DNA of 64,000 bases, taken from Desulfurellaceae bacterium bin18 (GTDB lineage Bacteria > Desulfobacterota > Binatia > Bin18). The DNA lies in contig MPMI01000026.1 of NCBI GenBank assembly GCA_002238415.1, positions 1 to 64,000 of the forward strand. Reading direction: 5' to 3'. The position numbers were made by a program, and so were the translations under genes. The notes under the pieces were generated by a model. That model was not told where the DNA came from. It worked only from the letters and a program-made list of their open reading frames with translations, and made no database searches. Below are positions 1 to 64,000 of the stretch, in pieces. Position 1 is the stretch's first letter. The number at the start of each line of letters is the position of its first letter.

Positions 1-2
1 GT

Positions 3-350
3 TCCGTTGATCCCGATCGCGAGAAAGCCAGACACAGAGCAAAGCAACAGATCGCCCTGTACACGACCTTCCCCTACGATATTGTGTCGGACCAGCACGA
101 GCTCGCGGAGGAAAAAACGCGCATTCGTGAGGCGTGGGCGCGGAACGACACCGCAGGGGCGGTTGCCAGGGTCAGCGAGGAAACGGTGGACCTCCTCTCC
201 CTGGCCGGGACACCACAGGAATGTCGCCACGCCCTCTCTCGCTACGAGGGCATCGTCGATGAGGTGGCCTTCTTCTCGCCGAGTTTTGGGCTTAGTCGGG
301 AGGAAGTGCTCGCCAATCACGCGGCCATCTTGGACACCTTTGGTCGCTAA
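3..350 (+). CDS. LLM-class flavin-dependent oxidoreductase, C-terminal part (5' end outside window)
   Basis: The frame is open from the window edge and ends in TAA at 348-350, giving 115 residues. The sequence has the late helices of the luciferase-like fold: a segment reading SVDPDREKARHR, then the phrase LLSLAGTPQECRHAL, which is the usual GTP-x-E-C-x-x-x-L motif of F420/FMN-dependent LLM proteins, then a short tail ending ILDTFGR. These proteins are cytosolic flavin or F420 hydride-transfer enzymes with a TIM-barrel fold. The substrate cannot be read from this part. It is the first of seven LLM sequences in the window. The barrel core with the cofactor pocket lies upstream of the window. 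Confidence 0.8.
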   Translation, partial: SVDPDREKARHRAKQQIALYTTFPYDIVSDQHELAEEKTRIREAWARNDTAGAVARVSEETVDLLSLAGTPQECRHALSRYEGIVDEVAFFSPSFGLSREEVLANHAAILDTFGR

Positions 351-363
351 GAAGGAAGGAGGA

Positions 364-573
364 ATGAGCAAGAACACAACCGCGCCTAGCTACGTGAATC
401 GGAACCGGCAGAAGAATCTCGGGACCAGAGGGGTTAGCGGCAACGACCATCTGCAAAAGGCGTATGAGTTGGAATGCCTGAAATGTGGACACCATTACGG
501 CGCGAACGGCTCCGACATCTTTCAGCGGAAATGTCCCCGTTGCCAAGGCGGGGCACCCGGTATCCCGTACTAG
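364..573 (+). CDS. Small zinc-ribbon protein (69 aa), hypothetical
   Basis: A 69-residue protein starts at ATG 364 after a good Shine-Dalgarno (AGGAAGGAGG). The frame continues upstream without a likely start, so the ATG next to the ribosome site is chosen. Two cysteine pairs, CLKC and CPRC, are about 20 residues apart in the C-terminal half and should bind one zinc. The end reads GGAPGIPY. The N-terminus is basic and polar (YVNRNRQKN). It is followed after 28 bp by a winged-helix miniprotein with its own ribosome site, so the two are probably cotranscribed. I do not recognise a named family. A small DNA- or RNA-binding accessory of the mobile island is the natural guess. Confidence 0.6.
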   Translation: MSKNTTAPSYVNRNRQKNLGTRGVSGNDHLQKAYELECLKCGHHYGANGSDIFQRKCPRCQGGAPGIPY

Positions 574-601
574 GACTCATCCTCAGAAAGGAGCAGCAAC
601 T

Positions 602-868
602 ATGCCAATCAGTGCCCCCGAAGCCGATATTCTCTCGGCGCTGGAGCACGAAAAAGAATCTCTCATCGAGCCGCAACTCCATAACCTCCTCAAAAAGCGG
701 GCCGTTAATCTAACCGCGCAGGAATGTTACGACTATGTAGAATCCCTCCACCGGAAGGGGCTGGTCCACGCGAATTTCGTGCGGGCGTTCGAGGGCCGCG
801 CGTTCTCCCACTTGCGCATTACAGGCGAGGGCCGTGCGACGCTTCGCGCAGTGCGGGGCGATGAGTAG
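602..868 (+). CDS. Small winged-helix-like protein (88 aa)
   Basis: Start ATG 602 is preceded by AAAGGAG at suitable spacing. The 88-residue product looks like a lone winged helix: helix 1 (EADILSALEHE), helices 2-3 (QECYDYVESLHRKGLV) and a C-terminal strand/wing segment (FSHLRITGEGRATL) as in MarR/PadR-type C-termini, where ITGEGRA is a common wing motif. There is no second domain. It forms a likely bicistron with the zinc-ribbon gene upstream. It may regulate the neighbouring defence or integrase genes, which is inference from position only. It could also be a dimeric DNA-binding antitoxin-like protein. Confidence 0.55.
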   Translation: MPISAPEADILSALEHEKESLIEPQLHNLLKKRAVNLTAQECYDYVESLHRKGLVHANFVRAFEGRAFSHLRITGEGRATLRAVRGDE

Positions 869-1278
869 GGCTGGTGCCGCAGGGAGAGGGCCGGTGGTCG
901 ATAAAAGAAGCCCCGCTCTCGCTTTGAGTGCCGGCTTCTTTCGGGGCTGAGGGGGAATCCTTCGTTTCGTTACAGGAATCTGCACCACATCAGCGGACGG
1001 GCAGTAACCTATTACTGGCCTCCCAGGGGTGGGACTTGAGGGGGCCTCCTCATGGTGATCAATACCTTCAGAACGAGTACAAAGACGACTCTGAGTTGGC
1101 AGTTGCATTAGCAGAGGCTAGCAAGTCCGGTCAGGGGGCAGGTATACCAGGGGCCATATTACTCTCGGTCCAAAACCTGCTTGACTGGTAACATGGTTCC
1201 CCTTCCTATCTTCAATGTCGAGGTCTGCCTGAAGCCGTAATTTTTGGTAGTTCGGCCGTGTGCGAAGGAAGAATAGGA
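869..1278. other. Gene-poor stretch between the miniproteins and the STAND gene
   Basis: About 410 bases hold no convincing gene. A plus-strand open frame at 928-1191 has low-complexity, non-family-like translation and no good ribosome site. The only structure seen is the hairpin at 904-941. The stretch is the 3' side of both flanking transcription units, because the large gene on the right is on the minus strand and ends at 1279. Confidence 0.5.
904..941 (+). terminator. Hairpin downstream of the winged-helix gene, possible terminator
   Basis: AAAGAAGCC (904-912) pairs perfectly with GGCTTCTTT (933-941) around a 20-nt loop. A competing pairing uses AGCCCCG with the following CGGGGCT. It lies about 35 bases after the stop of the winged-helix gene. 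The trailing T-run is only three bases, so termination efficiency is uncertain. Confidence 0.45.
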
Positions 1279-4200
1279 TTATCGGAGGGCAGTATTCATT
1301 ACAAAAGACTCAATCGTCTTCCCATTTCGTGAAAGTTCTCGGGCTTGGCAAGCGAACTTTTCACGGGCCTGTTCGAGCGTCATCTTCGGAGTTTGTGATT
1401 TTCTCCAATCCTTTTCGTCCCACTGCTCACAAGGGAACCAGCCAACAAGGTATAAGCCATGATCGCATTGATTGTCCTTTAGATAACGCTCGGCGAGTTG
1501 CGTTTGCATGGAATCCTTGAGTTCTTGGTTCCAGCAGCCTTTTACTTCGATGATGGCGGTGATCTTCTCATAGAGATTCTTCTCTGGATGTTCCTGAATT
1601 ATGGCGTTTACATGGATGTCCGTTCGTTCTCCTTGTCCCGTTCCTTCTCCTCGGCGGATTTCGACTTCTCGATTTGCGATAATGCCTCGCATCTTCAGGT
1701 CGTTCTCAAGATGAACCTTTATCCAGTCAGAAAACGAATTCTCGTCTTTGGGGCTGTAGGCATCTTTGCCCTTATCCCATAAAAACTTGGCTTCGGGTGT
1801 TTCGCCTTGGAGCTTCTCTTCTGCTCGTTTCAAAGATTCGATGAGGACGGCAAGAAGCTGGCTTCCATTCTGTACCAAGCAGGATTTTCGGTCCCTGGAG
1901 AGTTGAAGGATTTCTTCCGGCTGAGGGGGAATCCATGTTTTTGCTCGCGTCTTCTCTCGGGCCTTAATCAGCACCCATTTAATAAAGTCTAATCCAGGTA
2001 AAGTTTCATAAATTTTCTGGATTGCCCTGCAAGCATCAACTGTCCCCAACTCCTGAAGAAAGTTTAGGATTGAATTTCGCCAATTCCCAATGCTCTCCCG
2101 AGGCGTGACTAAATGTCCTCCTTCTTCCTGCGGGTCTTCTGCATGTGGATATTGGCAAGAGAGCCATATGTATACATCTGCCCATTGATCTTCTGTTAAA
2201 TTCTGACCTAGAGAATGAGGTCTATCCCGTACAATGTCCTCGAATATCTTCTCCCCGAAGCTAGGCTCCTTTTCGATTAACGGCCAGATAATGGGCCAAC
2301 CTACATCTTCAGAATGTAGAAAAAGAGATACGGCGGCCCGGACCGCCTTCGCTTGTTGTTCTTGATCGTGACTATGTCGTGACTGGATCAACTCTTCTAC
2401 AAAATTTCGCGCTTCCTGGACGCCGTGAAGAATCAATTCGTCCAGCAACCTTTGCATGCTTCCAGGTTTCAATTGAGTATCCTTAACCTTGGACAATAAC
2501 GCATTTGCCAGACGTTCATCCCAACAGTGCTGCATTCTCTCAACAATCCAAACAGACTGGAGCTCGCGATTCTCTTGATCGATTAAGGTCATCAGGCTTT
2601 CAATGATTTCTTCTGGTGCAGCAGCGTACGCTAGACGAAGAAGAGTATTATGGGGTTCTTCTGTCCTTGCAGCGTTCAAAAGAGGATAGCCGATCATAAT
2701 GGCTGCCCACTTTTTCCATACGGACTGATCTAGACGAGCTACAAAATCTTCTTCCTCCTGTAACAAGAGCCGGAAGGCTCGATATCCTGAGAGTGCTGGG
2801 GAGTAGCTAATGTTAGTGCCAAGCCATTCTTCTTGCTTTGCGTCCCTCTCCTGAATGTACCGCTTCGCCACTGCCACCAGTCGTGCTTTTAGAGTCCGAT
2901 CCGCATCCCTCCAGCCGGGAAGAGATGTCAAGTCTGATTCGAGCTCGTTTTCATAACGAGTACTGGTAGACTCAAGGGTCATTACTCGATTCAGTTGCCA
3001 CCAATTGTCAAGGTTGCCTTCTTCACAGGCTTTCACAAGTGTTTTAATCCGCTCCGCAGGTGGGAGAACAAACAAGGGATGACTATGGTGAGATTCCTCC
3101 CTTCTGTTCCTCTTTCGGTATCGTTCTCTCTCTTTTTGAGTGTCGTCGGAAGAGAGGTTCCATGTTCTGAGAAGCCAGCGACATGCCTTTGAAAGTACTG
3201 TGTTATGCTGACAAGTCGTCAGAATTAAATCCACCTGTTCAGCATCTTCCCCGTCAAATATCATCCCTACAAAATCTGCCCAGATAGTTTGCTCTTTTTC
3301 GGAGATCGTCTCCCTGAGACGCTCAATCATCCATGGAACGTCTTTCTTCAAGATCATTTTTTGACGCGCCATAGAGGACGCTATCCCAAACACTGGATAG
3401 TCTGGTGAGTCTGCGATGAGAGAAGGGATAACTTGGAGAACTTTTCTGCGTCTCTCCTCATTACTCGCGAGAATATCTGCGTGGTCCGGGTTGCTTATCT
3501 TGTCTAGTATGTCTCTATGTTGCTCTAGTCTCAGTAGGGCGATTTTAGCAAAACCTTTGCTTATTCCTGGCTGATCGAGATTATTCCACGCCTTAAGTAT
3601 GATGGCATCGATAACTCTTTCATGCAGGTAAATATCCCGCCGTAGACTCTCCCCCTTTAGATCAGCATCCCGGTAGAGACTTTCCTCTTTGCCCGCCCAT
3701 TGGAGAGCGATAGGCAAGTCAGCCTCTTGGAGAGAAGGGACTAAATCATTGGTAAGAAAACTAGAATACGCTCCAATAAAGTTCTCAGCTTTCGGTGGAG
3801 TAAGAACGGAGAACAATTCCTTTGCCGTTATGAGATTCGGCCATATGGCCTTAAGAGCGTAACCTTTCAATTCATCTCGCGGATCGTTATCTCCTCCGTC
3901 AGTGGCCAGAGGTTTTAGCTTCGCTCGTACAGGTTTATCCCCGACGCGGACAACTGCGCAGGCTGCCTCAGCGCGGGTCGCTATGAGCTGAGAATCGTCA
4001 AGCGCGACCTCAAGCAAATCATCTTGGAGGGCTCGTAGCTTACACGCTTTGGCAATGTTGATCGCGACTCTCCGAACAAGGAATCCTTTGGTTGGGTCAC
4101 AAATATAGGGCCTGAGTTGATCGGCCAGATTAGGATGATGCAGCTTTGCGTACTGTTTATCCAATTCCCAATCGTCATCAAGCAGCTTCTCCTCATCGTG

Positions 4201-5532
4201 GAGTGATAGGAGAGTATCAACGAGCGCTCTCTTATCCTCTTCACCCACTGTAGACAGATCACAATAAAGCAAGACCTCGGCGTCGGCCTCCATGAAGTTT
4301 TGGAAGAAACGGCCGGGTGCCAAGCTCACTAGCCAAGCAGCAGTTGAACGCAGTTGAGGAACTAGCCGTCCTTCAGGGTCATCAGGATGAGTCAATAAAC
4401 TCATGATTTGGTCATTCGTCATCTTGTCGGAGAGATAATGCGCGGCAAGATATTCCGCATAGGTCTGATGCGCCCAGCCCATACGCTGCGGACCACGTGC
4501 GGAGAAAAGACCGGTGTTCAAGACTTCCTGAATGGATGCTTCAGTTACTGGAAATTCGTCCTTATTAGCTTGTTCGGTTCCACCGGCCAGTTTCTTCAGG
4601 ACTATATCTTCATCCGGTACTTCGCCGAGATCGAGTCCTTTCCAGATTGCGTCCCGGTTGGAGAGGAGAGTTACTGCCGCTATGCGTGCTGCAACTCTAA
4701 ACCGCTGGTCGGTAGAGAGATCGCCGGTCAGGCGAGCAGCATGACGATCTTCGTTCGTATCTTCACAGAGGAGACGGCAGCCTTCGAGGTATAGTTCTGC
4801 TTGAGAAGAAGGAAGCTGCTTACGGCGACCGTATGTATTGATAAGAAATTCTAAGGAGACGGGTTTTATCGCAAAAGGAACGGCGGCTGCAGCGGAAACC
4901 GCTTCCATGAAGGCTTCTGAGTCTAAGCTATTTACTTGCGCAGCCTCGATAACATCTTGCTTTCGGAGGGGAGCTAGCTCGTATGCTCGGAAAGCCTCCT
5001 CTCCCCATAGTTCCTTCAGTCCTTCTTCAAGATTGTTTGGCCAATCTGCAGTCCGGCAGGCAATACGGAGAGACAGGCGATTGACGGGAAATCTTTTGAG
5101 TTCGTCAACGAGAAGCGTTGCGACAGTATCGATTCGTAAGAGGCATTCATCAAGGCTGTCAAGAAAAATATACAGCCGATAATCGCCATTCTGCCAATCT
5201 CCGAAGGTTCCATTTTCAAAGAGGGCTCGAACGAGCCTGTCCTCGCTGCCATAGGAGCGGAGGTTCAGGTTCAACACCTTAGTGTCGTCCTCCGCAACTT
5301 GGGCTTCCATGGCCTTTTGTACGGATTCCAGAGTGTAGCTTTTCCCAATGCCAGGCTCCCCAAGAAGAGCTAGACACGAAGTCTCTGATATGGCCTCAAA
5401 GGGAACAATATTGGAGTTGTAATGCCGATCCCATTTGTCATCGGGATTTGGTAAGTACCCATCATAAGAAAGGTTGATAGACTCTCCTCTTGGAGACCAG
5501 AACCGCTTCCAATCGTATTCTATACGAGGCAT
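1279..5532 (-). CDS. NACHT/STAND NTPase with C-terminal PD-(D/E)XK nuclease-like domain (1417 aa)
   Basis: A very long intact protein. The N-terminal NTPase has Walker A GEPGIGKS at residues 58-65, a NACHT-style Walker B IFLDSLDE at about 122-129 and a following strand ending ACRTADW at about 159-165. The middle thousand residues are rich in leucine and tryptophan helices without a catalytic motif, as expected of a HEAT/TPR-like sensor region. The last 120 residues carry D1305 (ERTDIHV) and E1329-V-K1331 (AIIEVKGCW), the acidic and lysine pattern of a PD-(D/E)XK restriction-like nuclease. Known NACHT and Avs proteins are anti-phage STAND ATPases that oligomerise on sensing a phage protein, but there the effector is usually N-terminal. 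The gene is visibly more AT-rich than its surroundings and sits beside an integrase. Function as a defence protein is inference from architecture and context. Confidence 0.75.
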   Translation of the reverse strand: MPRIEYDWKRFWSPRGESINLSYDGYLPNPDDKWDRHYNSNIVPFEAISETSCLALLGEPGIGKSYTLESVQKAMEAQVAEDDTKVLNLNLRSYGSEDRLVRALFENGTFGDWQNGDYRLYIFLDSLDECLLRIDTVATLLVDELKRFPVNRLSLRIACRTADWPNNLEEGLKELWGEEAFRAYELAPLRKQDVIEAAQVNSLDSEAFMEAVSAAAAVPFAIKPVSLEFLINTYGRRKQLPSSQAELYLEGCRLLCEDTNEDRHAARLTGDLSTDQRFRVAARIAAVTLLSNRDAIWKGLDLGEVPDEDIVLKKLAGGTEQANKDEFPVTEASIQEVLNTGLFSARGPQRMGWAHQTYAEYLAAHYLSDKMTNDQIMSLLTHPDDPEGRLVPQLRSTAAWLVSLAPGRFFQNFMEADAEVLLYCDLSTVGEEDKRALVDTLLSLHDEEKLLDDDWELDKQYAKLHHPNLADQLRPYICDPTKGFLVRRVAINIAKACKLRALQDDLLEVALDDSQLIATRAEAACAVVRVGDKPVRAKLKPLATDGGDNDPRDELKGYALKAIWPNLITAKELFSVLTPPKAENFIGAYSSFLTNDLVPSLQEADLPIALQWAGKEESLYRDADLKGESLRRDIYLHERVIDAIILKAWNNLDQPGISKGFAKIALLRLEQHRDILDKISNPDHADILASNEERRRKVLQVIPSLIADSPDYPVFGIASSMARQKMILKKDVPWMIERLRETISEKEQTIWADFVGMIFDGEDAEQVDLILTTCQHNTVLSKACRWLLRTWNLSSDDTQKERERYRKRNRREESHHSHPLFVLPPAERIKTLVKACEEGNLDNWWQLNRVMTLESTSTRYENELESDLTSLPGWRDADRTLKARLVAVAKRYIQERDAKQEEWLGTNISYSPALSGYRAFRLLLQEEEDFVARLDQSVWKKWAAIMIGYPLLNAARTEEPHNTLLRLAYAAAPEEIIESLMTLIDQENRELQSVWIVERMQHCWDERLANALLSKVKDTQLKPGSMQRLLDELILHGVQEARNFVEELIQSRHSHDQEQQAKAVRAAVSLFLHSEDVGWPIIWPLIEKEPSFGEKIFEDIVRDRPHSLGQNLTEDQWADVYIWLSCQYPHAEDPQEEGGHLVTPRESIGNWRNSILNFLQELGTVDACRAIQKIYETLPGLDFIKWVLIKAREKTRAKTWIPPQPEEILQLSRDRKSCLVQNGSQLLAVLIESLKRAEEKLQGETPEAKFLWDKGKDAYSPKDENSFSDWIKVHLENDLKMRGIIANREVEIRRGEGTGQGERTDIHVNAIIQEHPEKNLYEKITAIIEVKGCWNQELKDSMQTQLAERYLKDNQCDHGLYLVGWFPCEQWDEKDWRKSQTPKMTLEQAREKFACQARELSRNGKTIESFVMNTALR

Positions 5533-5721
5533 TCTTTACCAATTACGAAGAGAGAGCGGTAAGAGCAAGATGGGGTAAATCACAGTCCAGATAATCACTA
5601 GGACGATCTGTTTAGCAAAGAGCCTCCGACCTCGCGGCAATTCTTAATGGACTGGTAAGGATTGAAACCGGAAAGCGATCTCTACGAATCCGAGCGCCCT
5701 GGAGGGGCTAGATTGGCCGCC

Positions 5722-6951
5722 TTACCCCCGTCGCACCAGCGGCACGACCTTATTGCTTGCCTGACTCAAATACGCCGCCCACTGCTCCATAAGCGTGCGC
5801 CGACGCTCGAACAAGTCCGAGCGGGCATACGCTGCCTCCGTCTTATCCGGGATAGTGTGGGCCAAGGCCGCCTCCATCACCGCCCGAGGCGCGTTCGTAC
5901 ACTCCTGCCCCCAATCTCGAAAGCTGGAACGGAAGCCATGCGGCACCGCCGGAATCTTCAGGTCTTTGAGGAGCTTCGAGAGCGTCATATTGCTCAGCGG
6001 CTTACCCGTGGTGGAGGGAAATACCAAGCCACTCTCGTCCGCCAACACCTGCGCCTCCCGTAAGATAGCCGCCGCGCGTTCTGACAACGGCACCCGGTGT
6101 GCACGCTTCGCCTTCATTCGCTCCGCTGGCACCGTCCACACCTTGTCTTCTAGGTTCATCTCCTCCCAGGTCGCCAGCCGCACCTCCCCCGAACGGGCGG
6201 CGGTGAGAATCAAGAACTCACAGGCCAGTTTCGTGCTCATGCCGGCCTGTGAATCCTGGACAGTGTGGATGGCAGTTGCGACCTCCCGGTGCGGGAGCGC
6301 TCGCATATGCTGAGTTACGTCGGCTTGGCGTCCCAACGCCTGACTGAGCATATCCCCTGCCGGATTATCCGTGCGAAATCCGTGCGCGACCGCCCATTTC
6401 ATGACTGCCCCTATCCGTTGCCGTACTCGCCGTGCGGTTTCCGCTTTTTCGTGCCAAATTGGCGCCAAAACGGCTAAAATATCCGCCGTCGTGATGGTAT
6501 GGACGCCCTGAGCGCCTAGACGCGGGAAAACGTACTGACTGAGCGTGGCTTCCCACTGGGCGGCGTGCTTGGCATTGCGCCAGCCGGGACGGTGGAGATC
6601 GATCACGGCGGCCGCCGCTTCGGCAAAGGTGGGAATCGGGGCTTTGTGCTTCTCCGCCAGCGGATCACCGCCTTCGCGTATCAGCCGCTTGTTTTCCAGT
6701 GCCTTTTCTCGCGCTTGCGCTAAGGACGTGAGCGGATAGCCCCCCAGCCCCAACTCCCGCACACGGCCAGCAATGGTGAGGCGTTGTATCCAGCAGCGTC
6801 CGCCCGTCTTCGTCACGAGCAGCGAGAGGCCCAGGCCGTCCAGATAGCGCCCCGGCTTGGTCACGGTACGGACAAAGCCGGCAGACAGGACGCGCTCAGG
6901 ATGGCGGCCCTGTTTCTTCCGGCCCTGCTTTAGCTGCGTGCCCATCGACAT
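5722..6951 (-). CDS. P4-type tyrosine recombinase / integrase (409 aa)
   Basis: The N-terminal 100 residues are the Arm-DNA-binding domain of P4-like integrases (DUF4102), with the pattern GRYLDGLGLSLLV and LGGYPLTSLAQAREKA. The catalytic domain carries the full tyrosine-recombinase set: R253 (ARSGEVRL), H338 and R341 (HGFRSSFRD), H365 (LAHT) and nucleophile Y375 (EAAYARSD). Length is normal for the family and the gene appears active. It catalyses site-specific integration and excision of a genomic island. No tRNA gene is visible beside its 3' end, where P4-type elements usually sit. The 239-base leader upstream contains a striking long inverted repeat (7019-7129), possibly an attachment or excisionase/operator region. 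Confidence 0.93.
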   Translation of the reverse strand: MSMGTQLKQGRKKQGRHPERVLSAGFVRTVTKPGRYLDGLGLSLLVTKTGGRCWIQRLTIAGRVRELGLGGYPLTSLAQAREKALENKRLIREGGDPLAEKHKAPIPTFAEAAAAVIDLHRPGWRNAKHAAQWEATLSQYVFPRLGAQGVHTITTADILAVLAPIWHEKAETARRVRQRIGAVMKWAVAHGFRTDNPAGDMLSQALGRQADVTQHMRALPHREVATAIHTVQDSQAGMSTKLACEFLILTAARSGEVRLATWEEMNLEDKVWTVPAERMKAKRAHRVPLSERAAAILREAQVLADESGLVFPSTTGKPLSNMTLSKLLKDLKIPAVPHGFRSSFRDWGQECTNAPRAVMEAALAHTIPDKTEAAYARSDLFERRRTLMEQWAAYLSQASNKVVPLVRRG

Positions 6952-7018
6952 AGATCGTTCCTCCGTTCATTCTGTGGGATATTCACCAAGGTATGAGGAT
7001 TGCCTTGACAATTATTCC

Positions 7019-7129
7019 CCCTATTCTTCCCCTTAAAACTACAAGGAATATAGCTGAATACGGCGGAATGAGCAAGACCGAAGATGTAAAAAAGTCTTTA
7101 TTTTTCAGCTATATAGGGGAACAATAGGG
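7019..7129. repeat. Two-part inverted repeat in the integrase leader
   Basis: Two arm pairs are nested. CCCTATTCTTCCCCT at 7019-7033 matches the reverse complement of 7115-7129 with one mismatch. ATATAGCTGAA at 7048-7058 pairs exactly with TTCAGCTATAT at 7104-7114. The arms lie between the integrase start (6951) and the first phage-like gene (7191). They may be integrase arm-type sites, an operator, or a cruciform. Confidence 0.6.
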
Positions 7130-7190
7130 AATAGGCAAGAGTGTAATATAGCGGAGTCACCTCCGGCACATCAACGACTATGAGCGGATC

Positions 7191-7499
7191 ATGCTAGAAA
7201 GAGAGACCGCAGAGGCCATGGACGGCGATATCAGCGACTCCATCCAGTACTGGCATACCCACGCCGAAACGATGGCTAAAGCGGCTGTGAGGGGCTGGGA
7301 AATCGACCCGAAGGCCCTCCCTTCGATAGTCGTTCTGCCCTCCTATCCGACCGATCCGGTTCCCTACAGCACCGAGACCTGCCTGGAACTGATGCGGGCC
7401 AGTCTCGACTTCTACAGTTGGGTACGTACCACCGCCAACAATCCGGGTGTCTTCGCCGACAAAGAGGCCCAGGAGGCGAAGGATAAAAAAAAGTCCTGA
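7191..7499 (+). CDS. Phage-like small protein, zero-frame product (102 aa); possible tail-assembly chaperone G-like
   Basis: The first gene of a rightward cluster. It is 102 residues, acidic and helical, and ends in a lysine run (KDKKKS). It starts at ATG 7191. The same frame is open a little further upstream without a start codon. No enzyme motif is seen. Its last codons form the slippery heptamer A AAA AAG, with AGGAGG ten bases before, and the -1 frame is open for 112 more codons. That arrangement is typical of tailed-phage G/GT tail-assembly chaperone genes. The chaperone label rests on this arrangement rather than on recognised sequence similarity. The next genes overlap or follow closely, as in a phage operon. 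Confidence 0.55.
   Translation: MLERETAEAMDGDISDSIQYWHTHAETMAKAAVRGWEIDPKALPSIVVLPSYPTDPVPYSTETCLELMRASLDFYSWVRTTANNPGVFADKEAQEAKDKKKS
7471..7493 (+). promoter_or_regulatory. Programmed -1 ribosomal frameshift signal
   Basis: A Shine-Dalgarno-like AGGAGG (7471-7476) lies ten bases before A AAA AAG (7487-7493), read in the zero frame as AAA AAG. This is the heptamer and the SD spacing known to stimulate -1 slippage in E. coli dnaX. The zero frame stops at TGA 7497-7499. The -1 frame continues to 7831. A strong downstream stem-loop is not obvious; only a 4-bp CTGA/TCAG hairpin follows. Confidence 0.7.
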
Positions 7500-7831
7500 C
7501 CGCCCTTCAGCAAGCCTTCCAGCTCAACACCGGCCACGGCACGATACCCCAATGCAGCACTTGCCAACTCGCCGCCGCAGAGGACCCCGACGCCGCCTTC
7601 CCATGCGAAGAATGCCCCTTCCCGCTACCCGAGCAATACTACCCGGCCTACCGCACCCTGATCGACGTAGCCGAAGTCACCGAAGCGCCCAACCCCGACA
7701 ACACCGACGAACCGCTCCGTTTCCTCAAGATCGACCCCGACTGGCTCAGCCTCGCCATCCAGGCCCGCCGCCTCTCGCCCCAGGATTTCGACCTCTGCCT
7801 GTACGTCAGGAGGTTCGTTAATGCCGACTGA
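7493..7831 (+). CDS. -1 frame extension of the 7191 gene (112 codons, GT-like domain)
   Basis: This frame has no ATG, GTG or TTG start near its beginning; a TAA at 7484-7486 closes it just before the slippery site. Its translation is protein-like: TALQQAFQLNTGHG, then a four-cysteine cluster (CSTC and CEEC), then LSPQDFDLCLYVRRFV. Reading through the heptamer with a -1 slip would give a fusion of 101 plus 112 residues. The C4 pattern could bind zinc. Translation from a CTG at 7496 is the alternative, but the AGGAGG would then be about 20 bases away, too far. The following gene starts inside its end with its own AGGAGG, so this region is translated and coupled. Confidence 0.6.
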   Translation, partial: VLTALQQAFQLNTGHGTIPQCSTCQLAAAEDPDAAFPCEECPFPLPEQYYPAYRTLIDVAEVTEAPNPDNTDEPLRFLKIDPDWLSLAIQARRLSPQDFDLCLYVRRFVNAD

Positions 7832-8000
7832 GACCACCCCACGAGAGCGAGACAAGCTGTACATGGCCGCCAAAATGCGCGAATCCCGGGCACAGCAAAA
7901 GGCCCTGCAAAGCGCCTGGCCGACCCGCCGCGCCTGGCTCCATAACCATGCAACCAGCCCCCCATTCTGCCCCTGTCCGAGCTGTACGCGGGCGGGCTGA
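7821..8000 (+). CDS. Small basic protein (59 aa), phage-like cluster
   Basis: ATG 7821 follows AGGAGG (7808-7813) at seven bases and overlaps the previous stop by 11 bases (ATGCCGACTGA), a strong sign of translational coupling. The product is rich in arginine, lysine and alanine and ends with the cysteine cluster CPCPSC. No family is recognised. Position after a tail-chaperone-like gene suggests a small structural or assembly protein. The start is well supported, the function is unknown. Confidence 0.5.
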   Translation: MPTETTPRERDKLYMAAKMRESRAQQKALQSAWPTRRAWLHNHATSPPFCPCPSCTRAG

Positions 8001-8037
8001 TATTTCATAACCCGTGAAATTTCACCCCGGATGAAAT

Positions 8038-8136
8038 ATGGACAAACTGATGCAAATCCTGGTCGCCACCCACGTCGGCGTCTTCCTTTTGGGCGTCCTG
8101 CTCGGAGCAGTTCTGGTCTGGCAAGCCGGCCCCTAA
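8038..8136 (+). CDS. Single-pass small membrane protein (32 aa)
   Basis: ATG 8038 to TAA 8136 encodes one hydrophobic segment (ILVATHVGVFLLGVLLGAVL) followed by WQAGP. Length and shape suit a small phage or toxin-like membrane peptide, or a holin-like protein. There is no clear Shine-Dalgarno and the start lies just after a GAAATTTC palindrome, which could control it. It is included because the hydrophobic pattern and clean ends are unlikely to be noise, but it may not be expressed. Confidence 0.3.
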   Translation: MDKLMQILVATHVGVFLLGVLLGAVLVWQAGP

Positions 8137-8179
8137 AATCCTCTCAAACACCGTTCCAAAACCAGAAAATAGAGGCTGC

Positions 8180-8205
8180 TTAAGGGGTGAAAAATGCCCC
8201 CTTAA
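8180..8205 (+). terminator. Hairpin after the phage-like cluster
   Basis: TTAAGGGG (8180-8187) pairs with CCCCTTAA (8198-8205) around a 10-nt loop. It follows the last small plus-strand gene by about 45 bases. There is no strong T-run, so it is only a possible terminator. Confidence 0.35.
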
Positions 8206-8352
8206 AGGCCGTTTAGGCGTGAGGAATCATGAAATTTCGTGAGAAATGGGATTTCATGACCATGAAATTTCATACCCCATGAAAAGTGGTGCAAATCCGT
8301 GATATTAGGCCATTTTTGATGAAATTTTGGGGCAAAATCACGAAATTTCGCC

Positions 8353-8763
8353 ATGAAATATTTCACGATTTCTCATGTTTCCAGAGTGGCACTCGAATTA
8401 TGGAAATTTGCATGGAGTGACTGCCAGGGCGACGTCGAGTCACGTTTTAGTAAAGATGATCTCCTGAATACCGTGATGCTCTACTGGCTCACCAACAGTT
8501 TCGGGACCTCTGCGCGCTATTACTATGAAGCCGCCCACAATATATGGCAGCCATCCCATGATCGTTCTCCGGTCGTAGAAGCACCAACCGGCTGTGCGGT
8601 GTTTCTCCAGGAAGTGGCCCTGATGCCACGCAGCTGGGCTGAGCGCTATTACAATCTCCAGCGTTGGACCGTAATGCCCTCAGGTGGACATTTTGCCGCC
8701 ATGGAAGAACCGGACAGGCTGGTCGAAGACATCCGTGCTTTCTTCCGGCCATTGCGTGGCTGA
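8353..8763 (+). pseudogene. Epoxide hydrolase, beheaded C-terminal fragment
   Basis: The last 125 or so residues of an alpha/beta-fold epoxide hydrolase of the juvenile-hormone-type family. KFAWSDCQGDVESRFSKDDL, LYWLTNSFGTSARYYYE and the C-terminal MPSGGHFAAMEEP, which includes the catalytic histidine, are all recognisable. The N-terminal half, with the oxyanion-hole HGWP and nucleophile elbow, is missing. Homology begins around 8390, directly after the palindrome cluster, so the gene was probably cut by insertion or deletion at the island's right end. No N-terminal partner was found on the left side of the island. The fragment cannot be active. Confidence 0.75.
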
Positions 8764-8872
8764 GAACGCGCCCTAGCGTGAGGCAGGGCGCCGCTATTGC
8801 CGAGACCGTCCCTGGCTCCCACGGAACGGGTTTGGTACAGTTCAGCCCAACGCTTTGAGGAATGGAGCCATT

Positions 8873-10039
8873 ATGCGTCAACGCCTTCGCTTCGGTGCTT
8901 TTCTTGCTCCCCATCATCCGCTGGGGGAACATCCAACCCTTCAGTTTCAGCGCGACCTCGAATTAGCCACCTTTCTGGACGAACTCCAGTTCGATGAGTT
9001 CTGGGTCGGTGAACATCACTCGGCCGGCTGGGAAACAATCGGCTCGCCGGAAATGTTTCTGGTCGCGGCCGCGGAACGGACGCAGCGCATCCGGCTGGGG
9101 ACCGGTGTGATTTCCGTGCCGTACCACCATCCCTTTAATATCGCCCAGCGTATCGTCCACCTCGACCACCTGAGTCGCGGCCGGGCCATCCTCGGCGTGG
9201 GCCCGGGTGCCTTGCCGTCTGACGCGGTGATGCTGGGTATAGACCCAAGCACGCAACGCGACCGCATGGATGAGGGGCTAGGTGTTGTCCTGCGTCTGCT
9301 GAACGATGACGAGCCGATTACGGTAGAAAGCGATTGGTTCACGCTGAACGAAGCGGCCTTACAATTGCGACCGCTCCAGGATGAGATTCCCGTCGCCGTT
9401 GCCTCATCGATCTCCCCGGCTGGCATGAAAGCCGCGGGTAAGTATGGCGTCGGCGTGCTGTCAATTGCGTCGTATTTGGAAGAGGGACTGACCGCGCTGC
9501 CAACACAGTGGGGCTGGGGCGAAACCTCCGCCCATGAGCACGGCCAGCGTCTCGACCGGGCGGACTGGCGCATTGTGATGCCCTTTCATTTGTCTTCCTC
9601 AAAGGAACAGGCCTACCGCGAGGTGGCTGACGGGCTGCAGCGCTGGCAGAACGAGTATATTGTCGGCACCCTCGGCACGCCAAAACGCAAGCCGTTTGAA
9701 GATGGCTATCGAGCGGCGCGGAGCCTGGATGAACATGGCGGGGGTATTTTCGGAACGCCTGAAGACGCGCTTGAAAAAATCGCCCACCTCCAGGAACTCT
9801 CGGGCGGTTTTGGTACGCTGTTGTGCTTTGTCCACGACTGGACGCCGCTGGACCTGGCCCGCAAGAGCTATGACCTCCTGGCGCGGCACGTGATGCCCCA
9901 CACGCAGGGATTACTGCGGCGGCTGGAGACCTCGGCAGAGCGGGTATCAGCAAACAAGAAGGAGCTGATGAACAAGGCGGGTGGAGCGATTTTGAAAGCC
10001 ATTCGCGAGTACAATGCCGAACATCCACGCGGGCAATAG
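8873..10039 (+). CDS. LLM-class flavin-dependent oxidoreductase (388 aa), limonene-monooxygenase-like
   Basis: A complete luciferase-like TIM-barrel protein. The N-terminal strand RLRFGAFLAPHHP, the FWVGEHHSAGW loop, the IRLGTGVISVPYHHP strand and ILGVGPGALPSD are typical of the LLM clade that includes limonene 1,2-monooxygenase and alkane monooxygenases. Start ATG 8873 is chosen because GGAG lies five bases before it; an upstream in-frame ATG at 8855 has no better site. It uses reduced FMN or F420 to oxidise a hydrophobic substrate. The SDR at 10043 starts three bases after its stop, so the two form an operon and may act in series, the SDR oxidising the alcohol product. Confidence 0.9.
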   Translation: MRQRLRFGAFLAPHHPLGEHPTLQFQRDLELATFLDELQFDEFWVGEHHSAGWETIGSPEMFLVAAAERTQRIRLGTGVISVPYHHPFNIAQRIVHLDHLSRGRAILGVGPGALPSDAVMLGIDPSTQRDRMDEGLGVVLRLLNDDEPITVESDWFTLNEAALQLRPLQDEIPVAVASSISPAGMKAAGKYGVGVLSIASYLEEGLTALPTQWGWGETSAHEHGQRLDRADWRIVMPFHLSSSKEQAYREVADGLQRWQNEYIVGTLGTPKRKPFEDGYRAARSLDEHGGGIFGTPEDALEKIAHLQELSGGFGTLLCFVHDWTPLDLARKSYDLLARHVMPHTQGLLRRLETSAERVSANKKELMNKAGGAILKAIREYNAEHPRGQ

Positions 10040-10042
10040 GGC

Positions 10043-10825
10043 ATGGGTATTTTTACGGGAAAAGTCACCGTCGTGACCGGCGCCAGCCGCGGCCTGGGAA
10101 AACCCATTGCGGTTGAGTTGGCAGAAGCCGGCGCACGGCTGGCCTGCGTGGCGACGCAGGCCGAAAACGCGGCAGAGACGGTTGCCGAGATCAAGCGTCA
10201 GGGCGGAGAGGCGAGCGCGTTTGGCTGTCATGTCGAGCGGGCGGACGAGGTCACACGCTTGTTTGCCGCGATCGAGGAACAACTCGGACCAGTCGATATT
10301 CTGGTCAATAATGCCGGCATCACCCGTCCGCAGTTGACGCTGGAAATGACCGAAGAGAACTGGGACCAGCATATGGACATCAATGTGAAGTCCATTTTCC
10401 TGTGTTCTCAAGCAGCGGCGCGTCAAATGACGCAGCACGGCGGCGGCTGCATTATCAATATCGGCTCGATTTTAGGCCGCAACGCCTTCCCGGCCACGCT
10501 CGGTTACTGTACCTCGAAAGCCGCGGTGGATCACATGACCAGGGTCATGGCGATCGAGTGGGCCAGGTATGGCATTCGCGTCAACTGTATCGCGCCGGGT
10601 TATATCGAGTCGGACATGATCGACGGCCTTGAGGCCGACGGCAAGCTGACCGCGATCGATTTAATCAAGCGCACACCCCAACGGCGGCTTGGCTCGAATG
10701 CGGACATTGCCAAAGCCGTGCGCTTTGTCGCCAGCGAGGACGCCGGTTTCATGACCGGCGAGGTCATGGTTATCGACGGCGGCTGGAGCGCCTTCGGCTA
10801 TTACCAGACCAGAGGCGGGAAATAG
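10043..10825 (+). CDS. Short-chain dehydrogenase/reductase, FabG-like (260 aa)
   Basis: A classical SDR with cofactor motif TGASRGLG near residue 14, NNAG near 90, a catalytic serine in the NIGSILG segment and the Y-x-x-x-K motif in GYCTSKAAVDH. The end has the common VIDGGWS loop. It follows the LLM gene by three bases and is cotranscribed. It interconverts an alcohol and a ketone with NAD(P)H; the substrate is unknown, perhaps the product of the LLM enzyme. Length and motifs are normal. Just after its stop is a decayed fragment of a DUF169 gene, showing that the downstream part of this operon was lost. Confidence 0.92.
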   Translation: MGIFTGKVTVVTGASRGLGKPIAVELAEAGARLACVATQAENAAETVAEIKRQGGEASAFGCHVERADEVTRLFAAIEEQLGPVDILVNNAGITRPQLTLEMTEENWDQHMDINVKSIFLCSQAAARQMTQHGGGCIINIGSILGRNAFPATLGYCTSKAAVDHMTRVMAIEWARYGIRVNCIAPGYIESDMIDGLEADGKLTAIDLIKRTPQRRLGSNADIAKAVRFVASEDAGFMTGEVMVIDGGWSAFGYYQTRGGK

Positions 10826-10833
10826 TCGGGTGT

Positions 10834-10911
10834 CGCCCGCCGTCTCGCCGAGGTTCTCGACACAGTCGAACGAACATCGCAGACGGGCGCGCTACGCCGG
10901 AGAAGACGCCC
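10834..10911 (+). pseudogene. Relic of a DUF169 gene C-terminus
   Basis: These bases match, with substitutions and a deletion of about 11 bases, the end of the intact DUF169 gene at 16465-16553. Shared stretches include CGCTACGCCGGAGAAGACGC. Read in the best frame it starts ARRLAEVLD, then loses the frame. It abuts the SDR stop, so a DUF169 gene probably once followed the SDR. Confidence 0.65.
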
Positions 10912-10914
10912 GTC
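10882..10914. terminator. Hairpin between convergent genes
   Basis: GACGGGCG (10882-10889) pairs perfectly with CGCCCGTC (10907-10914) around a 17-nt loop. It lies between the plus-strand SDR and the minus-strand RidA gene and could end transcription from both sides. No clear T-run on either strand. The arms partly derive from the DUF169 relic. Confidence 0.35.
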
Positions 10915-12139
10915 AATCCGTCATGGCCACCACTTCGATCTCGATCTCCATCTTTTCGTAGGCCAGGCACGGCAGCGGGATGCCCGTTGTGGCGGGCCCG
11001 GGTTCGGTGAAACTGGACGAGCGGATACTTAAGTTGTCGTGCAGGATCTCGGCCGACGCATTGCCCGCGTAGAACGCCGTCACCTTGACGACGTCGTCCA
11101 GCCCGAGGCCGAACTCGCCGAGCACCCTGGCGATGTTCGCCATGCTGGTGCGCGTCTGCGTGACGAGGTCGCCAGGATCGATGACCGCGCCTTTCGAATC
11201 GATCGACACCTGACCGCCAACGTAGACCATGTGCCCGTGCTTGACGCCGTGCTTATAGGGCAGGTGCACCGGCCAGTCCCAATGCCCTGCCGGCCACGCG
11301 TGCTGGCGCGGCAGAGGGCCGTCATCCTCACCCAGCACGGCCGTCACTTCGACGGAGATCATCAATCCGCCGCGAAAGAGCGCCGGGATGGGAATGCCGG
11401 TCGCCGCGGGACCGGGCTCCACAAAGTAACTCGCGACCGCCAGCGCCGAGCCCTCCCATTCTGCGGCCGTGCCGCCGGCGACGTAGTACCGGTTGAGCTT
11501 GACGACGTCGTTGTAACCGGCCCCGAGGTCACCGAGCAGCACGCCGATGCGCTCCGTGACCAGGCGGCTCTGCACGACGAGATCGCCGGCCTCGGCGACG
11601 CCGCCATCGGAGTCAAGCGCCGTTTGTCCGCCGACGAACAGCATGCGGCCGCATCGCAAGGCGTGACTGAACGGCGCGGGCAGAGGTGTCGGTATGCCGG
11701 CGTTGGACACCGTTCGCGCCAGACGCGCACCGTCGGCGCCGCGCATCGCCACGCCCTCGATCTCGACGACCATGTCCTCATAAGCGAGCGCCGGCAATGG
11801 AACGAGGGAGATCACCGGTCCCGGCCCCTCACCGAGCGCCGCCGCGACTTCCGCGAGCAGGCGGTCCCGGTCTTCGTCGCGCTCGTGAACGTAGAAACAG
11901 ATGAGCTTGACGAGATCGGCCATGTCCGCGTCGAGCTCGGCCAGAATGACGCGGATGTACTCCATCGCGGCCCGGGTCTGCGTGGTGAGGTCACCTGGAT
12001 TGCGGACGTTGCCTGCGGAGTCGAGATCGACCTGGCCGCCGAAGAAGATCATCTCGCCGCACCGCACCCCGTGCTTATGCGTCACGTGTATGGGCCAGTC
12101 CCAGTGCCCGTCGGGCCAGGTATAGCGTCGTGCAGCCAT
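10913..12139 (-). CDS. Triple RidA/YjgF-domain fusion protein (408 aa)
   Basis: Three consecutive RidA-like units of about 125-140 residues are fused. Unit 1 (about 10-130) has MIFFGGQVDLDSAGNV and LPALAYEDMVVEIE, unit 2 (about 150-275) MLFVGGQTALDSDGGV and IPALFRGGLMISVE, and unit 3 (about 285-408) MVYVGGQVSIDSKGAV and LPCLAYEKMEIEIE. A repeated HWDWP(I/V)H phrase precedes units 1 and 3. Ordinary RidA proteins are about 130 residues and assemble as trimers that hydrolyse reactive enamines and imines, so a single chain with three units could form a pseudo-trimer. The canonical RidA arginine is not obvious in each unit, so some may be structural only. The gene is transcribed with the upstream flavin reductase at 12167-14119, 27 bases away. 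Confidence 0.85.
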   Translation of the reverse strand: MAARRYTWPDGHWDWPIHVTHKHGVRCGEMIFFGGQVDLDSAGNVRNPGDLTTQTRAAMEYIRVILAELDADMADLVKLICFYVHERDEDRDRLLAEVAAALGEGPGPVISLVPLPALAYEDMVVEIEGVAMRGADGARLARTVSNAGIPTPLPAPFSHALRCGRMLFVGGQTALDSDGGVAEAGDLVVQSRLVTERIGVLLGDLGAGYNDVVKLNRYYVAGGTAAEWEGSALAVASYFVEPGPAATGIPIPALFRGGLMISVEVTAVLGEDDGPLPRQHAWPAGHWDWPVHLPYKHGVKHGHMVYVGGQVSIDSKGAVIDPGDLVTQTRTSMANIARVLGEFGLGLDDVVKVTAFYAGNASAEILHDNLSIRSSSFTEPGPATTGIPLPCLAYEKMEIEIEVVAMTD

Positions 12140-12166
12140 CAGTTACTCCTCCTTTAAGGATAGCCC

Positions 12167-14119
12167 TCAAGCTTCGTACCCGGCGAGAAACCCCGGCCAG
12201 ATACAGCTGCGCAGGTTGCCGAGCCGCACACAATCGCCAACGAAGCGCGACGCGGGGGCGAGCGCTTGTGCGACGCCGTCGAATTCCCTATCGGGCCGGA
12301 AACCCCAGGCCGGCACGATGGTGTCAGCTTCGAGATCGATGATCTGGCCGTCGTCGCCGGTGAACCGAGCGCCCCGCTCCGTGATCTCGGCGATGCGGTG
12401 GTTGCCCTTAATCTCGACGCCGTTGCCGATCATCATGTCCATGAACACCTTGCGGCTGAAGGGCTCGAGATCGGGAATGAGATCGGTGGCGGCTTCCTTG
12501 ACGGTGGTCAACACGACCTTTTTGCCGAGACGGGCGAGGTAGACCGCGATGTCGCAGCCCAGCCAGCCGCCACCGACGACAATGACACGGTCGCCCGCCG
12601 TCGCTCTCTCTTCCAGCAGGTCGACGGGAAAGGAGACGTGCGGCAGATCGACACCGGTGACGTCGCGAAACTTCGATTGTACGCCGCAGGCTACGATCAG
12701 CAGGTCCGGATTCAACGGGCGGATCAGCTCGGGCGTCGCCTCTGTCTCCATGCGGATATCGACGTCCAGGCGCGCGACCTCGTAGGCCATGTGATCCATC
12801 AGCGCGCGCAGGTCGTCCTTGAAACCGAGCTGCGCGGCTATTTGCAGCTGGCCGCCCAATCGATCCGTCTTTTCGAACAGTGTGACCTCGTGTCCCCGCA
12901 GGCAGGCGACCCGCGCCACCTCCATGCCGGCAGCGCCGCCGCCGAGCACGACCACGCGGCGGCGCGCATCGGCGGCGCGCATCGGATAGGTGCTTTCGCG
13001 CCCGCACTGGAAATTTACGTCACAGCGTTGCGGGCGTCCCAGCATCTCGCCGTTCAGACAACTCTCGTTGCAGCGAATGCACGGCCGGACGGCCCTGACG
13101 TCACCCGTTGCGGCGTGGTTGGGGATCTCTGGATCGGTCAGAAAACCGCGGCCGATAGCGACGATGTCGGCTTTTCCGTCACGCACCACCTCCGCCGCCA
13201 TCGGAACGTCGATCGCGCCGACGGTGATGATCGGCAAGGTCGCGACCTGCTTGACCGCGTCGGCGAGATGCACAAGGTTGCCGCGCGGCGCGTAGATGGG
13301 CGCGCAGCACTCCTCCCAGCTCTCTCCGATCGACCCCGACACGTGATGCGCATCGATGCCTGCCGCCTCCAGCATCAGGGCGAACTCGCGGGCTTCTTCT
13401 ATGGCGAACGCCTCGGGCGAGAAATCGTCGCCGTTATACCGATAGATGATCGGGAAATCGGGACCGACCAGCGCGCGGGAACGGCGCACGATCTCGAGCG
13501 AAAAGCGCGCCCGGTTCTCGAGCGATCCGCCCCACTCGTCGGTACGCTTATTGCCGTAAGGCGACAGAAACGTACCGGGCAGATAGCCGTGCGCGCCATG
13601 GATCTCGACCGCTTCGAAACCGGCGTTCTTGGCGCGCCGCGCGGCTTCGGCAAATTTGTCGAGCACCTCCTCGATTTCGTCCGGCGTGATCTCCCGGACT
13701 CGATAGTGATCGCTGTAGAGCGCTTCGTATACCTTGTCCGGAATTGCGGACGGCGACAGACAGGGTTGCGCATACGAACTCTGACGGCCGGCATGCGCGA
13801 GCTGCAGGCACGCCCGCGCGCCGTTTAGGGTAATGGTCTCGGCGAGCAGGCTCAGGCCCACCAGATAGCGATCGCTGCTCGCGCTCAGCATGCCCCATTC
13901 CGCCGACGAGAGCTTTTCGTCGATGTGGGCGAACTCGATGATGAGCATGCTGGCGCCGCCTTTCGCGCGCACCGCGTAGTGATCGATCAATGCCTGCGTG
14001 ACCTCTCCGTCCGCCGTCGGCAAACGCGAGCACATTGGCGCCATCACGATCCGGTTCTTGAGGTTCAACTTGCCGATCTTGATGGGCTCGAACAGCGGTG
14101 AGAGATCAGCGTTGGGCAT
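12167..14119 (-). CDS. NADH:flavin oxidoreductase / 2,4-dienoyl-CoA reductase-like enzyme (650 aa)
   Basis: Old-Yellow-Enzyme TIM barrel over residues 1-340 with FMN contacts and HGAH at 174-177. Next is a 4Fe-4S cysteine cluster C347, C350, C354 and C366 (CIRCNESCLNGEM), then two Rossmann folds for FAD and NAD(P): GGGAAGME at about 393 and VVGGGWLG at about 500. This is the FadH/trimethylamine-dehydrogenase layout at full length. It reduces C=C bonds of enones or dienoyl thioesters, or demethylates amines, passing electrons from NAD(P)H through FAD, Fe-S and FMN. It heads an operon with the RidA triple-domain gene, which might handle an imine or enamine product. It is divergent from the LDI-like selenoprotein gene. 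Confidence 0.93.
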   Translation of the reverse strand: MPNADLSPLFEPIKIGKLNLKNRIVMAPMCSRLPTADGEVTQALIDHYAVRAKGGASMLIIEFAHIDEKLSSAEWGMLSASSDRYLVGLSLLAETITLNGARACLQLAHAGRQSSYAQPCLSPSAIPDKVYEALYSDHYRVREITPDEIEEVLDKFAEAARRAKNAGFEAVEIHGAHGYLPGTFLSPYGNKRTDEWGGSLENRARFSLEIVRRSRALVGPDFPIIYRYNGDDFSPEAFAIEEAREFALMLEAAGIDAHHVSGSIGESWEECCAPIYAPRGNLVHLADAVKQVATLPIITVGAIDVPMAAEVVRDGKADIVAIGRGFLTDPEIPNHAATGDVRAVRPCIRCNESCLNGEMLGRPQRCDVNFQCGRESTYPMRAADARRRVVVLGGGAAGMEVARVACLRGHEVTLFEKTDRLGGQLQIAAQLGFKDDLRALMDHMAYEVARLDVDIRMETEATPELIRPLNPDLLIVACGVQSKFRDVTGVDLPHVSFPVDLLEERATAGDRVIVVGGGWLGCDIAVYLARLGKKVVLTTVKEAATDLIPDLEPFSRKVFMDMMIGNGVEIKGNHRIAEITERGARFTGDDGQIIDLEADTIVPAWGFRPDREFDGVAQALAPASRFVGDCVRLGNLRSCIWPGFLAGYEA

Positions 14120-14277
14120 GGGTATCCCCTCCTCGTCGTTAAAGTCGGGTCCGCAGAATACCGATAGGTAATTGGCGCTGAGTATAGACCGGTATGATTG
14201 TTTTTCTCAAGCGTACGTGGCTAAATGCAGAGTGTCGTACGCTAATAATACGAGCGGCAAAACGAGAGGAGGGCAGT

Positions 14278-15816
14278 ATGGCAGACGAGACGGTCCAGAC
14301 CGAGCTGTCCGAAAGGGCGCGCGGCTGGCTCAAATACCTGTACCGCAAGGCCATGGTGGACGACGACTGGTCCAAAGACGGTCGGCCATCTGAAATGTGG
14401 GACGATAAAAGCCTGCCCCCCATGGGGAATTTTCATCGCTTCGATGCCGTAGACTCGTCCTACGCGGTCGCCATGATGAGCGACATCACGCCGGCCTGGC
14501 GCGAGGTGTACAGCAAGATTCTGGAAAGCCTAGTTGACCGGATTACCGACTACTGGGGGACCTATGACTGGTCCGAGCAGATCGGCCCCGACCCGCAGCG
14601 CGAGCACTATCCGGATGAGTTTTTCCCCTTGCTCATTCCCAACGAGCTCCGCGGGGAATACGACACGCCGGGCTGGGCTGCAAACGGGGTTGAGCCGTGG
14701 GGCTATGAGCCCGACCCGATCAAGGCCGCCGGAGCGATTTACTACAAAGGCTTTCTGTCGCTGACCATGGGCTTACACCTGTATGTGTCGGGTGACCGAA
14801 AATATAATGACGGTTTCAGCGTCGTGAATAATGGCGAGCATACGTTTCACTACACCCACACCAGCATGAATGAGTACATCAGCGACCAGTGGTGTAGCAG
14901 ACCCGAGGGCTCGCATTGAGAGAACACCAAAGTGTGGCCGCTGTGACTCACGGTCACCAGCCTCGGTCTGAGGCTTTACGACACCTTCTATAACGGCAAC
15001 ACGTTTCGCGCGTTTGAGCAGTGGTACGAGTACGCTAAGCAAAACTATATTGCCCCGTCCGAGGACCCGCTTCTGCCCGAGTGGGTGACCATCTATTACG
15101 ACCCGTTGATTGATTACAATAACACCCTGCCCGCCGTCTTTAGCTGGATTATGTGGGGGTTTTACCTATTGCCGAACGACCGGGCCATGGCCACTCGCTT
15201 TTATGAGACCGTCAAACGAGACTATCTGGTCGAAAAGCCGGACGGCACGGCGTATATAACCTTCGCGCCTGGCGCGACCGAGGATCATCCATATATGACG
15301 GTCCGCGCCCTGAGTCTGGCTCAGGATCTGGGTGACACGGAGACGGCCAGGAAAATACGTTCCCATGCCGAGGCCAACTACGAGCCAACCTGGGATCGGG
15401 ACGCCGGGGAATTCTATTATGGCTTTGGACTGAACGAACCCTATCCGCGCGGGCAGTATAACGCCAATCTGATGGTGGCTGAGGTCGGTGGCCCAGGTGC
15501 GTGGTCCCGCATCTATACCGAGCCGAACCTGGAGAAGTTCGACCAGCCCACCGTATACGAGGTGGACTTTCCAAACATGGGTTTGTCACAGGCGTATTAC
15601 GACCAAGAGGAGAAGACCCTGGTCTTACGGACCTATACGGCTGACCCGGCCGCCCAGGGACGACCGACCAGCTTTCGCGTCAAGAACTTGCAGCAGCCGA
15701 GTACCTGTCGGGTGCTCATGGACGGTCAGGCGTGGGACAACTGGAGCGTGCAGGGCGGCGAGATTGAGGTCTCAACCGAGATCGGTGTACATGCGTTCCA
15801 GATTATTGAAACGTGA
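14278..15816 (+). CDS. Linalool dehydratase/isomerase-like selenoprotein with two Sec (TGA) codons (512 aa)
   Basis: One frame runs from ATG 14278 (AGGAGG nearby) to TGA 15814-15816 and is broken only by TGA at 14917 (codon 214) and 14944 (codon 223). Around them the text reads PEGSH-U-ENTKVWPL-U-LTVTSLGL. The fold resembles linalool dehydratase/isomerase (LinD): YYKGFLSLTMGLHLYVSG corresponds to the LinD segment around its KGHLNL helix. As I recall the LinD structure, the active-site cysteines are C171 and C180, also nine residues apart, followed by a helix ending in L-x-x-YD. Both TGAs therefore replace catalytic cysteines. LinD adds or removes water at terpene tertiary alcohols. The substrate here is unknown. 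SECIS-like hairpins follow each TGA. Downstream DUF169 is probably cotranscribed. Reading it as two genes or a pseudogene is less likely, because frame and motifs are otherwise intact. Confidence 0.8.
14936..14955 (+). promoter_or_regulatory. Candidate SECIS hairpin for the first TGA of the LDI-like gene
   Basis: GGCCG (14936-14940) plus TG (14942-14943) pair with CA (14949-14950) and CGGTC (14951-14955), giving seven pairs with one bulged C and one G-U pair. The loop is UGACU, which is the second UGA codon plus CU, with G in the second loop position 25 nt after the first UGA. Spacing fits bacterial SECIS rules, but the stem is weaker than in the other two. Confidence 0.4.
14959..14975 (+). 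promoter_or_regulatory. Candidate SECIS hairpin for the second TGA of the LDI-like gene
   Basis: AGCCTC (14959-14964) and GAGGCT (14970-14975) form a perfect 6-bp stem with loop GGUCU (14965-14969). The first loop G lies 18 nt after the TGA at 14944-14946, within the 16-37 nt window expected for bacterial SECIS elements. A GGUC apex is also the SelB-binding feature of the E. coli fdhF hairpin. Confidence 0.7.
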
Positions 15817-15846
15817 GACCGTGTGCTCACCAGAGGAGTAAAGGCC

Positions 15847-16566
15847 ATGACTACAGCAGATTGGAACGGCTTAGCCGAACGCCTCACCAAGGCGCTGCGC
15901 CCGGTGGCCGCACCGCTGGCGATTACTTTTAGCCCGGCCCGACCGGAAAACATCCCGGACTTTGACGAGCCGCTGGCCGAACCAACGCCGGATGGGCGGA
16001 CCGGGCGGGTGGCCGCCGGCTGTGTCTTCTGGATCAAAGCCGGGGAACGCACCTTCAGCACGGTTGCCGAAGACCACGGCAACTGTAGCGTGGGTAGTCT
16101 CACCCACGGTTTCAAAACATTGGAAGAGGCCGCCCAGGGCAAGGACGTGGCGACCTTGCTGGAAAGCGGCTGGGTGGCGGAGGAGGTCTTCCCTCATATT
16201 CCAACGGTGGCGGACAAGCCTGGGGCCGTTACCTATGGGCCACTGGCGGAAACGCCGCTTGATCCCGACGTGGTGCTGCTCCGCATCAACCCGCACGCCG
16301 CCATGGTGCTCTCGGACGCCCTACCCGATCTCAAGATCGAGGGTAAGCCGCAGTGTCATATCGTGGCCATGGCGAAAGACGGCCAGGTCGCCGTGAGTGT
16401 CGGCTGCGCGCTGAGCCGGGCGCGAACCGGCATGCAGGCCACCGAGATGACGTGCACCATTCCCGCCCGCCGTCTGGCTGAGGTCCTCGATAGAGTAGAA
16501 CAGACATCACGGATTGATACACTGGTTGCGCGCTACGCCGGAGAAGACGCCCGCCGCTTTCAGTAA
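15847..16566 (+). CDS. DUF169 family protein (239 aa)
   Basis: A member of the DUF169 family, with the conserved stretch CVFWIKAGERTF followed by AEDHGNCSVG and a THGF turn, and the late SVGCALSRARTGM strand. ATG 15847 is used because GAGGAG is eight bases upstream; a GTG at 15823 is less likely. It starts 30 bases after the LDI-like stop, so the pair is probably an operon. DUF169 proteins are soluble, often occur beside metal- or cofactor-linked enzymes and carry conserved cysteines that might bind metal or substrate, but no reaction is established. A decayed copy of the same gene lies at 10834-10911 after an unrelated SDR. Confidence 0.8.
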   Translation: MTTADWNGLAERLTKALRPVAAPLAITFSPARPENIPDFDEPLAEPTPDGRTGRVAAGCVFWIKAGERTFSTVAEDHGNCSVGSLTHGFKTLEEAAQGKDVATLLESGWVAEEVFPHIPTVADKPGAVTYGPLAETPLDPDVVLLRINPHAAMVLSDALPDLKIEGKPQCHIVAMAKDGQVAVSVGCALSRARTGMQATEMTCTIPARRLAEVLDRVEQTSRIDTLVARYAGEDARRFQ

Positions 16567-16603
16567 ATGGCCGATGTTGCCATCGCGCCCCTGCCCCTGT
16601 CCG

Positions 16604-16846
16604 TCAGGTGCGCCGTCTCAATCCTCTTATTCTGCCGCGCTCACGCCTGACGACGGCAACGATCTCCTGTGCCGAGATATTCGTGTTGACAGAGGGAACA
16701 TCCAGGGGCGATGTAGGCACACGCTCCGGTACCAGAGCATAGGTCCGACCATCTCTTCGACGTATGAACACTTTGCCCGTTGATTCGGCCTCGTCGAGCA
16801 CGCTGGAAAGTTTCTGTCTGGCTTCTGAGTACGAATAAATCTCCAT
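16604..16846 (-). CDS. Phd/YefM-type antitoxin-like protein (80 aa), no toxin partner
   Basis: The N-terminus MEIYSYSEARQKLSSVLDEA is the Phd/YefM DNA-binding fold, followed by GKVFIRRRDGRTYALVPE as in prevent-host-death proteins. The C-terminal half, which would bind a toxin, is short and basic (VVRRERGRIRGLRRR). No RelE-, Doc- or VapC-like gene lies next to it: DUF169 ends at 16566 on the other strand and a cyclase gene lies upstream. It may be an orphan antitoxin, a remnant of a toxin-antitoxin module or a free regulator. Size is normal for the family. Confidence 0.75.
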   Translation of the reverse strand: MEIYSYSEARQKLSSVLDEAESTGKVFIRRRDGRTYALVPERVPTSPLDVPSVNTNISAQEIVAVVRRERGRIRGLRRRT

Positions 16847-16949
16847 TCTACACCTCTGGATTTACAAGCTTTCGGCGACGGGGTACGTCAACGCTCTCGC
16901 ACTAACTGAGGTAACCTCGGTAAACACGCCGCGGGTTTTCCGTATTGCT

Positions 16950-17897
16950 TCAGCGGATCGCAACGGGATTGACAATCGTCTGTACCGCCCCGGCCATGCG
17001 TGGCGTGCCGAGCACGAACATGAACTCGTAGGCCGCATCTGCGGCCAGCGCAGCCGTGTTCATGTTCTCGAGGATGTAGGTGCCGTTCTTGGCCAATAAC
17101 TCCTGGTGGACCGGAAAGCGCTCGGCCTCCTTCTCGAACGGGATGGCCTCCAGCGCCCAGGTGTCCGCCCCGACCGCCACGACGCCTTTCCCGGCCAGGT
17201 AGCGCGCGCCCTCGACGCCAATACCCGGTTCAGGAAAGCCTAGCTTCGGCTCGCCCTCACCCATCTGCGCGAATTGCTCCAGCCAGCCGGTGTGGAACAG
17301 CACCACATCGCCTTCCCGGATTTCTATACCTTGTCTCTTTACGACCTCGTCGATCTCCTTGCTGTTGAAGGCCGTACCGTTAGGCACGATGTCGACCGCA
17401 TAGTATTTCGTCATATCCAGCAGCACACCGCGCGCCACGATGGGTGGGATGTTCTCCACACCGAACTTCTTGATGCCCGTGAGCGAGAGGAAGTCCTGCG
17501 TCTTCCAGCCGTTGTAATGCACATGATCGATGCCGACGTGACCGAACCCGTCGATTTGACTGCCGACCCCGAGCCAGGTAACGGCCAAGTCGTCGGTGGT
17601 GGTAAGCTCGTTCGGTCCCCCCAGCACGGTATCCCAGACGTACACCTTGTAGTGGCGGGGCGGATAGGCCGGCGTATCGGGGCCGGTCACCATCCCGAGC
17701 GCGTACGTCTTGCCGGTTTTGACCAGACTGGCCGCGAGCTTCACGCGTTCAGGTGTGATGTAGTTCGCGCTTCCGATCTCATCCTCCGGCCCCCACTTCG
17801 ATTGCGTCCATTCTTGTCCAGCGGCCGGAGAACCCCACACGAGGACGACCGCCAGCAGTGTTCCGAACAATACCTGTCGAGATTGTCGCTTGCTCAT
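16950..17897 (-). CDS. Secreted cyclase-family (kynurenine-formamidase-like) metal hydrolase (315 aa)
   Basis: A cyclase-fold protein (PF04199 type). The first 27 residues are a signal peptide (LFGTLLAVVLVWGSPAAG) followed by the start motif WGPEDEIGSANYI, so it should be exported. The metal-binding region reads QIDGFGHVGIDHVHYNG, where H and D residues replace the usual HxGTHxD spacing. DVVLFHTGW and GVEGARYLAGKGVVAVGAD are also standard for the fold. These enzymes hydrolyse formamides or act on cyclic substrates with Zn or Mn. It stands alone on the minus strand with no clear operon partner. Confidence 0.85.
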   Translation of the reverse strand: MSKRQSRQVLFGTLLAVVLVWGSPAAGQEWTQSKWGPEDEIGSANYITPERVKLAASLVKTGKTYALGMVTGPDTPAYPPRHYKVYVWDTVLGGPNELTTTDDLAVTWLGVGSQIDGFGHVGIDHVHYNGWKTQDFLSLTGIKKFGVENIPPIVARGVLLDMTKYYAVDIVPNGTAFNSKEIDEVVKRQGIEIREGDVVLFHTGWLEQFAQMGEGEPKLGFPEPGIGVEGARYLAGKGVVAVGADTWALEAIPFEKEAERFPVHQELLAKNGTYILENMNTAALAADAAYEFMFVLGTPRMAGAVQTIVNPVAIR

Positions 17898-18098
17898 ACG
17901 CTCACTCCTATACGCAACCTACTATACGACGCATCCTGAATGTAAAGCGTAAACTGCTCTTCGATCTTGCAGGGTAGTTTTCAGCCTCCGCGTGACAGCG
18001 GATCGCCAGCTATCTTTCTTTTTTCACCTGCGCTATGCTGCCGGACCTTTGAAGACGGGCGTTAGAAGATTGCTACTACCCGAAGGAGGATACACAGC

Positions 18099-19193
18099 AT
18101 GACACAACTCGATTCACCGATGCAGATCGGCATGGCCGCAATCTGCCAAAACCCGGCCCAGAAGATCTCGGACTATGAGGTCTACAAAAATGAGATTCGG
18201 TTGGCCGATTTGGCCGAGCCGCTTGGCTTTGACTCGATTTGGAGCGTTGAGCACCACTTTACCGATTACACCATGGTGCCCGATGTCCTCCAGTTCCTGA
18301 CCTATATGGCGGGTCGGACCAAGACGGTCAAACTGGGTACGATGGTCGTCGTGCTACCCTGGCACGATCCCATGCGGGCGGCGGAAGAAATTGCGATGTT
18401 GGACGATATGAGTGACGGGCGGTTGATTCTAGGGCTCGGCCGCGGCGCCGGGCAGGTCGAGTTCGAGGGCTTCCGGGTCGATATGGGTGAGTCCCGCGAA
18501 CGCTTTGTCGAGGCCGCGGATATGGTCCTGACCGGACTCGAACAGGGCTACTGCGAGTATGCGGGTCAGTACTATACCCAGCCCAAGAAAGACATCCGTC
18601 CCAAGCCGTTCAAATCCTTTAAGGGCCGGACGTATGCCGCTGCGGTTTCACCCGAGTCGTCCGAGATCATGGCTCGCCTGGGCGTCGGCATCCTGATCAT
18701 TCCCCAGAAGCCGTGGGAAGACGTGGCGGTAGAGCTGGAGACGTACCGGACGGTCTACCGTGAGGCCAACGGGGCCGAGGCACCGGCGCCGGTCGCCGGC
18801 GGCTGGGTCTTCTGCGATAAGGATGCCGGCCGTGCCGAAGAGATGGCCCGGCGCTACATCGGCGCCTACTGGCAGTCGGCCATGAAGCACTACAATTTTG
18901 GTGGTGACCATTTCGCCAAGACCAAGGGCTACGAATACTACGGCAAGATGTCTGAAGCGATGGGCAGTGTCGAAGGCGTGACCGACTTTTTCCTCAACCT
19001 CCAGGTCTGGGGCACACCGGACCAGTGTTTTGAAAAAGTCCTTGAGATCCGCTCCAAGATCGGCTGCGATGCCTTCACCGGTGTGTTCAGCTACGGCGGT
19101 ATGCCGTATGAAGACAGCGAGCAGAGCATGCGGCTGTTCGCGGCTGAAGTCATGCCGCGCTTGCAGCAGTTGGACCAAAAAGCGGTCGCCTAA
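18099..19193 (+). CDS. LLM-class flavin-dependent oxidoreductase (364 aa)
   Basis: Complete bacterial-luciferase-like protein. Features are FDSIWSVEHHFTDY near the N-terminus, KLGTMVVVLPWHDP, LILGLGRGAGQVEF and a C-terminal VWGTPDQCFEKV followed by FSYGGMPYEDSE. Start ATG 18099 has AAGGAGG nearby. It probably uses FMNH2 or F420H2 to oxidise a hydrophobic ketone, alkane or sulfonate. It stands alone and is followed by a strong hairpin at 19213. A decayed paralogue occurs at 54850-55109, sharing LQV-x-GTP-x-QC and the GGMP motif. Confidence 0.9.
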   Translation: MTQLDSPMQIGMAAICQNPAQKISDYEVYKNEIRLADLAEPLGFDSIWSVEHHFTDYTMVPDVLQFLTYMAGRTKTVKLGTMVVVLPWHDPMRAAEEIAMLDDMSDGRLILGLGRGAGQVEFEGFRVDMGESRERFVEAADMVLTGLEQGYCEYAGQYYTQPKKDIRPKPFKSFKGRTYAAAVSPESSEIMARLGVGILIIPQKPWEDVAVELETYRTVYREANGAEAPAPVAGGWVFCDKDAGRAEEMARRYIGAYWQSAMKHYNFGGDHFAKTKGYEYYGKMSEAMGSVEGVTDFFLNLQVWGTPDQCFEKVLEIRSKIGCDAFTGVFSYGGMPYEDSEQSMRLFAAEVMPRLQQLDQKAVA

Positions 19194-19212
19194 GCCTCCC
19201 TTCCGTTCTCTT

Positions 19213-19242
19213 GGCTCCCGCCCATGTCACCGGGCGGGAGCC
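19213..19242 (+). terminator. Strong hairpin after the LLM gene
   Basis: GGCTCCCGCCC (19213-19223) pairs perfectly with GGGCGGGAGCC (19232-19242) with an 8-nt loop, about 20 bases after the stop at 19193. The following bases are only moderately T-rich (GAACTCTTCC). It is probably a terminator for the LLM gene. Confidence 0.65.
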
Positions 19243-19299
19243 GAACTCTTCCTCGCGCCTTTCATTGCCGTCTCGAACCTCTGAGACAGGGCCTTCACA

Positions 19300-20160
19300 T
19301 TAATCCTGGGCGGAATCCTGTACATTCAGGCGGTTACAAATGAAACGATCTGGAGTTGCATCTCGAGCATAAACACGAATTTTCGCTTGGCTAAGCGAAC
19401 TCTCATTCATACGCATTAACAAATCCTTTGGACGCTGCTGCCTCATGATGCTAGCGAGACGGTCAGTCTTGTTTGCCATGAACGCCTTCCATGGGCTAAT
19501 TGGCAACGCAATCACCAAGTCAGGATCGTCAATGCCCGTCGTAAAGATGCAGGGTCGGTCCGCAAGCAACAAGTGGTTTTTCTGCCCTCTGAAATCCCAT
19601 AACCGCCACTTCATGTCGAGTATCTTCTGACCAATATCTGGATTACAGACAAAACTTGGAAAGGACATCGTGCCAAAATTCTCGATGAGGCCTGGAAACT
19701 GCTGCTCAGACCACTCCATCAGTGTGGGTGGATCAGTAGTTTCCGATATTGCCTCATATTCTTCCGGCCTTTCATCCAACGAGTCTTTCAAGGAATTGGA
19801 ACCTTCCATGTGAAGTTGCGAGACAACTTCTGGAGTACGCGATCGAAGCGACATTATGAAATACACCCAAACACAGCGGTCCTCCGGCGTCAGGTCAGCG
19901 AAGCCCGTGGCTGCCATCTTTTGCAATACCCTAGCTGCCAAATCGTCGAGACGCTGCAGGAATTTTGTCCCCACAGCTTGTTGCTCCATTCCAGCAACCT
20001 CGGACGTTGTCAAAGCATAAAGGTCATCCTCATAGCCGGTAAACTTAGGCGCCAGACGTGACGAACGAAGATGCTGTGGATCAACCCAGAACACCTCAAT
20101 TTTCTCGTCCGCACCGGCCCAGGCCCTCAAAAGAAATTGGGGTATGTAGTGGTGTCGCAT
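19300..20160 (-). CDS. DUF4238 family protein (286 aa)
   Basis: Begins with the family signature MRHHYIPQFLLRAWA, then an FWVDPQHLR segment, an acidic helical middle and a late VYARDATPDRFICNRLN. DUF4238 proteins are common in accessory regions and their biochemistry is not well established; some sit in defence islands. The gene is clearly more AT-rich than its neighbours (for example at 19330-19480), suggesting later acquisition. It is monocistronic. No nuclease or transmembrane motif is visible beyond the conserved HHYIPQF start. Confidence 0.85.
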   Translation of the reverse strand: MRHHYIPQFLLRAWAGADEKIEVFWVDPQHLRSSRLAPKFTGYEDDLYALTTSEVAGMEQQAVGTKFLQRLDDLAARVLQKMAATGFADLTPEDRCVWVYFIMSLRSRTPEVVSQLHMEGSNSLKDSLDERPEEYEAISETTDPPTLMEWSEQQFPGLIENFGTMSFPSFVCNPDIGQKILDMKWRLWDFRGQKNHLLLADRPCIFTTGIDDPDLVIALPISPWKAFMANKTDRLASIMRQQRPKDLLMRMNESSLSQAKIRVYARDATPDRFICNRLNVQDSAQD

Positions 20161-20322
20161 ATGACATGTCTTCAGCTTAACTCTATGTTGTCAGTATCTC
20201 ATGACTTGTAATATCGTCCCAGTCCGTCTTGCCGCTCGGCGACCGACGCAGCGTAGAAGGCGAACATATAGACAATTCGTCCGGTCAGGCGCTGTACCAT
20301 CAATAGACATACCACAGACGAC

Positions 20323-20352
20323 GAGACCCCGAGGAAAGCACCCCGGGGTCTC
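20323..20352. terminator. Hairpin between DUF4238 and GST genes
   Basis: GAGACCCCG (20323-20331) pairs perfectly with CGGGGTCTC (20344-20352) around a 12-nt loop. It lies about 65 bases past the minus-strand GST stop (20418), in the right place for its terminator. No long T-run. The rest of 20161-20417 holds nothing else recognised. Confidence 0.5.
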
Positions 20353-20417
20353 ACGTGCATTGATGGATCAGATCAAAAATGTGGTTCAGGTGGGCACTGC
20401 CTCACCCGACACCCTAA

Positions 20418-21140
20418 CTATTCCGGGACGGGGCGGGCGCGTTGGTTGTAGAGCATTTTGCGTAGGCGGTCTTTCTCTTCCTGTGAGAGCTTGGTGACGT
20501 CGAACCCGAGGTCGCTGCCGACGGCCATGCCTTTTTTGACGCCCTCGCGTTCCGAGAGTTCCTCGTACCAGCGCTTGAAGTATTTGAACTCGTTGATGTC
20601 CTGACCCTGGGACTCCCAGTTAACCGTCCAGGGGTAACAGATCATGTCGGCAATGGTGTATTCGTTCCCGGCCAGATAGGGCTGCCGGTATAACTGGTTG
20701 TTCATCACGCCGAACATGCGATTGACCTCATCCGTAAAACGCCGGACCGCGTAGGTCTGATCGCCCTGGTCGTCGCCCAAACGGCGAAAATGGCCGCACT
20801 CGCCACTCTTGGGTCCCTGGTTGGCCATCTGCCACATCACCCACTGATTGACATCGTAACGGCCACGGACATCCTGGGGATAAAACTGTCCGGCCTTTTC
20901 AGCGATATACATCATCATCGCCCCGGACTCAAAAATGCTGATCGGCTCGCCCCCGCCGAGTGGCTCGTGGTCTACCAGGGCCGGCATCCGGTTATTGGGG
21001 CAGATTCTGAGAAACTCGTCCGTGAACTGATCGCCCTGGGCGATATTGCACGGGATCATCTTGTACGGCATGCCGCACTCTTCCAATAGAATGGTAACTT
21101 TCTTACCGTTCGGGGTGGGCCAGTAGTGTAAATCGATCAT
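20418..21140 (-). CDS. Glutathione S-transferase family protein, YfcG/Ure2-like (240 aa)
   Basis: The N-terminal thioredoxin-like domain begins MIDLHYWPTPNGKKVTILLEE, with the NGKK active-site turn typical of Nu-class (YfcG/Ure2p) GSTs. NNRMPALVDHEP gives the cis-proline and FESGAMMMYIAEK the gamma-Glu contact. The helical C-domain has GNEYTIADMICYPW. It would conjugate or reduce disulfides and electrophiles with glutathione. It runs with the LLM gene at 21169-22014 in the same direction and 28 bases apart, so the two may be coexpressed. Length is normal. Confidence 0.9.
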   Translation of the reverse strand: MIDLHYWPTPNGKKVTILLEECGMPYKMIPCNIAQGDQFTDEFLRICPNNRMPALVDHEPLGGGEPISIFESGAMMMYIAEKAGQFYPQDVRGRYDVNQWVMWQMANQGPKSGECGHFRRLGDDQGDQTYAVRRFTDEVNRMFGVMNNQLYRQPYLAGNEYTIADMICYPWTVNWESQGQDINEFKYFKRWYEELSEREGVKKGMAVGSDLGFDVTKLSQEEKDRLRKMLYNQRARPVPE

Positions 21141-21168
21141 AGGTTCTTCCTCCTGAGGGTTTGTTCGT

Positions 21169-22014
21169 CTAGCTCATACTCGACATAAACGCAGCGTACT
21201 TATCCAGAATCGGCAAGACCTTGTCTCGGCTCTCGGACGGAACAGCGAAGATGGAGCGTTCAATCCCCAGTTCCTCATACTGATTGATAACTGCCTCCTC
21301 GGCAGGAGCCATAAAAGCGGACACGGCCAGGTCCGAGGCCTGACGACCGAACTTTTCCGCCCGCGCGTGCATATCGCCGATCCAGCCCTTGAGGTCAGGA
21401 ATTCGTGGCCCGATCGGGATCCAACCGTCGCAGTAGTTGGCGACCCGATTCAAACCGCCTGGGGTGTGGGCACCCAGCAGAATGGGGGGATGGGGTTTCT
21501 GTAGCGGTTTGGGATAGGACCAGATCGGATCGAAGTTCACAAACTCGCCGTGATACTCGGCTTCCTCTTCAGTCCAGATGGCTTTCATGGCCTCGATTTT
21601 TTCGCGCAGAATCTTCCAGCGGCGATCGAAGGGCGTGCCGTGGTTTTCCATTTCTTCGGCATTCCAGCCACCGCCGATCCCGAACAGCAGGCGACCGTTC
21701 GAGAGCTGGTCTACCGTGGCCACTTCCTTGGCGAGCTTGATGGGGTCGTGCTCCTGCACGAGGCAGATACCGCTGCCGACTTTGAGGGTGGTCGTGGCAG
21801 CCGCGGCGGCCATCAGCGACGCGAACAAATCGTGGGTATGCCAATAGTCTTTGGGTAGCTCCCCGCCGCCCGGCCACGGACTGCGCCGACTGGCGGGGAT
21901 ATGGGTATGCTCCGGATACCAGACCGACTCAAAGCCGCGGTCTTCGCACTCTTTGGCAAACTCGTCAGGACGGACGGCGTAATCCGTAGCGAACATGACA
22001 CTACCAAATTTCAT
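21169..22014 (-). CDS. LLM-class F420-dependent oxidoreductase (281 aa)
   Basis: Short LLM of the TIGR03619 kind. It starts MKFGSVMFATDYAVRPDEFA, then GFESVWYPEHTHIP, KVGSGICLVQEHDP, LFGIGGGWNAEEMENHGT and the proline-rich KPLQKPHPPILLGA. Start ATG 22014 has AGGAGG in the leader (22020-22025); a longer frame upstream lacks such a site. Likely F420-dependent hydride transfer. It is upstream of and codirectional with the GST gene. It is close in type to the LLM at 53629-54612, with which it shares the GGGWN/GSGWM loop and the PRPP or PHPP motif. Confidence 0.9.
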   Translation of the reverse strand: MKFGSVMFATDYAVRPDEFAKECEDRGFESVWYPEHTHIPASRRSPWPGGGELPKDYWHTHDLFASLMAAAAATTTLKVGSGICLVQEHDPIKLAKEVATVDQLSNGRLLFGIGGGWNAEEMENHGTPFDRRWKILREKIEAMKAIWTEEEAEYHGEFVNFDPIWSYPKPLQKPHPPILLGAHTPGGLNRVANYCDGWIPIGPRIPDLKGWIGDMHARAEKFGRQASDLAVSAFMAPAEEAVINQYEELGIERSIFAVPSESRDKVLPILDKYAAFMSSMS

Positions 22015-22272
22015 ACTCTCCTCCTTTGCATTGAAAGCTCTCCGCACTTCATGCGAATTCCGCAGGAGAGTCAAGCGGTAAAAGGATGAAAGAGGGATAA
22101 GCGCTGCCCTCCTGACTTGCATATTCGCAAGCGAACCTGCCTCACCCCGGACCTAGCGCTCTTGAGTGCAAGCAGATAGACACATCAGCAGGGCTACGAA
22201 CGTCTGGACAAAGCGCCGGTGTCCTTTCCGCATACACGGTATTCGTCAGTCTGTTTTTGAGGAGGACAGTGC

Positions 22273-23430
22273 ATGGCAACCCAAACCACATTCCCCTACT
22301 CAGGGGCAATAGACGCCGATGGCCATATTCTTGAGCCGCCTGACATCTGGGAGAAATATATTGACCCCCAGTATCGGGACCGGGCCATCCGCCTGCGTAC
22401 CAATGAGCAGAGCCTGGAATACCTGGAAATCGATGGCCGGCCCTTTAAATATATGCCCGCAGGTTCCTTGGCTGCCTTTGGAGCCATGGGCAAGAAGCCG
22501 CCCGACCGAGACAAGCCGGACCCGAATATGACCTATGTCGGCGAGGCACCGTTTGGGTCCATGGACGCCCAGGAGCGAGTCCGGCGACTGGATCAAGAAG
22601 GCTTGGAAAAGGCTATCCTATATCCCAGTATCGGGCTGATCTGGGAGACTGAAGAAGTTGGCGATCTGGCGTATCAGGCTGCCTTGACGACTGCGTATAA
22701 CCGCTGGATTACGGAGTTCTGTGCGGATACCAATGGCCGGCTGATTCCGGTCGCCCATATTTCCATGGGCGATCCCCATGAGGCCGCAAAGGAGCTGGAA
22801 CGCTCGGTCAAAGCCGGAGCCAAAGGGGCATTTTTTGCGCCGTTCACACCGACGGATAAATCCCACGCCCATCCGGACTACGACCCGTTCTGGGCCAAGG
22901 CCCAGGAACTCGATGTGCCGGTCGGTATTCATCCGGCTGGCGAGCCACCCTCCAAGCGCGTCCACCAACGTTTCAAAGACATGCAGAAATGGGCCATGTG
23001 GCATTTTAATGTGCATGGCGGCCAAGGCCCGCTCCAGGCGTTTACGGCCATGTTTCAATACGGCCTGTTTGAGCGCTTTCCGCATATTAAAGTCATTGTC
23101 TTAGAGTCAGGCGCAGGCTGGGCCGGGTATCTGCTCAATCGGATGGACGCCGTGTATGACAGTCCGCTGGGTGATACGGTGCGGCTCAAAGAAAAGCCGA
23201 GCTATTACTTTCAGCGTCAGTGCTGGATTTCCGGCGATCCGGACGAAAAAGCCTTTGGCCACGTCGTAGACTTTGTCGGTGCGGACAAATTCTTCTGGGC
23301 CTCGGACTTCCCCCATCCCGATCACCCCGACAATTACATGGAAGAGCTGAGTGAACTCGTCGCGCCGATGTCAGAATCGACCCGCCAGAAGGTGTTGGGA
23401 GAGAACGTGACGAAGGTCTACGGCCTGTAA
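22273..23430 (+). CDS. Amidohydrolase-2 (ACMSD-like) family metal hydrolase (385 aa)
   Basis: N-terminal IDADGHILEPPDIW is the DxDxH metal motif of the ACMSD/isoprenylcysteine-like amidohydrolase-2 family. It is followed by IDPQYRDRAIRL, a GIHPAGE strand with the next metal histidine and C-terminal WASDFPHPDHPDN with the metal aspartate. These enzymes perform non-oxidative decarboxylation or hydration of aromatic and related acids with Zn or Mn. Start ATG 22273 has a strong GAGGAGG upstream. It is the first of five such paralogues in the window and most resembles the one at 62085-63236 (shared IDPQYRDRAVRL). Confidence 0.9.
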   Translation: MATQTTFPYSGAIDADGHILEPPDIWEKYIDPQYRDRAIRLRTNEQSLEYLEIDGRPFKYMPAGSLAAFGAMGKKPPDRDKPDPNMTYVGEAPFGSMDAQERVRRLDQEGLEKAILYPSIGLIWETEEVGDLAYQAALTTAYNRWITEFCADTNGRLIPVAHISMGDPHEAAKELERSVKAGAKGAFFAPFTPTDKSHAHPDYDPFWAKAQELDVPVGIHPAGEPPSKRVHQRFKDMQKWAMWHFNVHGGQGPLQAFTAMFQYGLFERFPHIKVIVLESGAGWAGYLLNRMDAVYDSPLGDTVRLKEKPSYYFQRQCWISGDPDEKAFGHVVDFVGADKFFWASDFPHPDHPDNYMEELSELVAPMSESTRQKVLGENVTKVYGL

Positions 23431-23496
23431 AGATGTTTGACCTGTGCAGCAGTCCGGGATGAGGCTCTCCCTGAGCCCTGCCCCTTCGTCCTGAGC

Positions 23497-25163
<1,667 letters not shown>

Positions 25164-25329
25164 ATGCTTCTCCTCTCGGGTCGTGTGGAACAGGATAATG
25201 TCCCACTTGTTCTGTCCATGCGCTGCTACCTGTGTCGTCACTCGCGAGCGTAGTCAATGGCCGGGACTGTCTAGTAATAGGAGGCGGACACACAGGCGCA
25301 ATTATCAAGCTCGCCGGGGATGTGCGCCT

Positions 25330-26613
25330 TTAGCCGTCTTGTTGAGTAGACTCATACTCGACACTTTCCTCACAGCCTGGCGGGCGGAAGCTCCAGTTGA
25401 AGGGTTTCTTGCCCAACAGTTGACCGTTGTAGCTCGCAGGGTCAGCAGGTGCATCCGGGTGGTGCAGGATACTGCAAAAATGTGCCTCGAACACCGTCCC
25501 TGTCACAGGACCCCCATTGGCGTCCAAGTCTACCGCGCTCATGCCGAGAGTCACGTGTCGCTGGGACTGCGTATCCCACTTGAACGTGAGCCCCAGGATA
25601 TTCCGGGCGACCCCGGCCTCTGTATAAAATACCGTCCACAACGGCTCGAACGTGGTTGTGTCGAGCCACAGCGCCACATACCCCGAGCCGGCCCCTTTGT
25701 GGGCGCGTTTGCCTACTACCAGGAAGGCCGGGCGGAGCATCCACTGGTCGTCTGCAAACCAGCGATTGGCGGGCAAATACTGGGGAAACTCGTGCCGACT
25801 GTCGAATGCCGTCAAGACCGGGCGCTCACCCAGCATCTCCCAGTCATAAAAAAAGAACTGTCCTTCCCAGCCAAAGGCATGCTCGCGGGTGAATTGGGTC
25901 CCCGCCATTTTATCGCCCCGCGTGGTCGACCCCTGGCGCGGCCGACGCATCTTCATATTATACACATAAAAGCTCTCGGCTTTGTCCCGCGCCCACGGTA
26001 GCCAACCCATCATTTCGTTGTCCTTTTGGTCGCCTGGAGCCAGCGTCAGCGCGCGGAGGCCGAAGCCCTGCGGCCCCCAGCCGTTCCAGCCATTGATGAT
26101 AAGGGTCCGATGAGGATTTGGGCCTGAGCCACGAAAGGTATGCCCGAGATACTCAAAGCTCCCGCCCCGATTCCGACACAACAGGTTCCAGACGGATTTC
26201 AGTCCGGCGCGGCTCGCGTCGGGAGCGAGGCCTGGAAAGGGCAGCTCTCGCCCGCAACGCGTGGTGTCATCGAGTTCACCGTTCGGTTTCAGCTGATGGA
26301 CGCTGTCCGAAACCAGGACATCATACGTACGAGAGGCGACCACATCGAGCGCAGGGGCCGTGCCATTGGTCGCTTCGGAGGCCAGCAGTTGGGGCGCATT
26401 GGGCGGGAGCACTCCAACTAGCTCCTCAGCCGGGTAGGAACCGGGCGGGAGCGTCCGCTGGGTGGCGGTCTGCGTCAACCACGTCCTGAGTTCCGTCGGC
26501 ACCGCTGGGCCGGGCACGTCTTGGGGACCGGCTTCCTGGGCCTCACCAATCCCCCCGGTCAACACCACAAGCCCAACCCACCAACTGAACAAGATTCGAA
26601 CGCCTCGATACAT
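25330..26613 (-). CDS. Exported DUF1329-like protein (427 aa)
   Basis: It starts with a signal peptide (RILFSWWVGLVVLTGGIGEA) at ATG 26613, which has a GGAGGGG ribosome site seven bases before; the longer frame from 26637 would put this site inside the gene. A central segment has FFFYDWEMLGERPVLTAF and MLRPAFLVVGKRAH, then VALWLDTTTFEPLW, which resemble the beta-rich LolB-like domain of DUF1329 outer-membrane-linked proteins found beside hydrolases and transporters. Confidence in the family name is moderate. It is monocistronic between two catabolic genes. Confidence 0.6.
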   Translation of the reverse strand: MYRGVRILFSWWVGLVVLTGGIGEAQEAGPQDVPGPAVPTELRTWLTQTATQRTLPPGSYPAEELVGVLPPNAPQLLASEATNGTAPALDVVASRTYDVLVSDSVHQLKPNGELDDTTRCGRELPFPGLAPDASRAGLKSVWNLLCRNRGGSFEYLGHTFRGSGPNPHRTLIINGWNGWGPQGFGLRALTLAPGDQKDNEMMGWLPWARDKAESFYVYNMKMRRPRQGSTTRGDKMAGTQFTREHAFGWEGQFFFYDWEMLGERPVLTAFDSRHEFPQYLPANRWFADDQWMLRPAFLVVGKRAHKGAGSGYVALWLDTTTFEPLWTVFYTEAGVARNILGLTFKWDTQSQRHVTLGMSAVDLDANGGPVTGTVFEAHFCSILHHPDAPADPASYNGQLLGKKPFNWSFRPPGCEESVEYESTQQDG

Positions 26614-26733
26614 TACCAAGTTCCCCTCCTTGGACAACTGCTGATATCTTACGGGTCTGTTAGATAAAGCGCATCGGCCAGTGCGTCAAGTCAGATTTGA
26701 CGCAGGGCGGAAGAGACGGCCAAAGATACGCCT

Positions 26734-28323
26734 TCAGGCGAACCAGTTCTCAGCTTGCAGTTGCGCCCAGATTTTTTGGACCGCTGCCCCGCCTTGGTGC
26801 TGCACCCGTGTGGCGTTATCACTCACAAACTGACCGTGAAAAATCTGGAATTGACCGTCGACCATCACATGCCGAACGCTCAGGCCATGGGCATACAGAA
26901 GATTGTTGAGCGGTTCGGGCGGGACGGCTCCGCTGCCAGTCAGGAAACCGGTGACATCAACCGTACACAGGTCCGCTTTGGCCCCCGGCGCAATACGGCC
27001 CAGATCGTCCCGTCCGAGGCCCTGAGCAGCTCCCAAGGTTGCCCCTTGGACGGCATCCCAAATGGTTGGCAGTTGTAACGGGACGGCGCTGGTCGCCTGT
27101 AAGAGTAGGGCGCGGGCACGTCCGTACAGCACGGCGAGTTTCAGGTTTTCGATATAATCGTTTGAGTGCGTGTCGATGCCAATCGTGGTGCGGACACCAG
27201 CAGCCAGGGCTTCGGGGTAGGGCTGCGTGCCACTACTGCCGCCAGCGCCATTACCAGACGGACAGTGAGCATAGGTCAACTGCTTGCCGGCTAAAAACGG
27301 AAGGTCGCGCTGGATATCAATCCCGGTGAAATGGGCACCAAAGATACGCTCGGAATAAAAGCCCAGTTCGTCTAACCATTCCGCCGGCCGTTTACCCCAT
27401 AAGCGCTGAACTGTTTTTGTCTCTTGGGCGCTTTGTGACAAGTGAATATGAATCCCGTTGCCGATTTCTTTGGCTGCGGCCAGAATGGCCGCCATCGTCG
27501 TGGGTGTATGCGTATCCGTGGCATGTGGGGCCATTTGGGGACGAATCCGCCCGTCTTCACTGCCGTTATGGGTCAGGGCAAAGTGTCTATTCGCCGCAAT
27601 CTCAGCCAAGGTCTCCTGTTCTGAGTCGATCAGGACTTGATCCGAATTCCGAAACCAGATGGGAAACAGCCGCGCAATACCGGGAATCATACCGCCGGGA
27701 TAGCCTCGCACGCCCCAACGCCCGGCAATGCGGACGTACGATTCTGCCTGGCGTAAACTCAGGCTCATTTCAACCTGGGTTGTACAGCCCGAGCGGAGCA
27801 ACTCCGCCACGTTATAGGCGGTCAAGGCATCGAGGTCTTCGGTGCTCAGAGACTCGACCAACTCAAGTGGTCGGGCATACGAGCGACCCCCCTCAATAAT
27901 CCCCCGGGTCGGGGTGGCTGAACAGACATGGGTATGACCCGAAATAAAACCTGGCAGCAACAGTTGACCGCTAGCTCGGATACGCGGCGTATCGCCCTGG
28001 AGCTGGCCACTTTTGACTTCCTCGATACGGTCTCTCCGTACCCGAACCGAGCAGTCCGGCCAAAGCTGCAAGCGTCCATTGTGAAAAACCAGCCCCCACG
28101 GCGCTTCGATGATACAGTCGTGGTGGGGTGGTTTTTCTTGCAGTGGGAGCAGGCTGGCAAAAAGAGGAGACGGGCGGTGAGAGGCCGGCGCGCCAAAAGC
28201 CGCACCCGCAAGACTGCCGTGTACCAAGAGCTGACGGCGGGTGAAACTGTTTTCGGCGTGCTCGCCCGGCGCTTCTGGACTGCTACAGACAAAGCAGGCG
28301 CCGTGAAGATCTGGATCAGCCAT
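26734..28323 (-). CDS. Tat-exported amidohydrolase, cytosine-deaminase-like superfamily (529 aa)
   Basis: A twin-arginine leader (SFTRRQLLVHGSLAGAAFG) begins near residue 27, so the enzyme is probably exported folded. The catalytic domain has GHTHVCSATPTRG (first metal histidines), IHIHLSQSAQE, HFTGIDIQRD and IGIDTHSNDYIENLKLA, the metal aspartate region, matching SAH/MTA deaminase-like amidohydrolases. Its end has LGRIAPGAKADLCTVD. It should hydrolyse or deaminate a ring-nitrogen or chlorinated substrate. It lies alone on the minus strand. Length is a little above the usual 450 because of the long leader. Confidence 0.85.
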   Translation of the reverse strand: MADPDLHGACFVCSSPEAPGEHAENSFTRRQLLVHGSLAGAAFGAPASHRPSPLFASLLPLQEKPPHHDCIIEAPWGLVFHNGRLQLWPDCSVRVRRDRIEEVKSGQLQGDTPRIRASGQLLLPGFISGHTHVCSATPTRGIIEGGRSYARPLELVESLSTEDLDALTAYNVAELLRSGCTTQVEMSLSLRQAESYVRIAGRWGVRGYPGGMIPGIARLFPIWFRNSDQVLIDSEQETLAEIAANRHFALTHNGSEDGRIRPQMAPHATDTHTPTTMAAILAAAKEIGNGIHIHLSQSAQETKTVQRLWGKRPAEWLDELGFYSERIFGAHFTGIDIQRDLPFLAGKQLTYAHCPSGNGAGGSSGTQPYPEALAAGVRTTIGIDTHSNDYIENLKLAVLYGRARALLLQATSAVPLQLPTIWDAVQGATLGAAQGLGRDDLGRIAPGAKADLCTVDVTGFLTGSGAVPPEPLNNLLYAHGLSVRHVMVDGQFQIFHGQFVSDNATRVQHQGGAAVQKIWAQLQAENWFA

Positions 28324-28441
28324 CGTCCTCTTTCTTTATCTACCGGTACGAGGTGTAAGCCTACGCTTCTGGACCGCTTTGGTCCAGAGTTTTTTGCCCT
28401 TGGGTAAGATGATACAGCGAAGAGATAAGGAGGGCAGCGAG

Positions 28442-30595
28442 ATGAATCGTCACAGGTCTGGTGGACTCTTCGTTGGCGGGACGGTGCTGATAGGACTGTT
28501 CCTCATAGGCGGTACGCAGGTAGCGGCCCATCAGCGCCATCCGAACGGAAAATTGCAACTCGCCTGGCGGACGGAGCATATCAACACGGTCACCGCAATC
28601 GATATGGACGCCCGCACGAGTGGGGCGGCACCGTTCCGCTCGACCGACGCAGCCAGAGTCGAGCAGCGTGACGGCCGCCAGTGTGTCGTTGGCGCACTCT
28701 TGATGTTCGATGTCGATGATGCCTTTGCGTTTAATATTGATGAAACCGTGACCATCGAGCTCGTCCTGGACCGTAAAACGAGCACCGGTTTGGTGTACTA
28801 TCACGACCGGGCGGGCCGTCGCCCCCAGGCCGAGACGGTCCGCTTTGCCCAGGATACGCCACGTTGGGCGAGCGTGACGCTCACCCTGGAGCATGCTCGC
28901 CTTGCCAACCGATTATTAACCGCAGCTGATTTTGCGTTGGCTGCGCCAGGGATAGACCTGACCGGGTCGCAACCTGGAGATTCGCCAGAGATTACCGTCT
29001 GTGACCTGCATCTCAAACGGGAGGGGAAGCCCGCTCTGCATACCGGCCCAAAAGGGACGCTGCGGCTCCAGGTGCGTGATGGGGTAAAAAGCGCGCTGAC
29101 ACCGGCCCGCATCGGTCTGTACGATGCGCACGGTCGTCTACCCTTGCCAAGTCAATCGGCCCTGACGTTTACGCGCTGGGAAGACGAGACAATCTCCCAG
29201 AGCGAGTTGATTCCCGGTGTCGAAAAATGGCCGCACGACGGGCGGTATGTCTTTTTCATTGACGGCACCTACGAAGCCGAACTTGAGGCCGGAAGCTATG
29301 ATCTCGTGATTGGCAAGGGGCCTGAGTATCACGTTCTCCAACGCCAGATCACGGTCACTGCGGGCGAGCGCACCGCGCTTGATGTATCGCTCCCACGTTG
29401 GATAGATATGCCAGCCCGCGGCTGGTATTCCGGGGACGATCATATCCATGTGCAGCGCACAGCCGAAGACAACGCCCGGATTTCAGCCTTCATGCGGGCG
29501 CAGGACGTCCATGTCGCAAACCTGCTGCAAATGGGCAATCCGAGTGGGTATTTTTTCTCGCAATACGCTTTTGGACCCACCGGGCAGTATCTGCTCGATC
29601 AGTATGCCCTGGTGACGGGCCAGGAATCTCCGCGCACCATGCAGCTCGGCCATACTATCGGCCTGAACGGTACGCAGTACCACCATCCATTAGCGTATTT
29701 CCTGTATAACAAAACCGCCTCAGCGGTACGGCAGGACGGCGGGCTGTTCGGGTATGCGCACACGGGGCTGGACTTCTTTGCCCAGCTCTCCGGCGCCCCC
29801 GCCGGCCTGGCCTTGGATCTGGTGGACGGACTGGTCGATTTTGTGGAGGTCTTGCAGTTCGGACAGCTAGGCACGGGACTGTGGTACGATTTCCTCAATC
29901 TGGGGTTTCGGCTCACACCGTCAGCCGGCTCGGACTGGCCCTATCTGAGCTTGCCAGGCGCTGATCGCTACTACATTCAGGTTGCAGGCGAGTTCTCGCC
30001 TCAAGCATTCTTTGACGGCATGAAAGCCGGACGGCTCTTTGTCACCAACGGTCCTCTGCTTGAGCTGGATGTCGGCGGGCAGTCCATGGGAGCTGAACTC
30101 CAGGCGGAGCCTGGACAGACGATCAGGCTCAAGGCGGTTGCGCGCCAGAATCCCGACTTCGGCTCGCTCGACCGTCTGGAACTCGTCGTGCACGGCGACG
30201 TGATCAAGACAGCGAAAGCCAAGCCCGGCGTCGAGACGGTGGAACTGCTCCATGAATTACAGCCCCAAACGAGTCTGTGGTTGGCCGTGCGTGCCTTTGG
30301 CTCGGAGATGGGAGTGGCGCACAGCGCGCCCGTCTATATCGCCGTCGACGGTCACAAGCGATGCTGGAAGAAAGAGGGAGTCCCGGAGCTGGTCGCGCGC
30401 TACAAGGCTGTCCTGGAAGCGCTGGTCTCATTGGAAATCGATTGGGCTTCGCAACACGAGAAAGACAGTCTGTCGCCCGAGTGGCTCCGCCTCCACTGGA
30501 ACGCCCAGAGAGAGGCCCTACAGCAACGCGTGAAAACAGCTCTCACCTGGTACGACAGCTTGCTCGCAGAAGCGTCCGCCGAGACCCCTGAATGA
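28442..30595 (+). CDS. Secreted CehA/McbA-family metallohydrolase (717 aa)
   Basis: The start is ATG 28442, with AAGGAGGGCAGCGAG before it and a signal peptide GGLFVGGTVLIGLFLIGG. The N-half is beta-rich (jelly-roll-like) and the C-half is a PHP-like metal-binding domain with WYSGDDHIHVQRTAEDN, the DDHIH metal motif of CehA/McbA carbaryl hydrolases, and SAGSDWPY as a further metal site. These enzymes hydrolyse carbamate or ester bonds. Exported localisation is inferred from the leader. It is monocistronic and diverges from the Tat amidohydrolase by about 118 bases. Confidence 0.85.
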   Translation: MNRHRSGGLFVGGTVLIGLFLIGGTQVAAHQRHPNGKLQLAWRTEHINTVTAIDMDARTSGAAPFRSTDAARVEQRDGRQCVVGALLMFDVDDAFAFNIDETVTIELVLDRKTSTGLVYYHDRAGRRPQAETVRFAQDTPRWASVTLTLEHARLANRLLTAADFALAAPGIDLTGSQPGDSPEITVCDLHLKREGKPALHTGPKGTLRLQVRDGVKSALTPARIGLYDAHGRLPLPSQSALTFTRWEDETISQSELIPGVEKWPHDGRYVFFIDGTYEAELEAGSYDLVIGKGPEYHVLQRQITVTAGERTALDVSLPRWIDMPARGWYSGDDHIHVQRTAEDNARISAFMRAQDVHVANLLQMGNPSGYFFSQYAFGPTGQYLLDQYALVTGQESPRTMQLGHTIGLNGTQYHHPLAYFLYNKTASAVRQDGGLFGYAHTGLDFFAQLSGAPAGLALDLVDGLVDFVEVLQFGQLGTGLWYDFLNLGFRLTPSAGSDWPYLSLPGADRYYIQVAGEFSPQAFFDGMKAGRLFVTNGPLLELDVGGQSMGAELQAEPGQTIRLKAVARQNPDFGSLDRLELVVHGDVIKTAKAKPGVETVELLHELQPQTSLWLAVRAFGSEMGVAHSAPVYIAVDGHKRCWKKEGVPELVARYKAVLEALVSLEIDWASQHEKDSLSPEWLRLHWNAQREALQQRVKTALTWYDSLLAEASAETPE

Positions 30596-30812
30596 CCCGG
30601 CTATACAGGAGACAATACTTCCTGCTGCGTTGCATTCCGTTCTTTCGCTTGCCGTCGGCAAGCCTGCGGCGTGAGGCCGCGACGACGGCTGAACTGATAA
30701 TCGAGCCGTTCCAGACATTCACCAATTCAGCCGACCATGCCCCGACTTTGTTCTTGCTTCCGGGCGGGCTGGTTGTGTATGCTTGGAGCGAAACGCACGA
30801 CGAGAGGAATAT

Positions 30813-31889
30813 ATGAGCCAGGTGAACACGGACCGCGTCTTCGTAAAAAAATCGCATCCGGTGCGTGCTGAAGATATCATCCCGGTGTTGGACCTCGGAC
30901 CGTTTCTGGCCGGAGACCCCGGCGCGCTGGCCCGCCTGGGTCAGGAGGTCTGCCAGGCGCTTGAAGACATCGGCTTCTTTTTCGTCAAAAACCACGGCGT
31001 GTCCCAGGAGTTAGTTGACCGCGTGTTCGCCGAAAACGCCCGTTTTCATGCGTTGCTGCCTGCGCGTAAACTGTCCGTCAAGGTCGATGGCAAGGGCATC
31101 GGCTATATGCCGCCGGGGCTTCAGCATCCGAAATACAAGCAGGACGAACCGGCCCGTAAGCCTGATATTGGCGAAGCGTTTTTCATCGGGCGTGAGGCCC
31201 AGTCCAGGAGTCAGGACGGCGGTACGTCCGACCCGCTGTATCAGGGCGGCAATCAGTGGCCGGAAGATTTACCCGGCTTTCGGGAGACCCTGGTCGAGTA
31301 TTTCGACGCTATGGAAGCGCTCAGCCTGCGTCTGCTGCCGGTGTACGCCACCGCCCTGGGCCTGCCGGTGCATTTCTTTGATGATGCCTTTCTGCACTCG
31401 CGACCGATGGGGATTCTACGTTTGTCCCACTATCCCGAGACCCCCTGTGAGGAAAACCAGTTTAATGCCTCGCCGCATATTGACGGCGACTTTATTACGT
31501 TTCTGGCCCAGTCCGAGGTGCCGGGTCTGGAGCTGCGTACCTCGGAGAAAAAATGGATTCAGGCGCCGGTGCTGGACGGGACGTTTCTGGTCAATGCGGG
31601 CGAGATTCTTCGCTTGTGGAGTAACGGCCGGTTTCGAGCGACGTTTCACCGCGCCATCAACCGCTCGGGTCGCGACCGCTATGCGATTCCGTTTTTCTAC
31701 AGTCCCAGCCCGGACACCCTGATTGAGTGCGTGGAGACCTGCTGCGACGCCGAGCATCCGCCCCAGTATCGACCGGTGACGGTCCGTGAGTATACCGAGT
31801 GGTTCTCGCACAAGGTCTTCGTCCATCTCAAAGACAAACCGGGCCGCTCGCCGTATTACGACGGAGAGCGGCCTGACAGTGCGGCCTAA
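30813..31889 (+). CDS. Isopenicillin-N-synthase-like 2-oxoglutarate/Fe(II) dioxygenase (358 aa)
   Basis: The DIOX N-domain begins IIPVLDLGPFLAGDP and the core jelly-roll has the iron triad H222 and D224 (ASPHIDGDF) and H279 (TFHRAIN). RDRYAIPFF follows, the conserved R-x-S-like substrate/2OG region. Length is normal. It oxidises an unknown small molecule with O2 and probably 2-oxoglutarate. ATG 30813 is chosen because GAGAGGAATAT precedes it. The SnoaL gene at 31932 follows 42 bases later with its own AAAGGAGG, so the two are likely cotranscribed. Confidence 0.9.
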   Translation: MSQVNTDRVFVKKSHPVRAEDIIPVLDLGPFLAGDPGALARLGQEVCQALEDIGFFFVKNHGVSQELVDRVFAENARFHALLPARKLSVKVDGKGIGYMPPGLQHPKYKQDEPARKPDIGEAFFIGREAQSRSQDGGTSDPLYQGGNQWPEDLPGFRETLVEYFDAMEALSLRLLPVYATALGLPVHFFDDAFLHSRPMGILRLSHYPETPCEENQFNASPHIDGDFITFLAQSEVPGLELRTSEKKWIQAPVLDGTFLVNAGEILRLWSNGRFRATFHRAINRSGRDRYAIPFFYSPSPDTLIECVETCCDAEHPPQYRPVTVREYTEWFSHKVFVHLKDKPGRSPYYDGERPDSAA

Positions 31890-31931
31890 GACAGTCTGAG
31901 ATTGTGAGTCAAATCAAAGGAGGAAACGGAT

Positions 31932-32318
31932 ATGCCAGCACACAAACCCGAAGAGTGCGATCTGCAATTGCTCGAAGCGCTGAAGGCGGGCGACCTGGAC
32001 GCGGCCATAGCGCTGTATGAGCCGGATGCCACGTTTGTGGTGTCGCCCGACCAGGTGGTCACCGGCCACGCGGCCATCCGTGAGGTCATGCAGGGCTTTA
32101 TTAACGCCCAGGCTACGTTTAACGTCGAGGCGGTCACGGCGGTACCGAGTACGGACGGGACGGTGGCGGTCACGCGGGTGAAGGGCAGCAGTACCAGTCC
32201 GGGTCCGGACGGGAATCCAGTCACGACGCCGCTGCACAGCGTAGAGGTGGTGCGCAAGCAGGCAGACGGGACGTGGCTCTTCATCGTCGATGACCCCAGC
32301 GGCGAAGGCATAAAGTAA
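31932..32318 (+). CDS. SnoaL/DUF4440-like small NTF2-fold protein (128 aa)
   Basis: Short NTF2-like domain: LLEALKAGDLDAAIALYEPD, then VVSPDQVVTGHAAIREVMQG, as in SnoaL-type ketosteroid-isomerase folds. A good AAAGGAGG precedes ATG 31932. These proteins form dimers with a hydrophobic pocket and often isomerise or cyclise a substrate, but the catalytic residues vary and cannot be assigned here. It follows the 2OG oxygenase and might act on its product. Confidence 0.8.
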   Translation: MPAHKPEECDLQLLEALKAGDLDAAIALYEPDATFVVSPDQVVTGHAAIREVMQGFINAQATFNVEAVTAVPSTDGTVAVTRVKGSSTSPGPDGNPVTTPLHSVEVVRKQADGTWLFIVDDPSGEGIK

Positions 32319-32359
32319 GGTTCGAAGACGAGCGCCAGGCTTCTCAACCGTGCGGCGCA

Positions 32360-33667
32360 TTAGTACGCATCTGCATACATGCGCCGGATGTCGGCTGCAT
32401 CTTTGTCTTGAAGAAATGCGATCTCTCCAGTCTTGTGAGCCAGGAACACATCGACGAATTCCCCTGGGAACCATGATCGCAGCAGCCGCTCATTATCGAG
32501 AAGGTCCAGGGCAGACTGAAGGTCGGACGGCAATCTGACGACACCGATTTTCGCCAGTTGGCCGTTCGCCAGCAGACTGAGGTCACCGGTCGTCGGTGTT
32601 GGTGCCGGTTCGTTGTCTCGAATACCTTGTAAGCCAGCTCTAGCCAGAACGGCCAGTTGCAAATAGGGGTTGGCGGTTGCGTCTGCGGCTCTATATTCCA
32701 CGTGGAATTGCGACGCTGCTGTGAACCCTTCCAGTCCGATCACAGGACACACGCGCAGCGCTGCCTCTCGGTCATTCTCGGCAAAGTTATTGAAAGCAGC
32801 ACTCCACCGATGCGGCTGCAAGCGCTCATACGACACAACGCTGGATGCCGTCAGCGCAAGCAGGCTTGGCAGGTATTTCCGAATACCGCCAAAGAAGCTC
32901 CCAGCTACGGGGTTCAAGCGCGAAGGACTGTTGGCGTCGTATGTACAGGGAACACCGTCCCGATCGACAAGACTGATATGAATATGGAGTCCGTTGCCGG
33001 TGCCCTCGTCCACAACTGGAGAAAAGCTCACTTTTCGTCCTGTTCTTTTGGCGACGGCACGGACCATTTCCCTGACAATGACACACTCATCGGCTGCACG
33101 GAGGCCCATGCTAGGCGCAACCGTGACCTCATATTGATCCTGACCATATTCCGGTAAGAAGGTATCGGGTTTAAGGCCAGCTGACCGTAAGGCAGCGAGA
33201 ATCGTCCGTCCGAACGCTGCGCTGTGTCTGAAGCTGCCTAAACCGAAGCTCGACCATGGTACTGCCTCATCTGCAACGCTCCAAAACTCATGTTCAAAGG
33301 CCACTTTCAGTTGTACGCCTGCTTCAGAGAGCAAGTCAGCCAAGGCACTTTGTAAGATCGACCGCGGACAAAAATTCCAGGACGTGCCGTCCGAAGTCCG
33401 AATGTCCCCAATCATGAAATGCTCCGGAGCACTGCCGTCATCAAAAGCAACCCGGACTTCCGCACGCTCGTCCGGAATGAGCAACAGGTCGCCGAGAGAC
33501 CCAAAAGGACCATCCGCAATCGTGTTGAAACAGGTGATTAAGCTATTGGTCGGTACCCAACCAACCCCGCGGCGAACCCGCGTTTCTCGCTCGCTGGCGG
33601 GGAAGCCCTTGCCACGAACCTGGTTCGCCAGGTCCGCGCAGACGACCATAATGATGTCTTCGCTAAT
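32360..33667 (-). CDS. Glutamine-synthetase-like ligase (435 aa)
   Basis: The catalytic core has AFEHEFW (metal glutamates), EYGQDQYEVTVAPS, GNGLHIHISLVD and FAENDREAALRVCP, the GS ATP- and ammonia-site segments. It lacks the long standard GS N-domain, and its pattern is closer to gamma-glutamyl-polyamine synthetase (PuuA/type III-like) than to GlnA. Start ATG 33667 (MISEDII) overlaps the end of the isochorismatase-like gene by five bases. It is the third gene of an operon with 34313 and 33663. It probably joins glutamate or a glutamyl group to an amine. Confidence 0.85.
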   Translation of the reverse strand: MSEDIIMVVCADLANQVRGKGFPASERETRVRRGVGWVPTNSLITCFNTIADGPFGSLGDLLLIPDERAEVRVAFDDGSAPEHFMIGDIRTSDGTSWNFCPRSILQSALADLLSEAGVQLKVAFEHEFWSVADEAVPWSSFGLGSFRHSAAFGRTILAALRSAGLKPDTFLPEYGQDQYEVTVAPSMGLRAADECVIVREMVRAVAKRTGRKVSFSPVVDEGTGNGLHIHISLVDRDGVPCTYDANSPSRLNPVAGSFFGGIRKYLPSLLALTASSVVSYERLQPHRWSAAFNNFAENDREAALRVCPVIGLEGFTAASQFHVEYRAADATANPYLQLAVLARAGLQGIRDNEPAPTPTTGDLSLLANGQLAKIGVVRLPSDLQSALDLLDNERLLRSWFPGEFVDVFLAHKTGEIAFLQDKDAADIRRMYADAY

Positions 33668-34316
33668 CATCGCGGCCCGTACTGAGGTGCGCAATTTCGG
33701 CAATCAAGTCCACTGTCACGACTTGCCGACAGTAGCCCTTGATCGCCTGCTCGCTGGCTTGCTGCCGGGCTGCTGAGTATGTGGCACACGCGTCCGTGAC
33801 CATGGTGACAAGATAGCCAAGATCACAGGCATCACGGATGGCGCTCTCCACACATTGATCGGTTGCGATGCCAGCAATCACTACTTGTTTGATTCCGAGA
33901 GAACGCAGCACATAATCGATATTGGTTGCGTTGAAAACACTCGACGCCGTCTTGCTGATGATAATCTCATCGCCCACCGGGGCAATGTCATCCAGGACTC
34001 GGGCGTCCCAGGAGCCTTTCGGTACGTTAAAGCCGGTAATCTTATAGTCGAGGCCACGGTCCCGTCCGTCTTGCGTGAGATTTTCGATAACGCAGAACAT
34101 CACTTCTATGCCAGCGGCGCGGCAGCAGTGCTGTAGACGTGCAATGTTCTTGACGGCGGGTTTGAGGGCCGCAAAGAAGAAGTCGCGTTCCGCGTTCCGC
34201 GCTTCCGGTATCGAACGGACCTCTTCTCCATCTGGATGCGCGCAGTAATTTTGCACATCGATAATGAGAAAGGCCGATTCGCCTCTGCGGAGCGGCAGAT
34301 CACGACTCAGGTTCAT
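33663..34316 (-). CDS. Isochorismatase-like cysteine hydrolase (217 aa)
   Basis: Cysteine hydrolase of the N-carbamoylsarcosine amidase type. Catalytic aspartate in FLIIDVQNYCAH near residue 20, a lysine in the IISKTASSVF segment and nucleophile cysteine in GIATDQCVESAIRD. Residues match an active amidase. Its start at 34316 overlaps the stop of the N-formylglutamate-type gene by four bases and its stop overlaps the GS-like gene. It probably releases ammonia or CO2 from an N-carbamoyl or amide compound handled by the same operon. Confidence 0.88.
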   Translation of the reverse strand: MNLSRDLPLRRGESAFLIIDVQNYCAHPDGEEVRSIPEARNAERDFFFAALKPAVKNIARLQHCCRAAGIEVMFCVIENLTQDGRDRGLDYKITGFNVPKGSWDARVLDDIAPVGDEIIISKTASSVFNATNIDYVLRSLGIKQVVIAGIATDQCVESAIRDACDLGYLVTMVTDACATYSAARQQASEQAIKGYCRQVVTVDLIAEIAHLSTGRDD

Positions 34317-35149
34317 AGCCGCAGCTCCTCAAGACAACGCTGAAGCGAGCGGGTCAATACCTGTCCCCAGTGCGACTGCCCCGCTGCGTTACGAATAAGA
34401 TCGTTCCGTATTTCGATTAACACATGAGGAATACCACGTGCCTCACCGAACCTCGGAATGGTATGGTCTTCATCATCAGCCACAACGTAGGGCTCGTTCA
34501 TACCGATGACGGTATCGGGTGCTTCGACGCGCAGGTGATGGGCCAGCACTGTCGCCAGCTCGTCATCGTGATTGAACAAAAGCCCCATATGCCACGGTCG
34601 ATCGACTCCGTTCAGCGTTGGAGTAAAACTATGGATACACACCAAAACAGTTGGTACTGAGCGTTGCTCTCGGTCGTCGAATGTCTTCTCGATGACAGCA
34701 CTGAAAGGCTGCCAAATCTCACGCATACGTTGCGCTCGTTGGGCGTCTGAAAGACCCACGTTGTCCGGGACACTGATCCCGGCTGAGACTTCGGGAACGA
34801 AATCCGGCACCCCAAGCGGTCTATTACAATCCACCACCAGGCGTGAGTACTTTTGATAGATGAGTTCGCCTGGAAAATTATGCGCCAACTCCCGCGCAAC
34901 GGCTAAAGCGCCGATATCCCAGCCAATATGGCTTTGCAGTTCAGCCGGCGAGAGCCCGAGCGTGCCGAGTTGTGACGGTATGGCGTTTCCCGCGTGCTCG
35001 CAGACAAGGAGCATGGGCGTGTTCGCATGCTGATGGAGATGGCCGATCGGATAGACATCATGGGGTTGGAGCAGCGATGATTCGGGAGAGTCCAAGGGGC
35101 GAGCGTACAAAAATGAATGCCGTATTTCAACATTGCCGATCTTGTACAA
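34313..35149 (-). CDS. N-formylglutamate amidohydrolase-like protein (278 aa)
   Basis: Family traits are VCEHAGNAIPSQLGTLGL near the N-terminus, SHIGWDIGALAVAREL, SRLVVDCNRPLG and VCIHSFTPTLNG, matching the HutG-like FGase fold with its Zn-binding histidines. It is the first gene of the three-gene operon ending at 32360. FGase normally makes glutamate from N-formylglutamate in histidine breakdown. With an isochorismatase-like amidase and a GS-like ligase, the set suggests degradation or assembly of an N-acyl or glutamylated amine. Confidence 0.88.
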   Translation of the reverse strand: MYKIGNVEIRHSFLYARPLDSPESSLLQPHDVYPIGHLHQHANTPMLLVCEHAGNAIPSQLGTLGLSPAELQSHIGWDIGALAVARELAHNFPGELIYQKYSRLVVDCNRPLGVPDFVPEVSAGISVPDNVGLSDAQRAQRMREIWQPFSAVIEKTFDDREQRSVPTVLVCIHSFTPTLNGVDRPWHMGLLFNHDDELATVLAHHLRVEAPDTVIGMNEPYVVADDEDHTIPRFGEARGIPHVLIEIRNDLIRNAAGQSHWGQVLTRSLQRCLEELRL

Positions 35150-35318
35150 TCCCCACTATGATTTCAACGCCGCAGTCATCCCCAGCGGTGGAAAGTTGTA
35201 CGATCCATCGGTTTTTTCAGGACAGTAGAGTGTATATACAGCTTGACGCTTGGTCGCGTTTCGTAGTACGCCGGCGGAACACGAGCTAAGAGTGGCCTGT
35301 TTATTAAGGAGGGACACC

Positions 35319-35807
35319 ATGGGAGACCTTGACGCACGCGTACAAGCGCTTGAAGCAAAAGTCGAAGAATTGCAGAGCCGGAACGAGATTCAAGAACTCC
35401 GTTTTCGGTACCACTTGGCTGTCAATGAGAAAAAGCCGGAAATGATTCAGGACTTGTTTGCTGAGAACGGGGAGATTGACTTTGCCCACCTGGGGAAAGC
35501 GTCGGGTAGGTCGAGACTGAATACCTTCTACCAGCAAGCTCTGTCCGACTTGGTACCGTTTGTCAAACAGTTCATTCACAACCACATTATTACGCTGAAG
35601 GGGGATACTGGGACTGGGCTCAGCTATTTAGAGGCCAAACCTATCTTTAACGGAGAAAGCTTTCTGGTCGCCGCTCGATTTGATGACGAATATATCCGCG
35701 AAAATGGGCAGTGGAAATTTCGCAAGATGACCCTGGTGCCGTACTTCATGGTCCCACTCAAGGAAGGCTGGGCGGGCGAGAATAGGATTCAGATGGTGCG
35801 GAAATAA
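35319..35807 (+). CDS. SnoaL-like polyketide-cyclase-fold protein (162 aa)
   Basis: Begins with a heptad-like helix (ARVQALEAKVEELQ), then NTF2-type NEIQELRFRYHLAVN and LFAENGEIDFAHLG. The late IRENGQWKFRKM strand is typical of the family. ATG 35319 follows AAGGAGGGACACC; the frame upstream of 35319 has no better site. The N-terminal helix could be a coiled-coil dimerisation element. It is a single gene between the FGase operon and the deazaflavin-reductase-like gene. Substrate unknown. Confidence 0.8.
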   Translation: MGDLDARVQALEAKVEELQSRNEIQELRFRYHLAVNEKKPEMIQDLFAENGEIDFAHLGKASGRSRLNTFYQQALSDLVPFVKQFIHNHIITLKGDTGTGLSYLEAKPIFNGESFLVAARFDDEYIRENGQWKFRKMTLVPYFMVPLKEGWAGENRIQMVRK

Positions 35808-35858
35808 TCAGAACAGTTGATGGAACTGGAATCTGGTCTGTATGGGTTTCGGTTATCG

Positions 35859-36320
35859 TCACGGTCCGCTTTTGTTGTCTTGCGTTTGATCTTGAATTTC
35901 GACCTCGACAAAAATCGCTCCGGTCCATTCCGCTCGCATATAGGTCCACGGACGTAGTTTCTTGAACCCCGCGCTGCTCCGCTCGGGATCGTCGAGAATG
36001 GGGATGGCCCAGCCGGTGACCTCCGCGCCTTGAATGAGCATGGTGACTTCTGCGCCACCTTCGAGGTGTTTCCACCAGTCGGAGTCACTCCCGATATAGA
36101 CCATATTCCCCTCACGTAGATAATCCACCGGAAACGTTTTCATCTCCGACGAGTCCCGCTTCTTCATCGTGATGAGCATGACGCCATCGCTCAGCAGTCC
36201 ATGCCGCTCGGATTGCAGGATGACCGGCACGAGCGGATGGTAGGCCGCAGCGAGTACAGAGAGGCCAGCTAATACGGAAATAATAGTGATCATACGTTTT
36301 CCCCAACCTTTATGGCGCAT
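35859..36320 (-). CDS. Membrane-anchored deazaflavin (F420)-dependent nitroreductase-like protein (153 aa), copy 1
   Basis: A DUF385/Ddn-type split-barrel protein of 153 residues with an N-terminal hydrophobic anchor (MITIISVLAGLSVLAAAYHP), then RHGLLSDGVMLITMKKRD, VDYLREGNMVYIGSD and a later MLIQGAEVTGWAIPI. It would bind F420 and reduce a quinone or nitro compound. A close paralogue is at 39154-39609. Upstream on the same strand is only the tail of an SDR gene, whereas copy 2 follows an intact SDR. The module was therefore duplicated and this copy lost its partner. Confidence 0.85.
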   Translation of the reverse strand: MRHKGWGKRMITIISVLAGLSVLAAAYHPLVPVILQSERHGLLSDGVMLITMKKRDSSEMKTFPVDYLREGNMVYIGSDSDWWKHLEGGAEVTMLIQGAEVTGWAIPILDDPERSSAGFKKLRPWTYMRAEWTGAIFVEVEIQDQTQDNKSGP

Positions 36321-36490
36321 AGGTTACTCTGGTCAGCCGCTCTGACAGTTCCCAAAGCCTTTTGGCGTTGTCATCGTTGCGGGCATGTTTACTCATATAC
36401 GCCCTAGCCGGCGGTCCGGTCATCTCGAACGGGCCACCGGGACCAAAGTAATCACCTCCGGCGACATCCCCGGCCGGTGGCCGCGCAGGA
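36310..36490 (-). pseudogene. C-terminal relic of the SDR of the duplicated module
   Basis: Reading the minus strand gives PPAGDVAGGDYFGPGGPFEM and ends in LSERLTRVTYAP, matching the C-terminus of the SDR at 39599-40501. The match runs to 36490, exactly where the stop of the LLM gene (36491) begins, so the upstream part of the SDR was replaced by unrelated sequence. The stop overlaps the start of the following deazaflavin gene, as in the intact copy. Confidence 0.75.
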
Positions 36491-37504
36491 TTACAAGAAG
36501 TGCGGCATGAGATGGGTCTTTACCGCGTCCAGGGTGACCGCAGGCCTGATGCCCGGCACCTCAAACGCGACCGGACTGGTGAGTCCGGCATCGACGAGGG
36601 CGGCCAGCCTGTGGCGGCAGTGCTCCGGGTCGCCGGCAATCGCAAAGGTATCGATCATCCAATCCGTTACCAGATCGACGGCCAGGTCACCTGCGGCAAA
36701 CCGTTCGCCAAAACGCTGCACATCTCTGGCGGCAAGACCCGGACAGGAGAAGAGCGGGTGCTCTGGCTGGCCGCTTAACAGCCCGATCCAGGTGGCCAGA
36801 AAGGGCTTGACGGCCTCACGGGCGGCAGCCGCGTCTTCTGCAATGGCAACGGTCAGCAGACCACCCACTTCAAAGTCGGCCCAGGCTTTGCCAGCGGCGT
36901 CCGTTCCTCGTCTGAGACACTCCACCGCGTAGCGCACATAGGCTGGGCTCAGCAACACGGCCAGCAGGGCCCCATCGGCAATCTGGCCGGCCAGCGTCAG
37001 GTTCTGCGGGCCCATCACCCCCAAGTGAATCGGAACGTCCGTCCGGGGAGGCTGAAAATTGAAGCAGGCGGACGTGGTCTGGAACACCTGTCCCGTATAC
37101 GTCACGGCCTCACCCCGAAAGAGCGCCCGGATAATCTCCACGCCTTCCCGCATTGAGGTGGCCGGTTTGGTGTACGGAATCCCGAGTTGTCCCTCAATCC
37201 AGGGGGCGACGCTTGCGCCCATACCCAACACTGCGCGGCCGTCGGATATTTCTTCCAGGGAACCCAACTCCATAGCCGTCAGTACGGGATGGCGCGTATA
37301 AGGGTTGAGCACACCTATGCCGATACGGAGCGAGGTTGTGCACGCCGCAATGGCGCTGGCCAGGCTGAACGCCCCGCGGTGCACATAGTCTTCCGGCACC
37401 CAATAGGTCCCAAAGCCGTCGGCTTCAGCCTGCCGGGCCGTCGCCATACATTCCCGGGCCGTCAGATGCTGGAAGCTCACGCCAAATTCTTTTATCTGTC
37501 CCAT
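36491..37504 (-). CDS. LLM-class F420-dependent oxidoreductase (337 aa)
   Basis: N-terminal EFGVSFQHLTARECMATARQ, LRIGIGVLNPYTRHPVL, AVLGMGASVAPWIEGQLG and the C-terminal FAIAGDPEHCRHRL are of the methylene-tetrahydromethanopterin-reductase-like LLM group. Start ATG 37504 is used. It would reduce or oxidise its substrate with F420 or FMN. It is monocistronic and its 3' end meets a truncated SDR exactly at the stop codon. Confidence 0.88.
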   Translation of the reverse strand: MGQIKEFGVSFQHLTARECMATARQAEADGFGTYWVPEDYVHRGAFSLASAIAACTTSLRIGIGVLNPYTRHPVLTAMELGSLEEISDGRAVLGMGASVAPWIEGQLGIPYTKPATSMREGVEIIRALFRGEAVTYTGQVFQTTSACFNFQPPRTDVPIHLGVMGPQNLTLAGQIADGALLAVLLSPAYVRYAVECLRRGTDAAGKAWADFEVGGLLTVAIAEDAAAAREAVKPFLATWIGLLSGQPEHPLFSCPGLAARDVQRFGERFAAGDLAVDLVTDWMIDTFAIAGDPEHCRHRLAALVDAGLTSPVAFEVPGIRPAVTLDAVKTHLMPHFL

Positions 37505-37670
37505 CGAAACCTCCGTCGGGTCAGGCCCGCGCCGGGCGGGTCCCTTTTTATGGTCCGCTCCGGTTGCTGTCAACGAAGGGAACGTCGAGCGTTACTACGC
37601 TCTTGCCGCATTCACCACTCACCGGGTATCGTGCTCTCGACCCCGTATCGGCTCTCTCGGGACATGATCC

Positions 37671-39044
37671 ATGTCACGCCACGTCCTCCAGCCCCCGGTT
37701 CTTATCGCCAGTGCCAGCGCCGTGCTGGTCTCGCTCGATACGTCCGTGAATATCGCCTTCCCGGCGATTACGACCGACTTTGGCTTGGATGTCACCGCCA
37801 TGCAGTGGGTCGTGGTCAGCTATGTCCTGACCTATGCCAGCCTGCTGCTCGGCTGTGGCAAGGTCGCCGACGTGTGGGGTCACAGCCGCGTCCTGAGCTG
37901 GGGTCTGGGCGCCAGTGCCGTCGCCGTGCTGCTGTGCGGCCTGGCGCCCACCTTTCCCCTGCTGCTCGGAGCCCGAGTTGTGCAGGGCATCGCCGTAGCC
38001 CTTATTTTTGCCGCGGCCCCAGCGCTGGCTACGCTGTCGGTTCCGCCACAAGCCCGGGGGCGTGTCCTCGGCATTTTTCAGATGAGCGCGGCGGTCGGCT
38101 TTGCCCTGGGGCCCCTTGTCGGCGGCCTCCTGGTCGGCAGCTTTGGCTGGCGGGCGGTGTATCTGTTTCGGGTCGGACCGGCCCTGGTGCTGGGCTGGTT
38201 GGCGTTCAGGCAGACCCCGTCAGCTACCAAGCAAACCGCCCGGCCCGCCTTTGACACCCTCGGTATACTCAGCCTGGCGGGCGGTATCGCGAGCTTGCTA
38301 CTGGCCCTGAGCCGAGGCCAGACCGCGGGCTGGACCTCACCCCTCGTCCTGACCCTGCTGGGGCTCTCCGGCCTGAGCTTTACCCTCTTTGTGAAAGCCG
38401 AACAGCAGGCCAATCCACCGGTCGTGGACCTCAGCCTGTTCCGCAGACCGGCCTTTGCGCTGGCCAACGCCCTGAACGTGCTGGCGAACGGCGCCATGTT
38501 TGCGATTTGGCTCCTCGTCCCCCACTATACCGTGCAGGTACTCGGGCATCCCGAAACCACCGCCGGGTTGGTATTGGTAGCCACCCCCCTGGCTACCGCC
38601 CTGGTGGCTCCGCTGGCGGGCGCGCTCACGGACCGGCTGGGGACCCGGCTGCTGAGTTCCGTGGGGCTCGGTCTCGAGGCCTGCGGGCTGTGGCTGATGA
38701 GTGCCCTGCACGGCGAAACCACCACCCTGCCGGCCGTGCTGACGCTCGGCCTTGTTGGGGCGGGCGTCGGACTCTTCCAGGTGCCCAATATGAGCTTTGT
38801 GATGGGGGCGATTCCCCGCGACCAGCAGGGGGTCGCGGGCGGGATGAGTCAGATGATGCGGACGCTGGGCGTCGTCCTCGGCGTAACCGGCGCCAGTACG
38901 CTGTTTGCCAGCCGCAAGATGGTGTATGCGGCGTCCGGCTCCGGAGCGTATGCAGACTCGTTTATGCCAGCCTTCCAGGACGTGTTCCTGGTCTGCGCGG
39001 GGATCTGTTTGTGTGCGTGTGTGCTGTCCGTGCTCCGCCGGTAA
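37671..39044 (+). CDS. MFS transporter, DHA2-type drug/proton antiporter (457 aa)
   Basis: Fourteen or so hydrophobic segments alternate with short loops. The family signature LVSLDTSVNIAFPAI is at the N-terminus and WVVVSYVLTYASLLLGCGKVAD follows in segment 2 with GKVADVWGHSRVL. The later GRVLGIFQMSAAVGFALGPL is the antiporter motif C. It is an inner-membrane proton-linked exporter of lipophilic compounds. It is alone on the plus strand, between minus-strand genes. Confidence 0.93.
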   Translation: MSRHVLQPPVLIASASAVLVSLDTSVNIAFPAITTDFGLDVTAMQWVVVSYVLTYASLLLGCGKVADVWGHSRVLSWGLGASAVAVLLCGLAPTFPLLLGARVVQGIAVALIFAAAPALATLSVPPQARGRVLGIFQMSAAVGFALGPLVGGLLVGSFGWRAVYLFRVGPALVLGWLAFRQTPSATKQTARPAFDTLGILSLAGGIASLLLALSRGQTAGWTSPLVLTLLGLSGLSFTLFVKAEQQANPPVVDLSLFRRPAFALANALNVLANGAMFAIWLLVPHYTVQVLGHPETTAGLVLVATPLATALVAPLAGALTDRLGTRLLSSVGLGLEACGLWLMSALHGETTTLPAVLTLGLVGAGVGLFQVPNMSFVMGAIPRDQQGVAGGMSQMMRTLGVVLGVTGASTLFASRKMVYAASGSGAYADSFMPAFQDVFLVCAGICLCACVLSVLRR

Positions 39045-39153
39045 CGACCGCAACTTTCTCTTTCAAATCTTGCATGGCGTTCTCTCTTTACTCCGCTTCG
39101 ACCCAGCGGTCGTCCCGCTTATGAAACCGGAGGCTGGCCCGTATAGGTCCCGG

Positions 39154-39609
39154 TCAGCTTTTGTTGTCCTGCGTTTGGTCTTGAATTTTGACTTCAACGA
39201 AAACCGCGCCGGTCCATTCCGCCCGCATATAGGTCCACGGACGGAGTTTTCTGAACCCCGCGCTGCTTCGCTCGGGATCATCGAGAATGGGGGTGGCCCA
39301 GCCTGTGTACTCCGTTCCCTGAATGAGCATGGTGACTTCCGCACCGCCCTCAAGATGTTTCTCCCACCCGAAATCGCTTCCGATGTAGACCATATCTCCC
39401 TCGCGCAGGTAGTTCACCGGAAACGTTTTCATCTGCGCCGTCTCCCGGTCCTTCATCGTGATGAGCATGGTGCGGCCACTGAACAGCGCGTGCTGCTCGG
39501 ATTGCAGGATGATCGGCATCAGAGGATGGTAGGCCGCGGCGAGTACGGAGAGGCCAGCGACTATGGAAATAATAGTGATCATACGTTTTCCTCGATCTCT
39601 ATTTCGCAT
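39154..39609 (-). CDS. Deazaflavin-dependent nitroreductase-like protein (151 aa), copy 2
   Basis: Near copy of the protein at 35859-36320: same N-terminal anchor MITIISIVAGLSVLAAAYHP and VNYLREGDMVYIGSD, MLIQGTEYTGWATPI. Its start overlaps the stop of the SDR at 39599 by 11 bases, so the two are translationally coupled. It would reduce a quinone, nitro or enone compound with F420H2. The pair is best seen as an SDR plus deazaflavin-reductase unit. Confidence 0.85.
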   Translation of the reverse strand: MRNRDRGKRMITIISIVAGLSVLAAAYHPLMPIILQSEQHALFSGRTMLITMKDRETAQMKTFPVNYLREGDMVYIGSDFGWEKHLEGGAEVTMLIQGTEYTGWATPILDDPERSSAGFRKLRPWTYMRAEWTGAVFVEVKIQDQTQDNKS

Positions 39610-40501
39610 AGGTCACTCCGGTTAGCCGTTCCGACAGTGCCCACAGTTTTTTGGCGTTTTCGTCATTACGGGCGTATTTGCTCATATACGCTTTGGCCGG
39701 CGGCCCGGTCATCTCAAATGGGCCTCCAGGACCGAAGTAATCACCTCCGATGACATCTCCAGCCGTGGCTGCATGGAGCGTCGGCAGCGCACCGGCAGGC
39801 GGGTCCTGTGCCACAAACGGAAAACTCATGAAAAACCGAAAACTCGGTTTATGCTGCTGTAAATTGGTTCGGGTCGAACCAGGATGGGCCGCCGTAGAGA
39901 GCGGAGAGCCTTTCTCCGTGTGATAGAGACGTTGCAGCTCACGCATGAACAGCAAATTAGCCAGCTTGCTATAGCCATACGCCCTGTTCGGTGAGTATTT
40001 CCTTTCCGCATTCAGATTGTCGAAATGCATGGGGCTATACCGATGCATGATACTGCTCACGGTCACGATGCGTGAGTTTTCCGTTTTGAGCAATATCGTC
40101 AGTAAGCGTCCGGTCAGCGCAAAGTGACCGAGATGATTCGTGCCAAACTGCCGCTCGAAACCGTCTGCCGTCCGCTCCAAAGAGGGCACCATCATGACAC
40201 CCCCGTTATTGATTAACAGGTCGAGGTTTTGATAGGCGGCGGTAAAATTCTCGGCGAACGTTTTAACGGACTCCAAGCTCGCCAGGTCGAGTGGTTGAAA
40301 TTCGATCTTGGCCTGCGAAGCGCTTTGCAGAATATCCGCACACGCGGCTTCACCTTTTTCTTTATTCCGGCAGGCAAGGATCACCTGGGCGCCTCTTTGC
40401 GCGAGAACGCGGGCCGTCTCAAGTCCGATACCGCTATTCGCACCGGTCACAATCGCAATACGCCCGGTTTGATCCGGAACATCTTTTTCGCTCCACGCCA
40501 T
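39599..40501 (-). CDS. SDR, protochlorophyllide-reductase/retinol-dehydrogenase-like (300 aa)
   Basis: Cofactor loop IVTGANSGIGLETARVL, NNGGVMMVP in the NNAG position, and the Y-x-x-x-K of YGYSKLANLL. It belongs to the extended SDR group with RDH and POR-like proteins and has FGPGGPFEMTGPPAKAYM at the end. ATG 40501 has AAAGGAGG before it. It is the first gene of the module with the deazaflavin protein and is divergent from the TetR gene, with a palindrome between them that is probably its operator. Confidence 0.9.
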   Translation of the reverse strand: MAWSEKDVPDQTGRIAIVTGANSGIGLETARVLAQRGAQVILACRNKEKGEAACADILQSASQAKIEFQPLDLASLESVKTFAENFTAAYQNLDLLINNGGVMMVPSLERTADGFERQFGTNHLGHFALTGRLLTILLKTENSRIVTVSSIMHRYSPMHFDNLNAERKYSPNRAYGYSKLANLLFMRELQRLYHTEKGSPLSTAAHPGSTRTNLQQHKPSFRFFMSFPFVAQDPPAGALPTLHAATAGDVIGGDYFGPGGPFEMTGPPAKAYMSKYARNDENAKKLWALSERLTGVTYAK

Positions 40502-40558
40502 GATCGGTCCTCCTTTGGCTTTACCGTTTCTGTTGAGGGATAACATTCTGACATATTG

Positions 40559-40577
40559 ACTTGTTACGTCAACAAGT
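40559..40577. promoter_or_regulatory. TetR-type operator palindrome
   Basis: ACTTGTT (40559-40565) and AACAAGT (40571-40577) are perfect inverted arms around ACGTC. It lies between the divergent SDR (start 40501) and TetR (start 40644) genes, overlapping a TTGAC-like element. The dimeric TetR protein encoded next door is the obvious ligand. Confidence 0.75.
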
Positions 40578-40643
40578 TATTTCCTTTCTCATGGCGAATG
40601 AGGAAATTGACAGGCCGGCAGGGTCTGTCATGATGTCTCGACT

Positions 40644-41249
40644 ATGAGTATGGCTGCAGAACAAACGCGAAGCAAAAGCCGCCGCGCCGCGATTTTAGAG
40701 GCCGCTCAAACCTGCTTCTTTCAGTACGGCTTGGAGCGGACACGGATGGAGGACATCGCCCGTCTCGCCCATATTTCAAGACCCGCGCTGTACGAGCATT
40801 TCGAGAACAAGTCGGCTATTTTTCTGGCCTTAGCACGTTCTATCATAACATCGCAGCTACAAGAGGCAGAAGTGGAACTCCAGCATTCCGGCCCAATCTG
40901 GAAGCGTGTGATCTCCGCTTTTGAAGCCTGGTCGGTAAAGCCCTTAGAGATGATTGCGGCAGCGCCGCATGCTGACGATATTATTCAAGCGGGCTCTGGA
41001 TTAGCAGCGGATGTGTATCGCGAAGGACGTAAAAATTTCTGTAAACGGCTCTCCGCCGCTCTCCAAGATGCCACCCGAAAAGGTGAGCTGAATCTGAAAA
41101 AAGCAGGACTCACGGCGACAGCAGCGGCAGACCTGCTTGTCACTGCGTCGACTGGCGCGAAAAGCGATTGGAAAGATACCACCCTGTACAGAAAGCGCAT
41201 CACCGGCTTTATCCACGTGTTTGCCGCGGCAACTTCCCCGGAGGAATAG
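40644..41249 (+). CDS. TetR/AcrR-family transcriptional regulator (201 aa)
   Basis: The N-terminal helix-turn-helix is clear: RRAAILEAAQTCFFQYGLER, then IARLAHISRPALYEHFENKS, which is the TetR recognition helix followed by a helical ligand domain. Length is normal. It is divergent from the SDR/deazaflavin module and should repress it, binding the palindrome at 40559-40577. The inducer is unknown; a hydrophobic substrate of the module is likely. A start two codons later (M3) is possible. Confidence 0.92.
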   Translation: MSMAAEQTRSKSRRAAILEAAQTCFFQYGLERTRMEDIARLAHISRPALYEHFENKSAIFLALARSIITSQLQEAEVELQHSGPIWKRVISAFEAWSVKPLEMIAAAPHADDIIQAGSGLAADVYREGRKNFCKRLSAALQDATRKGELNLKKAGLTATAAADLLVTASTGAKSDWKDTTLYRKRITGFIHVFAAATSPEE

Positions 41250-41460
41250 GGAACCGCTTCTCCGTAGGTATTAGCTCGTGAAACGGTGCTGGCGGACAAG
41301 CTCGACCAGCCTCGCGATCAGTTCTGAGTTTCGCCGCACACGGAAGATGTACCGGGGCACCTGTTTCCCCACATGCTGGGCCATGAAGGGCTCTCCCCAA
41401 AAACTCATCAGCCCCTCCACCGTCCCATCCGCGCCCACGTCGGAGAGAATAGGGCGTCGT

Positions 41461-43761
41461 TTACACTTCCGCGGCGGAGATGTCGGTCCGTTTCCCTTTG
41501 ACTGACCAGCCCGTTGAGAGACCAAGGTGAAACCAGCCGAACGCCAATATCCCTATCGCGAAAAGCGTGTCCCCAATCACTCGCAGCCACCGAAACGTAT
41601 CGAGCACAGGTGTCTGTAAGAACTCAGCCGAGCGAGCATACCACATCCCGTGTTCGACGCTCGCCCAGGTCTGGGCCAGCCCGACCGGCAGTAAACTGAG
41701 GAGCACCTGTAACCCCATGCCGATATTCATCGCCCAGAACGCAAATCCGAGTGCTGTTGTGTTCCACTCCTGCCGCATGGTGAGCAGCCGGAGACTCAAC
41801 AGTGACAAACCTATCCCGAGCATACCGTACACGCCAAACAGAGCCGTGTGGGCATGCACAGGGGTCGTGTTGAGGCCCTGCATATAGTACAGCGCGATGG
41901 GGGGATTAATGAGAAAGCCAAACAGGCCAGCCCCAACCAGATTCCAAAAAGCTACAGCAACAAACCAGTAAATCGGCCATTTATAGTGCTTGACCCAAGG
42001 CGTGAGGTGGACCAGCGACCAGTTCTCATAGGCTTCAAAGCCGATGAGAACCAGCGGCATGAGCTCCAGAGCGCTGAACGTACCACCGAGGACCAGAATG
42101 ATGGGCGTTGTCCCCGTGAAGTAGAGATGATGAAACATCCCGAGGACACCACCGGTCAGATATAGAATCGTGGTGAATAATACAGCCATTGTCGCCGAGC
42201 GCACCCGGACGAGTCCCAATCGGGTGAACGCAAAAGCAATCACCGTAACCGCAAACACCTCGAAGAAGCCTTCCACCCACAGATGGACGACCCACCAGCG
42301 CCAATACTCCGCAATGGCCAGGTTCGTGTGCCGCTCCCACATCAACCCCGCGGAGTAAAACAGCGCAATAGAGATCACGGCCAGGACAAAGATGCCGAGC
42401 AACTGTTTGTTTGCTCCCTGGGAGGTGCGCAGCGCTGGCCACAAGGCGCGGAGCATCAGACTCACCCAGAGAAAGAGCCCGACAAGCAGCAGAATCTGCC
42501 AGAAGCGCCCCAGCTCAACATACTCAAACCCTTGGTGCCCAAACCAGAAGTTGATTCCGCCCTCTAAATGATGATGGATTGCCAGGGCTTGGCCCGCCAT
42601 CGAGCCGACGACAACAAAAACAAGAGCGACAAAAAGAAAGTTGACACCCAGACGTTGGCGGCCGGGCTCTCGTCCGGCAATGGCCGGAGCGAGGCACAGA
42701 CCGGTAGCCAGCCAGGACGTTGCAATCCACAGGATGCCGAGTTGAACGTGCCAGGTCCGGGCCAGCGAGTACGGCAGCCAGTCGGCCAGGGGGATACCGT
42801 AGAAGCCGGTTCCTTCGACTCCATAATGGGCAGTGACGATGCCCATCAGCATTTGGACAATAAGCAGCGCCCCAACGACCCAGAAGTACTTCTGGGTTGC
42901 ATACATTGAGGGGGTCGGCGTCAGTTCTCGGAGGGGGTCGACGGCTGGCCGATCATGCATATTACGCCAGAATTCCCGAGTCGCCGCGTAGAACCAGGCA
43001 AGCCCGCCAATGCCGCCCAACAGCAGGACGAAACTCGCCACCGAAACGACGATCATCGTCCCCGTTGGAACGTTTCCAACCAGCCTCTCGGGCGGCCAGT
43101 TGTTTGTATACGTGATGACCTCGCCGGGACGTTCGGTCACGCACGCCCAAGTCGCCCAGAAAAAGAAGGCGGTGAGTTGGCGAGTTTGCTCAGGTGTGGC
43201 CACCGTCCCTGCCGGCATCGCGTAGCTCTCGCGCAGGGCGTCATACTGAGGGTCCAGGCCAAACAGGCCAAGGTAGTGCGCCTGCACATTGTGGATGGCC
43301 TTCGCCCTCAACTCGGATACGGTTATCGTCTCTGCCGCAGGATCATAGGTATTCGTCCGCATTTCATGCTGGAGCCGCGCCCGTAGTGCGGCTTGTTGTT
43401 CTCCTGCGAGCGCTTCGTAGCCGCGTTCCCCCTCCTCGTGTGCCCAGTGGTCGAGCAGCCAGACTGCCTCGCGGTGCAACCAGTCAGCGGTCCAGTCCGG
43501 TGCCGTGTAGGAGCCATGGCCCCAGATGGACCCCAGTTCGTGTCCGCCAATTGAGCGCCACACATCCTGGCCGCCTCGAATATCGTCTCCGGTGAAGACA
43601 ACCGTACCGCCAGGGGCGACGATACGCTCCGGAACCGGCGGGGCCATCTGATAGACTTCGCGGCCGTAATAGAGCAACGCGCCGAACGATGCGATGACCA
43701 CACCGGCGAGCACCATCCAGAGTGAACGGAAGCCCCTGTTGTCCTGCCACAACTCTGTCAT
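41461..43761 (-). CDS. norB: Quinol-dependent nitric oxide reductase (766 aa)
   Basis: A fused NorCB-type membrane protein: a periplasmic N-domain (VWRSIGGHELGSIWGHGSY) without a c-heme, then about 12 transmembrane segments of the heme-copper oxidase fold. Key stretches are LARTWHVQLGILW, VHLWVEGFFEVFAVTVIAF with the FeB-site glutamates, and GMFHHLYFTGTTP with two histidines. The canonical H and E residues are present, which favours a nitric oxide reductase rather than a nitric oxide dismutase. It would take electrons from quinol and reduce NO to N2O. It follows a PPOX-like gene by 11 bases and is transcribed with it. Confidence 0.92.
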   Translation of the reverse strand: MTELWQDNRGFRSLWMVLAGVVIASFGALLYYGREVYQMAPPVPERIVAPGGTVVFTGDDIRGGQDVWRSIGGHELGSIWGHGSYTAPDWTADWLHREAVWLLDHWAHEEGERGYEALAGEQQAALRARLQHEMRTNTYDPAAETITVSELRAKAIHNVQAHYLGLFGLDPQYDALRESYAMPAGTVATPEQTRQLTAFFFWATWACVTERPGEVITYTNNWPPERLVGNVPTGTMIVVSVASFVLLLGGIGGLAWFYAATREFWRNMHDRPAVDPLRELTPTPSMYATQKYFWVVGALLIVQMLMGIVTAHYGVEGTGFYGIPLADWLPYSLARTWHVQLGILWIATSWLATGLCLAPAIAGREPGRQRLGVNFLFVALVFVVVGSMAGQALAIHHHLEGGINFWFGHQGFEYVELGRFWQILLLVGLFLWVSLMLRALWPALRTSQGANKQLLGIFVLAVISIALFYSAGLMWERHTNLAIAEYWRWWVVHLWVEGFFEVFAVTVIAFAFTRLGLVRVRSATMAVLFTTILYLTGGVLGMFHHLYFTGTTPIILVLGGTFSALELMPLVLIGFEAYENWSLVHLTPWVKHYKWPIYWFVAVAFWNLVGAGLFGFLINPPIALYYMQGLNTTPVHAHTALFGVYGMLGIGLSLLSLRLLTMRQEWNTTALGFAFWAMNIGMGLQVLLSLLPVGLAQTWASVEHGMWYARSAEFLQTPVLDTFRWLRVIGDTLFAIGILAFGWFHLGLSTGWSVKGKRTDISAAEV

Positions 43762-43772
43762 ACGGAGACCCT

Positions 43773-44234
43773 CTATCGGCTGGGTGTAACTCGAACGGCA
43801 ACCATATTGCCAGCCTGAACCCGTCCGGCCAACGGCATAGCCCAATACGTCAACCAGGCCACCCAGTATTTTCTCTTATACGCCGCGTTGATCCGATCTA
43901 GGACCTCGGGATCGGTCACGATCTGGGTTTCCCCACTAAAAGCGGGCTCTCGCTTCTCGTCCAGCCAGACCAGGACCGGACTCCCCCTCCGAATCCGGCG
44001 GGCTTTGAACGAGGTCGGAGCAGTGATGAAATAGACTGCCTCACCCTCATACGTAAACCAGATAGGAGCCGGACGGCTCCAGTCACCATTGGCGCGCTGG
44101 GTGGCCACAGAGATCAATTTCTGTGTTTTCAGGAAAGTTTTGACCGATGGGTTCAGTGCGCCTCCGCTGTCTGCCATGCTCCCGCTACCCACACTAAGAA
44201 TGAGGACAATTCCAAGGAGCCTCCTCGGAGTCAT
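43773..44234 (-). CDS. Exported PPOX-like (pyridoxamine-5'-phosphate-oxidase-fold) protein (153 aa)
   Basis: A short FMN/F420-binding split-barrel: LISVATQRANGDWSRPAPIWFTY followed by YFITAPTSFKARRI and SPVLVWLDEKRE. The N-terminus LLGIVLILSVGSGSMA is a leader, so it is probably exported or anchored. It is the first gene of the operon with norB. It might supply electrons or protect the reductase from NO; no known partner role. Size fits the PPOX fold. Confidence 0.75.
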   Translation of the reverse strand: MTPRRLLGIVLILSVGSGSMADSGGALNPSVKTFLKTQKLISVATQRANGDWSRPAPIWFTYEGEAVYFITAPTSFKARRIRRGSPVLVWLDEKREPAFSGETQIVTDPEVLDRINAAYKRKYWVAWLTYWAMPLAGRVQAGNMVAVRVTPSR

Positions 44235-44355
44235 GATTGCCTCTCGGTGACTGCTGCACGCGCGGCATTGCCCGGCCGCTCAGCCATCTGGACCGAAGAG
44301 ACGCACAAGCTGGGACCGTCACCCTGCCTTACTTGTCTACGATCGCGGTGGCCCG

Positions 44356-45480
44356 TCAAATCCCGAAGAAACGGCTGGCGTTCCCCCCCAGAATTTTATC
44401 CACCGACTCGGACGGCAACGAAGACAAGGTTTCGCGCGCTTTGCGCACAGGCTCAACAAAGCCCTCGGCGTGGGGATAGTCGGAGCCGACGAAGAATTTT
44501 TCGTCCCCGGCGAATTGGACGATGAGGGGAAACATCCTCTCTTCGGGATCACCGTTAATCCAGATATTGCGCTCGAAGTATTCGGAAGCCGGGCGCTCCA
44601 TCTGCGAGGTATGACCCATGTATTTATACCGGTAGTCGAGCCGTTCCAGCCATTCTCCAATCCAGCCGACCATGGCTTCTATGGTGGCCACCCGCAGGCG
44701 GGGAAAGCGCTCCAGCACACCGTCGTAGACCATGGTGGTCAACGCCATGCGCGGATCCTGAATCAGGTTCATGGTCACGAACATCATGCCGGGGTCGCGG
44801 TCGCGGTACCATTCGCGCCCAGTCGAATGCTTATGCCCAGTCAAATGGATGCCAACGCTCAGGTCCAAATCCTGTACCGCCGCCCAAATGGGGTCCAAAT
44901 CCGGGTGCCCAAAGCTACGACCGTTGATGGGAGCTGCGGCAACAAATATCGTCCGGCAGCCCAGCTTGGCGACCCGGTTAAGTTCACGCACGGCCAGTTC
45001 GGCATCGCGCAGGGAGATATGCGCCGCAGGGAAAAGTCGATCGCTATGGCCGGCGCACAGTTCAAACGCCCAGGTGTTATAGGCCCGGCTCAGGGCGTCG
45101 GCAAAGACCGGGTCCTCCACAGTGCCTTCCCATAAGAGGCCGAGCGTGGGGTAGATGACCTGGGCATGAATACCTTCGGCATCCAAAAACTCGACCCGCT
45201 TGTCCATATTTTGCCAGTCCGGACTGAGCGCCAGATATTGATCGAAATGGCCGACGTCCCGGCCCATTTCTTTCTGTCCATAGGCCACCACTGCGGCCAA
45301 CAGGTCGGTGGCGTTGACCATCTTGAGGGGTTTGCCATCCACCAGAATGGTCGGCTCTCCGCTGGTCGGGTTCTTTTCCACCCGCATGGCCCGCTCCCGA
45401 AATGCCGGATCAATATAGCGCGGGTAGAGATCAAGCGGCTCCATAAAGTGGCTGTCACCATCGATCACGTTCATTGACAT
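44356..45480 (-). CDS. Amidohydrolase-2 (ACMSD-like) family protein (374 aa)
   Basis: The N-terminal DGDSHFMEPLDLY has the DxDxH metal motif. LYPRYIDPAFRERAMRV is shared with the other paralogues, GIHLTGHKH holds the next metal histidine and C-terminal FVGSDYPHAEGF the metal aspartate. Start ATG 45480 is used; a second ATG is two codons later. It probably decarboxylates or hydrates an aromatic or alicyclic acid with a bound metal. It follows the DUF29 gene on the same strand after seven bases. Confidence 0.9.
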   Translation of the reverse strand: MSMNVIDGDSHFMEPLDLYPRYIDPAFRERAMRVEKNPTSGEPTILVDGKPLKMVNATDLLAAVVAYGQKEMGRDVGHFDQYLALSPDWQNMDKRVEFLDAEGIHAQVIYPTLGLLWEGTVEDPVFADALSRAYNTWAFELCAGHSDRLFPAAHISLRDAELAVRELNRVAKLGCRTIFVAAAPINGRSFGHPDLDPIWAAVQDLDLSVGIHLTGHKHSTGREWYRDRDPGMMFVTMNLIQDPRMALTTMVYDGVLERFPRLRVATIEAMVGWIGEWLERLDYRYKYMGHTSQMERPASEYFERNIWINGDPEERMFPLIVQFAGDEKFFVGSDYPHAEGFVEPVRKARETLSSLPSESVDKILGGNASRFFGI

Positions 45481-45487
45481 GCTCCTC

Positions 45488-46000
45488 TCAGTCCGACTCC
45501 GGCAAAAAATTCCGATCGAGGACCTGCTCCAAAACAAATGGACAAACGGCCGGAAACGTCGCAATGGGCAAACCGCTCTCATCCGCGGCCGCCTCACGCG
45601 CGTCCTGGTAACAATCATCAAGAATGCGTTCACTATACGGTCGCAGACTCGGGCTGTCGGCCAGTTCGTCCCGCACCCGGCGACGGTGCTCTCGTATGGT
45701 TGCCCGCCAACTATTGGTCCGACGGTTTGGCTGATAGCGATACTTCAGGAGATGACTCAGGATGATGATGAGTGCGCTTTTCACAGCCCGGCGCTGGCTT
45801 CTCCCCATGTCCTCAATCTCCTCAGCCAGGTTCTCGCTGTCCAGCCGGTGTGTCTGGCCGGACCGTAGCGCTTTCACCTGTTCTTCAACCCAGGCGGAGA
45901 AGTCCTGTTCATACAGTGCCTGTCCGCCCGGTTGAGAGGTTTGAGGCTTTTCCAGGGACTGTGCTCTCGGCATGGGGGTCACTCTACCACTGGTGCCCAT
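45488..46000 (-). CDS. DUF29 family protein (170 aa)
   Basis: Signature segments are LYEQDFSAWVEEQVKALR, NLAEEIEDMGRSQRRAVKS and ILSHLLKYRYQP, all typical of DUF29 (about 150 residues, all-helical). The start could be 46000 or the later ATG at 45973. DUF29 proteins are common in cyanobacteria and large genomes; no activity is established. It lies between a sulfotransferase and an amidohydrolase on the same strand but need not belong to their pathway. Confidence 0.85.
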   Translation of the reverse strand: MGTSGRVTPMPRAQSLEKPQTSQPGGQALYEQDFSAWVEEQVKALRSGQTHRLDSENLAEEIEDMGRSQRRAVKSALIIILSHLLKYRYQPNRRTNSWRATIREHRRRVRDELADSPSLRPYSERILDDCYQDAREAAADESGLPIATFPAVCPFVLEQVLDRNFLPESD

Positions 46001-46025
46001 ATTGAGAAATAGTCGAGAAATATCG

Positions 46026-47066
46026 TTACCCGGTGTGTTGTTCGACGCTCGGCGCGGCGGTCACCGTGTTCTCCTCGCCCGCTTGGTTGCCCCACACGGC
46101 ATCGTACGCAAAGTCGCTACCGATCCGCGTCAGCTCGGCTCTGCACGTCGTATCAATGAAGTCCTGCTGTTCGGGGGATAAGAGCTCGGCTGACCCCCCG
46201 CTGACGCCGCGGCGGATCATCTGCCGGTTGGGCGACGACCACGGGGTGAGTGCCGGCGGCTTGAATTTTTCGTCTATGCTTTTCATGTACGCAAACGAAC
46301 TCTTCTCACATACCACGGCAAACTCCTCTGGGGTCAACTCGACCTGCATGAACGCGGCGATGCGTTGCGCGGCCGCTGCCATGTCCTGTTTCATCTCGTC
46401 AAAGGTCAGGATCAGCAGGTTGGGCAGGTGGCGGTCCTTCCAGTAGCCGTGCAGGTGTTCGGACCAGCTGAACGGCGTGGCATCGGAAAAGAAGAGCCGC
46501 AGCCAGAGCGGCACAGCCGGCATCAGCGGGCCGAACATGACATCGCGGATAAAGAGATAACCCGACACAAAGGCATCCTTGGGGTCGCGCAGAATACAGA
46601 TGTAGCGGGCGTCCTGGGTGTAGGGAATCCGCTCCCACTCCAGATGCGTTTTAATCACCCGCAGGCCGGTGGGCGCGGCCTGGCGGGCGGTATCGTCCGA
46701 CAGGGGCACGACGAGGTCCTGCCTGGCAAAATCGGGCCACGGAATCACGTCGTGAATATGCCGGAACTCGCCCTTGCCCCGCATGGCGATTTGATACGCG
46801 ATCTGCATGGTCCAGTTCGTGCCACATTTTGGAAACGTGCAGACCACCACATCGTGCCGGCTGGGACGGTAGTCGCCGAAATCATGCCCGGCCAGCATCT
46901 TGGCCTTCATCTTGCGGCCAACGGCGGCCCAGAAGCGATCCGCATACCCTGCCCTCTCGACCAGCCACAGCAGCGGTTTGATGAGGACATAGGTCAACCC
47001 CAACACGGGATAACGGATGTGGGCAGGAAAAACGTCATGATGAAACGGGCGGTGCGAAGCGGCCAC
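46026..47066 (-). CDS. Sulfotransferase-family protein (346 aa)
   Basis: The PAPS 5'-phosphosulfate loop reads VCTFPKCGTNWTMQIAYQ, the central RVIKTHLEWERI carries the catalytic histidine region and CILRDPKDAFVSGYLF is the 3'-phosphate-binding loop. Together they make a standard PAPS-dependent sulfotransferase that adds sulfate to an alcohol or phenol. An N-terminal hydrophobic stretch (YVLIKPLLWLVERAG) may be a peripheral membrane helix. It follows the amidohydrolase at 47103 on the same strand after about 36 bases and may be cotranscribed with it. Confidence 0.9.
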   Translation of the reverse strand: MAASHRPFHHDVFPAHIRYPVLGLTYVLIKPLLWLVERAGYADRFWAAVGRKMKAKMLAGHDFGDYRPSRHDVVVCTFPKCGTNWTMQIAYQIAMRGKGEFRHIHDVIPWPDFARQDLVVPLSDDTARQAAPTGLRVIKTHLEWERIPYTQDARYICILRDPKDAFVSGYLFIRDVMFGPLMPAVPLWLRLFFSDATPFSWSEHLHGYWKDRHLPNLLILTFDEMKQDMAAAAQRIAAFMQVELTPEEFAVVCEKSSFAYMKSIDEKFKPPALTPWSSPNRQMIRRGVSGGSAELLSPEQQDFIDTTCRAELTRIGSDFAYDAVWGNQAGEENTVTAAPSVEQHTG

Positions 47067-47102
47067 AGTTTCTCCTTTGTCTCTTGTCCGGGAAATTCGT
47101 CC

Positions 47103-48386
47103 CTACCCCACCTTTTGCACCAGCTCGATACCGAACTGTTCGGCGGCATTGCCGCCCAGCATACGGGCCATGCTGGCCTCGTCGATGCGGGCTTGGCTCA
47201 GGGTCTCAATCGCCTCCCAGGCGCTGGTCGTATCCTGCTGCGGATAGCGCGAGCCCCAGACGATCTTGTGGGCAAAGGTATGGGGTAACTGCTGGATCAG
47301 CCGCTCCTCGGCGTCAAAGGCGAGCAGTACCCGGCCCTCTTCCCACATGTCTTCCACATCGGTCCGCACCGGGTAGTAGTGCAGGGGCGGAATCGTCAGG
47401 ACGGACGCTTCCATCTTCTCCAGCACCTCTTCCATCCAGGACGCCTGACCGCCGGCCATGACCACCTTCAGCTTCGGGTAGCGCTGCATGACCGTAAAAC
47501 CGATCAGGGTCGCAGCCACGAACATATGATTATCCAGCCACGGGGACAGGATCGGAGCGACCGGATGGCCGATCGGCTGCTGGGCGCCGAAGGTAAAATT
47601 CGGCCCGTTACCACCGCCCGCAAAGGGGCCGCCGCCGACCTCTCTGAACAGGGTGACCTGAGTGAGCCGACGGTTGACCTTCTCGATAAACGGGGCGTGG
47701 GAGGTCCATTCCGGGTTCCATAAGCCGCTGGCTGGATGAACGGCGAGCGTCAGGTCGAGCCGCTCAAGCTCGGCCCAGAACGGATCGTAGTAGGGATGGG
47801 TATAATAGCGTCCCTGCACGAACATGGGTCGGAGAAACACACCCCGAAAGCACGGTATGGACACGATCCGTCGCAGTTCCGCCAGCGCATAATCCATGTT
47901 TTGCAGGGGAATCATGGCCGCGGCGTACAAGCGGTCGGGTGCGGCCTGACAGAAGTCGGCGATCCAGTTGTTATACGCCTGGGCGAGCGCGTTAGCGCTG
48001 TCCGGGTCCTTGACCAGGGGGAAGCCCTCGGCAAACCAGGTCGGGTAGAGCAGGGTCTGATCCACGCCCATAGCATCCATATCCCGCAGCCGCGCCTGAG
48101 GGTCAGACGCTCCCTCGGTCATGGCGTGCCGGGTATCGGGGTCGAGCTCTCCGATCTGCTCGCAGGTCATGCCCGGCCGCCAGATGGCGTAGCGGGGGAT
48201 GTTGGGATTGACTTGGTCGTGGTGGGCCTCGCCGTTGATTTTGAGGTAGGAGGCGTACTGGCCGTCTTCCCGCCACAGAGAGAATTTGCCCAGGGCGCGA
48301 TAGTCCGGCTCTAAATAGTTCTCCCAGATCGCGGGTGACTCGACAATATGAGAGTTGGCGTCAAAGACGGCAAAACGCTTGGTCAT
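47103..48386 (-). CDS. Amidohydrolase-2 (ACMSD-like) family protein (427 aa)
   Basis: N-terminal FDANSHIVESPAIWENY carries a weak variant of the metal motif (the usual DxDxH reads DANSH), later VHPASGLWNPEW has the metal histidine, and the end has KIVWGSRYPQQDTTSAWEA where other members have SDYPH, so the metal aspartate is changed to arginine. This altered set of ligands suggests a modified or reduced metal site. Its start overlaps the stop of the next gene (48383) by four bases (ATGA), so the two are translationally coupled. Their long-branch similarity suggests an old duplication. Confidence 0.85.
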   Translation of the reverse strand: MTKRFAVFDANSHIVESPAIWENYLEPDYRALGKFSLWREDGQYASYLKINGEAHHDQVNPNIPRYAIWRPGMTCEQIGELDPDTRHAMTEGASDPQARLRDMDAMGVDQTLLYPTWFAEGFPLVKDPDSANALAQAYNNWIADFCQAAPDRLYAAAMIPLQNMDYALAELRRIVSIPCFRGVFLRPMFVQGRYYTHPYYDPFWAELERLDLTLAVHPASGLWNPEWTSHAPFIEKVNRRLTQVTLFREVGGGPFAGGGNGPNFTFGAQQPIGHPVAPILSPWLDNHMFVAATLIGFTVMQRYPKLKVVMAGGQASWMEEVLEKMEASVLTIPPLHYYPVRTDVEDMWEEGRVLLAFDAEERLIQQLPHTFAHKIVWGSRYPQQDTTSAWEAIETLSQARIDEASMARMLGGNAAEQFGIELVQKVG

Positions 48387-49831
48387 ACCCGGGCTCCCTC
48401 GGCGGCCCGGCCGTTTCCGTTGGGCTGTCTGCCGCGTTCCCGCGGAGGCCGGATGAGCGCGGCCTCGGGCTCCAGGGCGTGCTTGACCTCATCCTCGGTC
48501 GGCCACCAGTCCGGCCGTTCAATTTCGGTCACCCGCTCCCGGATGAAGGTTTTCGGGGCCTCGATATGGTAGAGCTGGCGCGCATTGTCTCCCAGGAATT
48601 TGCTCTGGTAGGACGCTGGCAGCTCACACGCGCGCATGGTCTCAAGCGCCCGCCACACATCGTCGCCGTCGTGATGATACACATCCGACGACCAGGCCAG
48701 GATGTCTTTATAAAACTCGGGCAGACGCGAGGGCGGAGCCTCATCGCCTTCAAAGCCGGTCACGCAGTGCGCGAAAAAGGTTTCGCTCGGCAGGCGCTTG
48801 AGCGGCGCCAACTCGCGCTCGTTGCGGTACAGCTTGTAGAATTTATCGCAGCGGTCGAGCAGAAAGCTCAGCCAGGTCGAGGAAGCCTCAAACACCGCGG
48901 CCCGTATCTTGGGATGGCGTTCAAAAAAGCCTGACATCAGGACCATGGTGACCCACAGCGCGGCCTCGGCCTGAAAGTTCTGCACATTAGTCAGAAACGA
49001 GTGCGGCAGACCCGCGGAGATAATGGTCCGGGCGACCAACTCCGCGCCCGAGTACTGTTCGGCATAACCGGCCGGCTTAAGCGAGCCAAAGGCCGGAAAG
49101 GGGTGCATACCGTACACCACGCCGGTCTCTTCCATAGCCCGCCACACCTGCTCATACTTGGGCTGGAGCGGGTAATTACCCATGGCGTCAACGGGTCGGA
49201 CCAGACCCACCCGACAGCCTTTTGCCGCCACCCGATAGACTTCCTGGGCCGCGTATTTCGGGTCCTGCATGGGCAGCATGGCGGCAAAATAGAGCCGTTC
49301 GGGGTCTTCCTGACAGTAGTCATACGCCCACTCGTTATAGGCTTTGCACATGGCCTTGGCCCCGAGCGCGTTTTGCAGCCACGGATAGGTGTCGATATCG
49401 GTCGGGATAATCATCACCTGGTCGATGCCCTGGATGTCCATATCCCGTAGCCGCTCTCGCGGTTTATAGGAGCCCTTGTGGTCAAGATAGTCGGCCTGCT
49501 CGGCCGTCAGGGCAGTCTCGGGGTTCAGGTTGCGAACGTACAGGGCGCGCTGGATATCGTGTTTGAGCCCCGGCCCGGCAAAGGAGATGGCGTGGATGCG
49601 GCCCCGCCGGCCACCAATCAGTTGGGAGCCGATGCCCGACCCCGGTACGCCGTTCACAATCAGTTGCTTGCTCTCGGCATCGAACCACATGGTGGTCTTG
49701 AGGGCTTCCAGTTCGTCCTTGGTCAGCCAATCCTTGGCCCGCTCCCAAATCCAGGGCGGCTCGGTTACATGGGCGTCGCAGTCAAAGGTCGGGAAGTCTT
49801 TGGTCATGGGAGCGAACTTTTGAATCGGCAT
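48383..49831 (-). CDS. Amidohydrolase-2 (ACMSD-like) family protein (482 aa)
   Basis: FDCDAHVTEPPWIWERAKDW carries DxDxH and the later VYGMHPFPAFGSL holds the metal-histidine region. The C-terminal WSSDVYHHDGDDVW has the metal aspartate. Length is above average because of a C-terminal basic tail. ATG 49831 has AAGGA seven bases upstream; an alternative start is M9 at 49807. It couples to the next amidohydrolase by an ATGA overlap and follows an alpha/beta-fold gene 23 bases upstream. Confidence 0.88.
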   Translation of the reverse strand: MPIQKFAPMTKDFPTFDCDAHVTEPPWIWERAKDWLTKDELEALKTTMWFDAESKQLIVNGVPGSGIGSQLIGGRRGRIHAISFAGPGLKHDIQRALYVRNLNPETALTAEQADYLDHKGSYKPRERLRDMDIQGIDQVMIIPTDIDTYPWLQNALGAKAMCKAYNEWAYDYCQEDPERLYFAAMLPMQDPKYAAQEVYRVAAKGCRVGLVRPVDAMGNYPLQPKYEQVWRAMEETGVVYGMHPFPAFGSLKPAGYAEQYSGAELVARTIISAGLPHSFLTNVQNFQAEAALWVTMVLMSGFFERHPKIRAAVFEASSTWLSFLLDRCDKFYKLYRNERELAPLKRLPSETFFAHCVTGFEGDEAPPSRLPEFYKDILAWSSDVYHHDGDDVWRALETMRACELPASYQSKFLGDNARQLYHIEAPKTFIRERVTEIERPDWWPTEDEVKHALEPEAALIRPPRERGRQPNGNGRAAEGARV

Positions 49832-49854
49832 GTCCTCGTCCTTTTCTCAAATAG

Positions 49855-50676
49855 TCACCTGGCCAGTCTGGATACAAAGCTTTTGATAAAAGCGTTCACC
49901 TGGTCCGGGACTTCGAGCTGGAGGAAGTGGCCCGCACCAATGGCCTGGGCAAATTCGACCTGCTTGAAACAGGATTTCAGATGCTTCAGGTCAGCGGCCT
50001 GCGGAAAAGCGTCCGCCATCCAGGGGCCGACCATGACCAGCGTCGGCTGCGGCATGGCAGCGGCTGGCGTAGCGGAGTCAGAAGCCATCAGGCTGATCTC
50101 TTTGACGCGCACGTCTACGGGCGTGCGACATGCCTCACCGACCGCCGTCTCGACCATCGCGCGGTCAGCCTGAGGACCGAAAAAGCTGGTATACAGCTCC
50201 CGAAAATATCTCTCGCCGTTTGGAGCTGTCAGTTTTTCTACCATCTCGGCGTAAAACCGCTCGGTCCCGGTTGTAGGGTTATCGAGGTCGGCTCCGGGCA
50301 TTACCGCAGAGTCAACTAGGGTGAAGGCACGCACCAGGTCCGGGTAGTCATGGCTGAAGGCGACACCCGCCGGGCCGCCACCGGCGTGCGCAATCGCCAC
50401 GGCTTTACTGAAGCCTTCGTGGCGGGCCAGGGCCGCGATGTCCGCGGCGTGCTGCTGGGGCGTATGGCCGAAACCCGGCGAGGTCGATTTGCCCATGCCA
50501 CGCCGGTCCATGCGGAGAATACGGTGGGAGTCTTGGAAGTAGGTCGCCTGCTCCTCCCAGTGGTTCAGATTGGAGCACCAACCGTGAATGAAGATCAGGT
50601 CGGGGTTGCCCCTATCCTTGCCCTCGACTTTATAGTGCAGTTCGGCTCCGTCTTCGGTTCTGAACGTCGGCATCAT
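49855..50676 (-). CDS. Alpha/beta-hydrolase-fold protein without the nucleophile serine (273 aa)
   Basis: Oxyanion-type motif FIHGWCSNLNHWEEQ is normal and the late GAGHFLQLE has the catalytic histidine, but the nucleophile elbow reads VAIAHAGGGPAG where GHSxGG is expected; the serine is alanine. The codon is GCC on the minus strand. Loss of the nucleophile suggests a non-hydrolytic role, for example a ligand binder, or a lyase or isomerase like some known alpha/beta-fold relatives. It is the first gene of the unit with the two amidohydrolases. Confidence 0.8.
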   Translation of the reverse strand: MMPTFRTEDGAELHYKVEGKDRGNPDLIFIHGWCSNLNHWEEQATYFQDSHRILRMDRRGMGKSTSPGFGHTPQQHAADIAALARHEGFSKAVAIAHAGGGPAGVAFSHDYPDLVRAFTLVDSAVMPGADLDNPTTGTERFYAEMVEKLTAPNGERYFRELYTSFFGPQADRAMVETAVGEACRTPVDVRVKEISLMASDSATPAAAMPQPTLVMVGPWMADAFPQAADLKHLKSCFKQVEFAQAIGAGHFLQLEVPDQVNAFIKSFVSRLAR

Positions 50677-50874
50677 TTCCTCCTTACGAGAATTCCCTCA
50701 TATCATATTGAGACCGCTTGACCACTCGCCTCCTTGGCTCTGCGTGTGGTCTTTTCGACGGCCCAGCCTCCCTTCAACTGAGACAGTTGACATGCCAGAG
50801 GCACTCATCATACTAACAGCACGCATTGCTTGGGAGAGCGATTGGTATGGTTGTCTGTGAACGAGGGAGACAGC

Positions 50875-52446
50875 ATGACGACGAAGATGACGAAACGCCA
50901 ATTCCTGCAATCCATCGGAGCCGCAGCCGGCGTGGCCGCAGTATATCGGAGCATGAATGCATTGGGCCTTGTAGGAGCAAACACGGCCCAGGCAGCCACA
51001 CTCGATTTGTCGCCCGGCTCGGGCGGTGGGAAGAGCGTTGTCATCCTGGGGGCCGGTATCTCCGGCCTCGTGGCCGCTTATGAGTTGTCAAAAGCAGACT
51101 ATGACTGCACGATTTTGGAGGCTACTAATCGGGCGGGCGGGCGCAACTTGACGGCCCGTGGCGGCGATATCATCAGAGAGGAAGACAGTCGGCAATGGGT
51201 AGGCTTTGACCCCGAGGAGCATTTGTACGCGAATCTCGGGCCGGCCCGCCTCCCCCACCACCACACAACTATACTCGGCTACTGTAAAGAATTCGGCGTT
51301 GATCTCGAAGTCTTTACCAACGACAACCGGGCGGCCTTTTTCCACAATCTGGAAGGCTTCGATGGCAAACCCGTAGTGGCGCGACAAGTGATGACGGATA
51401 CGCGCGGGTATCTCGCCGAACTCCTGGCCAAGGCGGTACACCGCACTGCCCTGGACGATGTGCTAGCGGGTGAGGATAAGGAGCGCCTGCTTGACCTGCT
51501 CAGGAGCTATGGCGACTTGGATGTCGCAGACGATCTCTATACAGGCTCAGATCGTGGTGGGTATCAGGGGGAGCAGGTCCATGCCGGTCTTGCACCTGGG
51601 GAGGTGAACGACCCCCTCGATTTCAGCCAACTGCTCAGTTCGGACTTCTGGGAATACAAGCTCCACTTTAGCCAATTTCTCGATCAAAACCCCACCTTAT
51701 TACAGCCCGTCGGCGGGATGGACGCCATTGTTGATGCCTTCGAGGAGCGTCTGGAGCATCTGACCCGGTATCGGAGCATCGTAAAGGAGATTCGGAAGAC
51801 AGCTGACGGCGTTCGCATTGTGTATCGACGTCGGCGTCGGCGCGGTCTGAGCATCCTGGATGCGGACTTTGCTATCTGCACTATTCCTGCGCCCGTCCTG
51901 AAGGACATTTCCAACGACTTCTCAGCCGATACACAAGCCGCGATTGAGTCGATAGAGTTCAGCAATGCAGTCAAAATCGGTTTCCAGGCCCGTCGGCGTT
52001 TCTGGGAGGAAGATCACGGTATCTATGGCGTAATATCCTGGACCGACCAGGATATTACGCAGATCTGGTATCCGCCCTACGGCTATCAGCGGGCCAAGGG
52101 GATCATCATGGGGGCCTATATCTGGGATGACGAGCCCGGCCTGCGATACGCGGCCATGAGCCCGGCCGAGCGTTTACAGACCGCTATCGCCGAGGGCGAG
52201 GCCCTCCATCCCGGCTACGAGGCAGAGATAGAAGCGGGGGTCAGCCGGGCCTGGGCCAAGGTGCGCTTCCAGCGGGGCGGCTGGCCCACCAGCTATCAGG
52301 CACCCGCGCGTCTGCGCGAGCCCGATGGGGCGATTTATTTTGCGGGTGATCAGTTGAGCGCCCTGCCCGGCTGGCAGGAGGGGGCCGCTTTGGCCGCTCA
52401 TGCGGCGGTGCGGGCCATCAACGAACGGGTGACGGCCACGGCCTGA
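50875..52446 (+). CDS. FAD-dependent amine oxidase (flavin monoamine/L-amino-acid oxidase-like, 523 aa)
   Basis: N-terminal leader-like KRQFLQSIGAAAGVAA, then the FAD loop VVILGAGISGLVAAYEL at about residue 55 and the ATNRAGGRNLTARGGD arginine cluster. C-terminal FAGDQLSALPGWQEGAALAA closes the FAD site. The leader looks like a Tat signal with K-R in place of R-R and may still be exported. It oxidises an amine to imine with release of H2O2. Start ATG 50875 has AGGGAGACAGC upstream. It is monocistronic. Confidence 0.9.
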   Translation: MTTKMTKRQFLQSIGAAAGVAAVYRSMNALGLVGANTAQAATLDLSPGSGGGKSVVILGAGISGLVAAYELSKADYDCTILEATNRAGGRNLTARGGDIIREEDSRQWVGFDPEEHLYANLGPARLPHHHTTILGYCKEFGVDLEVFTNDNRAAFFHNLEGFDGKPVVARQVMTDTRGYLAELLAKAVHRTALDDVLAGEDKERLLDLLRSYGDLDVADDLYTGSDRGGYQGEQVHAGLAPGEVNDPLDFSQLLSSDFWEYKLHFSQFLDQNPTLLQPVGGMDAIVDAFEERLEHLTRYRSIVKEIRKTADGVRIVYRRRRRRGLSILDADFAICTIPAPVLKDISNDFSADTQAAIESIEFSNAVKIGFQARRRFWEEDHGIYGVISWTDQDITQIWYPPYGYQRAKGIIMGAYIWDDEPGLRYAAMSPAERLQTAIAEGEALHPGYEAEIEAGVSRAWAKVRFQRGGWPTSYQAPARLREPDGAIYFAGDQLSALPGWQEGAALAAHAAVRAINERVTATA

Positions 52447-52716
52447 AAGAGCGGCCGCATGCGAGAAGCGACCGCCTTTTGGATAATGGTCTAAACGATC
52501 GGTCCATGCATCGGTAGGGGCGTTCCTACACGGCGAGCGCAGCGCGGTCCGAGACGGGTTCGGGAGCGCTGCCGTTGAGCGGCTTCAGGCCGGTTCCGGT
52601 TCTGGGCACATGCGCAATTGACCATTCTCTCGCTGGGCGCTAGATAGTCCGAATTATCAAGAAGATTGCCGGATAGTCGGGATGTCAGAATCACAAAAAA
52701 TCACAACGGAGGCCCT

Positions 52717-53130
52717 ATGACTCAGGATGAAATCGTTGAGCGCAACGTTCACAAAGTGCACTTGTTCATCGACGCCTGGCGGGCGGTTGACCCGGACGTG
52801 GCCATGGCCTGTCTGTCAGACGATATCGTTTATATCAACCAACCGATCGAACCGGTGGTCGGCCAGCAGGATGTCCGCAAGATTGTCGCAGGCATCATGA
52901 AGCTCTCGCACCGGGTGCACTGGGAGCTGCGCAACTGCTTCGGGTACGGCAATACGGTCGTTACCGAACGGCTCGACTGCTGGGACTTCGACGGCAATGG
53001 CTGGGGACTCAAGCTACCCTGCATCGGCATGTTCGATGTCAACGAAGCCGGCAAGATCTGTGGCTGGCGGGATTATTTCGACAACCGGATGTGGTTCGAG
53101 AACGGCGGTCCGACCCTGCATCTCGACTGA
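52717..53130 (+). CDS. Limonene-1,2-epoxide-hydrolase-like SnoaL protein, copy 1 (137 aa)
   Basis: NTF2-fold LEH family. CLSDDIVYINQPIEP carries Y and N of the water-activating site, VTERLDCWDF holds R and D, and DYFDNRMW supplies the second aspartate, the set used by limonene epoxide hydrolase. ATG 52717 has ACGGAGG nearby. It opens an epoxide ring with water, or isomerises a polyketide. Its paralogue starts 39 bases later. The pair is probably cotranscribed. Confidence 0.85.
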   Translation: MTQDEIVERNVHKVHLFIDAWRAVDPDVAMACLSDDIVYINQPIEPVVGQQDVRKIVAGIMKLSHRVHWELRNCFGYGNTVVTERLDCWDFDGNGWGLKLPCIGMFDVNEAGKICGWRDYFDNRMWFENGGPTLHLD

Positions 53131-53169
53131 CCGCCCGCGGCCGCTATACGACCCAGAAAGGAAACGCTT

Positions 53170-53589
53170 ATGAGCACCGATACGAATTGGAAAATCGCCC
53201 GCAACGAAGGCGTGGTCCGCGCCTTTCTCAAGGGCTGGGACGATCTCGATGTCGACGCCTGTATGGCCCAGGTCACCGACGATATGTGCTATCTCAACCA
53301 GCCGCTGGAGGCGATTCGCGGCAAGGCCAATGTGCGCAAGATGATCGCCTCGATCTTCGCCCCGGCCAAACGCGCCGAGTTTAAGCTGCTCAACGTCTTC
53401 GGCTCTGGCGACCGGGTCATCACCGAGCGCCTGGATCAATGGGACTGGGACGGCAGCGGCACCTGGCAGCTCCAACTCCCGGTGTGCGGCATGTTCGAGC
53501 TGACCGAGGACGGCAAGATTTACGAATGGCGCGAGTATTACGACAACGAACACTGGGGCAAGAACGGCGGTCCAAGCCTCGTTCTCTAA
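53170..53589 (+). CDS. Limonene-1,2-epoxide-hydrolase-like SnoaL protein, copy 2 (139 aa)
   Basis: Tandem paralogue of the previous gene: CYLNQPLEAIRGKANVRKM, VITERLDQWDW and YYDNEHWGKNGG keep the same Y-x-N, R-x-D and D set. ATG 53170 follows AAAGGAAACGCTT. Both copies appear active. They may form a heterodimer or have different epoxide substrates. A minus-strand LLM gene lies 39 bases beyond. Confidence 0.85.
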   Translation: MSTDTNWKIARNEGVVRAFLKGWDDLDVDACMAQVTDDMCYLNQPLEAIRGKANVRKMIASIFAPAKRAEFKLLNVFGSGDRVITERLDQWDWDGSGTWQLQLPVCGMFELTEDGKIYEWREYYDNEHWGKNGGPSLVL

Positions 53590-53628
53590 AGGCTCACAAC
53601 TTGACAATACAGGCCCGCCGCACCGGTC

Positions 53629-54612
53629 CTAGACCTTGGGGAGAATGTCGTGCACGAGCCTCCGCATATCCCCGATGGTCTTGACGGTTGGCGTCCCACT
53701 GAACGGCGGCCACAGGAGGGGCATCGTCAGCCCGGCATCCCGATACCGTTTGAGATTGTCCGTGATCTGCTCGGCCGTGCCGACCAGCGTTGGCGTCAGC
53801 TTGCCCCGTGGCGTCTGATCCGTTTTGTCGCGGGTAATCTCAAACGGCAGCATGCTCGAAATTTCGATGTCGTCGATGCTATGCGCGTTGCCGAGCTTCT
53901 CCAGCTCGTCCTTGATGGCGGTCCGCCAGGCAGCGATCGCTTCCGGGGTGTCCATAATCCCAATCCAGCCTTCAAGGCCATACTTGGCAACGCGCGCTGC
54001 CGCGAGATCGGGCCGGCCTAAGCCTCCAAAAAACATCGGCGGCCGTGGCTTTTGGACGGGCTTCACGCCAAAGCCACATTTTGGAAAGTCGGCGAATTCT
54101 CCGTGGTACTCAAACACCTCGTTGGTCCAGATCCCCTGCATCACCTCGATCGTTTCTCTCACATGCTTGTTGCGTTTCTTATAAATATGAGCGGCGCTTG
54201 ACGCGGCGAACTCCTCTGGCATCCAGCCCGAGCCGACGCCGACGTTCAGACGCCCGCCCGAGAGGTGATCCCAGGTCGCGAGTTCTGCGGCCAACACGCC
54301 GGGAGCACGATAGGGCGTGACAATGATACTGACCCCCAGCCGCACGCGCTTGGTAATGGCCGCCAGATACGGAATGAGCGGCATGCCATGCAGGAACTCC
54401 GCCCGCGCACTCACTGGTAGCGCCTTCGGAAATTCCGACATGAAACCAAACGACTTTTCGAGTTCCTGGCGGTCTGAGGCTTCGGGTACCACGATACGGT
54501 CCAGTGACCACACCGAGTCGAATGCAAGGTCCTCCGCTTCACGTGTCAGGTCTACGATTTCGCTGACCGTGATCTTGTCTCGGAGATTCGGCAGATACAG
54601 CGCGAGCTTCAT
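53629..54612 (-). CDS. LLM-class F420-dependent oxidoreductase, TIGR03619-like (327 aa)
   Basis: LALYLPNLRDKITVSEIVD, FDSVWSLDRIVVPEASD, RVRLGVSIIVTPYRAPGVL, LNVGVGSGWMPEEFAA and KPRPPMFFGGLG are typical. It would use F420H2. It is monocistronic and close in type to 21169-22014. Its start (54612) is followed by a leader with a hairpin at 54695-54719. Start ATG is preceded by GGGGACC. Confidence 0.9.
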   Translation of the reverse strand: MKLALYLPNLRDKITVSEIVDLTREAEDLAFDSVWSLDRIVVPEASDRQELEKSFGFMSEFPKALPVSARAEFLHGMPLIPYLAAITKRVRLGVSIIVTPYRAPGVLAAELATWDHLSGGRLNVGVGSGWMPEEFAASSAAHIYKKRNKHVRETIEVMQGIWTNEVFEYHGEFADFPKCGFGVKPVQKPRPPMFFGGLGRPDLAAARVAKYGLEGWIGIMDTPEAIAAWRTAIKDELEKLGNAHSIDDIEISSMLPFEITRDKTDQTPRGKLTPTLVGTAEQITDNLKRYRDAGLTMPLLWPPFSGTPTVKTIGDMRRLVHDILPKV

Positions 54613-54694
54613 AGTAAGGTCCCCTTTATTGGTCGTAGTCCATACTGGATATATCTATCGCCCCGCTGGCTCATAGCGGGAGCGGGTCATTCAT

Positions 54695-54719
54695 GCAATC
54701 CCATCTGGAGATGGGTTGC
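54695..54719. terminator. Hairpin in the leader region of the LLM gene
   Basis: GCAATCCCATCT (54695-54706) pairs with AGATGGGTTGC (54709-54719) with a 2-nt connector and one bulge. It lies between the minus-strand LLM start and the plus-strand LLM relic and could be a terminator of a former plus-strand gene or a regulatory stem. The rest of 54613-54849 shows nothing else. Confidence 0.4.
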
Positions 54720-54849
54720 CCAAGTCTGCTGCCGCGTGCATCTTTCTGCGTGGCTCGATTATTGTCAAGTTATGGAAGCCTCATTCTCCACGCGAACGTG
54801 TATCACTATTGCGAAAACGAGTGACTCTACTTCTTTGGTAAGGTGCAGA

Positions 54850-55109
54850 TGGCCTGACTAACTTTTTCATGGAACTCCAAGTCTATGGCACGCCGCAGCA
54901 GTGCTACGACCGCATCAAACATATCTACGAACAGTCGCAATGCTGCGCCAGCGTCAATGCATTCAAGTTCGGGGGCATGCCTTTTGACGCTGGCGCAGGC
55001 CATCATGCGCCTCTTTGCCAAAGAGGTTATGCCGGAACTCCGTAAGCTTGGTGATGATCCGCTGTTTGACACAGAGGCGGCTGCTCCGCCGGCATTCATG
55101 GCAGCCTAA
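54850..55109 (+). pseudogene. Relic of an LLM-class oxidoreductase C-terminus, frameshifted
   Basis: Reading one frame gives LTNFFMELQVYGTPQQCYDR and ends after FKFGGMPFD. A second frame continues AQAIMRLFAKEVMPELRKLG and stops at 55107-55109. Together they align with the C-terminus of the intact LLM at 18099 (LQVWGTPDQCFEK, FSYGGMPYE, LFAAEVMPRLQQL). One frameshift and loss of the first three quarters mark it as a decayed copy. Confidence 0.75.
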
Positions 55110-55170
55110 ATCTCCGCTAGCTGCTGAAGCCGGAAATTCATAATAAGAACTGGAAGTCTCTAAGGACCCC

Positions 55171-55446
55171 GTGGCGAACAAACAACAAGTCTACGACGCA
55201 AACTTTCTGGCCCGTGATAAAGCGGCGGTACTCATTGGCTGTACTGCCCAAGACATTGACAATTTTGTGGAGAAGAGGCTGGTGAAAAAAGAAGGGTTGA
55301 AGGACGATCAGCGTGTGGTGTATGTCTCGCTTACAGAAAGGGGACGAAAACTCCATCAGCAGGCGGACGAAAAAATCATCGGACATAATATCCGATTGTT
55401 CCCCAAAGAATGTCAGCAGCTCATCGAGCTCCTGATGAAAATCTGA
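55171..55446 (+). CDS. MarR-like winged-helix protein, short or 5'-truncated (91 aa)
   Basis: NFVEKRLVKKEGLKDDQRVV, VSLTERGRKLHQQADEKI is the recognition-helix-to-wing stretch of MarR proteins, and LFPKECQQLIELLMKI is the C-terminal dimer helix. The start is GTG 55171. The usual first helix of about 40 residues is missing, so it may be a truncated gene following the LLM relic, or an atypical short regulator. The ferritin-like gene 45 bases downstream may be its target. Confidence 0.5.
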   Translation: MANKQQVYDANFLARDKAAVLIGCTAQDIDNFVEKRLVKKEGLKDDQRVVYVSLTERGRKLHQQADEKIIGHNIRLFPKECQQLIELLMKI

Positions 55447-55491
55447 AGCTGTTTTTTAATGGGTAATAAACATTCCCAATAGAGAGAGGAG

Positions 55492-56112
55492 ATGAATATG
55501 GCAGCAAATCACGACTTTGAGGTCAAACAACTACTCAAGGCGTATCGGAAGGGAATCATCTCAGATGAACTGTTTGAATCAGAGATGAGCGAACTTCGGA
55601 ATGACAATGGCGCGGGCGAGTACGTCTTTAACGGAAAATCATACACCAGCGAACGCGAGATGCTGGTCGCTTTTCTGGATGAATATCGCTGTGCCGAGAA
55701 CTTTGCGTCGGAATATCTGGGCGGTTGGAATGATGTGAGTATGGAGGAGTGTGTCAAAGGTGGCTTGCGTACGATTCAGCAGCGCGAAGCCTTCCATGCC
55801 CGGTTGCTGGAAGCGCGGCTGAAGGAAATCGGTGGGAGCGTGCAGTGCGCGGTGCCGACCGAACAGCGCCAAAAAGAAATGGCCGTGTACGCCGCCACAG
55901 ACAAGACGGATGCCGAAAAGCTCCAATACCTTGCCGATCAAATTCCAGATCTTCCCAAGGCGCTGAAATTTATCACTGACGTGATTGACCAGATTGAAGA
56001 TGATCAGCAGACCAAAGAGTTGCTGCGCTCAATGGTCCAAGATGAGATGTCCAGCGGCCAGTGGTTGCTGGAAGCGAACGATCTGTTGAACGGGACGAAC
56101 GCGGCTGCGTAA
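55492..56112 (+). CDS. Ferritin-like helical protein, hypothetical (206 aa)
   Basis: All-helical protein with paired E and H residues. LVAFLDEYRCAENFASEYL and IQQREAFHARLLEARL give an E-x-x-H-like first half, and the second half has LRSMVQDEMSSGQWLLEA. This pattern resembles ferritin-like or rubrerythrin-type di-iron folds, but no full set of ligands can be assigned. ATG 55492 has AGAGAGGAGATGAAT nearby (MNM start). It is between a MarR-like gene and the NIPSNAP/CMD genes. The family label is low-confidence. Confidence 0.5.
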   Translation: MNMAANHDFEVKQLLKAYRKGIISDELFESEMSELRNDNGAGEYVFNGKSYTSEREMLVAFLDEYRCAENFASEYLGGWNDVSMEECVKGGLRTIQQREAFHARLLEARLKEIGGSVQCAVPTEQRQKEMAVYAATDKTDAEKLQYLADQIPDLPKALKFITDVIDQIEDDQQTKELLRSMVQDEMSSGQWLLEANDLLNGTNAAA

Positions 56113-56141
56113 CTGAGCAGAGCAGCGAGGGGGTATGCGTC

Positions 56142-56213
56142 ACCAGCCCAGATGTGGATGATGACATCCGTGTCCAGGTTGGTGACGCGGCGTTTTGTCC
56201 GATTGGTCATTGA
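56142..56213 (+). pseudogene. Relic of a CMD/AhpD-like gene C-terminus
   Basis: The frame reads TSPDVDDDIRVQVGDAAF and ends CPIGH-stop, matching the C-terminus of the selenoprotein-type CMD gene at 56699-57271 (TDVDDDTQTQVGDVSF, CPIGH). About 23 residues remain. A second copy of the CMD gene was present upstream of the NIPSNAP gene and was deleted. Confidence 0.7.
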
Positions 56214-56346
56214 GTTTCGTGTAGCACGCGCATCGTTGCCGAACCCATCAGCAGCAGTCAGCGCAGGCCATATCCCGCCTTCCTGCCTCGCTTGACCAAC
56301 GCTTCTCTGCTGGTTACGCTCCCGGCATTCAATTCATAGAGGAGGG

Positions 56347-56655
56347 ATGCGTATGGTCTATTTGTTTGCGAGCGTGAAGCTGAAATCGGGCAGCGTCGGT
56401 CAATTTACCGAGTTGCTGCAAGGCGTGACACCCGTGCTGGGCCGGCTGGGTGGTTGGAAACTGCTGGGCAGTTATTTCAATTCGATTGGCCGGATGAACA
56501 CCGTGGTCGATGTCTGGGAGCTGCCGGATGCGAACGCGGTTCAGTCCACCCTGGACAAAGCCGCCCAAGACCCGGAATGGCAGAAATGGGTGCCGGTCAT
56601 CGAGGAAATCGTTGAGGACGAGACGCTTCAGATCCTGACCAAATTGCCGGTCTGA
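56347..56655 (+). CDS. NIPSNAP-like dimeric alpha/beta-barrel protein (102 aa)
   Basis: Starts MRMVYLFASVKLKSGSVGQF and has LLQGVTPVLGRLGGWKLLGS and a late DPEWQKWVPVIEEIVED, the NIPSNAP/ABM-like ferredoxin-fold dimer. ATG 56347 has GAGGAGGG upstream. These proteins are small, often monooxygenase-like or heme/ligand binders. It is 43 bases upstream of the CMD selenoprotein-type gene and probably in its operon. Confidence 0.8.
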   Translation: MRMVYLFASVKLKSGSVGQFTELLQGVTPVLGRLGGWKLLGSYFNSIGRMNTVVDVWELPDANAVQSTLDKAAQDPEWQKWVPVIEEIVEDETLQILTKLPV

Positions 56656-56698
56656 CCACAGGGCCGAGTACAGAACCCCCTGTTTTCCCGGAGGTCGT

Positions 56699-57271
56699 AT
56701 GTCACGTATCCCCCTTGTTGAGCCCGAACACGCCGCGCCGGAAGTCCGCGCCCTGTATGAGCGTTTTGCAGGACCCAATCTGCCGGTGCTGAATGTGATG
56801 AAGCTGTTTGGCAACCATGCCGATCTTCTGGCCGGGCTGACCGCTATTGGCTCGGCGCTGTATCATGATCCACACCTCGCGCCGCGCCACCGCGAGCTCG
56901 CCTACCTGCGCGCTTCGCAGCTCAATTCCTGTCACTACTGAGTGCCGACACATGTGATGCTCGGTCGGAGCGTCGGACTGACGGATGCGGAGATGGCGGC
57001 CATGGCGGACTGGGAAACCACACCGCTGTTTGACGCCACGGACCGCCTGGTGCTGCGTTACGCGGAGGTATTGACTCAGGAGAATCGGGTGGATGATGCC
57101 CTGTACGCGGAGCTTGAGGCGCGCTTCCCGCGTAAGGAACTGCTGGAGTTGTGCATGACCGTGGCCTTGGCCGCATTCGTCAACCGGGTGCACGCCACGT
57201 TTCGGACAGACGTGGATGATGACACCCAGACGCAGGTCGGGGACGTGTCTTTCTGTCCGATTGGCCATTAA
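56699..57271 (+). CDS. CMD/AhpD-like peroxidase with Sec (TGA) in a C-x-x-U motif (190 aa)
   Basis: One frame from ATG 56699 to TAA 57271 has a single internal TGA at 56939-56941 (codon 81). It reads RASQLNSCHY-U-VPTHVMLGRS. In the carboxymuconolactone-decarboxylase/AhpD fold this position is the second cysteine of the CxxC redox pair, so the gene gives C78-x-x-U81. AhpD-like selenoproteins with this motif are known. A 7-bp hairpin with GGUCG loop follows the TGA. The enzyme is probably a thiol/selenol peroxidase or decarboxylase-fold protein acting on peroxides. It is cotranscribed with the NIPSNAP gene. A relic of a second copy is at 56142. Confidence 0.85.
56956..56974 (+). promoter_or_regulatory. 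Candidate SECIS hairpin of the CMD selenoprotein gene
   Basis: GATGCTC (56956-56962) pairs with GAGCGTC (56968-56974), seven pairs including one G-U. The loop is GGUCG (56963-56967). The first loop G is 21 nt after the TGA. Loop and spacing fit bacterial SECIS rules and the loop starts GGUC as in the LDI-like gene. Confidence 0.75.
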
Positions 57272-57302
57272 GCGGTGGGAGCGGGTTTCACATCCGCCCC
57301 GC

Positions 57303-58349
57303 CTAATAGCCCAACGCCCGCGCGGCGCCTTCCAGGACAAAAGGGACGGACCAAGCCGTGCGCGCCAGGCGAATGTCGTCGCTCTGGCCCGAAGCGTATA
57401 AACCCGCCGCACTCATCCAGAAAGCGGCTGAGCGCAACTGATACAGCATGCCGTAGTACTGGCAGACCTTTTCGTCGATCTCGATTCCGGTGGCTTGCTC
57501 ATACTCCCGGAAAAAAGCATCCCGCTCAACGAGGTGAGACAATAACGCGCTGCCCTCACGGTTGAGGTCGGTCAGGACATAGGCCACGTCGTACATCGGG
57601 TCTCCGATGACTTGCAGCTCCCAGTCGAGCACCGCCGATATTTGATCGTTGTCGATTAACAGGTTGCCGGTTCGATAGGCACCGTGAACCAGGGTCAGGC
57701 GCTTGGTTTCCGGCGCGTTGGCCTTGAGCCAACCGATCAGGTCTATCAGGATGGGATGCGGTTCCTGCTGAGAGATTTCTACCAGCTCGCACCATTTTTG
57801 GACTTCACGCAGCGCAAAGTCGTTATCTGACTCGGGGACACCCAGGAAGGACAGACCCGCCGCTTCCCAATCAATGCTGTGCAGGCTGGCCAGCGCGGCG
57901 GTAAAACTTTTCGGCAGCGTACCGCGCGCGGCCGCCTCGGCGTAAAAGCGCCGACCGGCCGAACCCCACGGGCTGGGACAGGTCCCGGCAACTTTCTCCA
58001 TCACCAGGAAGGGTTTGCCGAGAATGCTGGTATCGCTCTCGTACCAGTACGGTTTGGGAGTGGGGAGGGGCGTGGCCTCCAGACTCCGCAGAACCTGAAA
58101 CTGCACCCCGAGATCGGAGAAATGCCGCAGCAGGGCATTGCCGGGATCGCGCCGCAGGCACAGGCCCCGTGTTTTTGAGACGCCGCCCTCGGTCCAATGC
58201 GCGTCAAACAGCCAGGTTTCATGCGACCAGCCCACGGCAATGCGCTCCATTGCTTCGAGGCGCAGGTCCGAGGCGTCCGGTAGCTGTGTCTCAATATATT
58301 GGCGGATGCGTTCCGCCATAGCCTGATCGTCAGGGGCCTGTTGTGTCAT
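57303..58349 (-). CDS. APH-like phosphotransferase-family protein, altered catalytic motif (348 aa)
   Basis: Protein-kinase-like fold of the acyl-CoA-dehydrogenase-linked phosphotransferase family. WSHETWLFDAHW is the N-lobe part, and the catalytic loop reads LVHGAYRTGNLLID where HGDYRxGN is usual, so the catalytic aspartate is alanine. The metal-binding aspartate in AVLDWELQVIGDPMYDVAYV is present. It may have lost kinase activity. Its start overlaps the stop of the DUF6285 gene by four bases (58346-58349), and the set is a three-gene operon. Confidence 0.85.
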   Translation of the reverse strand: MTQQAPDDQAMAERIRQYIETQLPDASDLRLEAMERIAVGWSHETWLFDAHWTEGGVSKTRGLCLRRDPGNALLRHFSDLGVQFQVLRSLEATPLPTPKPYWYESDTSILGKPFLVMEKVAGTCPSPWGSAGRRFYAEAAARGTLPKSFTAALASLHSIDWEAAGLSFLGVPESDNDFALREVQKWCELVEISQQEPHPILIDLIGWLKANAPETKRLTLVHGAYRTGNLLIDNDQISAVLDWELQVIGDPMYDVAYVLTDLNREGSALLSHLVERDAFFREYEQATGIEIDEKVCQYYGMLYQLRSAAFWMSAAGLYASGQSDDIRLARTAWSVPFVLEGAARALGY

Positions 58350-58777
58350 GCGGCGTACACCATCTCGCGGTCAACGCGGGCGCGCAGCCGGGTGCGCACG
58401 CGACGGATGAGGCTGTTAAAGCGCTCCTCGCCCAGTTCGGACCGGGTTGCATATAGGGTTTCAATCAGACGTGACACACTCGCCGCATCGAGGTCGTGGC
58501 GGAGCGTCCGAAGCGCCTCGGCAAGGGGCGCTGGGATGGCATTCGAGGCAGCGAGCTGGCTGAGTTCTTCGGTAAGCTCTTGCAGGTCGCGCTGACTCGC
58601 CGCGGCGTGGTCGTCGGCGAGGCGCAGTTGACCGGCAAGTTTTTGCAATACCACCGCCGCCATGAAGGCTTGCGTCTTGGGGTAGGCGGCTTCAACCGCC
58701 GGGCCGATCTCTTTTTTGAGCGTGCGGGCGATGCGTTCCAAGAGTTCGTCTGGAGCCAGTTGCACGTAGTCCGCCAT
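58346..58777 (-). CDS. DUF6285-like helical protein (143 aa)
   Basis: Short all-helical protein: ELLERIARTLKKEIGPAVEA, FMAAVVLQKLAGQLRLAD and the C-terminal RRVRTRLRARVDREMVYAA. A small helical protein with this shape regularly follows the APH-like phosphotransferase family (DUF6285). Its stop overlaps the phosphotransferase start, and its start ATG 58777 overlaps the stop of the upstream gene (TGATG), so all three are translationally coupled. A regulatory or structural partner of the phosphotransferase is likely. Confidence 0.7.
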   Translation of the reverse strand: MADYVQLAPDELLERIARTLKKEIGPAVEAAYPKTQAFMAAVVLQKLAGQLRLADDHAAASQRDLQELTEELSQLAASNAIPAPLAEALRTLRHDLDAASVSRLIETLYATRSELGEERFNSLIRRVRTRLRARVDREMVYAA

Positions 58778-59736
58778 CAGGCCCCCCCTCCGTTTGCAGG
58801 CCGAGCGGTGCGACGCATACGAGACCAACGATGCACCGGCCACATGTCCTGGTCTTCTCCATGCCCGCCCTCGCCATTGATATCCCACTGAATCAGGCTG
58901 TTGACATCGATAAAGGTGTGACGATTGATCACGATCCGACTCAATGGTGTCCCAACGGCCAACAGTTCGCGTCCCTCTGCATCCCGCGCCTGAATCTCGA
59001 CGCGGGTGATCCAGCCGTTACTCCCATCTCTCTCAACCCGGCGCTCGCCCTGCGTCAGGGGTCGCGTCCGCCCATCGCGGTGGAGAAAGCCATACGCGAC
59101 CGGATTTCGGTCTTCCTCCACGTTGGTGACGGCGAGAAAGCCGTGCTGCGCCGTGGCTACCCCGGTGACATAGGCCGCCTGACGCGGGCGGTCCTCCCGC
59201 CGCCGTCCCCAGGTGCGGTCGCGCACGGCCAGACAATCGATCGGGATCGTTTCACCGTGCAGAATGATTTCTCCGCTCACCCGTCCGATCTGATCGAAAT
59301 GGTGCGAGCGCCCAAAGGTCGAACCCGTGCTGGTCAGCGGCTCGGGCGGCATCACGCCCTCAAAACGCAGCGCGGCCTGCAAACGCGATGCATCGCTATA
59401 GCCCAGCGCATAGGACATGCACGGTTCGATCACTCGGATCGAAACCCCAGTCGGCAGGCTGATATCGTGCAGGTCTTGATCGCGCGGGAGTTCCAGGGCG
59501 GTGTAGTTTGCGGAATAGAGCACTTCCCAGGGTAGATGGGCCGAGTCGTCCCAGACCCAGGCCCCGCCCGCGACCGTGCCGATATTGGGCCGCGCCAGCG
59601 TATACAACCAGCCGCCCAGGCGCCGCTCCGGGTGAGCGAATGAAAACCAGGCCGTCTCCGTTGACCACCAGTCCCCGACCATCTCGTCAGAGTGAAAGCG
59701 GTCGTCGCGTTCAGTAAATATCCGCTGTTCCGCCAT
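58777..59736 (-). CDS. Hypothetical beta-rich protein of the APH operon, DUF7064/7065-like (319 aa)
   Basis: Begins FTERDDRFHSDEMVGDWWST, then PERRLGGWLYTLARPNIGTV and RDRTWGRRREDRPRQAAYVT, typical of the lipocalin-like protein regularly encoded with phosphotransferase and DUF6285 genes. No signal peptide and no catalytic triad seen. It is the first gene of the three-gene operon and may bind the substrate handled by the phosphotransferase. The family name is moderately sure. Confidence 0.6.
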   Translation of the reverse strand: MAEQRIFTERDDRFHSDEMVGDWWSTETAWFSFAHPERRLGGWLYTLARPNIGTVAGGAWVWDDSAHLPWEVLYSANYTALELPRDQDLHDISLPTGVSIRVIEPCMSYALGYSDASRLQAALRFEGVMPPEPLTSTGSTFGRSHHFDQIGRVSGEIILHGETIPIDCLAVRDRTWGRRREDRPRQAAYVTGVATAQHGFLAVTNVEEDRNPVAYGFLHRDGRTRPLTQGERRVERDGSNGWITRVEIQARDAEGRELLAVGTPLSRIVINRHTFIDVNSLIQWDINGEGGHGEDQDMWPVHRWSRMRRTARPANGGGA

Positions 59737-59787
59737 ACTTGTCTCTTTCTCTATTTGTCTCTTTCTCTGAGCGGAGGCAGGCGATTA

Positions 59788-60168
59788 TTATTGTACCGAG
59801 AGTGCGCTCGTATGGTTCACGATGGTGACACATTCATACGCCCGCGTGCGGATTTTACCTGCAACACTGTCGTCCGGTTGCCCTCCGAAATGATCCGTCC
59901 ACGTACCAAACGCGGTTGCATTAGGGAAGCGCTCAAGGACGATAAAGACACCCTGCTGGGAGCTGTGAAGGGGGGCGAGCAATTCATACGTCCCGCCGCC
60001 GTTGTCTTTGGCATAGGCCGCTACGTCGTCCACAATTTTTGATAATTGGTCCAGGGTACAGCCTTCCTGGAGCTTGACGGTTACCATATCGTACATGGCG
60101 GAGCGGGCGGGCAGGACATGCCCGAGCAGCAGGACGAGTCCGGCCAGGACTCCGATTATGTTTTTCAT
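59788..60168 (-). CDS. Exported antibiotic-biosynthesis-monooxygenase-like dimeric barrel protein (126 aa)
   Basis: Signal peptide IIGVLAGLVLLLGHVLPARS starts at ATG 60168, preceded by GAGGGGTA. The mature part has MYDMVTVKLQEGCTLDQLSK, then GGTYELLAPLHSSQQGVFIV and ERFPNATAFGTWTD, resembling ABM/NIPSNAP-type dimers. Secreted location by leader. No catalytic residues can be named. It lies between the APH operon and the BVMO gene. Confidence 0.6.
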   Translation of the reverse strand: MKNIIGVLAGLVLLLGHVLPARSAMYDMVTVKLQEGCTLDQLSKIVDDVAAYAKDNGGGTYELLAPLHSSQQGVFIVLERFPNATAFGTWTDHFGGQPDDSVAGKIRTRAYECVTIVNHTSALSVQ

Positions 60169-60234
60169 TACCCCTCCCGTGTCAGGCCGTGACTTCGGAT
60201 CGAGCAACAACTCTGCCCGTCACGCCGGGACGCT

Positions 60235-61833
60235 TTAGCGCAATTCGAAGCCTTCGTAGCCCTTGGCCGCAACGTCAGCGAATATCTCCCGGTAGAGCGG
60301 CACGCCGCCGGCAAATAGGAGGAAGCGGCCGCGCACGTTCTCGGGATTGGTACTGCCGAAGAACCACGAATCCTGCATCTCATTGATGAGCAGCCCTTGG
60401 GCCGAGTCATAGCAGCGTTGGGTCCAGGCGTCTTCGGCCGCGGCGGTTGTGGTCATGGTCTCGAACCCGTGCTCGCGCATATAACGGATGCAGTCGACAA
60501 TCCACTCGACGTTGCTCTCGGCACAGCGGGTGATATTGCAGAACACCGCCGGGTTGTGCGGTCCCATGATCGCCCACAGATTCGGGAAGCCCGAGAACTG
60601 CACGCCCAGGTTGGTGCGTGGCCCGTCGGACCAGTGCTCTTGCAGGCTACGCCCGTGTTGGCCACGGATATCCATCCGCAGCAGCTCGCCGGTCACGCTA
60701 TGAAAGCCGGTGGCATAAATAATCACGTCGAGTTCGTGCAAGGCACTACCGGTTGCGACTCCGGTAGGAGTGATCTTCGTGATCGGCGTTTCGCGCAGAT
60801 CAACCAGGCTGACATTGTCACGGTTGAAGGTCTCGTAGTAATTCTTCTCGCCCGGACAGCGCTTGGTGCCGAAGGTGTGCTTCGGGATCAGCTTTTTGGC
60901 CAGCACCGGATCGGTGACGCGTTCGCGAATCTTGTTGGCCAGGAACGCGGCGACCTCATCCGCGGTTTGCTGTGACATAAAGGAGTCGCTGTAATTGCCC
61001 AGCCACAGCGCGAACCCGCCGCGGTCGTACAATTCCTGATAGCGGGCCAGGCGCTCCTCTTTTGGCACGTCCAGCGCGGCGCGCGTGTCCGGTTCGTGGA
61101 TGAAGCCAGCCCAGGTACGTTTGCACAGGGCGAAAATCTCGTCCGCGTTCTTTTTGAATTCCCGTTGCTCCGCTGCGGTAATCGGGCGATTGCGGAGCGG
61201 GGTGCACCAATTCGCGGTGCGCTGAAAAACCGTCAGCTGTTCGCACTCGGGGGCGATGGTCTGAATGATCTGGACACCGGTCGGGCCGGTACCGATGATG
61301 CCGATGCGCTTGCCCGTGAAATCGACCGGTTCTTTCGGCCAGCGGGCGCTGTGCAGCGACCGTCCCGCAAAGTCTTCAACGCCCTTATAGTCCGGAAACT
61401 GGTGGGCCGACAGCAGCCCGGTAGCGCAGATCATGTAGCGCGCCCGAGCCCGCACACCGTTGTGGGTCGTAATCTCCCAGTGCTTGTCTGTTTCGTCGTA
61501 GACGACGGTCACAACGCGGGCGTTGCACTCGATGTCACGCTTCAGATCGAATTTGTCCGCAACAAAATGCAGATATCGCTCCACTTCCGGTTGGCCCGAG
61601 AAGTGCTCGCTCCACTCCCATTCGTCGATCAGTTCCTGGGAAAAGGAGTATTGGTAGGAATAGCTCTCGGAGTCGAAACGGGCGCCTGGGTAGCGATTCC
61701 AGTACCAGGTGCCGCCGATATCGGTGCCGGCCTCGAACACCCGTGCCGAGAGGCCGAGCTCGCGGAGTTTATACAGCGCATACAGGCCGGACACGCCGGC
61801 GCCGATAACAATCGCGTCATAGTGCTGGGTCAC
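60235..61833 (-). CDS. Flavin-containing Baeyer-Villiger-type monooxygenase (532 aa)
   Basis: First nucleotide fold VIGAGVSGLYALYKLREL, then ARVFEAGTDIGGTWYWNRYP and the BVMO-type fingerprint DFAGRSLHSARWP. The second fold is IGIIGTGPTGVQII. The late FHSVTGELLRMDIRGQHG is typical for cyclohexanone-type BVMOs. It inserts O from O2 next to a ketone using NADPH and FAD, making an ester or lactone. Length is standard. It is monocistronic. Confidence 0.93.
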   Translation of the reverse strand: MTQHYDAIVIGAGVSGLYALYKLRELGLSARVFEAGTDIGGTWYWNRYPGARFDSESYSYQYSFSQELIDEWEWSEHFSGQPEVERYLHFVADKFDLKRDIECNARVVTVVYDETDKHWEITTHNGVRARARYMICATGLLSAHQFPDYKGVEDFAGRSLHSARWPKEPVDFTGKRIGIIGTGPTGVQIIQTIAPECEQLTVFQRTANWCTPLRNRPITAAEQREFKKNADEIFALCKRTWAGFIHEPDTRAALDVPKEERLARYQELYDRGGFALWLGNYSDSFMSQQTADEVAAFLANKIRERVTDPVLAKKLIPKHTFGTKRCPGEKNYYETFNRDNVSLVDLRETPITKITPTGVATGSALHELDVIIYATGFHSVTGELLRMDIRGQHGRSLQEHWSDGPRTNLGVQFSGFPNLWAIMGPHNPAVFCNITRCAESNVEWIVDCIRYMREHGFETMTTTAAAEDAWTQRCYDSAQGLLINEMQDSWFFGSTNPENVRGRFLLFAGGVPLYREIFADVAAKGYEGFELR

Positions 61834-61976
61834 GATCAGAACCTCCTGTGGTCAGCGATCAGTTTGCATTGCAGCCGGTGACAGACCCGGGTGGCCCTCT
61901 CGTCCGAGCACCCTGCCCGGACCGGCCGGCTGAGAGCAGTCATCGCAAGGATGCCACCTAACCAGTTGCTCAGAGA

Positions 61977-62035
61977 CTGTCAAGTAATGGGGAAGGAGAT
62001 CAGTACGCAGGTCGGAGAGACCGGTTTCTTGACAG
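61977..62035. repeat. Inverted repeat upstream of the amidohydrolase gene
   Basis: CTGTCAAG (61977-61984) and CTTGACAG (62028-62035) are perfect inverted arms 43 bases apart. A smaller GGTC/GACC stem lies between them. It precedes ATG 62085 by 50 bases and could be an operator or a terminator of the minus-strand BVMO leader. Nothing else is seen in 61834-62084. Confidence 0.4.
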
Positions 62036-62084
62036 CCTTAGGCGCGGGGCAGTAAAGGAGAACATCACCCACAGGAGGTGCTGT

Positions 62085-63236
62085 ATGGCGACGGAAAGTC
62101 TGGGTCCGGTTGTAGATGCCGACGGGCACGTGCTGGATCCACTCGATACCTGGCAGAAGTATATCGACCCTCAATATCGAGATCGGGCCGTGCGCCTCGA
62201 ACATGACGACAACGGCTGGGAAGTCCTCATGTTCGACAATAAGCCCCTGAACGTCATTCGCGGCGCGCTGGGCGCGCTGGGTGGGGTGGGCTCGGACCCC
62301 GAAGAGGCCGAAGCCTTTTTCACCCCAGGCCAGCGTACCTATGCCGATGGCTGTCCGCCGGGCAGCTATGACCCGGTCCCGCGGCTCAGGGTCATGGACA
62401 GTGAGGGCATTGATATCTCTCTCCTCTACCCCACCGTCGGCATCGCCTGGGAGGGCTGGGTCACCGATCCGAAACTCGCTACCGCCTACACCAGGGCCTA
62501 CAACCGCTGGATCATCGATTTCTGTAGCGAGAATAAAAAGCGGCTGTATCCGGTCGCGCATATCTCCCTGATTGACCCGGCCGGCGCGGCTGACGAAGTG
62601 GTGTGGGCAAAAGAGCAGGGCTGCGTGGGGGTGTTTCTGTCGCCGGATATGGTGGCGCGCGGCTGGAAGCACTTCAACGACCCCGCCTTTGTCCGCTTCT
62701 GGGAAACCGTTCAGGACCTGGAGATGCCGGTCGGCTTTCATGTCGTCCTGCGCGACGAGCCGTCGTGGCGCGACTGGATTCAGGGCGAGGGCGATTTCGG
62801 CCTGTTCAACTTCGCCTTTCTGGCCATTGATGTCATGGCGGCCTTTACCCAGATGATTTCCCTGGGCATGTTCGAGTTATACCCGCGACTCAAGTGTACA
62901 GTCCTGGAGTGCGGCGCCAACTGGATTTCGGCGTGGCTGGACCGGATGGACCATAAATACGAACCCCTGGCGGGGCGGTCCGTGCTCAAGCTGAAACCCA
63001 GCGAGTACTTCTATCGTCAATGCCTGGTCTCGGCCGACCCCGACGAAACCCTGACCGCCCGAATTATCGAGCATATTGGAGCCGACTATTTTGTCTGGGC
63101 CTCGGACTATCCCCATATCGACTCCAACTACGGGGTGGCGGCCGAACTCAAGGAACGCCTCGCGCCCTTACCCCAAGCCGACCAGCAGAAGGTCCTGGGA
63201 ACGAACGCCCTGCGCTTCTATGGCATTACGGCCTGA
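62085..63236 (+). CDS. Amidohydrolase-2 (ACMSD-like) family protein (383 aa)
   Basis: VVDADGHVLDPLDTWQKYID carries DxDxH and PQYRDRAVRL follows; the rest of the metal site is VGFHVVLRDE, where a histidine is present, and C-terminal WASDYPHIDSNYG with the metal aspartate. Start ATG 62085 has a strong CAGGAGG. It would act on a carboxylated ring or lactone. It is the nearest relative of 22273-23430. Between the BVMO and the Rieske gene it may open or decarboxylate an oxidised intermediate. Confidence 0.9.
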   Translation: MATESLGPVVDADGHVLDPLDTWQKYIDPQYRDRAVRLEHDDNGWEVLMFDNKPLNVIRGALGALGGVGSDPEEAEAFFTPGQRTYADGCPPGSYDPVPRLRVMDSEGIDISLLYPTVGIAWEGWVTDPKLATAYTRAYNRWIIDFCSENKKRLYPVAHISLIDPAGAADEVVWAKEQGCVGVFLSPDMVARGWKHFNDPAFVRFWETVQDLEMPVGFHVVLRDEPSWRDWIQGEGDFGLFNFAFLAIDVMAAFTQMISLGMFELYPRLKCTVLECGANWISAWLDRMDHKYEPLAGRSVLKLKPSEYFYRQCLVSADPDETLTARIIEHIGADYFVWASDYPHIDSNYGVAAELKERLAPLPQADQQKVLGTNALRFYGITA

Positions 63237-63248
63237 ACGGCGGCGCCC

Positions 63249-63931
63249 TCAGTCCCGCTCAACCCAGTCATCAAGGACGGACGGGACGCGCAGATGTTCG
63301 GGGACGCGCTCCACGCCAATACGGCGGTCCAACTCTGCGTGCCAGTGATAAATGCGCCGCTCCTGATAGTTGAGCGGAACCCCACAGAACCCCGGTGAGG
63401 TGATCGACTCCTGGATCGGCTCCACAAAGGCGATGTCTTCGTCAACGATCCGATCAAAATTCGCAATGCGCGTCTCCCACAACGGAGGGCGCTCGCCACC
63501 GCCCCAGTCCGGGGCGAACCAGATGACATCCAGGATGGTGCGGTCCACGCTCTGCGGCCAGAAGGCAACGGCCGGAATGCCGGTCGGCGAGATCGGTACA
63601 ATCATATTCGGAAATACGAGGTAACTCGGATTATGATTCCGCTCGATGGTCGTGGCCGTGGCCATCTCGGGCATGCCTATAGTTCCGGGATCAACCCAAT
63701 CCGGACGCCGGTTGGGCGAGAGCATCATCGAGTGGCCGTGCTCCCACAGATGTACGCTGGTCCCCAGGTTGTCGAAGATGCGGTCGGTGGTGTGACGGTG
63801 CAATAACCGGAAGTGATACGCCTCCAGAAAGTTTTCCAGCACGACCTTGTAATTGCCCCGCACCTCGACGCTGCGCCGGTGGACGAGCCGTAAATCATGC
63901 AGGTGCAAAAACGGGGAATTAATCCCCCTCA
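63249..63931 (-). CDS. Rieske-type aromatic-ring hydroxylating oxygenase alpha subunit, C-terminal part (5' end lost)
   Basis: From 63249 the minus strand reads the catalytic START-like domain: VVLENFLEAYHFRLLHRHT has the iron-binding D/E-x-x-H-x-x-x-H pattern seen in Rieske dioxygenases (EAYHF and RLLHRH) and DVIWFAPDWGGGERPP and YLVFPNM follow. The N-terminal Rieske 2Fe-2S domain (CxHx15-CxxH) would be before the visible start, outside the reliable sequence. The gene is followed on the same strand by the end of the amidohydrolase (convergent). It hydroxylates or demethylates an aromatic or sterol-like substrate with a reductase partner. Confidence 0.8.
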
Positions 63932-64000
63932 AGAAAGTTTCCCACCCCGCCTTTGTAATGGCCCCGCCCCGCGCCGCTGCGCGGGTGGAGGAGCCGTAAA
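63826..64000. repeat. Near-duplicate 69-base segments at the window end (likely contig-end artefact)
   Basis: 63826-63894 and 63932-64000 are both 69 bases and match at about 58 positions; most differences change A or T to C or G in the second copy. They are 106 bases apart, which is not a multiple of three, so a real duplication would break the Rieske frame. The pattern fits low-quality read tails at a contig edge. Confidence 0.55.

Follow-up and report, generated by a model that had tools for sequence, protein, structure and literature searches.

Two in-frame UGA codons at the catalytic cysteine positions of an Ldi-fold bacterial enzyme are likely read as selenocysteine

How is a bacterial gene to be read when its frame contains two stop codons, both of them at the positions where a characterised enzyme of the same fold carries its catalytic cysteines? 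Such a gene lies in the window, by which we mean the whole 64,000-nucleotide stretch of DNA analysed here. The LDI-like gene occupies positions 14278..15816 of the forward strand and comprises 512 codons and a TGA stop when internal TGA is read as selenocysteine (Sec). A ribosome-binding site, AGGAGG, can be seen at 14267..14272 (+), 5 nt before the ATG at 14278. Within the frame, TGA is found only at codons 214 (14917..14919, +) and 223 (14944..14946, +), and the third TGA, at 15814-15816, is the terminal stop. The two internal codons, hereafter UGA1 and UGA2, are 27 nt or nine residues apart in the protein text SH-U-ENTKVWPL-U-LTV, which is followed by LYD, and align with the columns of Cys171 and Cys180 of LinD, respectively. 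The standard code cuts TGA-containing frames at UGA and, without recoding, this one splits into open reading frames at 14194-14919 and 15085-15816. An initial annotation, made from the sequence alone, had described the 512-codon frame, the two TGAs nine codons apart, the ribosome site and the residues quoted above, all of which held. It further claimed that both catalytic cysteines are selenocysteine. This is supported computationally, and we consider it likely that the gene encodes an Ldi-fold (PF18566) enzyme in which both active-site cysteines are Sec; the gene itself is shown, while the incorporation of selenium and the class of reaction are inferred.

With cysteine substituted at the TGAs, the protein matches Pfam Ldi (PF18566) at 72 bits, against a curated cut-off of 26.1; no NCBIfam model matches LDI-like proteins. 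A phmmer search against solved structures returned LinD of Castellaniella defragrans (PDB 5HLR, 5G1U, 5I3T) as the sole match, with both TGAs facing the LinD cysteines and no gap between them. As cysteine had been put into this first query, the search was repeated with X at both TGA sites, and LinD was again the only match, in an unchanged and gap-free register. A profile of 57 relatives also matched LinD (E 4.4e-13). An AlphaFold2 model made from the alignment of relatives (pLDDT 94.5) had LinD as its top structural match (VIA Z 36.3, rmsd 2.3 over 334 residues; next folds at Z ~21, 21.1), with a Foldseek E-value of 3.6e-14. The (alpha/alpha)6 fold common to both proteins is thus shown computationally. 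GH127 arabinofuranosidases, which use a catalytic cysteine in a similar barrel, gave only a weak structural match (E ~1e-5, TM ~0.3) and were set aside. PDB titles name the LinD mutants C171A/S and C180A, and mutants of both catalytic cysteines are inactive (PMC6600392). The LinD residue numbers given in the initial annotation are correct, as these titles and the gap-free alignment confirm.

A scan of GTDB contigs found 241 relatives, the best 80 of which were kept. The final alignment held 98 sequences including the window gene, with one mis-extracted row (L124) excluded. At the two catalytic columns (columns 1 and 2), 60 sequences are Cys/Cys, 27 are Cys/Sec, 11 are Sec/Sec and none is Sec/Cys. 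The window gene and 10 relatives therefore have TGA at both columns, 27 more have it at the second column only, and it is confined to these two columns in the frames of all 38 TGA genes. This pattern is far beyond chance, and its conservation is shown computationally. Double Sec, the state on which the initial annotation focused, is not the commonest recoded one, since most TGA relatives are Cys/Sec. The sampled relatives are those closest to the query, so these counts should not be taken as family-wide frequencies; every distant Ldi protein from the same phylum is Cys/Cys. The relatives span Binatota, Chloroflexota, Proteobacteria, Actinomycetota, Tectomicrobia and Myxococcota, and the source organisms closest to the window belong to Candidatus Binatota. 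In three species of the same genus the gene is 95% identical and has both TGAs. Both TGAs are also kept in two genomes of another genus of the same family (42-47% identical genes, both on short contigs, one with an extra TAG). L024 and L071 contain one in-frame TAG each, which may be sequencing error or decay.

The stops within the frame could indicate a pseudogene or an assembly error. Against this, the identical two-TGA pattern is found in independent assemblies, and dN/dS relative to three orthologues is low downstream of the TGAs (0.10-0.11 after TGA1, 0.06-0.07 before it). With dN/dS of ~0.1, the part of the gene past the TGAs is translated and constrained, and this explanation is all but excluded.

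The machinery needed to read UGA as Sec is shown computationally in the genome itself, which contains a tRNA-Sec with a UCA anticodon (70.7 bits), selB, selD, and a selA adjoining the tRNA-Sec. The selD sequence (genome G000, contig C78:56985-57902, L031) lies in a 759-aa open frame and is probably fused with another domain. All eight related genomes tested have selA. More broadly, selB exceeded the cut-off in 21/25 genomes with TGA genes versus 11/25 with Cys/Cys genes, and selB or a clear tRNA-Sec was found in 24/25 versus 12/25 (Fisher p 0.0003, uncorrected for kinship). Formate dehydrogenase was considered as a user of this machinery and rejected: it has no TGA form in the same genome and so is not the reason for the machinery. 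selA is also present in three congeneric genomes without a Sec/Sec gene (G001, G002 and G006), so the genus probably has further, unidentified selenoproteins. No convincing further candidate for TGA read-through was found within the window. A second explanation, that TGA specifies a different amino acid through a code change or a suppressor, could account for two open TGAs in a single frame. It is all but excluded by the occurrence of TGA only at Cys columns and by the UCA anticodon of the tRNA-Sec; moreover, several nearby genes terminate with TGA, so the codon is not generally reassigned. The initial annotation had named three findings that would refute it, namely absence of the sel genes, TGC or TGT at both sites on resequencing, and relatives lacking Cys at the two columns. 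None was met: selA, selB, selD and tRNA-Sec(UCA) are present, the TGAs recur in independent assemblies, and Cys occupies both columns in all 60 aligned relatives without TGA.

UGA2 has a textbook bacterial SECIS, as shown computationally. The hairpin, AGCCUC-GGUCU-GAGGCU, lies at 14959..14975 (+), with its loop 18 nt after UGA2. The bSECIS model calls for a loop of 3-9 nt with G in the first two loop positions, 16-37 nt from the UGA, at least 4 bp and an MFE of no more than -7.5 (PMC13188914), and the window hairpin fits it in its spacing of 18 nt, GGUCU loop, 6 bp and covariation. The same element recurs in 38/38 TGA genes, with a stem of 6-7 bp and a GGUYU loop always at exactly 18 nt past UGA2; in each of these genes, no more than 5% of synonymous recodings reach the same stability. 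By comparison, only 2/48 Cys/Cys genes have their best hairpin at the 18-nt spacing, and 1/48 has the 5-nt loop as well. Across 32 distinct sequences 100% of cells in the stem are paired, and one stem position covaries as C-G in 19, U-A in 7 and G-C in 6. A second compensatory pair is seen in the Cys/Sec genes L138/L139, where C-G becomes U-A and the protein changes from Leu to Phe and from Arg to Lys. One codon of the hairpin's 3′ arm (14971-14973 in the window) is AGG/AGA (Arg) in 31/38 TGA genes, and the matching codon is CAA/CAG (Gln) in 31/48 Cys/Cys genes; the RNA hairpin thus seems to dictate the amino acid at this codon. A scan of the window against Rfam at the gathering threshold gave no match. 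With selenoproteins of the formate dehydrogenase type, which depend on SelB and a bSECIS, the window gene shares the UGA, tRNA-Sec, selABD and a hairpin 16-37 nt away with G opening its apical loop. The GGUCU loop may resemble that of E. coli fdhF. The window enzyme differs from them in being neither a thioredoxin-fold nor a metal-cofactor protein, and in having UGA2 inside the putative first SECIS loop.

This putative SECIS 1, or hairpin 1, lies at 14934..14957 (+), and its apical loop, UGACU, contains UGA2, 24 nt after UGA1. Its assignment is tentative. In the window its spacing, loop and folding energy (-11.4 kcal/mol) fit the bSECIS model, but with a z-score of only -1.4 it is not clearly more stable than shuffled sequences, and the Sec/Sec groups do not share one register. 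Folding the RNA after each TGA, a check that the initial annotation had proposed, thus yields a textbook SECIS for UGA2 and a weaker one for UGA1. UGA1 would probably be decoded via hairpin 1, although the function of the hairpin is inferred and we put this forward only tentatively. A further rival explanation is that only UGA2 is decoded well and that UGA1 acts mostly as a stop, giving a 213-residue fragment, or as a selenium-dependent attenuator. In its favour, the distance from UGA1 to the SECIS 2 loop, 45 nt, exceeds the 16-37 nt range of the model, and hairpin 1 is both weaker and variable. Against it, UGA1 persists in a number of distinct groups on the tree, always together with UGA2, and the hairpin enclosing UGA2 is more stable in Sec/Sec genes (mean -8.4 kcal/mol) than in Cys/Sec genes (-3.3 kcal/mol; Mann-Whitney p 4e-5, uncorrected for kinship). 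We regard this alternative as very unlikely. If both codons are decoded, a bolder reading is that decoding of UGA1 would have to melt hairpin 1 before UGA2 can use SECIS 2; with its UGAs only 27 nt from each other and its hairpins nested, the gene would be a natural system for studying how SelB copes with Sec codons in close succession.

The three column states need five changes on a quick tree built with the two columns masked. Most Cys/Sec proteins fall in one clade, which encloses two Chloroflexota and one Binatota Sec/Sec groups, and the Sec/Sec clade of the window is separate from it. This distribution indicates that the state has changed several times and across phyla, with the direction unresolved. 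The genome also holds a Cys/Cys paralogue (CENTKIWPYC at the site), whose 40% identity to the window gene extends along the full length, C-terminal domain included. The paralogue has Cys at both columns and no SECIS, and groups with other Cys/Cys proteins. Within L038-L112, the residue two before column 1 is Pro in 44/48 Cys/Cys genes (GPHC...C), and a third thiol at this position is associated with Sec. Separately, four Ldi-family genes (L117, L123, L127 and L128), three of them within 5 kb, were observed in one genome of the same phylum (G392, contig C34:144888-352631).

What might the paired Sec residues do? LinD and the window protein have the same two catalytic columns at the same spacing, with Glu after the first. 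They differ in that Sec replaces both Cys, identity is only ~20%, and the window protein carries an extra C-terminal beta domain (approximately residues 425-512) outside the LinD-aligned part. The column of His129, an active-site residue of LinD, holds Phe159 by alignment, and the cap disulfide of LinD (Cys48-Cys101) is absent, the only other cysteines of the window protein being 206 and 476. Unlike LinD, the window protein has no apparent signal peptide, as its N-terminus, MADETVQTELSERARGW, shows no hydrophobic stretch by eye. Given the Phe at the His129 column and the lack of both cap disulfide and signal peptide, this is probably a cytosolic enzyme acting on another substrate. The earlier label "linalool-dehydratase-like" therefore held in part: the protein is LDI-like, but without His129 and the cap disulfide linalool should not be assumed as its substrate. 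We take it to be, in all likelihood, an LDI-like selenoenzyme and not a proven linalool dehydratase, its activity and substrate not being established.

In the mechanism we propose, SelB and tRNA-Sec would insert Sec at both UGA codons, at UGA2 via the canonical SECIS, and Sec214 and Sec223 would line the barrel pocket as Cys171 and Cys180 do in LinD. One selenol would donate or accept a proton, or attack the substrate covalently, and the other would complete the reaction, in which a hydrophobic alcohol or alkene is dehydrated, hydrated or isomerised. The two Sec should act like the LinD cysteines because they occupy the same positions. In LinD both cysteines are required and must stay reduced, and acid/base or covalent schemes have been proposed (PMC6600392). 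Compared with thiols, selenols have a lower pKa, attack more readily as nucleophiles and leave more easily, properties that would fit both schemes. With Phe at the His129 column and no cap disulfide, the acid/base chemistry is inferred from homology alone. A bolder reading, which could as easily prove wrong as right, is a non-redox, cofactor-free lyase or isomerase with a selenol-selenol pair, made from an mRNA whose UGA2 sits in the apical loop of SECIS 1.

The main rival accepts both Sec but makes them a redox pair, forming a diselenide, or a selenenyl-sulphide with an extra Cys (the residue two before column 1, present in many relatives), in a peroxidase, reductase or switch. A redox function is assumed for most catalogued selenoproteins (PMC13188914), and the best hint in this direction is that Cys two before column 1 goes with Sec, occurring in 22/27 Cys/Sec genes (GCHC...U). 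Against it, the window protein has Ser at that position, LinD needs both cysteines reduced (PMC6600392), there is no thioredoxin-like fold, LinD being the sole close structural match, and no recurrent redox partner gene was seen among the listed neighbours. A redox role remains possible, and the LinD-like assignment is preferred.

The claim that no LDI-family selenoprotein had been described held within the sources searched. No Ldi, linalool or PF18566 entry appears among the 119 prokaryotic selenoprotein families and subfamilies of a May 2026 review (PMC13188914), nor does an Ldi selenoprotein appear in the searched passages of the deep-Sep (2025) and GOS survey (2008) papers. A search of the open-access literature, excluding subscription papers and preprints, found nothing linking linalool dehydratase with selenocysteine, and selenoprotein together with linalool only in unrelated contexts. 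Catalogued two-Sec selenoproteins such as MbdU, MduS and the UxxU metal-binding protein (PMC13188914) also have two Sec per protein, but differ in family and motif; in the window enzyme a spacing of nine residues separates the Sec pair, which falls on the catalytic pair of LinD. This Binatota bacterium and its relatives thus appear to read both UGAs as Sec, in what is likely a multi-phylum selenoprotein family missing from the 2026 catalogue. Sec and Cys replace each other at single columns in this family, and a Cys/Cys enzyme of the fold has already been solved and mutated, so the benefit of selenium to a lyase- or isomerase-type active site could be tested here.

The gene neighbourhoods are varied and indicate no substrate. 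No conserved operon was found among the neighbours, with abhydrolase, GST, SDR, phosphotriesterase and DUF169 genes in different groups. In the window, a DUF169 gene (PF02596, 78.3 bits; 15847..16566, +) lies directly downstream and is probably co-transcribed, and a gene of the DUF169 cluster is next downstream in 5 of the loci with listed neighbours (4 Sec/Sec and 1 Cys/Sec). Further downstream, at 16950-23430, a catabolic-looking region contains genes for a cyclase, two luciferase-like monooxygenases, a DUF4238 protein, a GST and an amidohydrolase.
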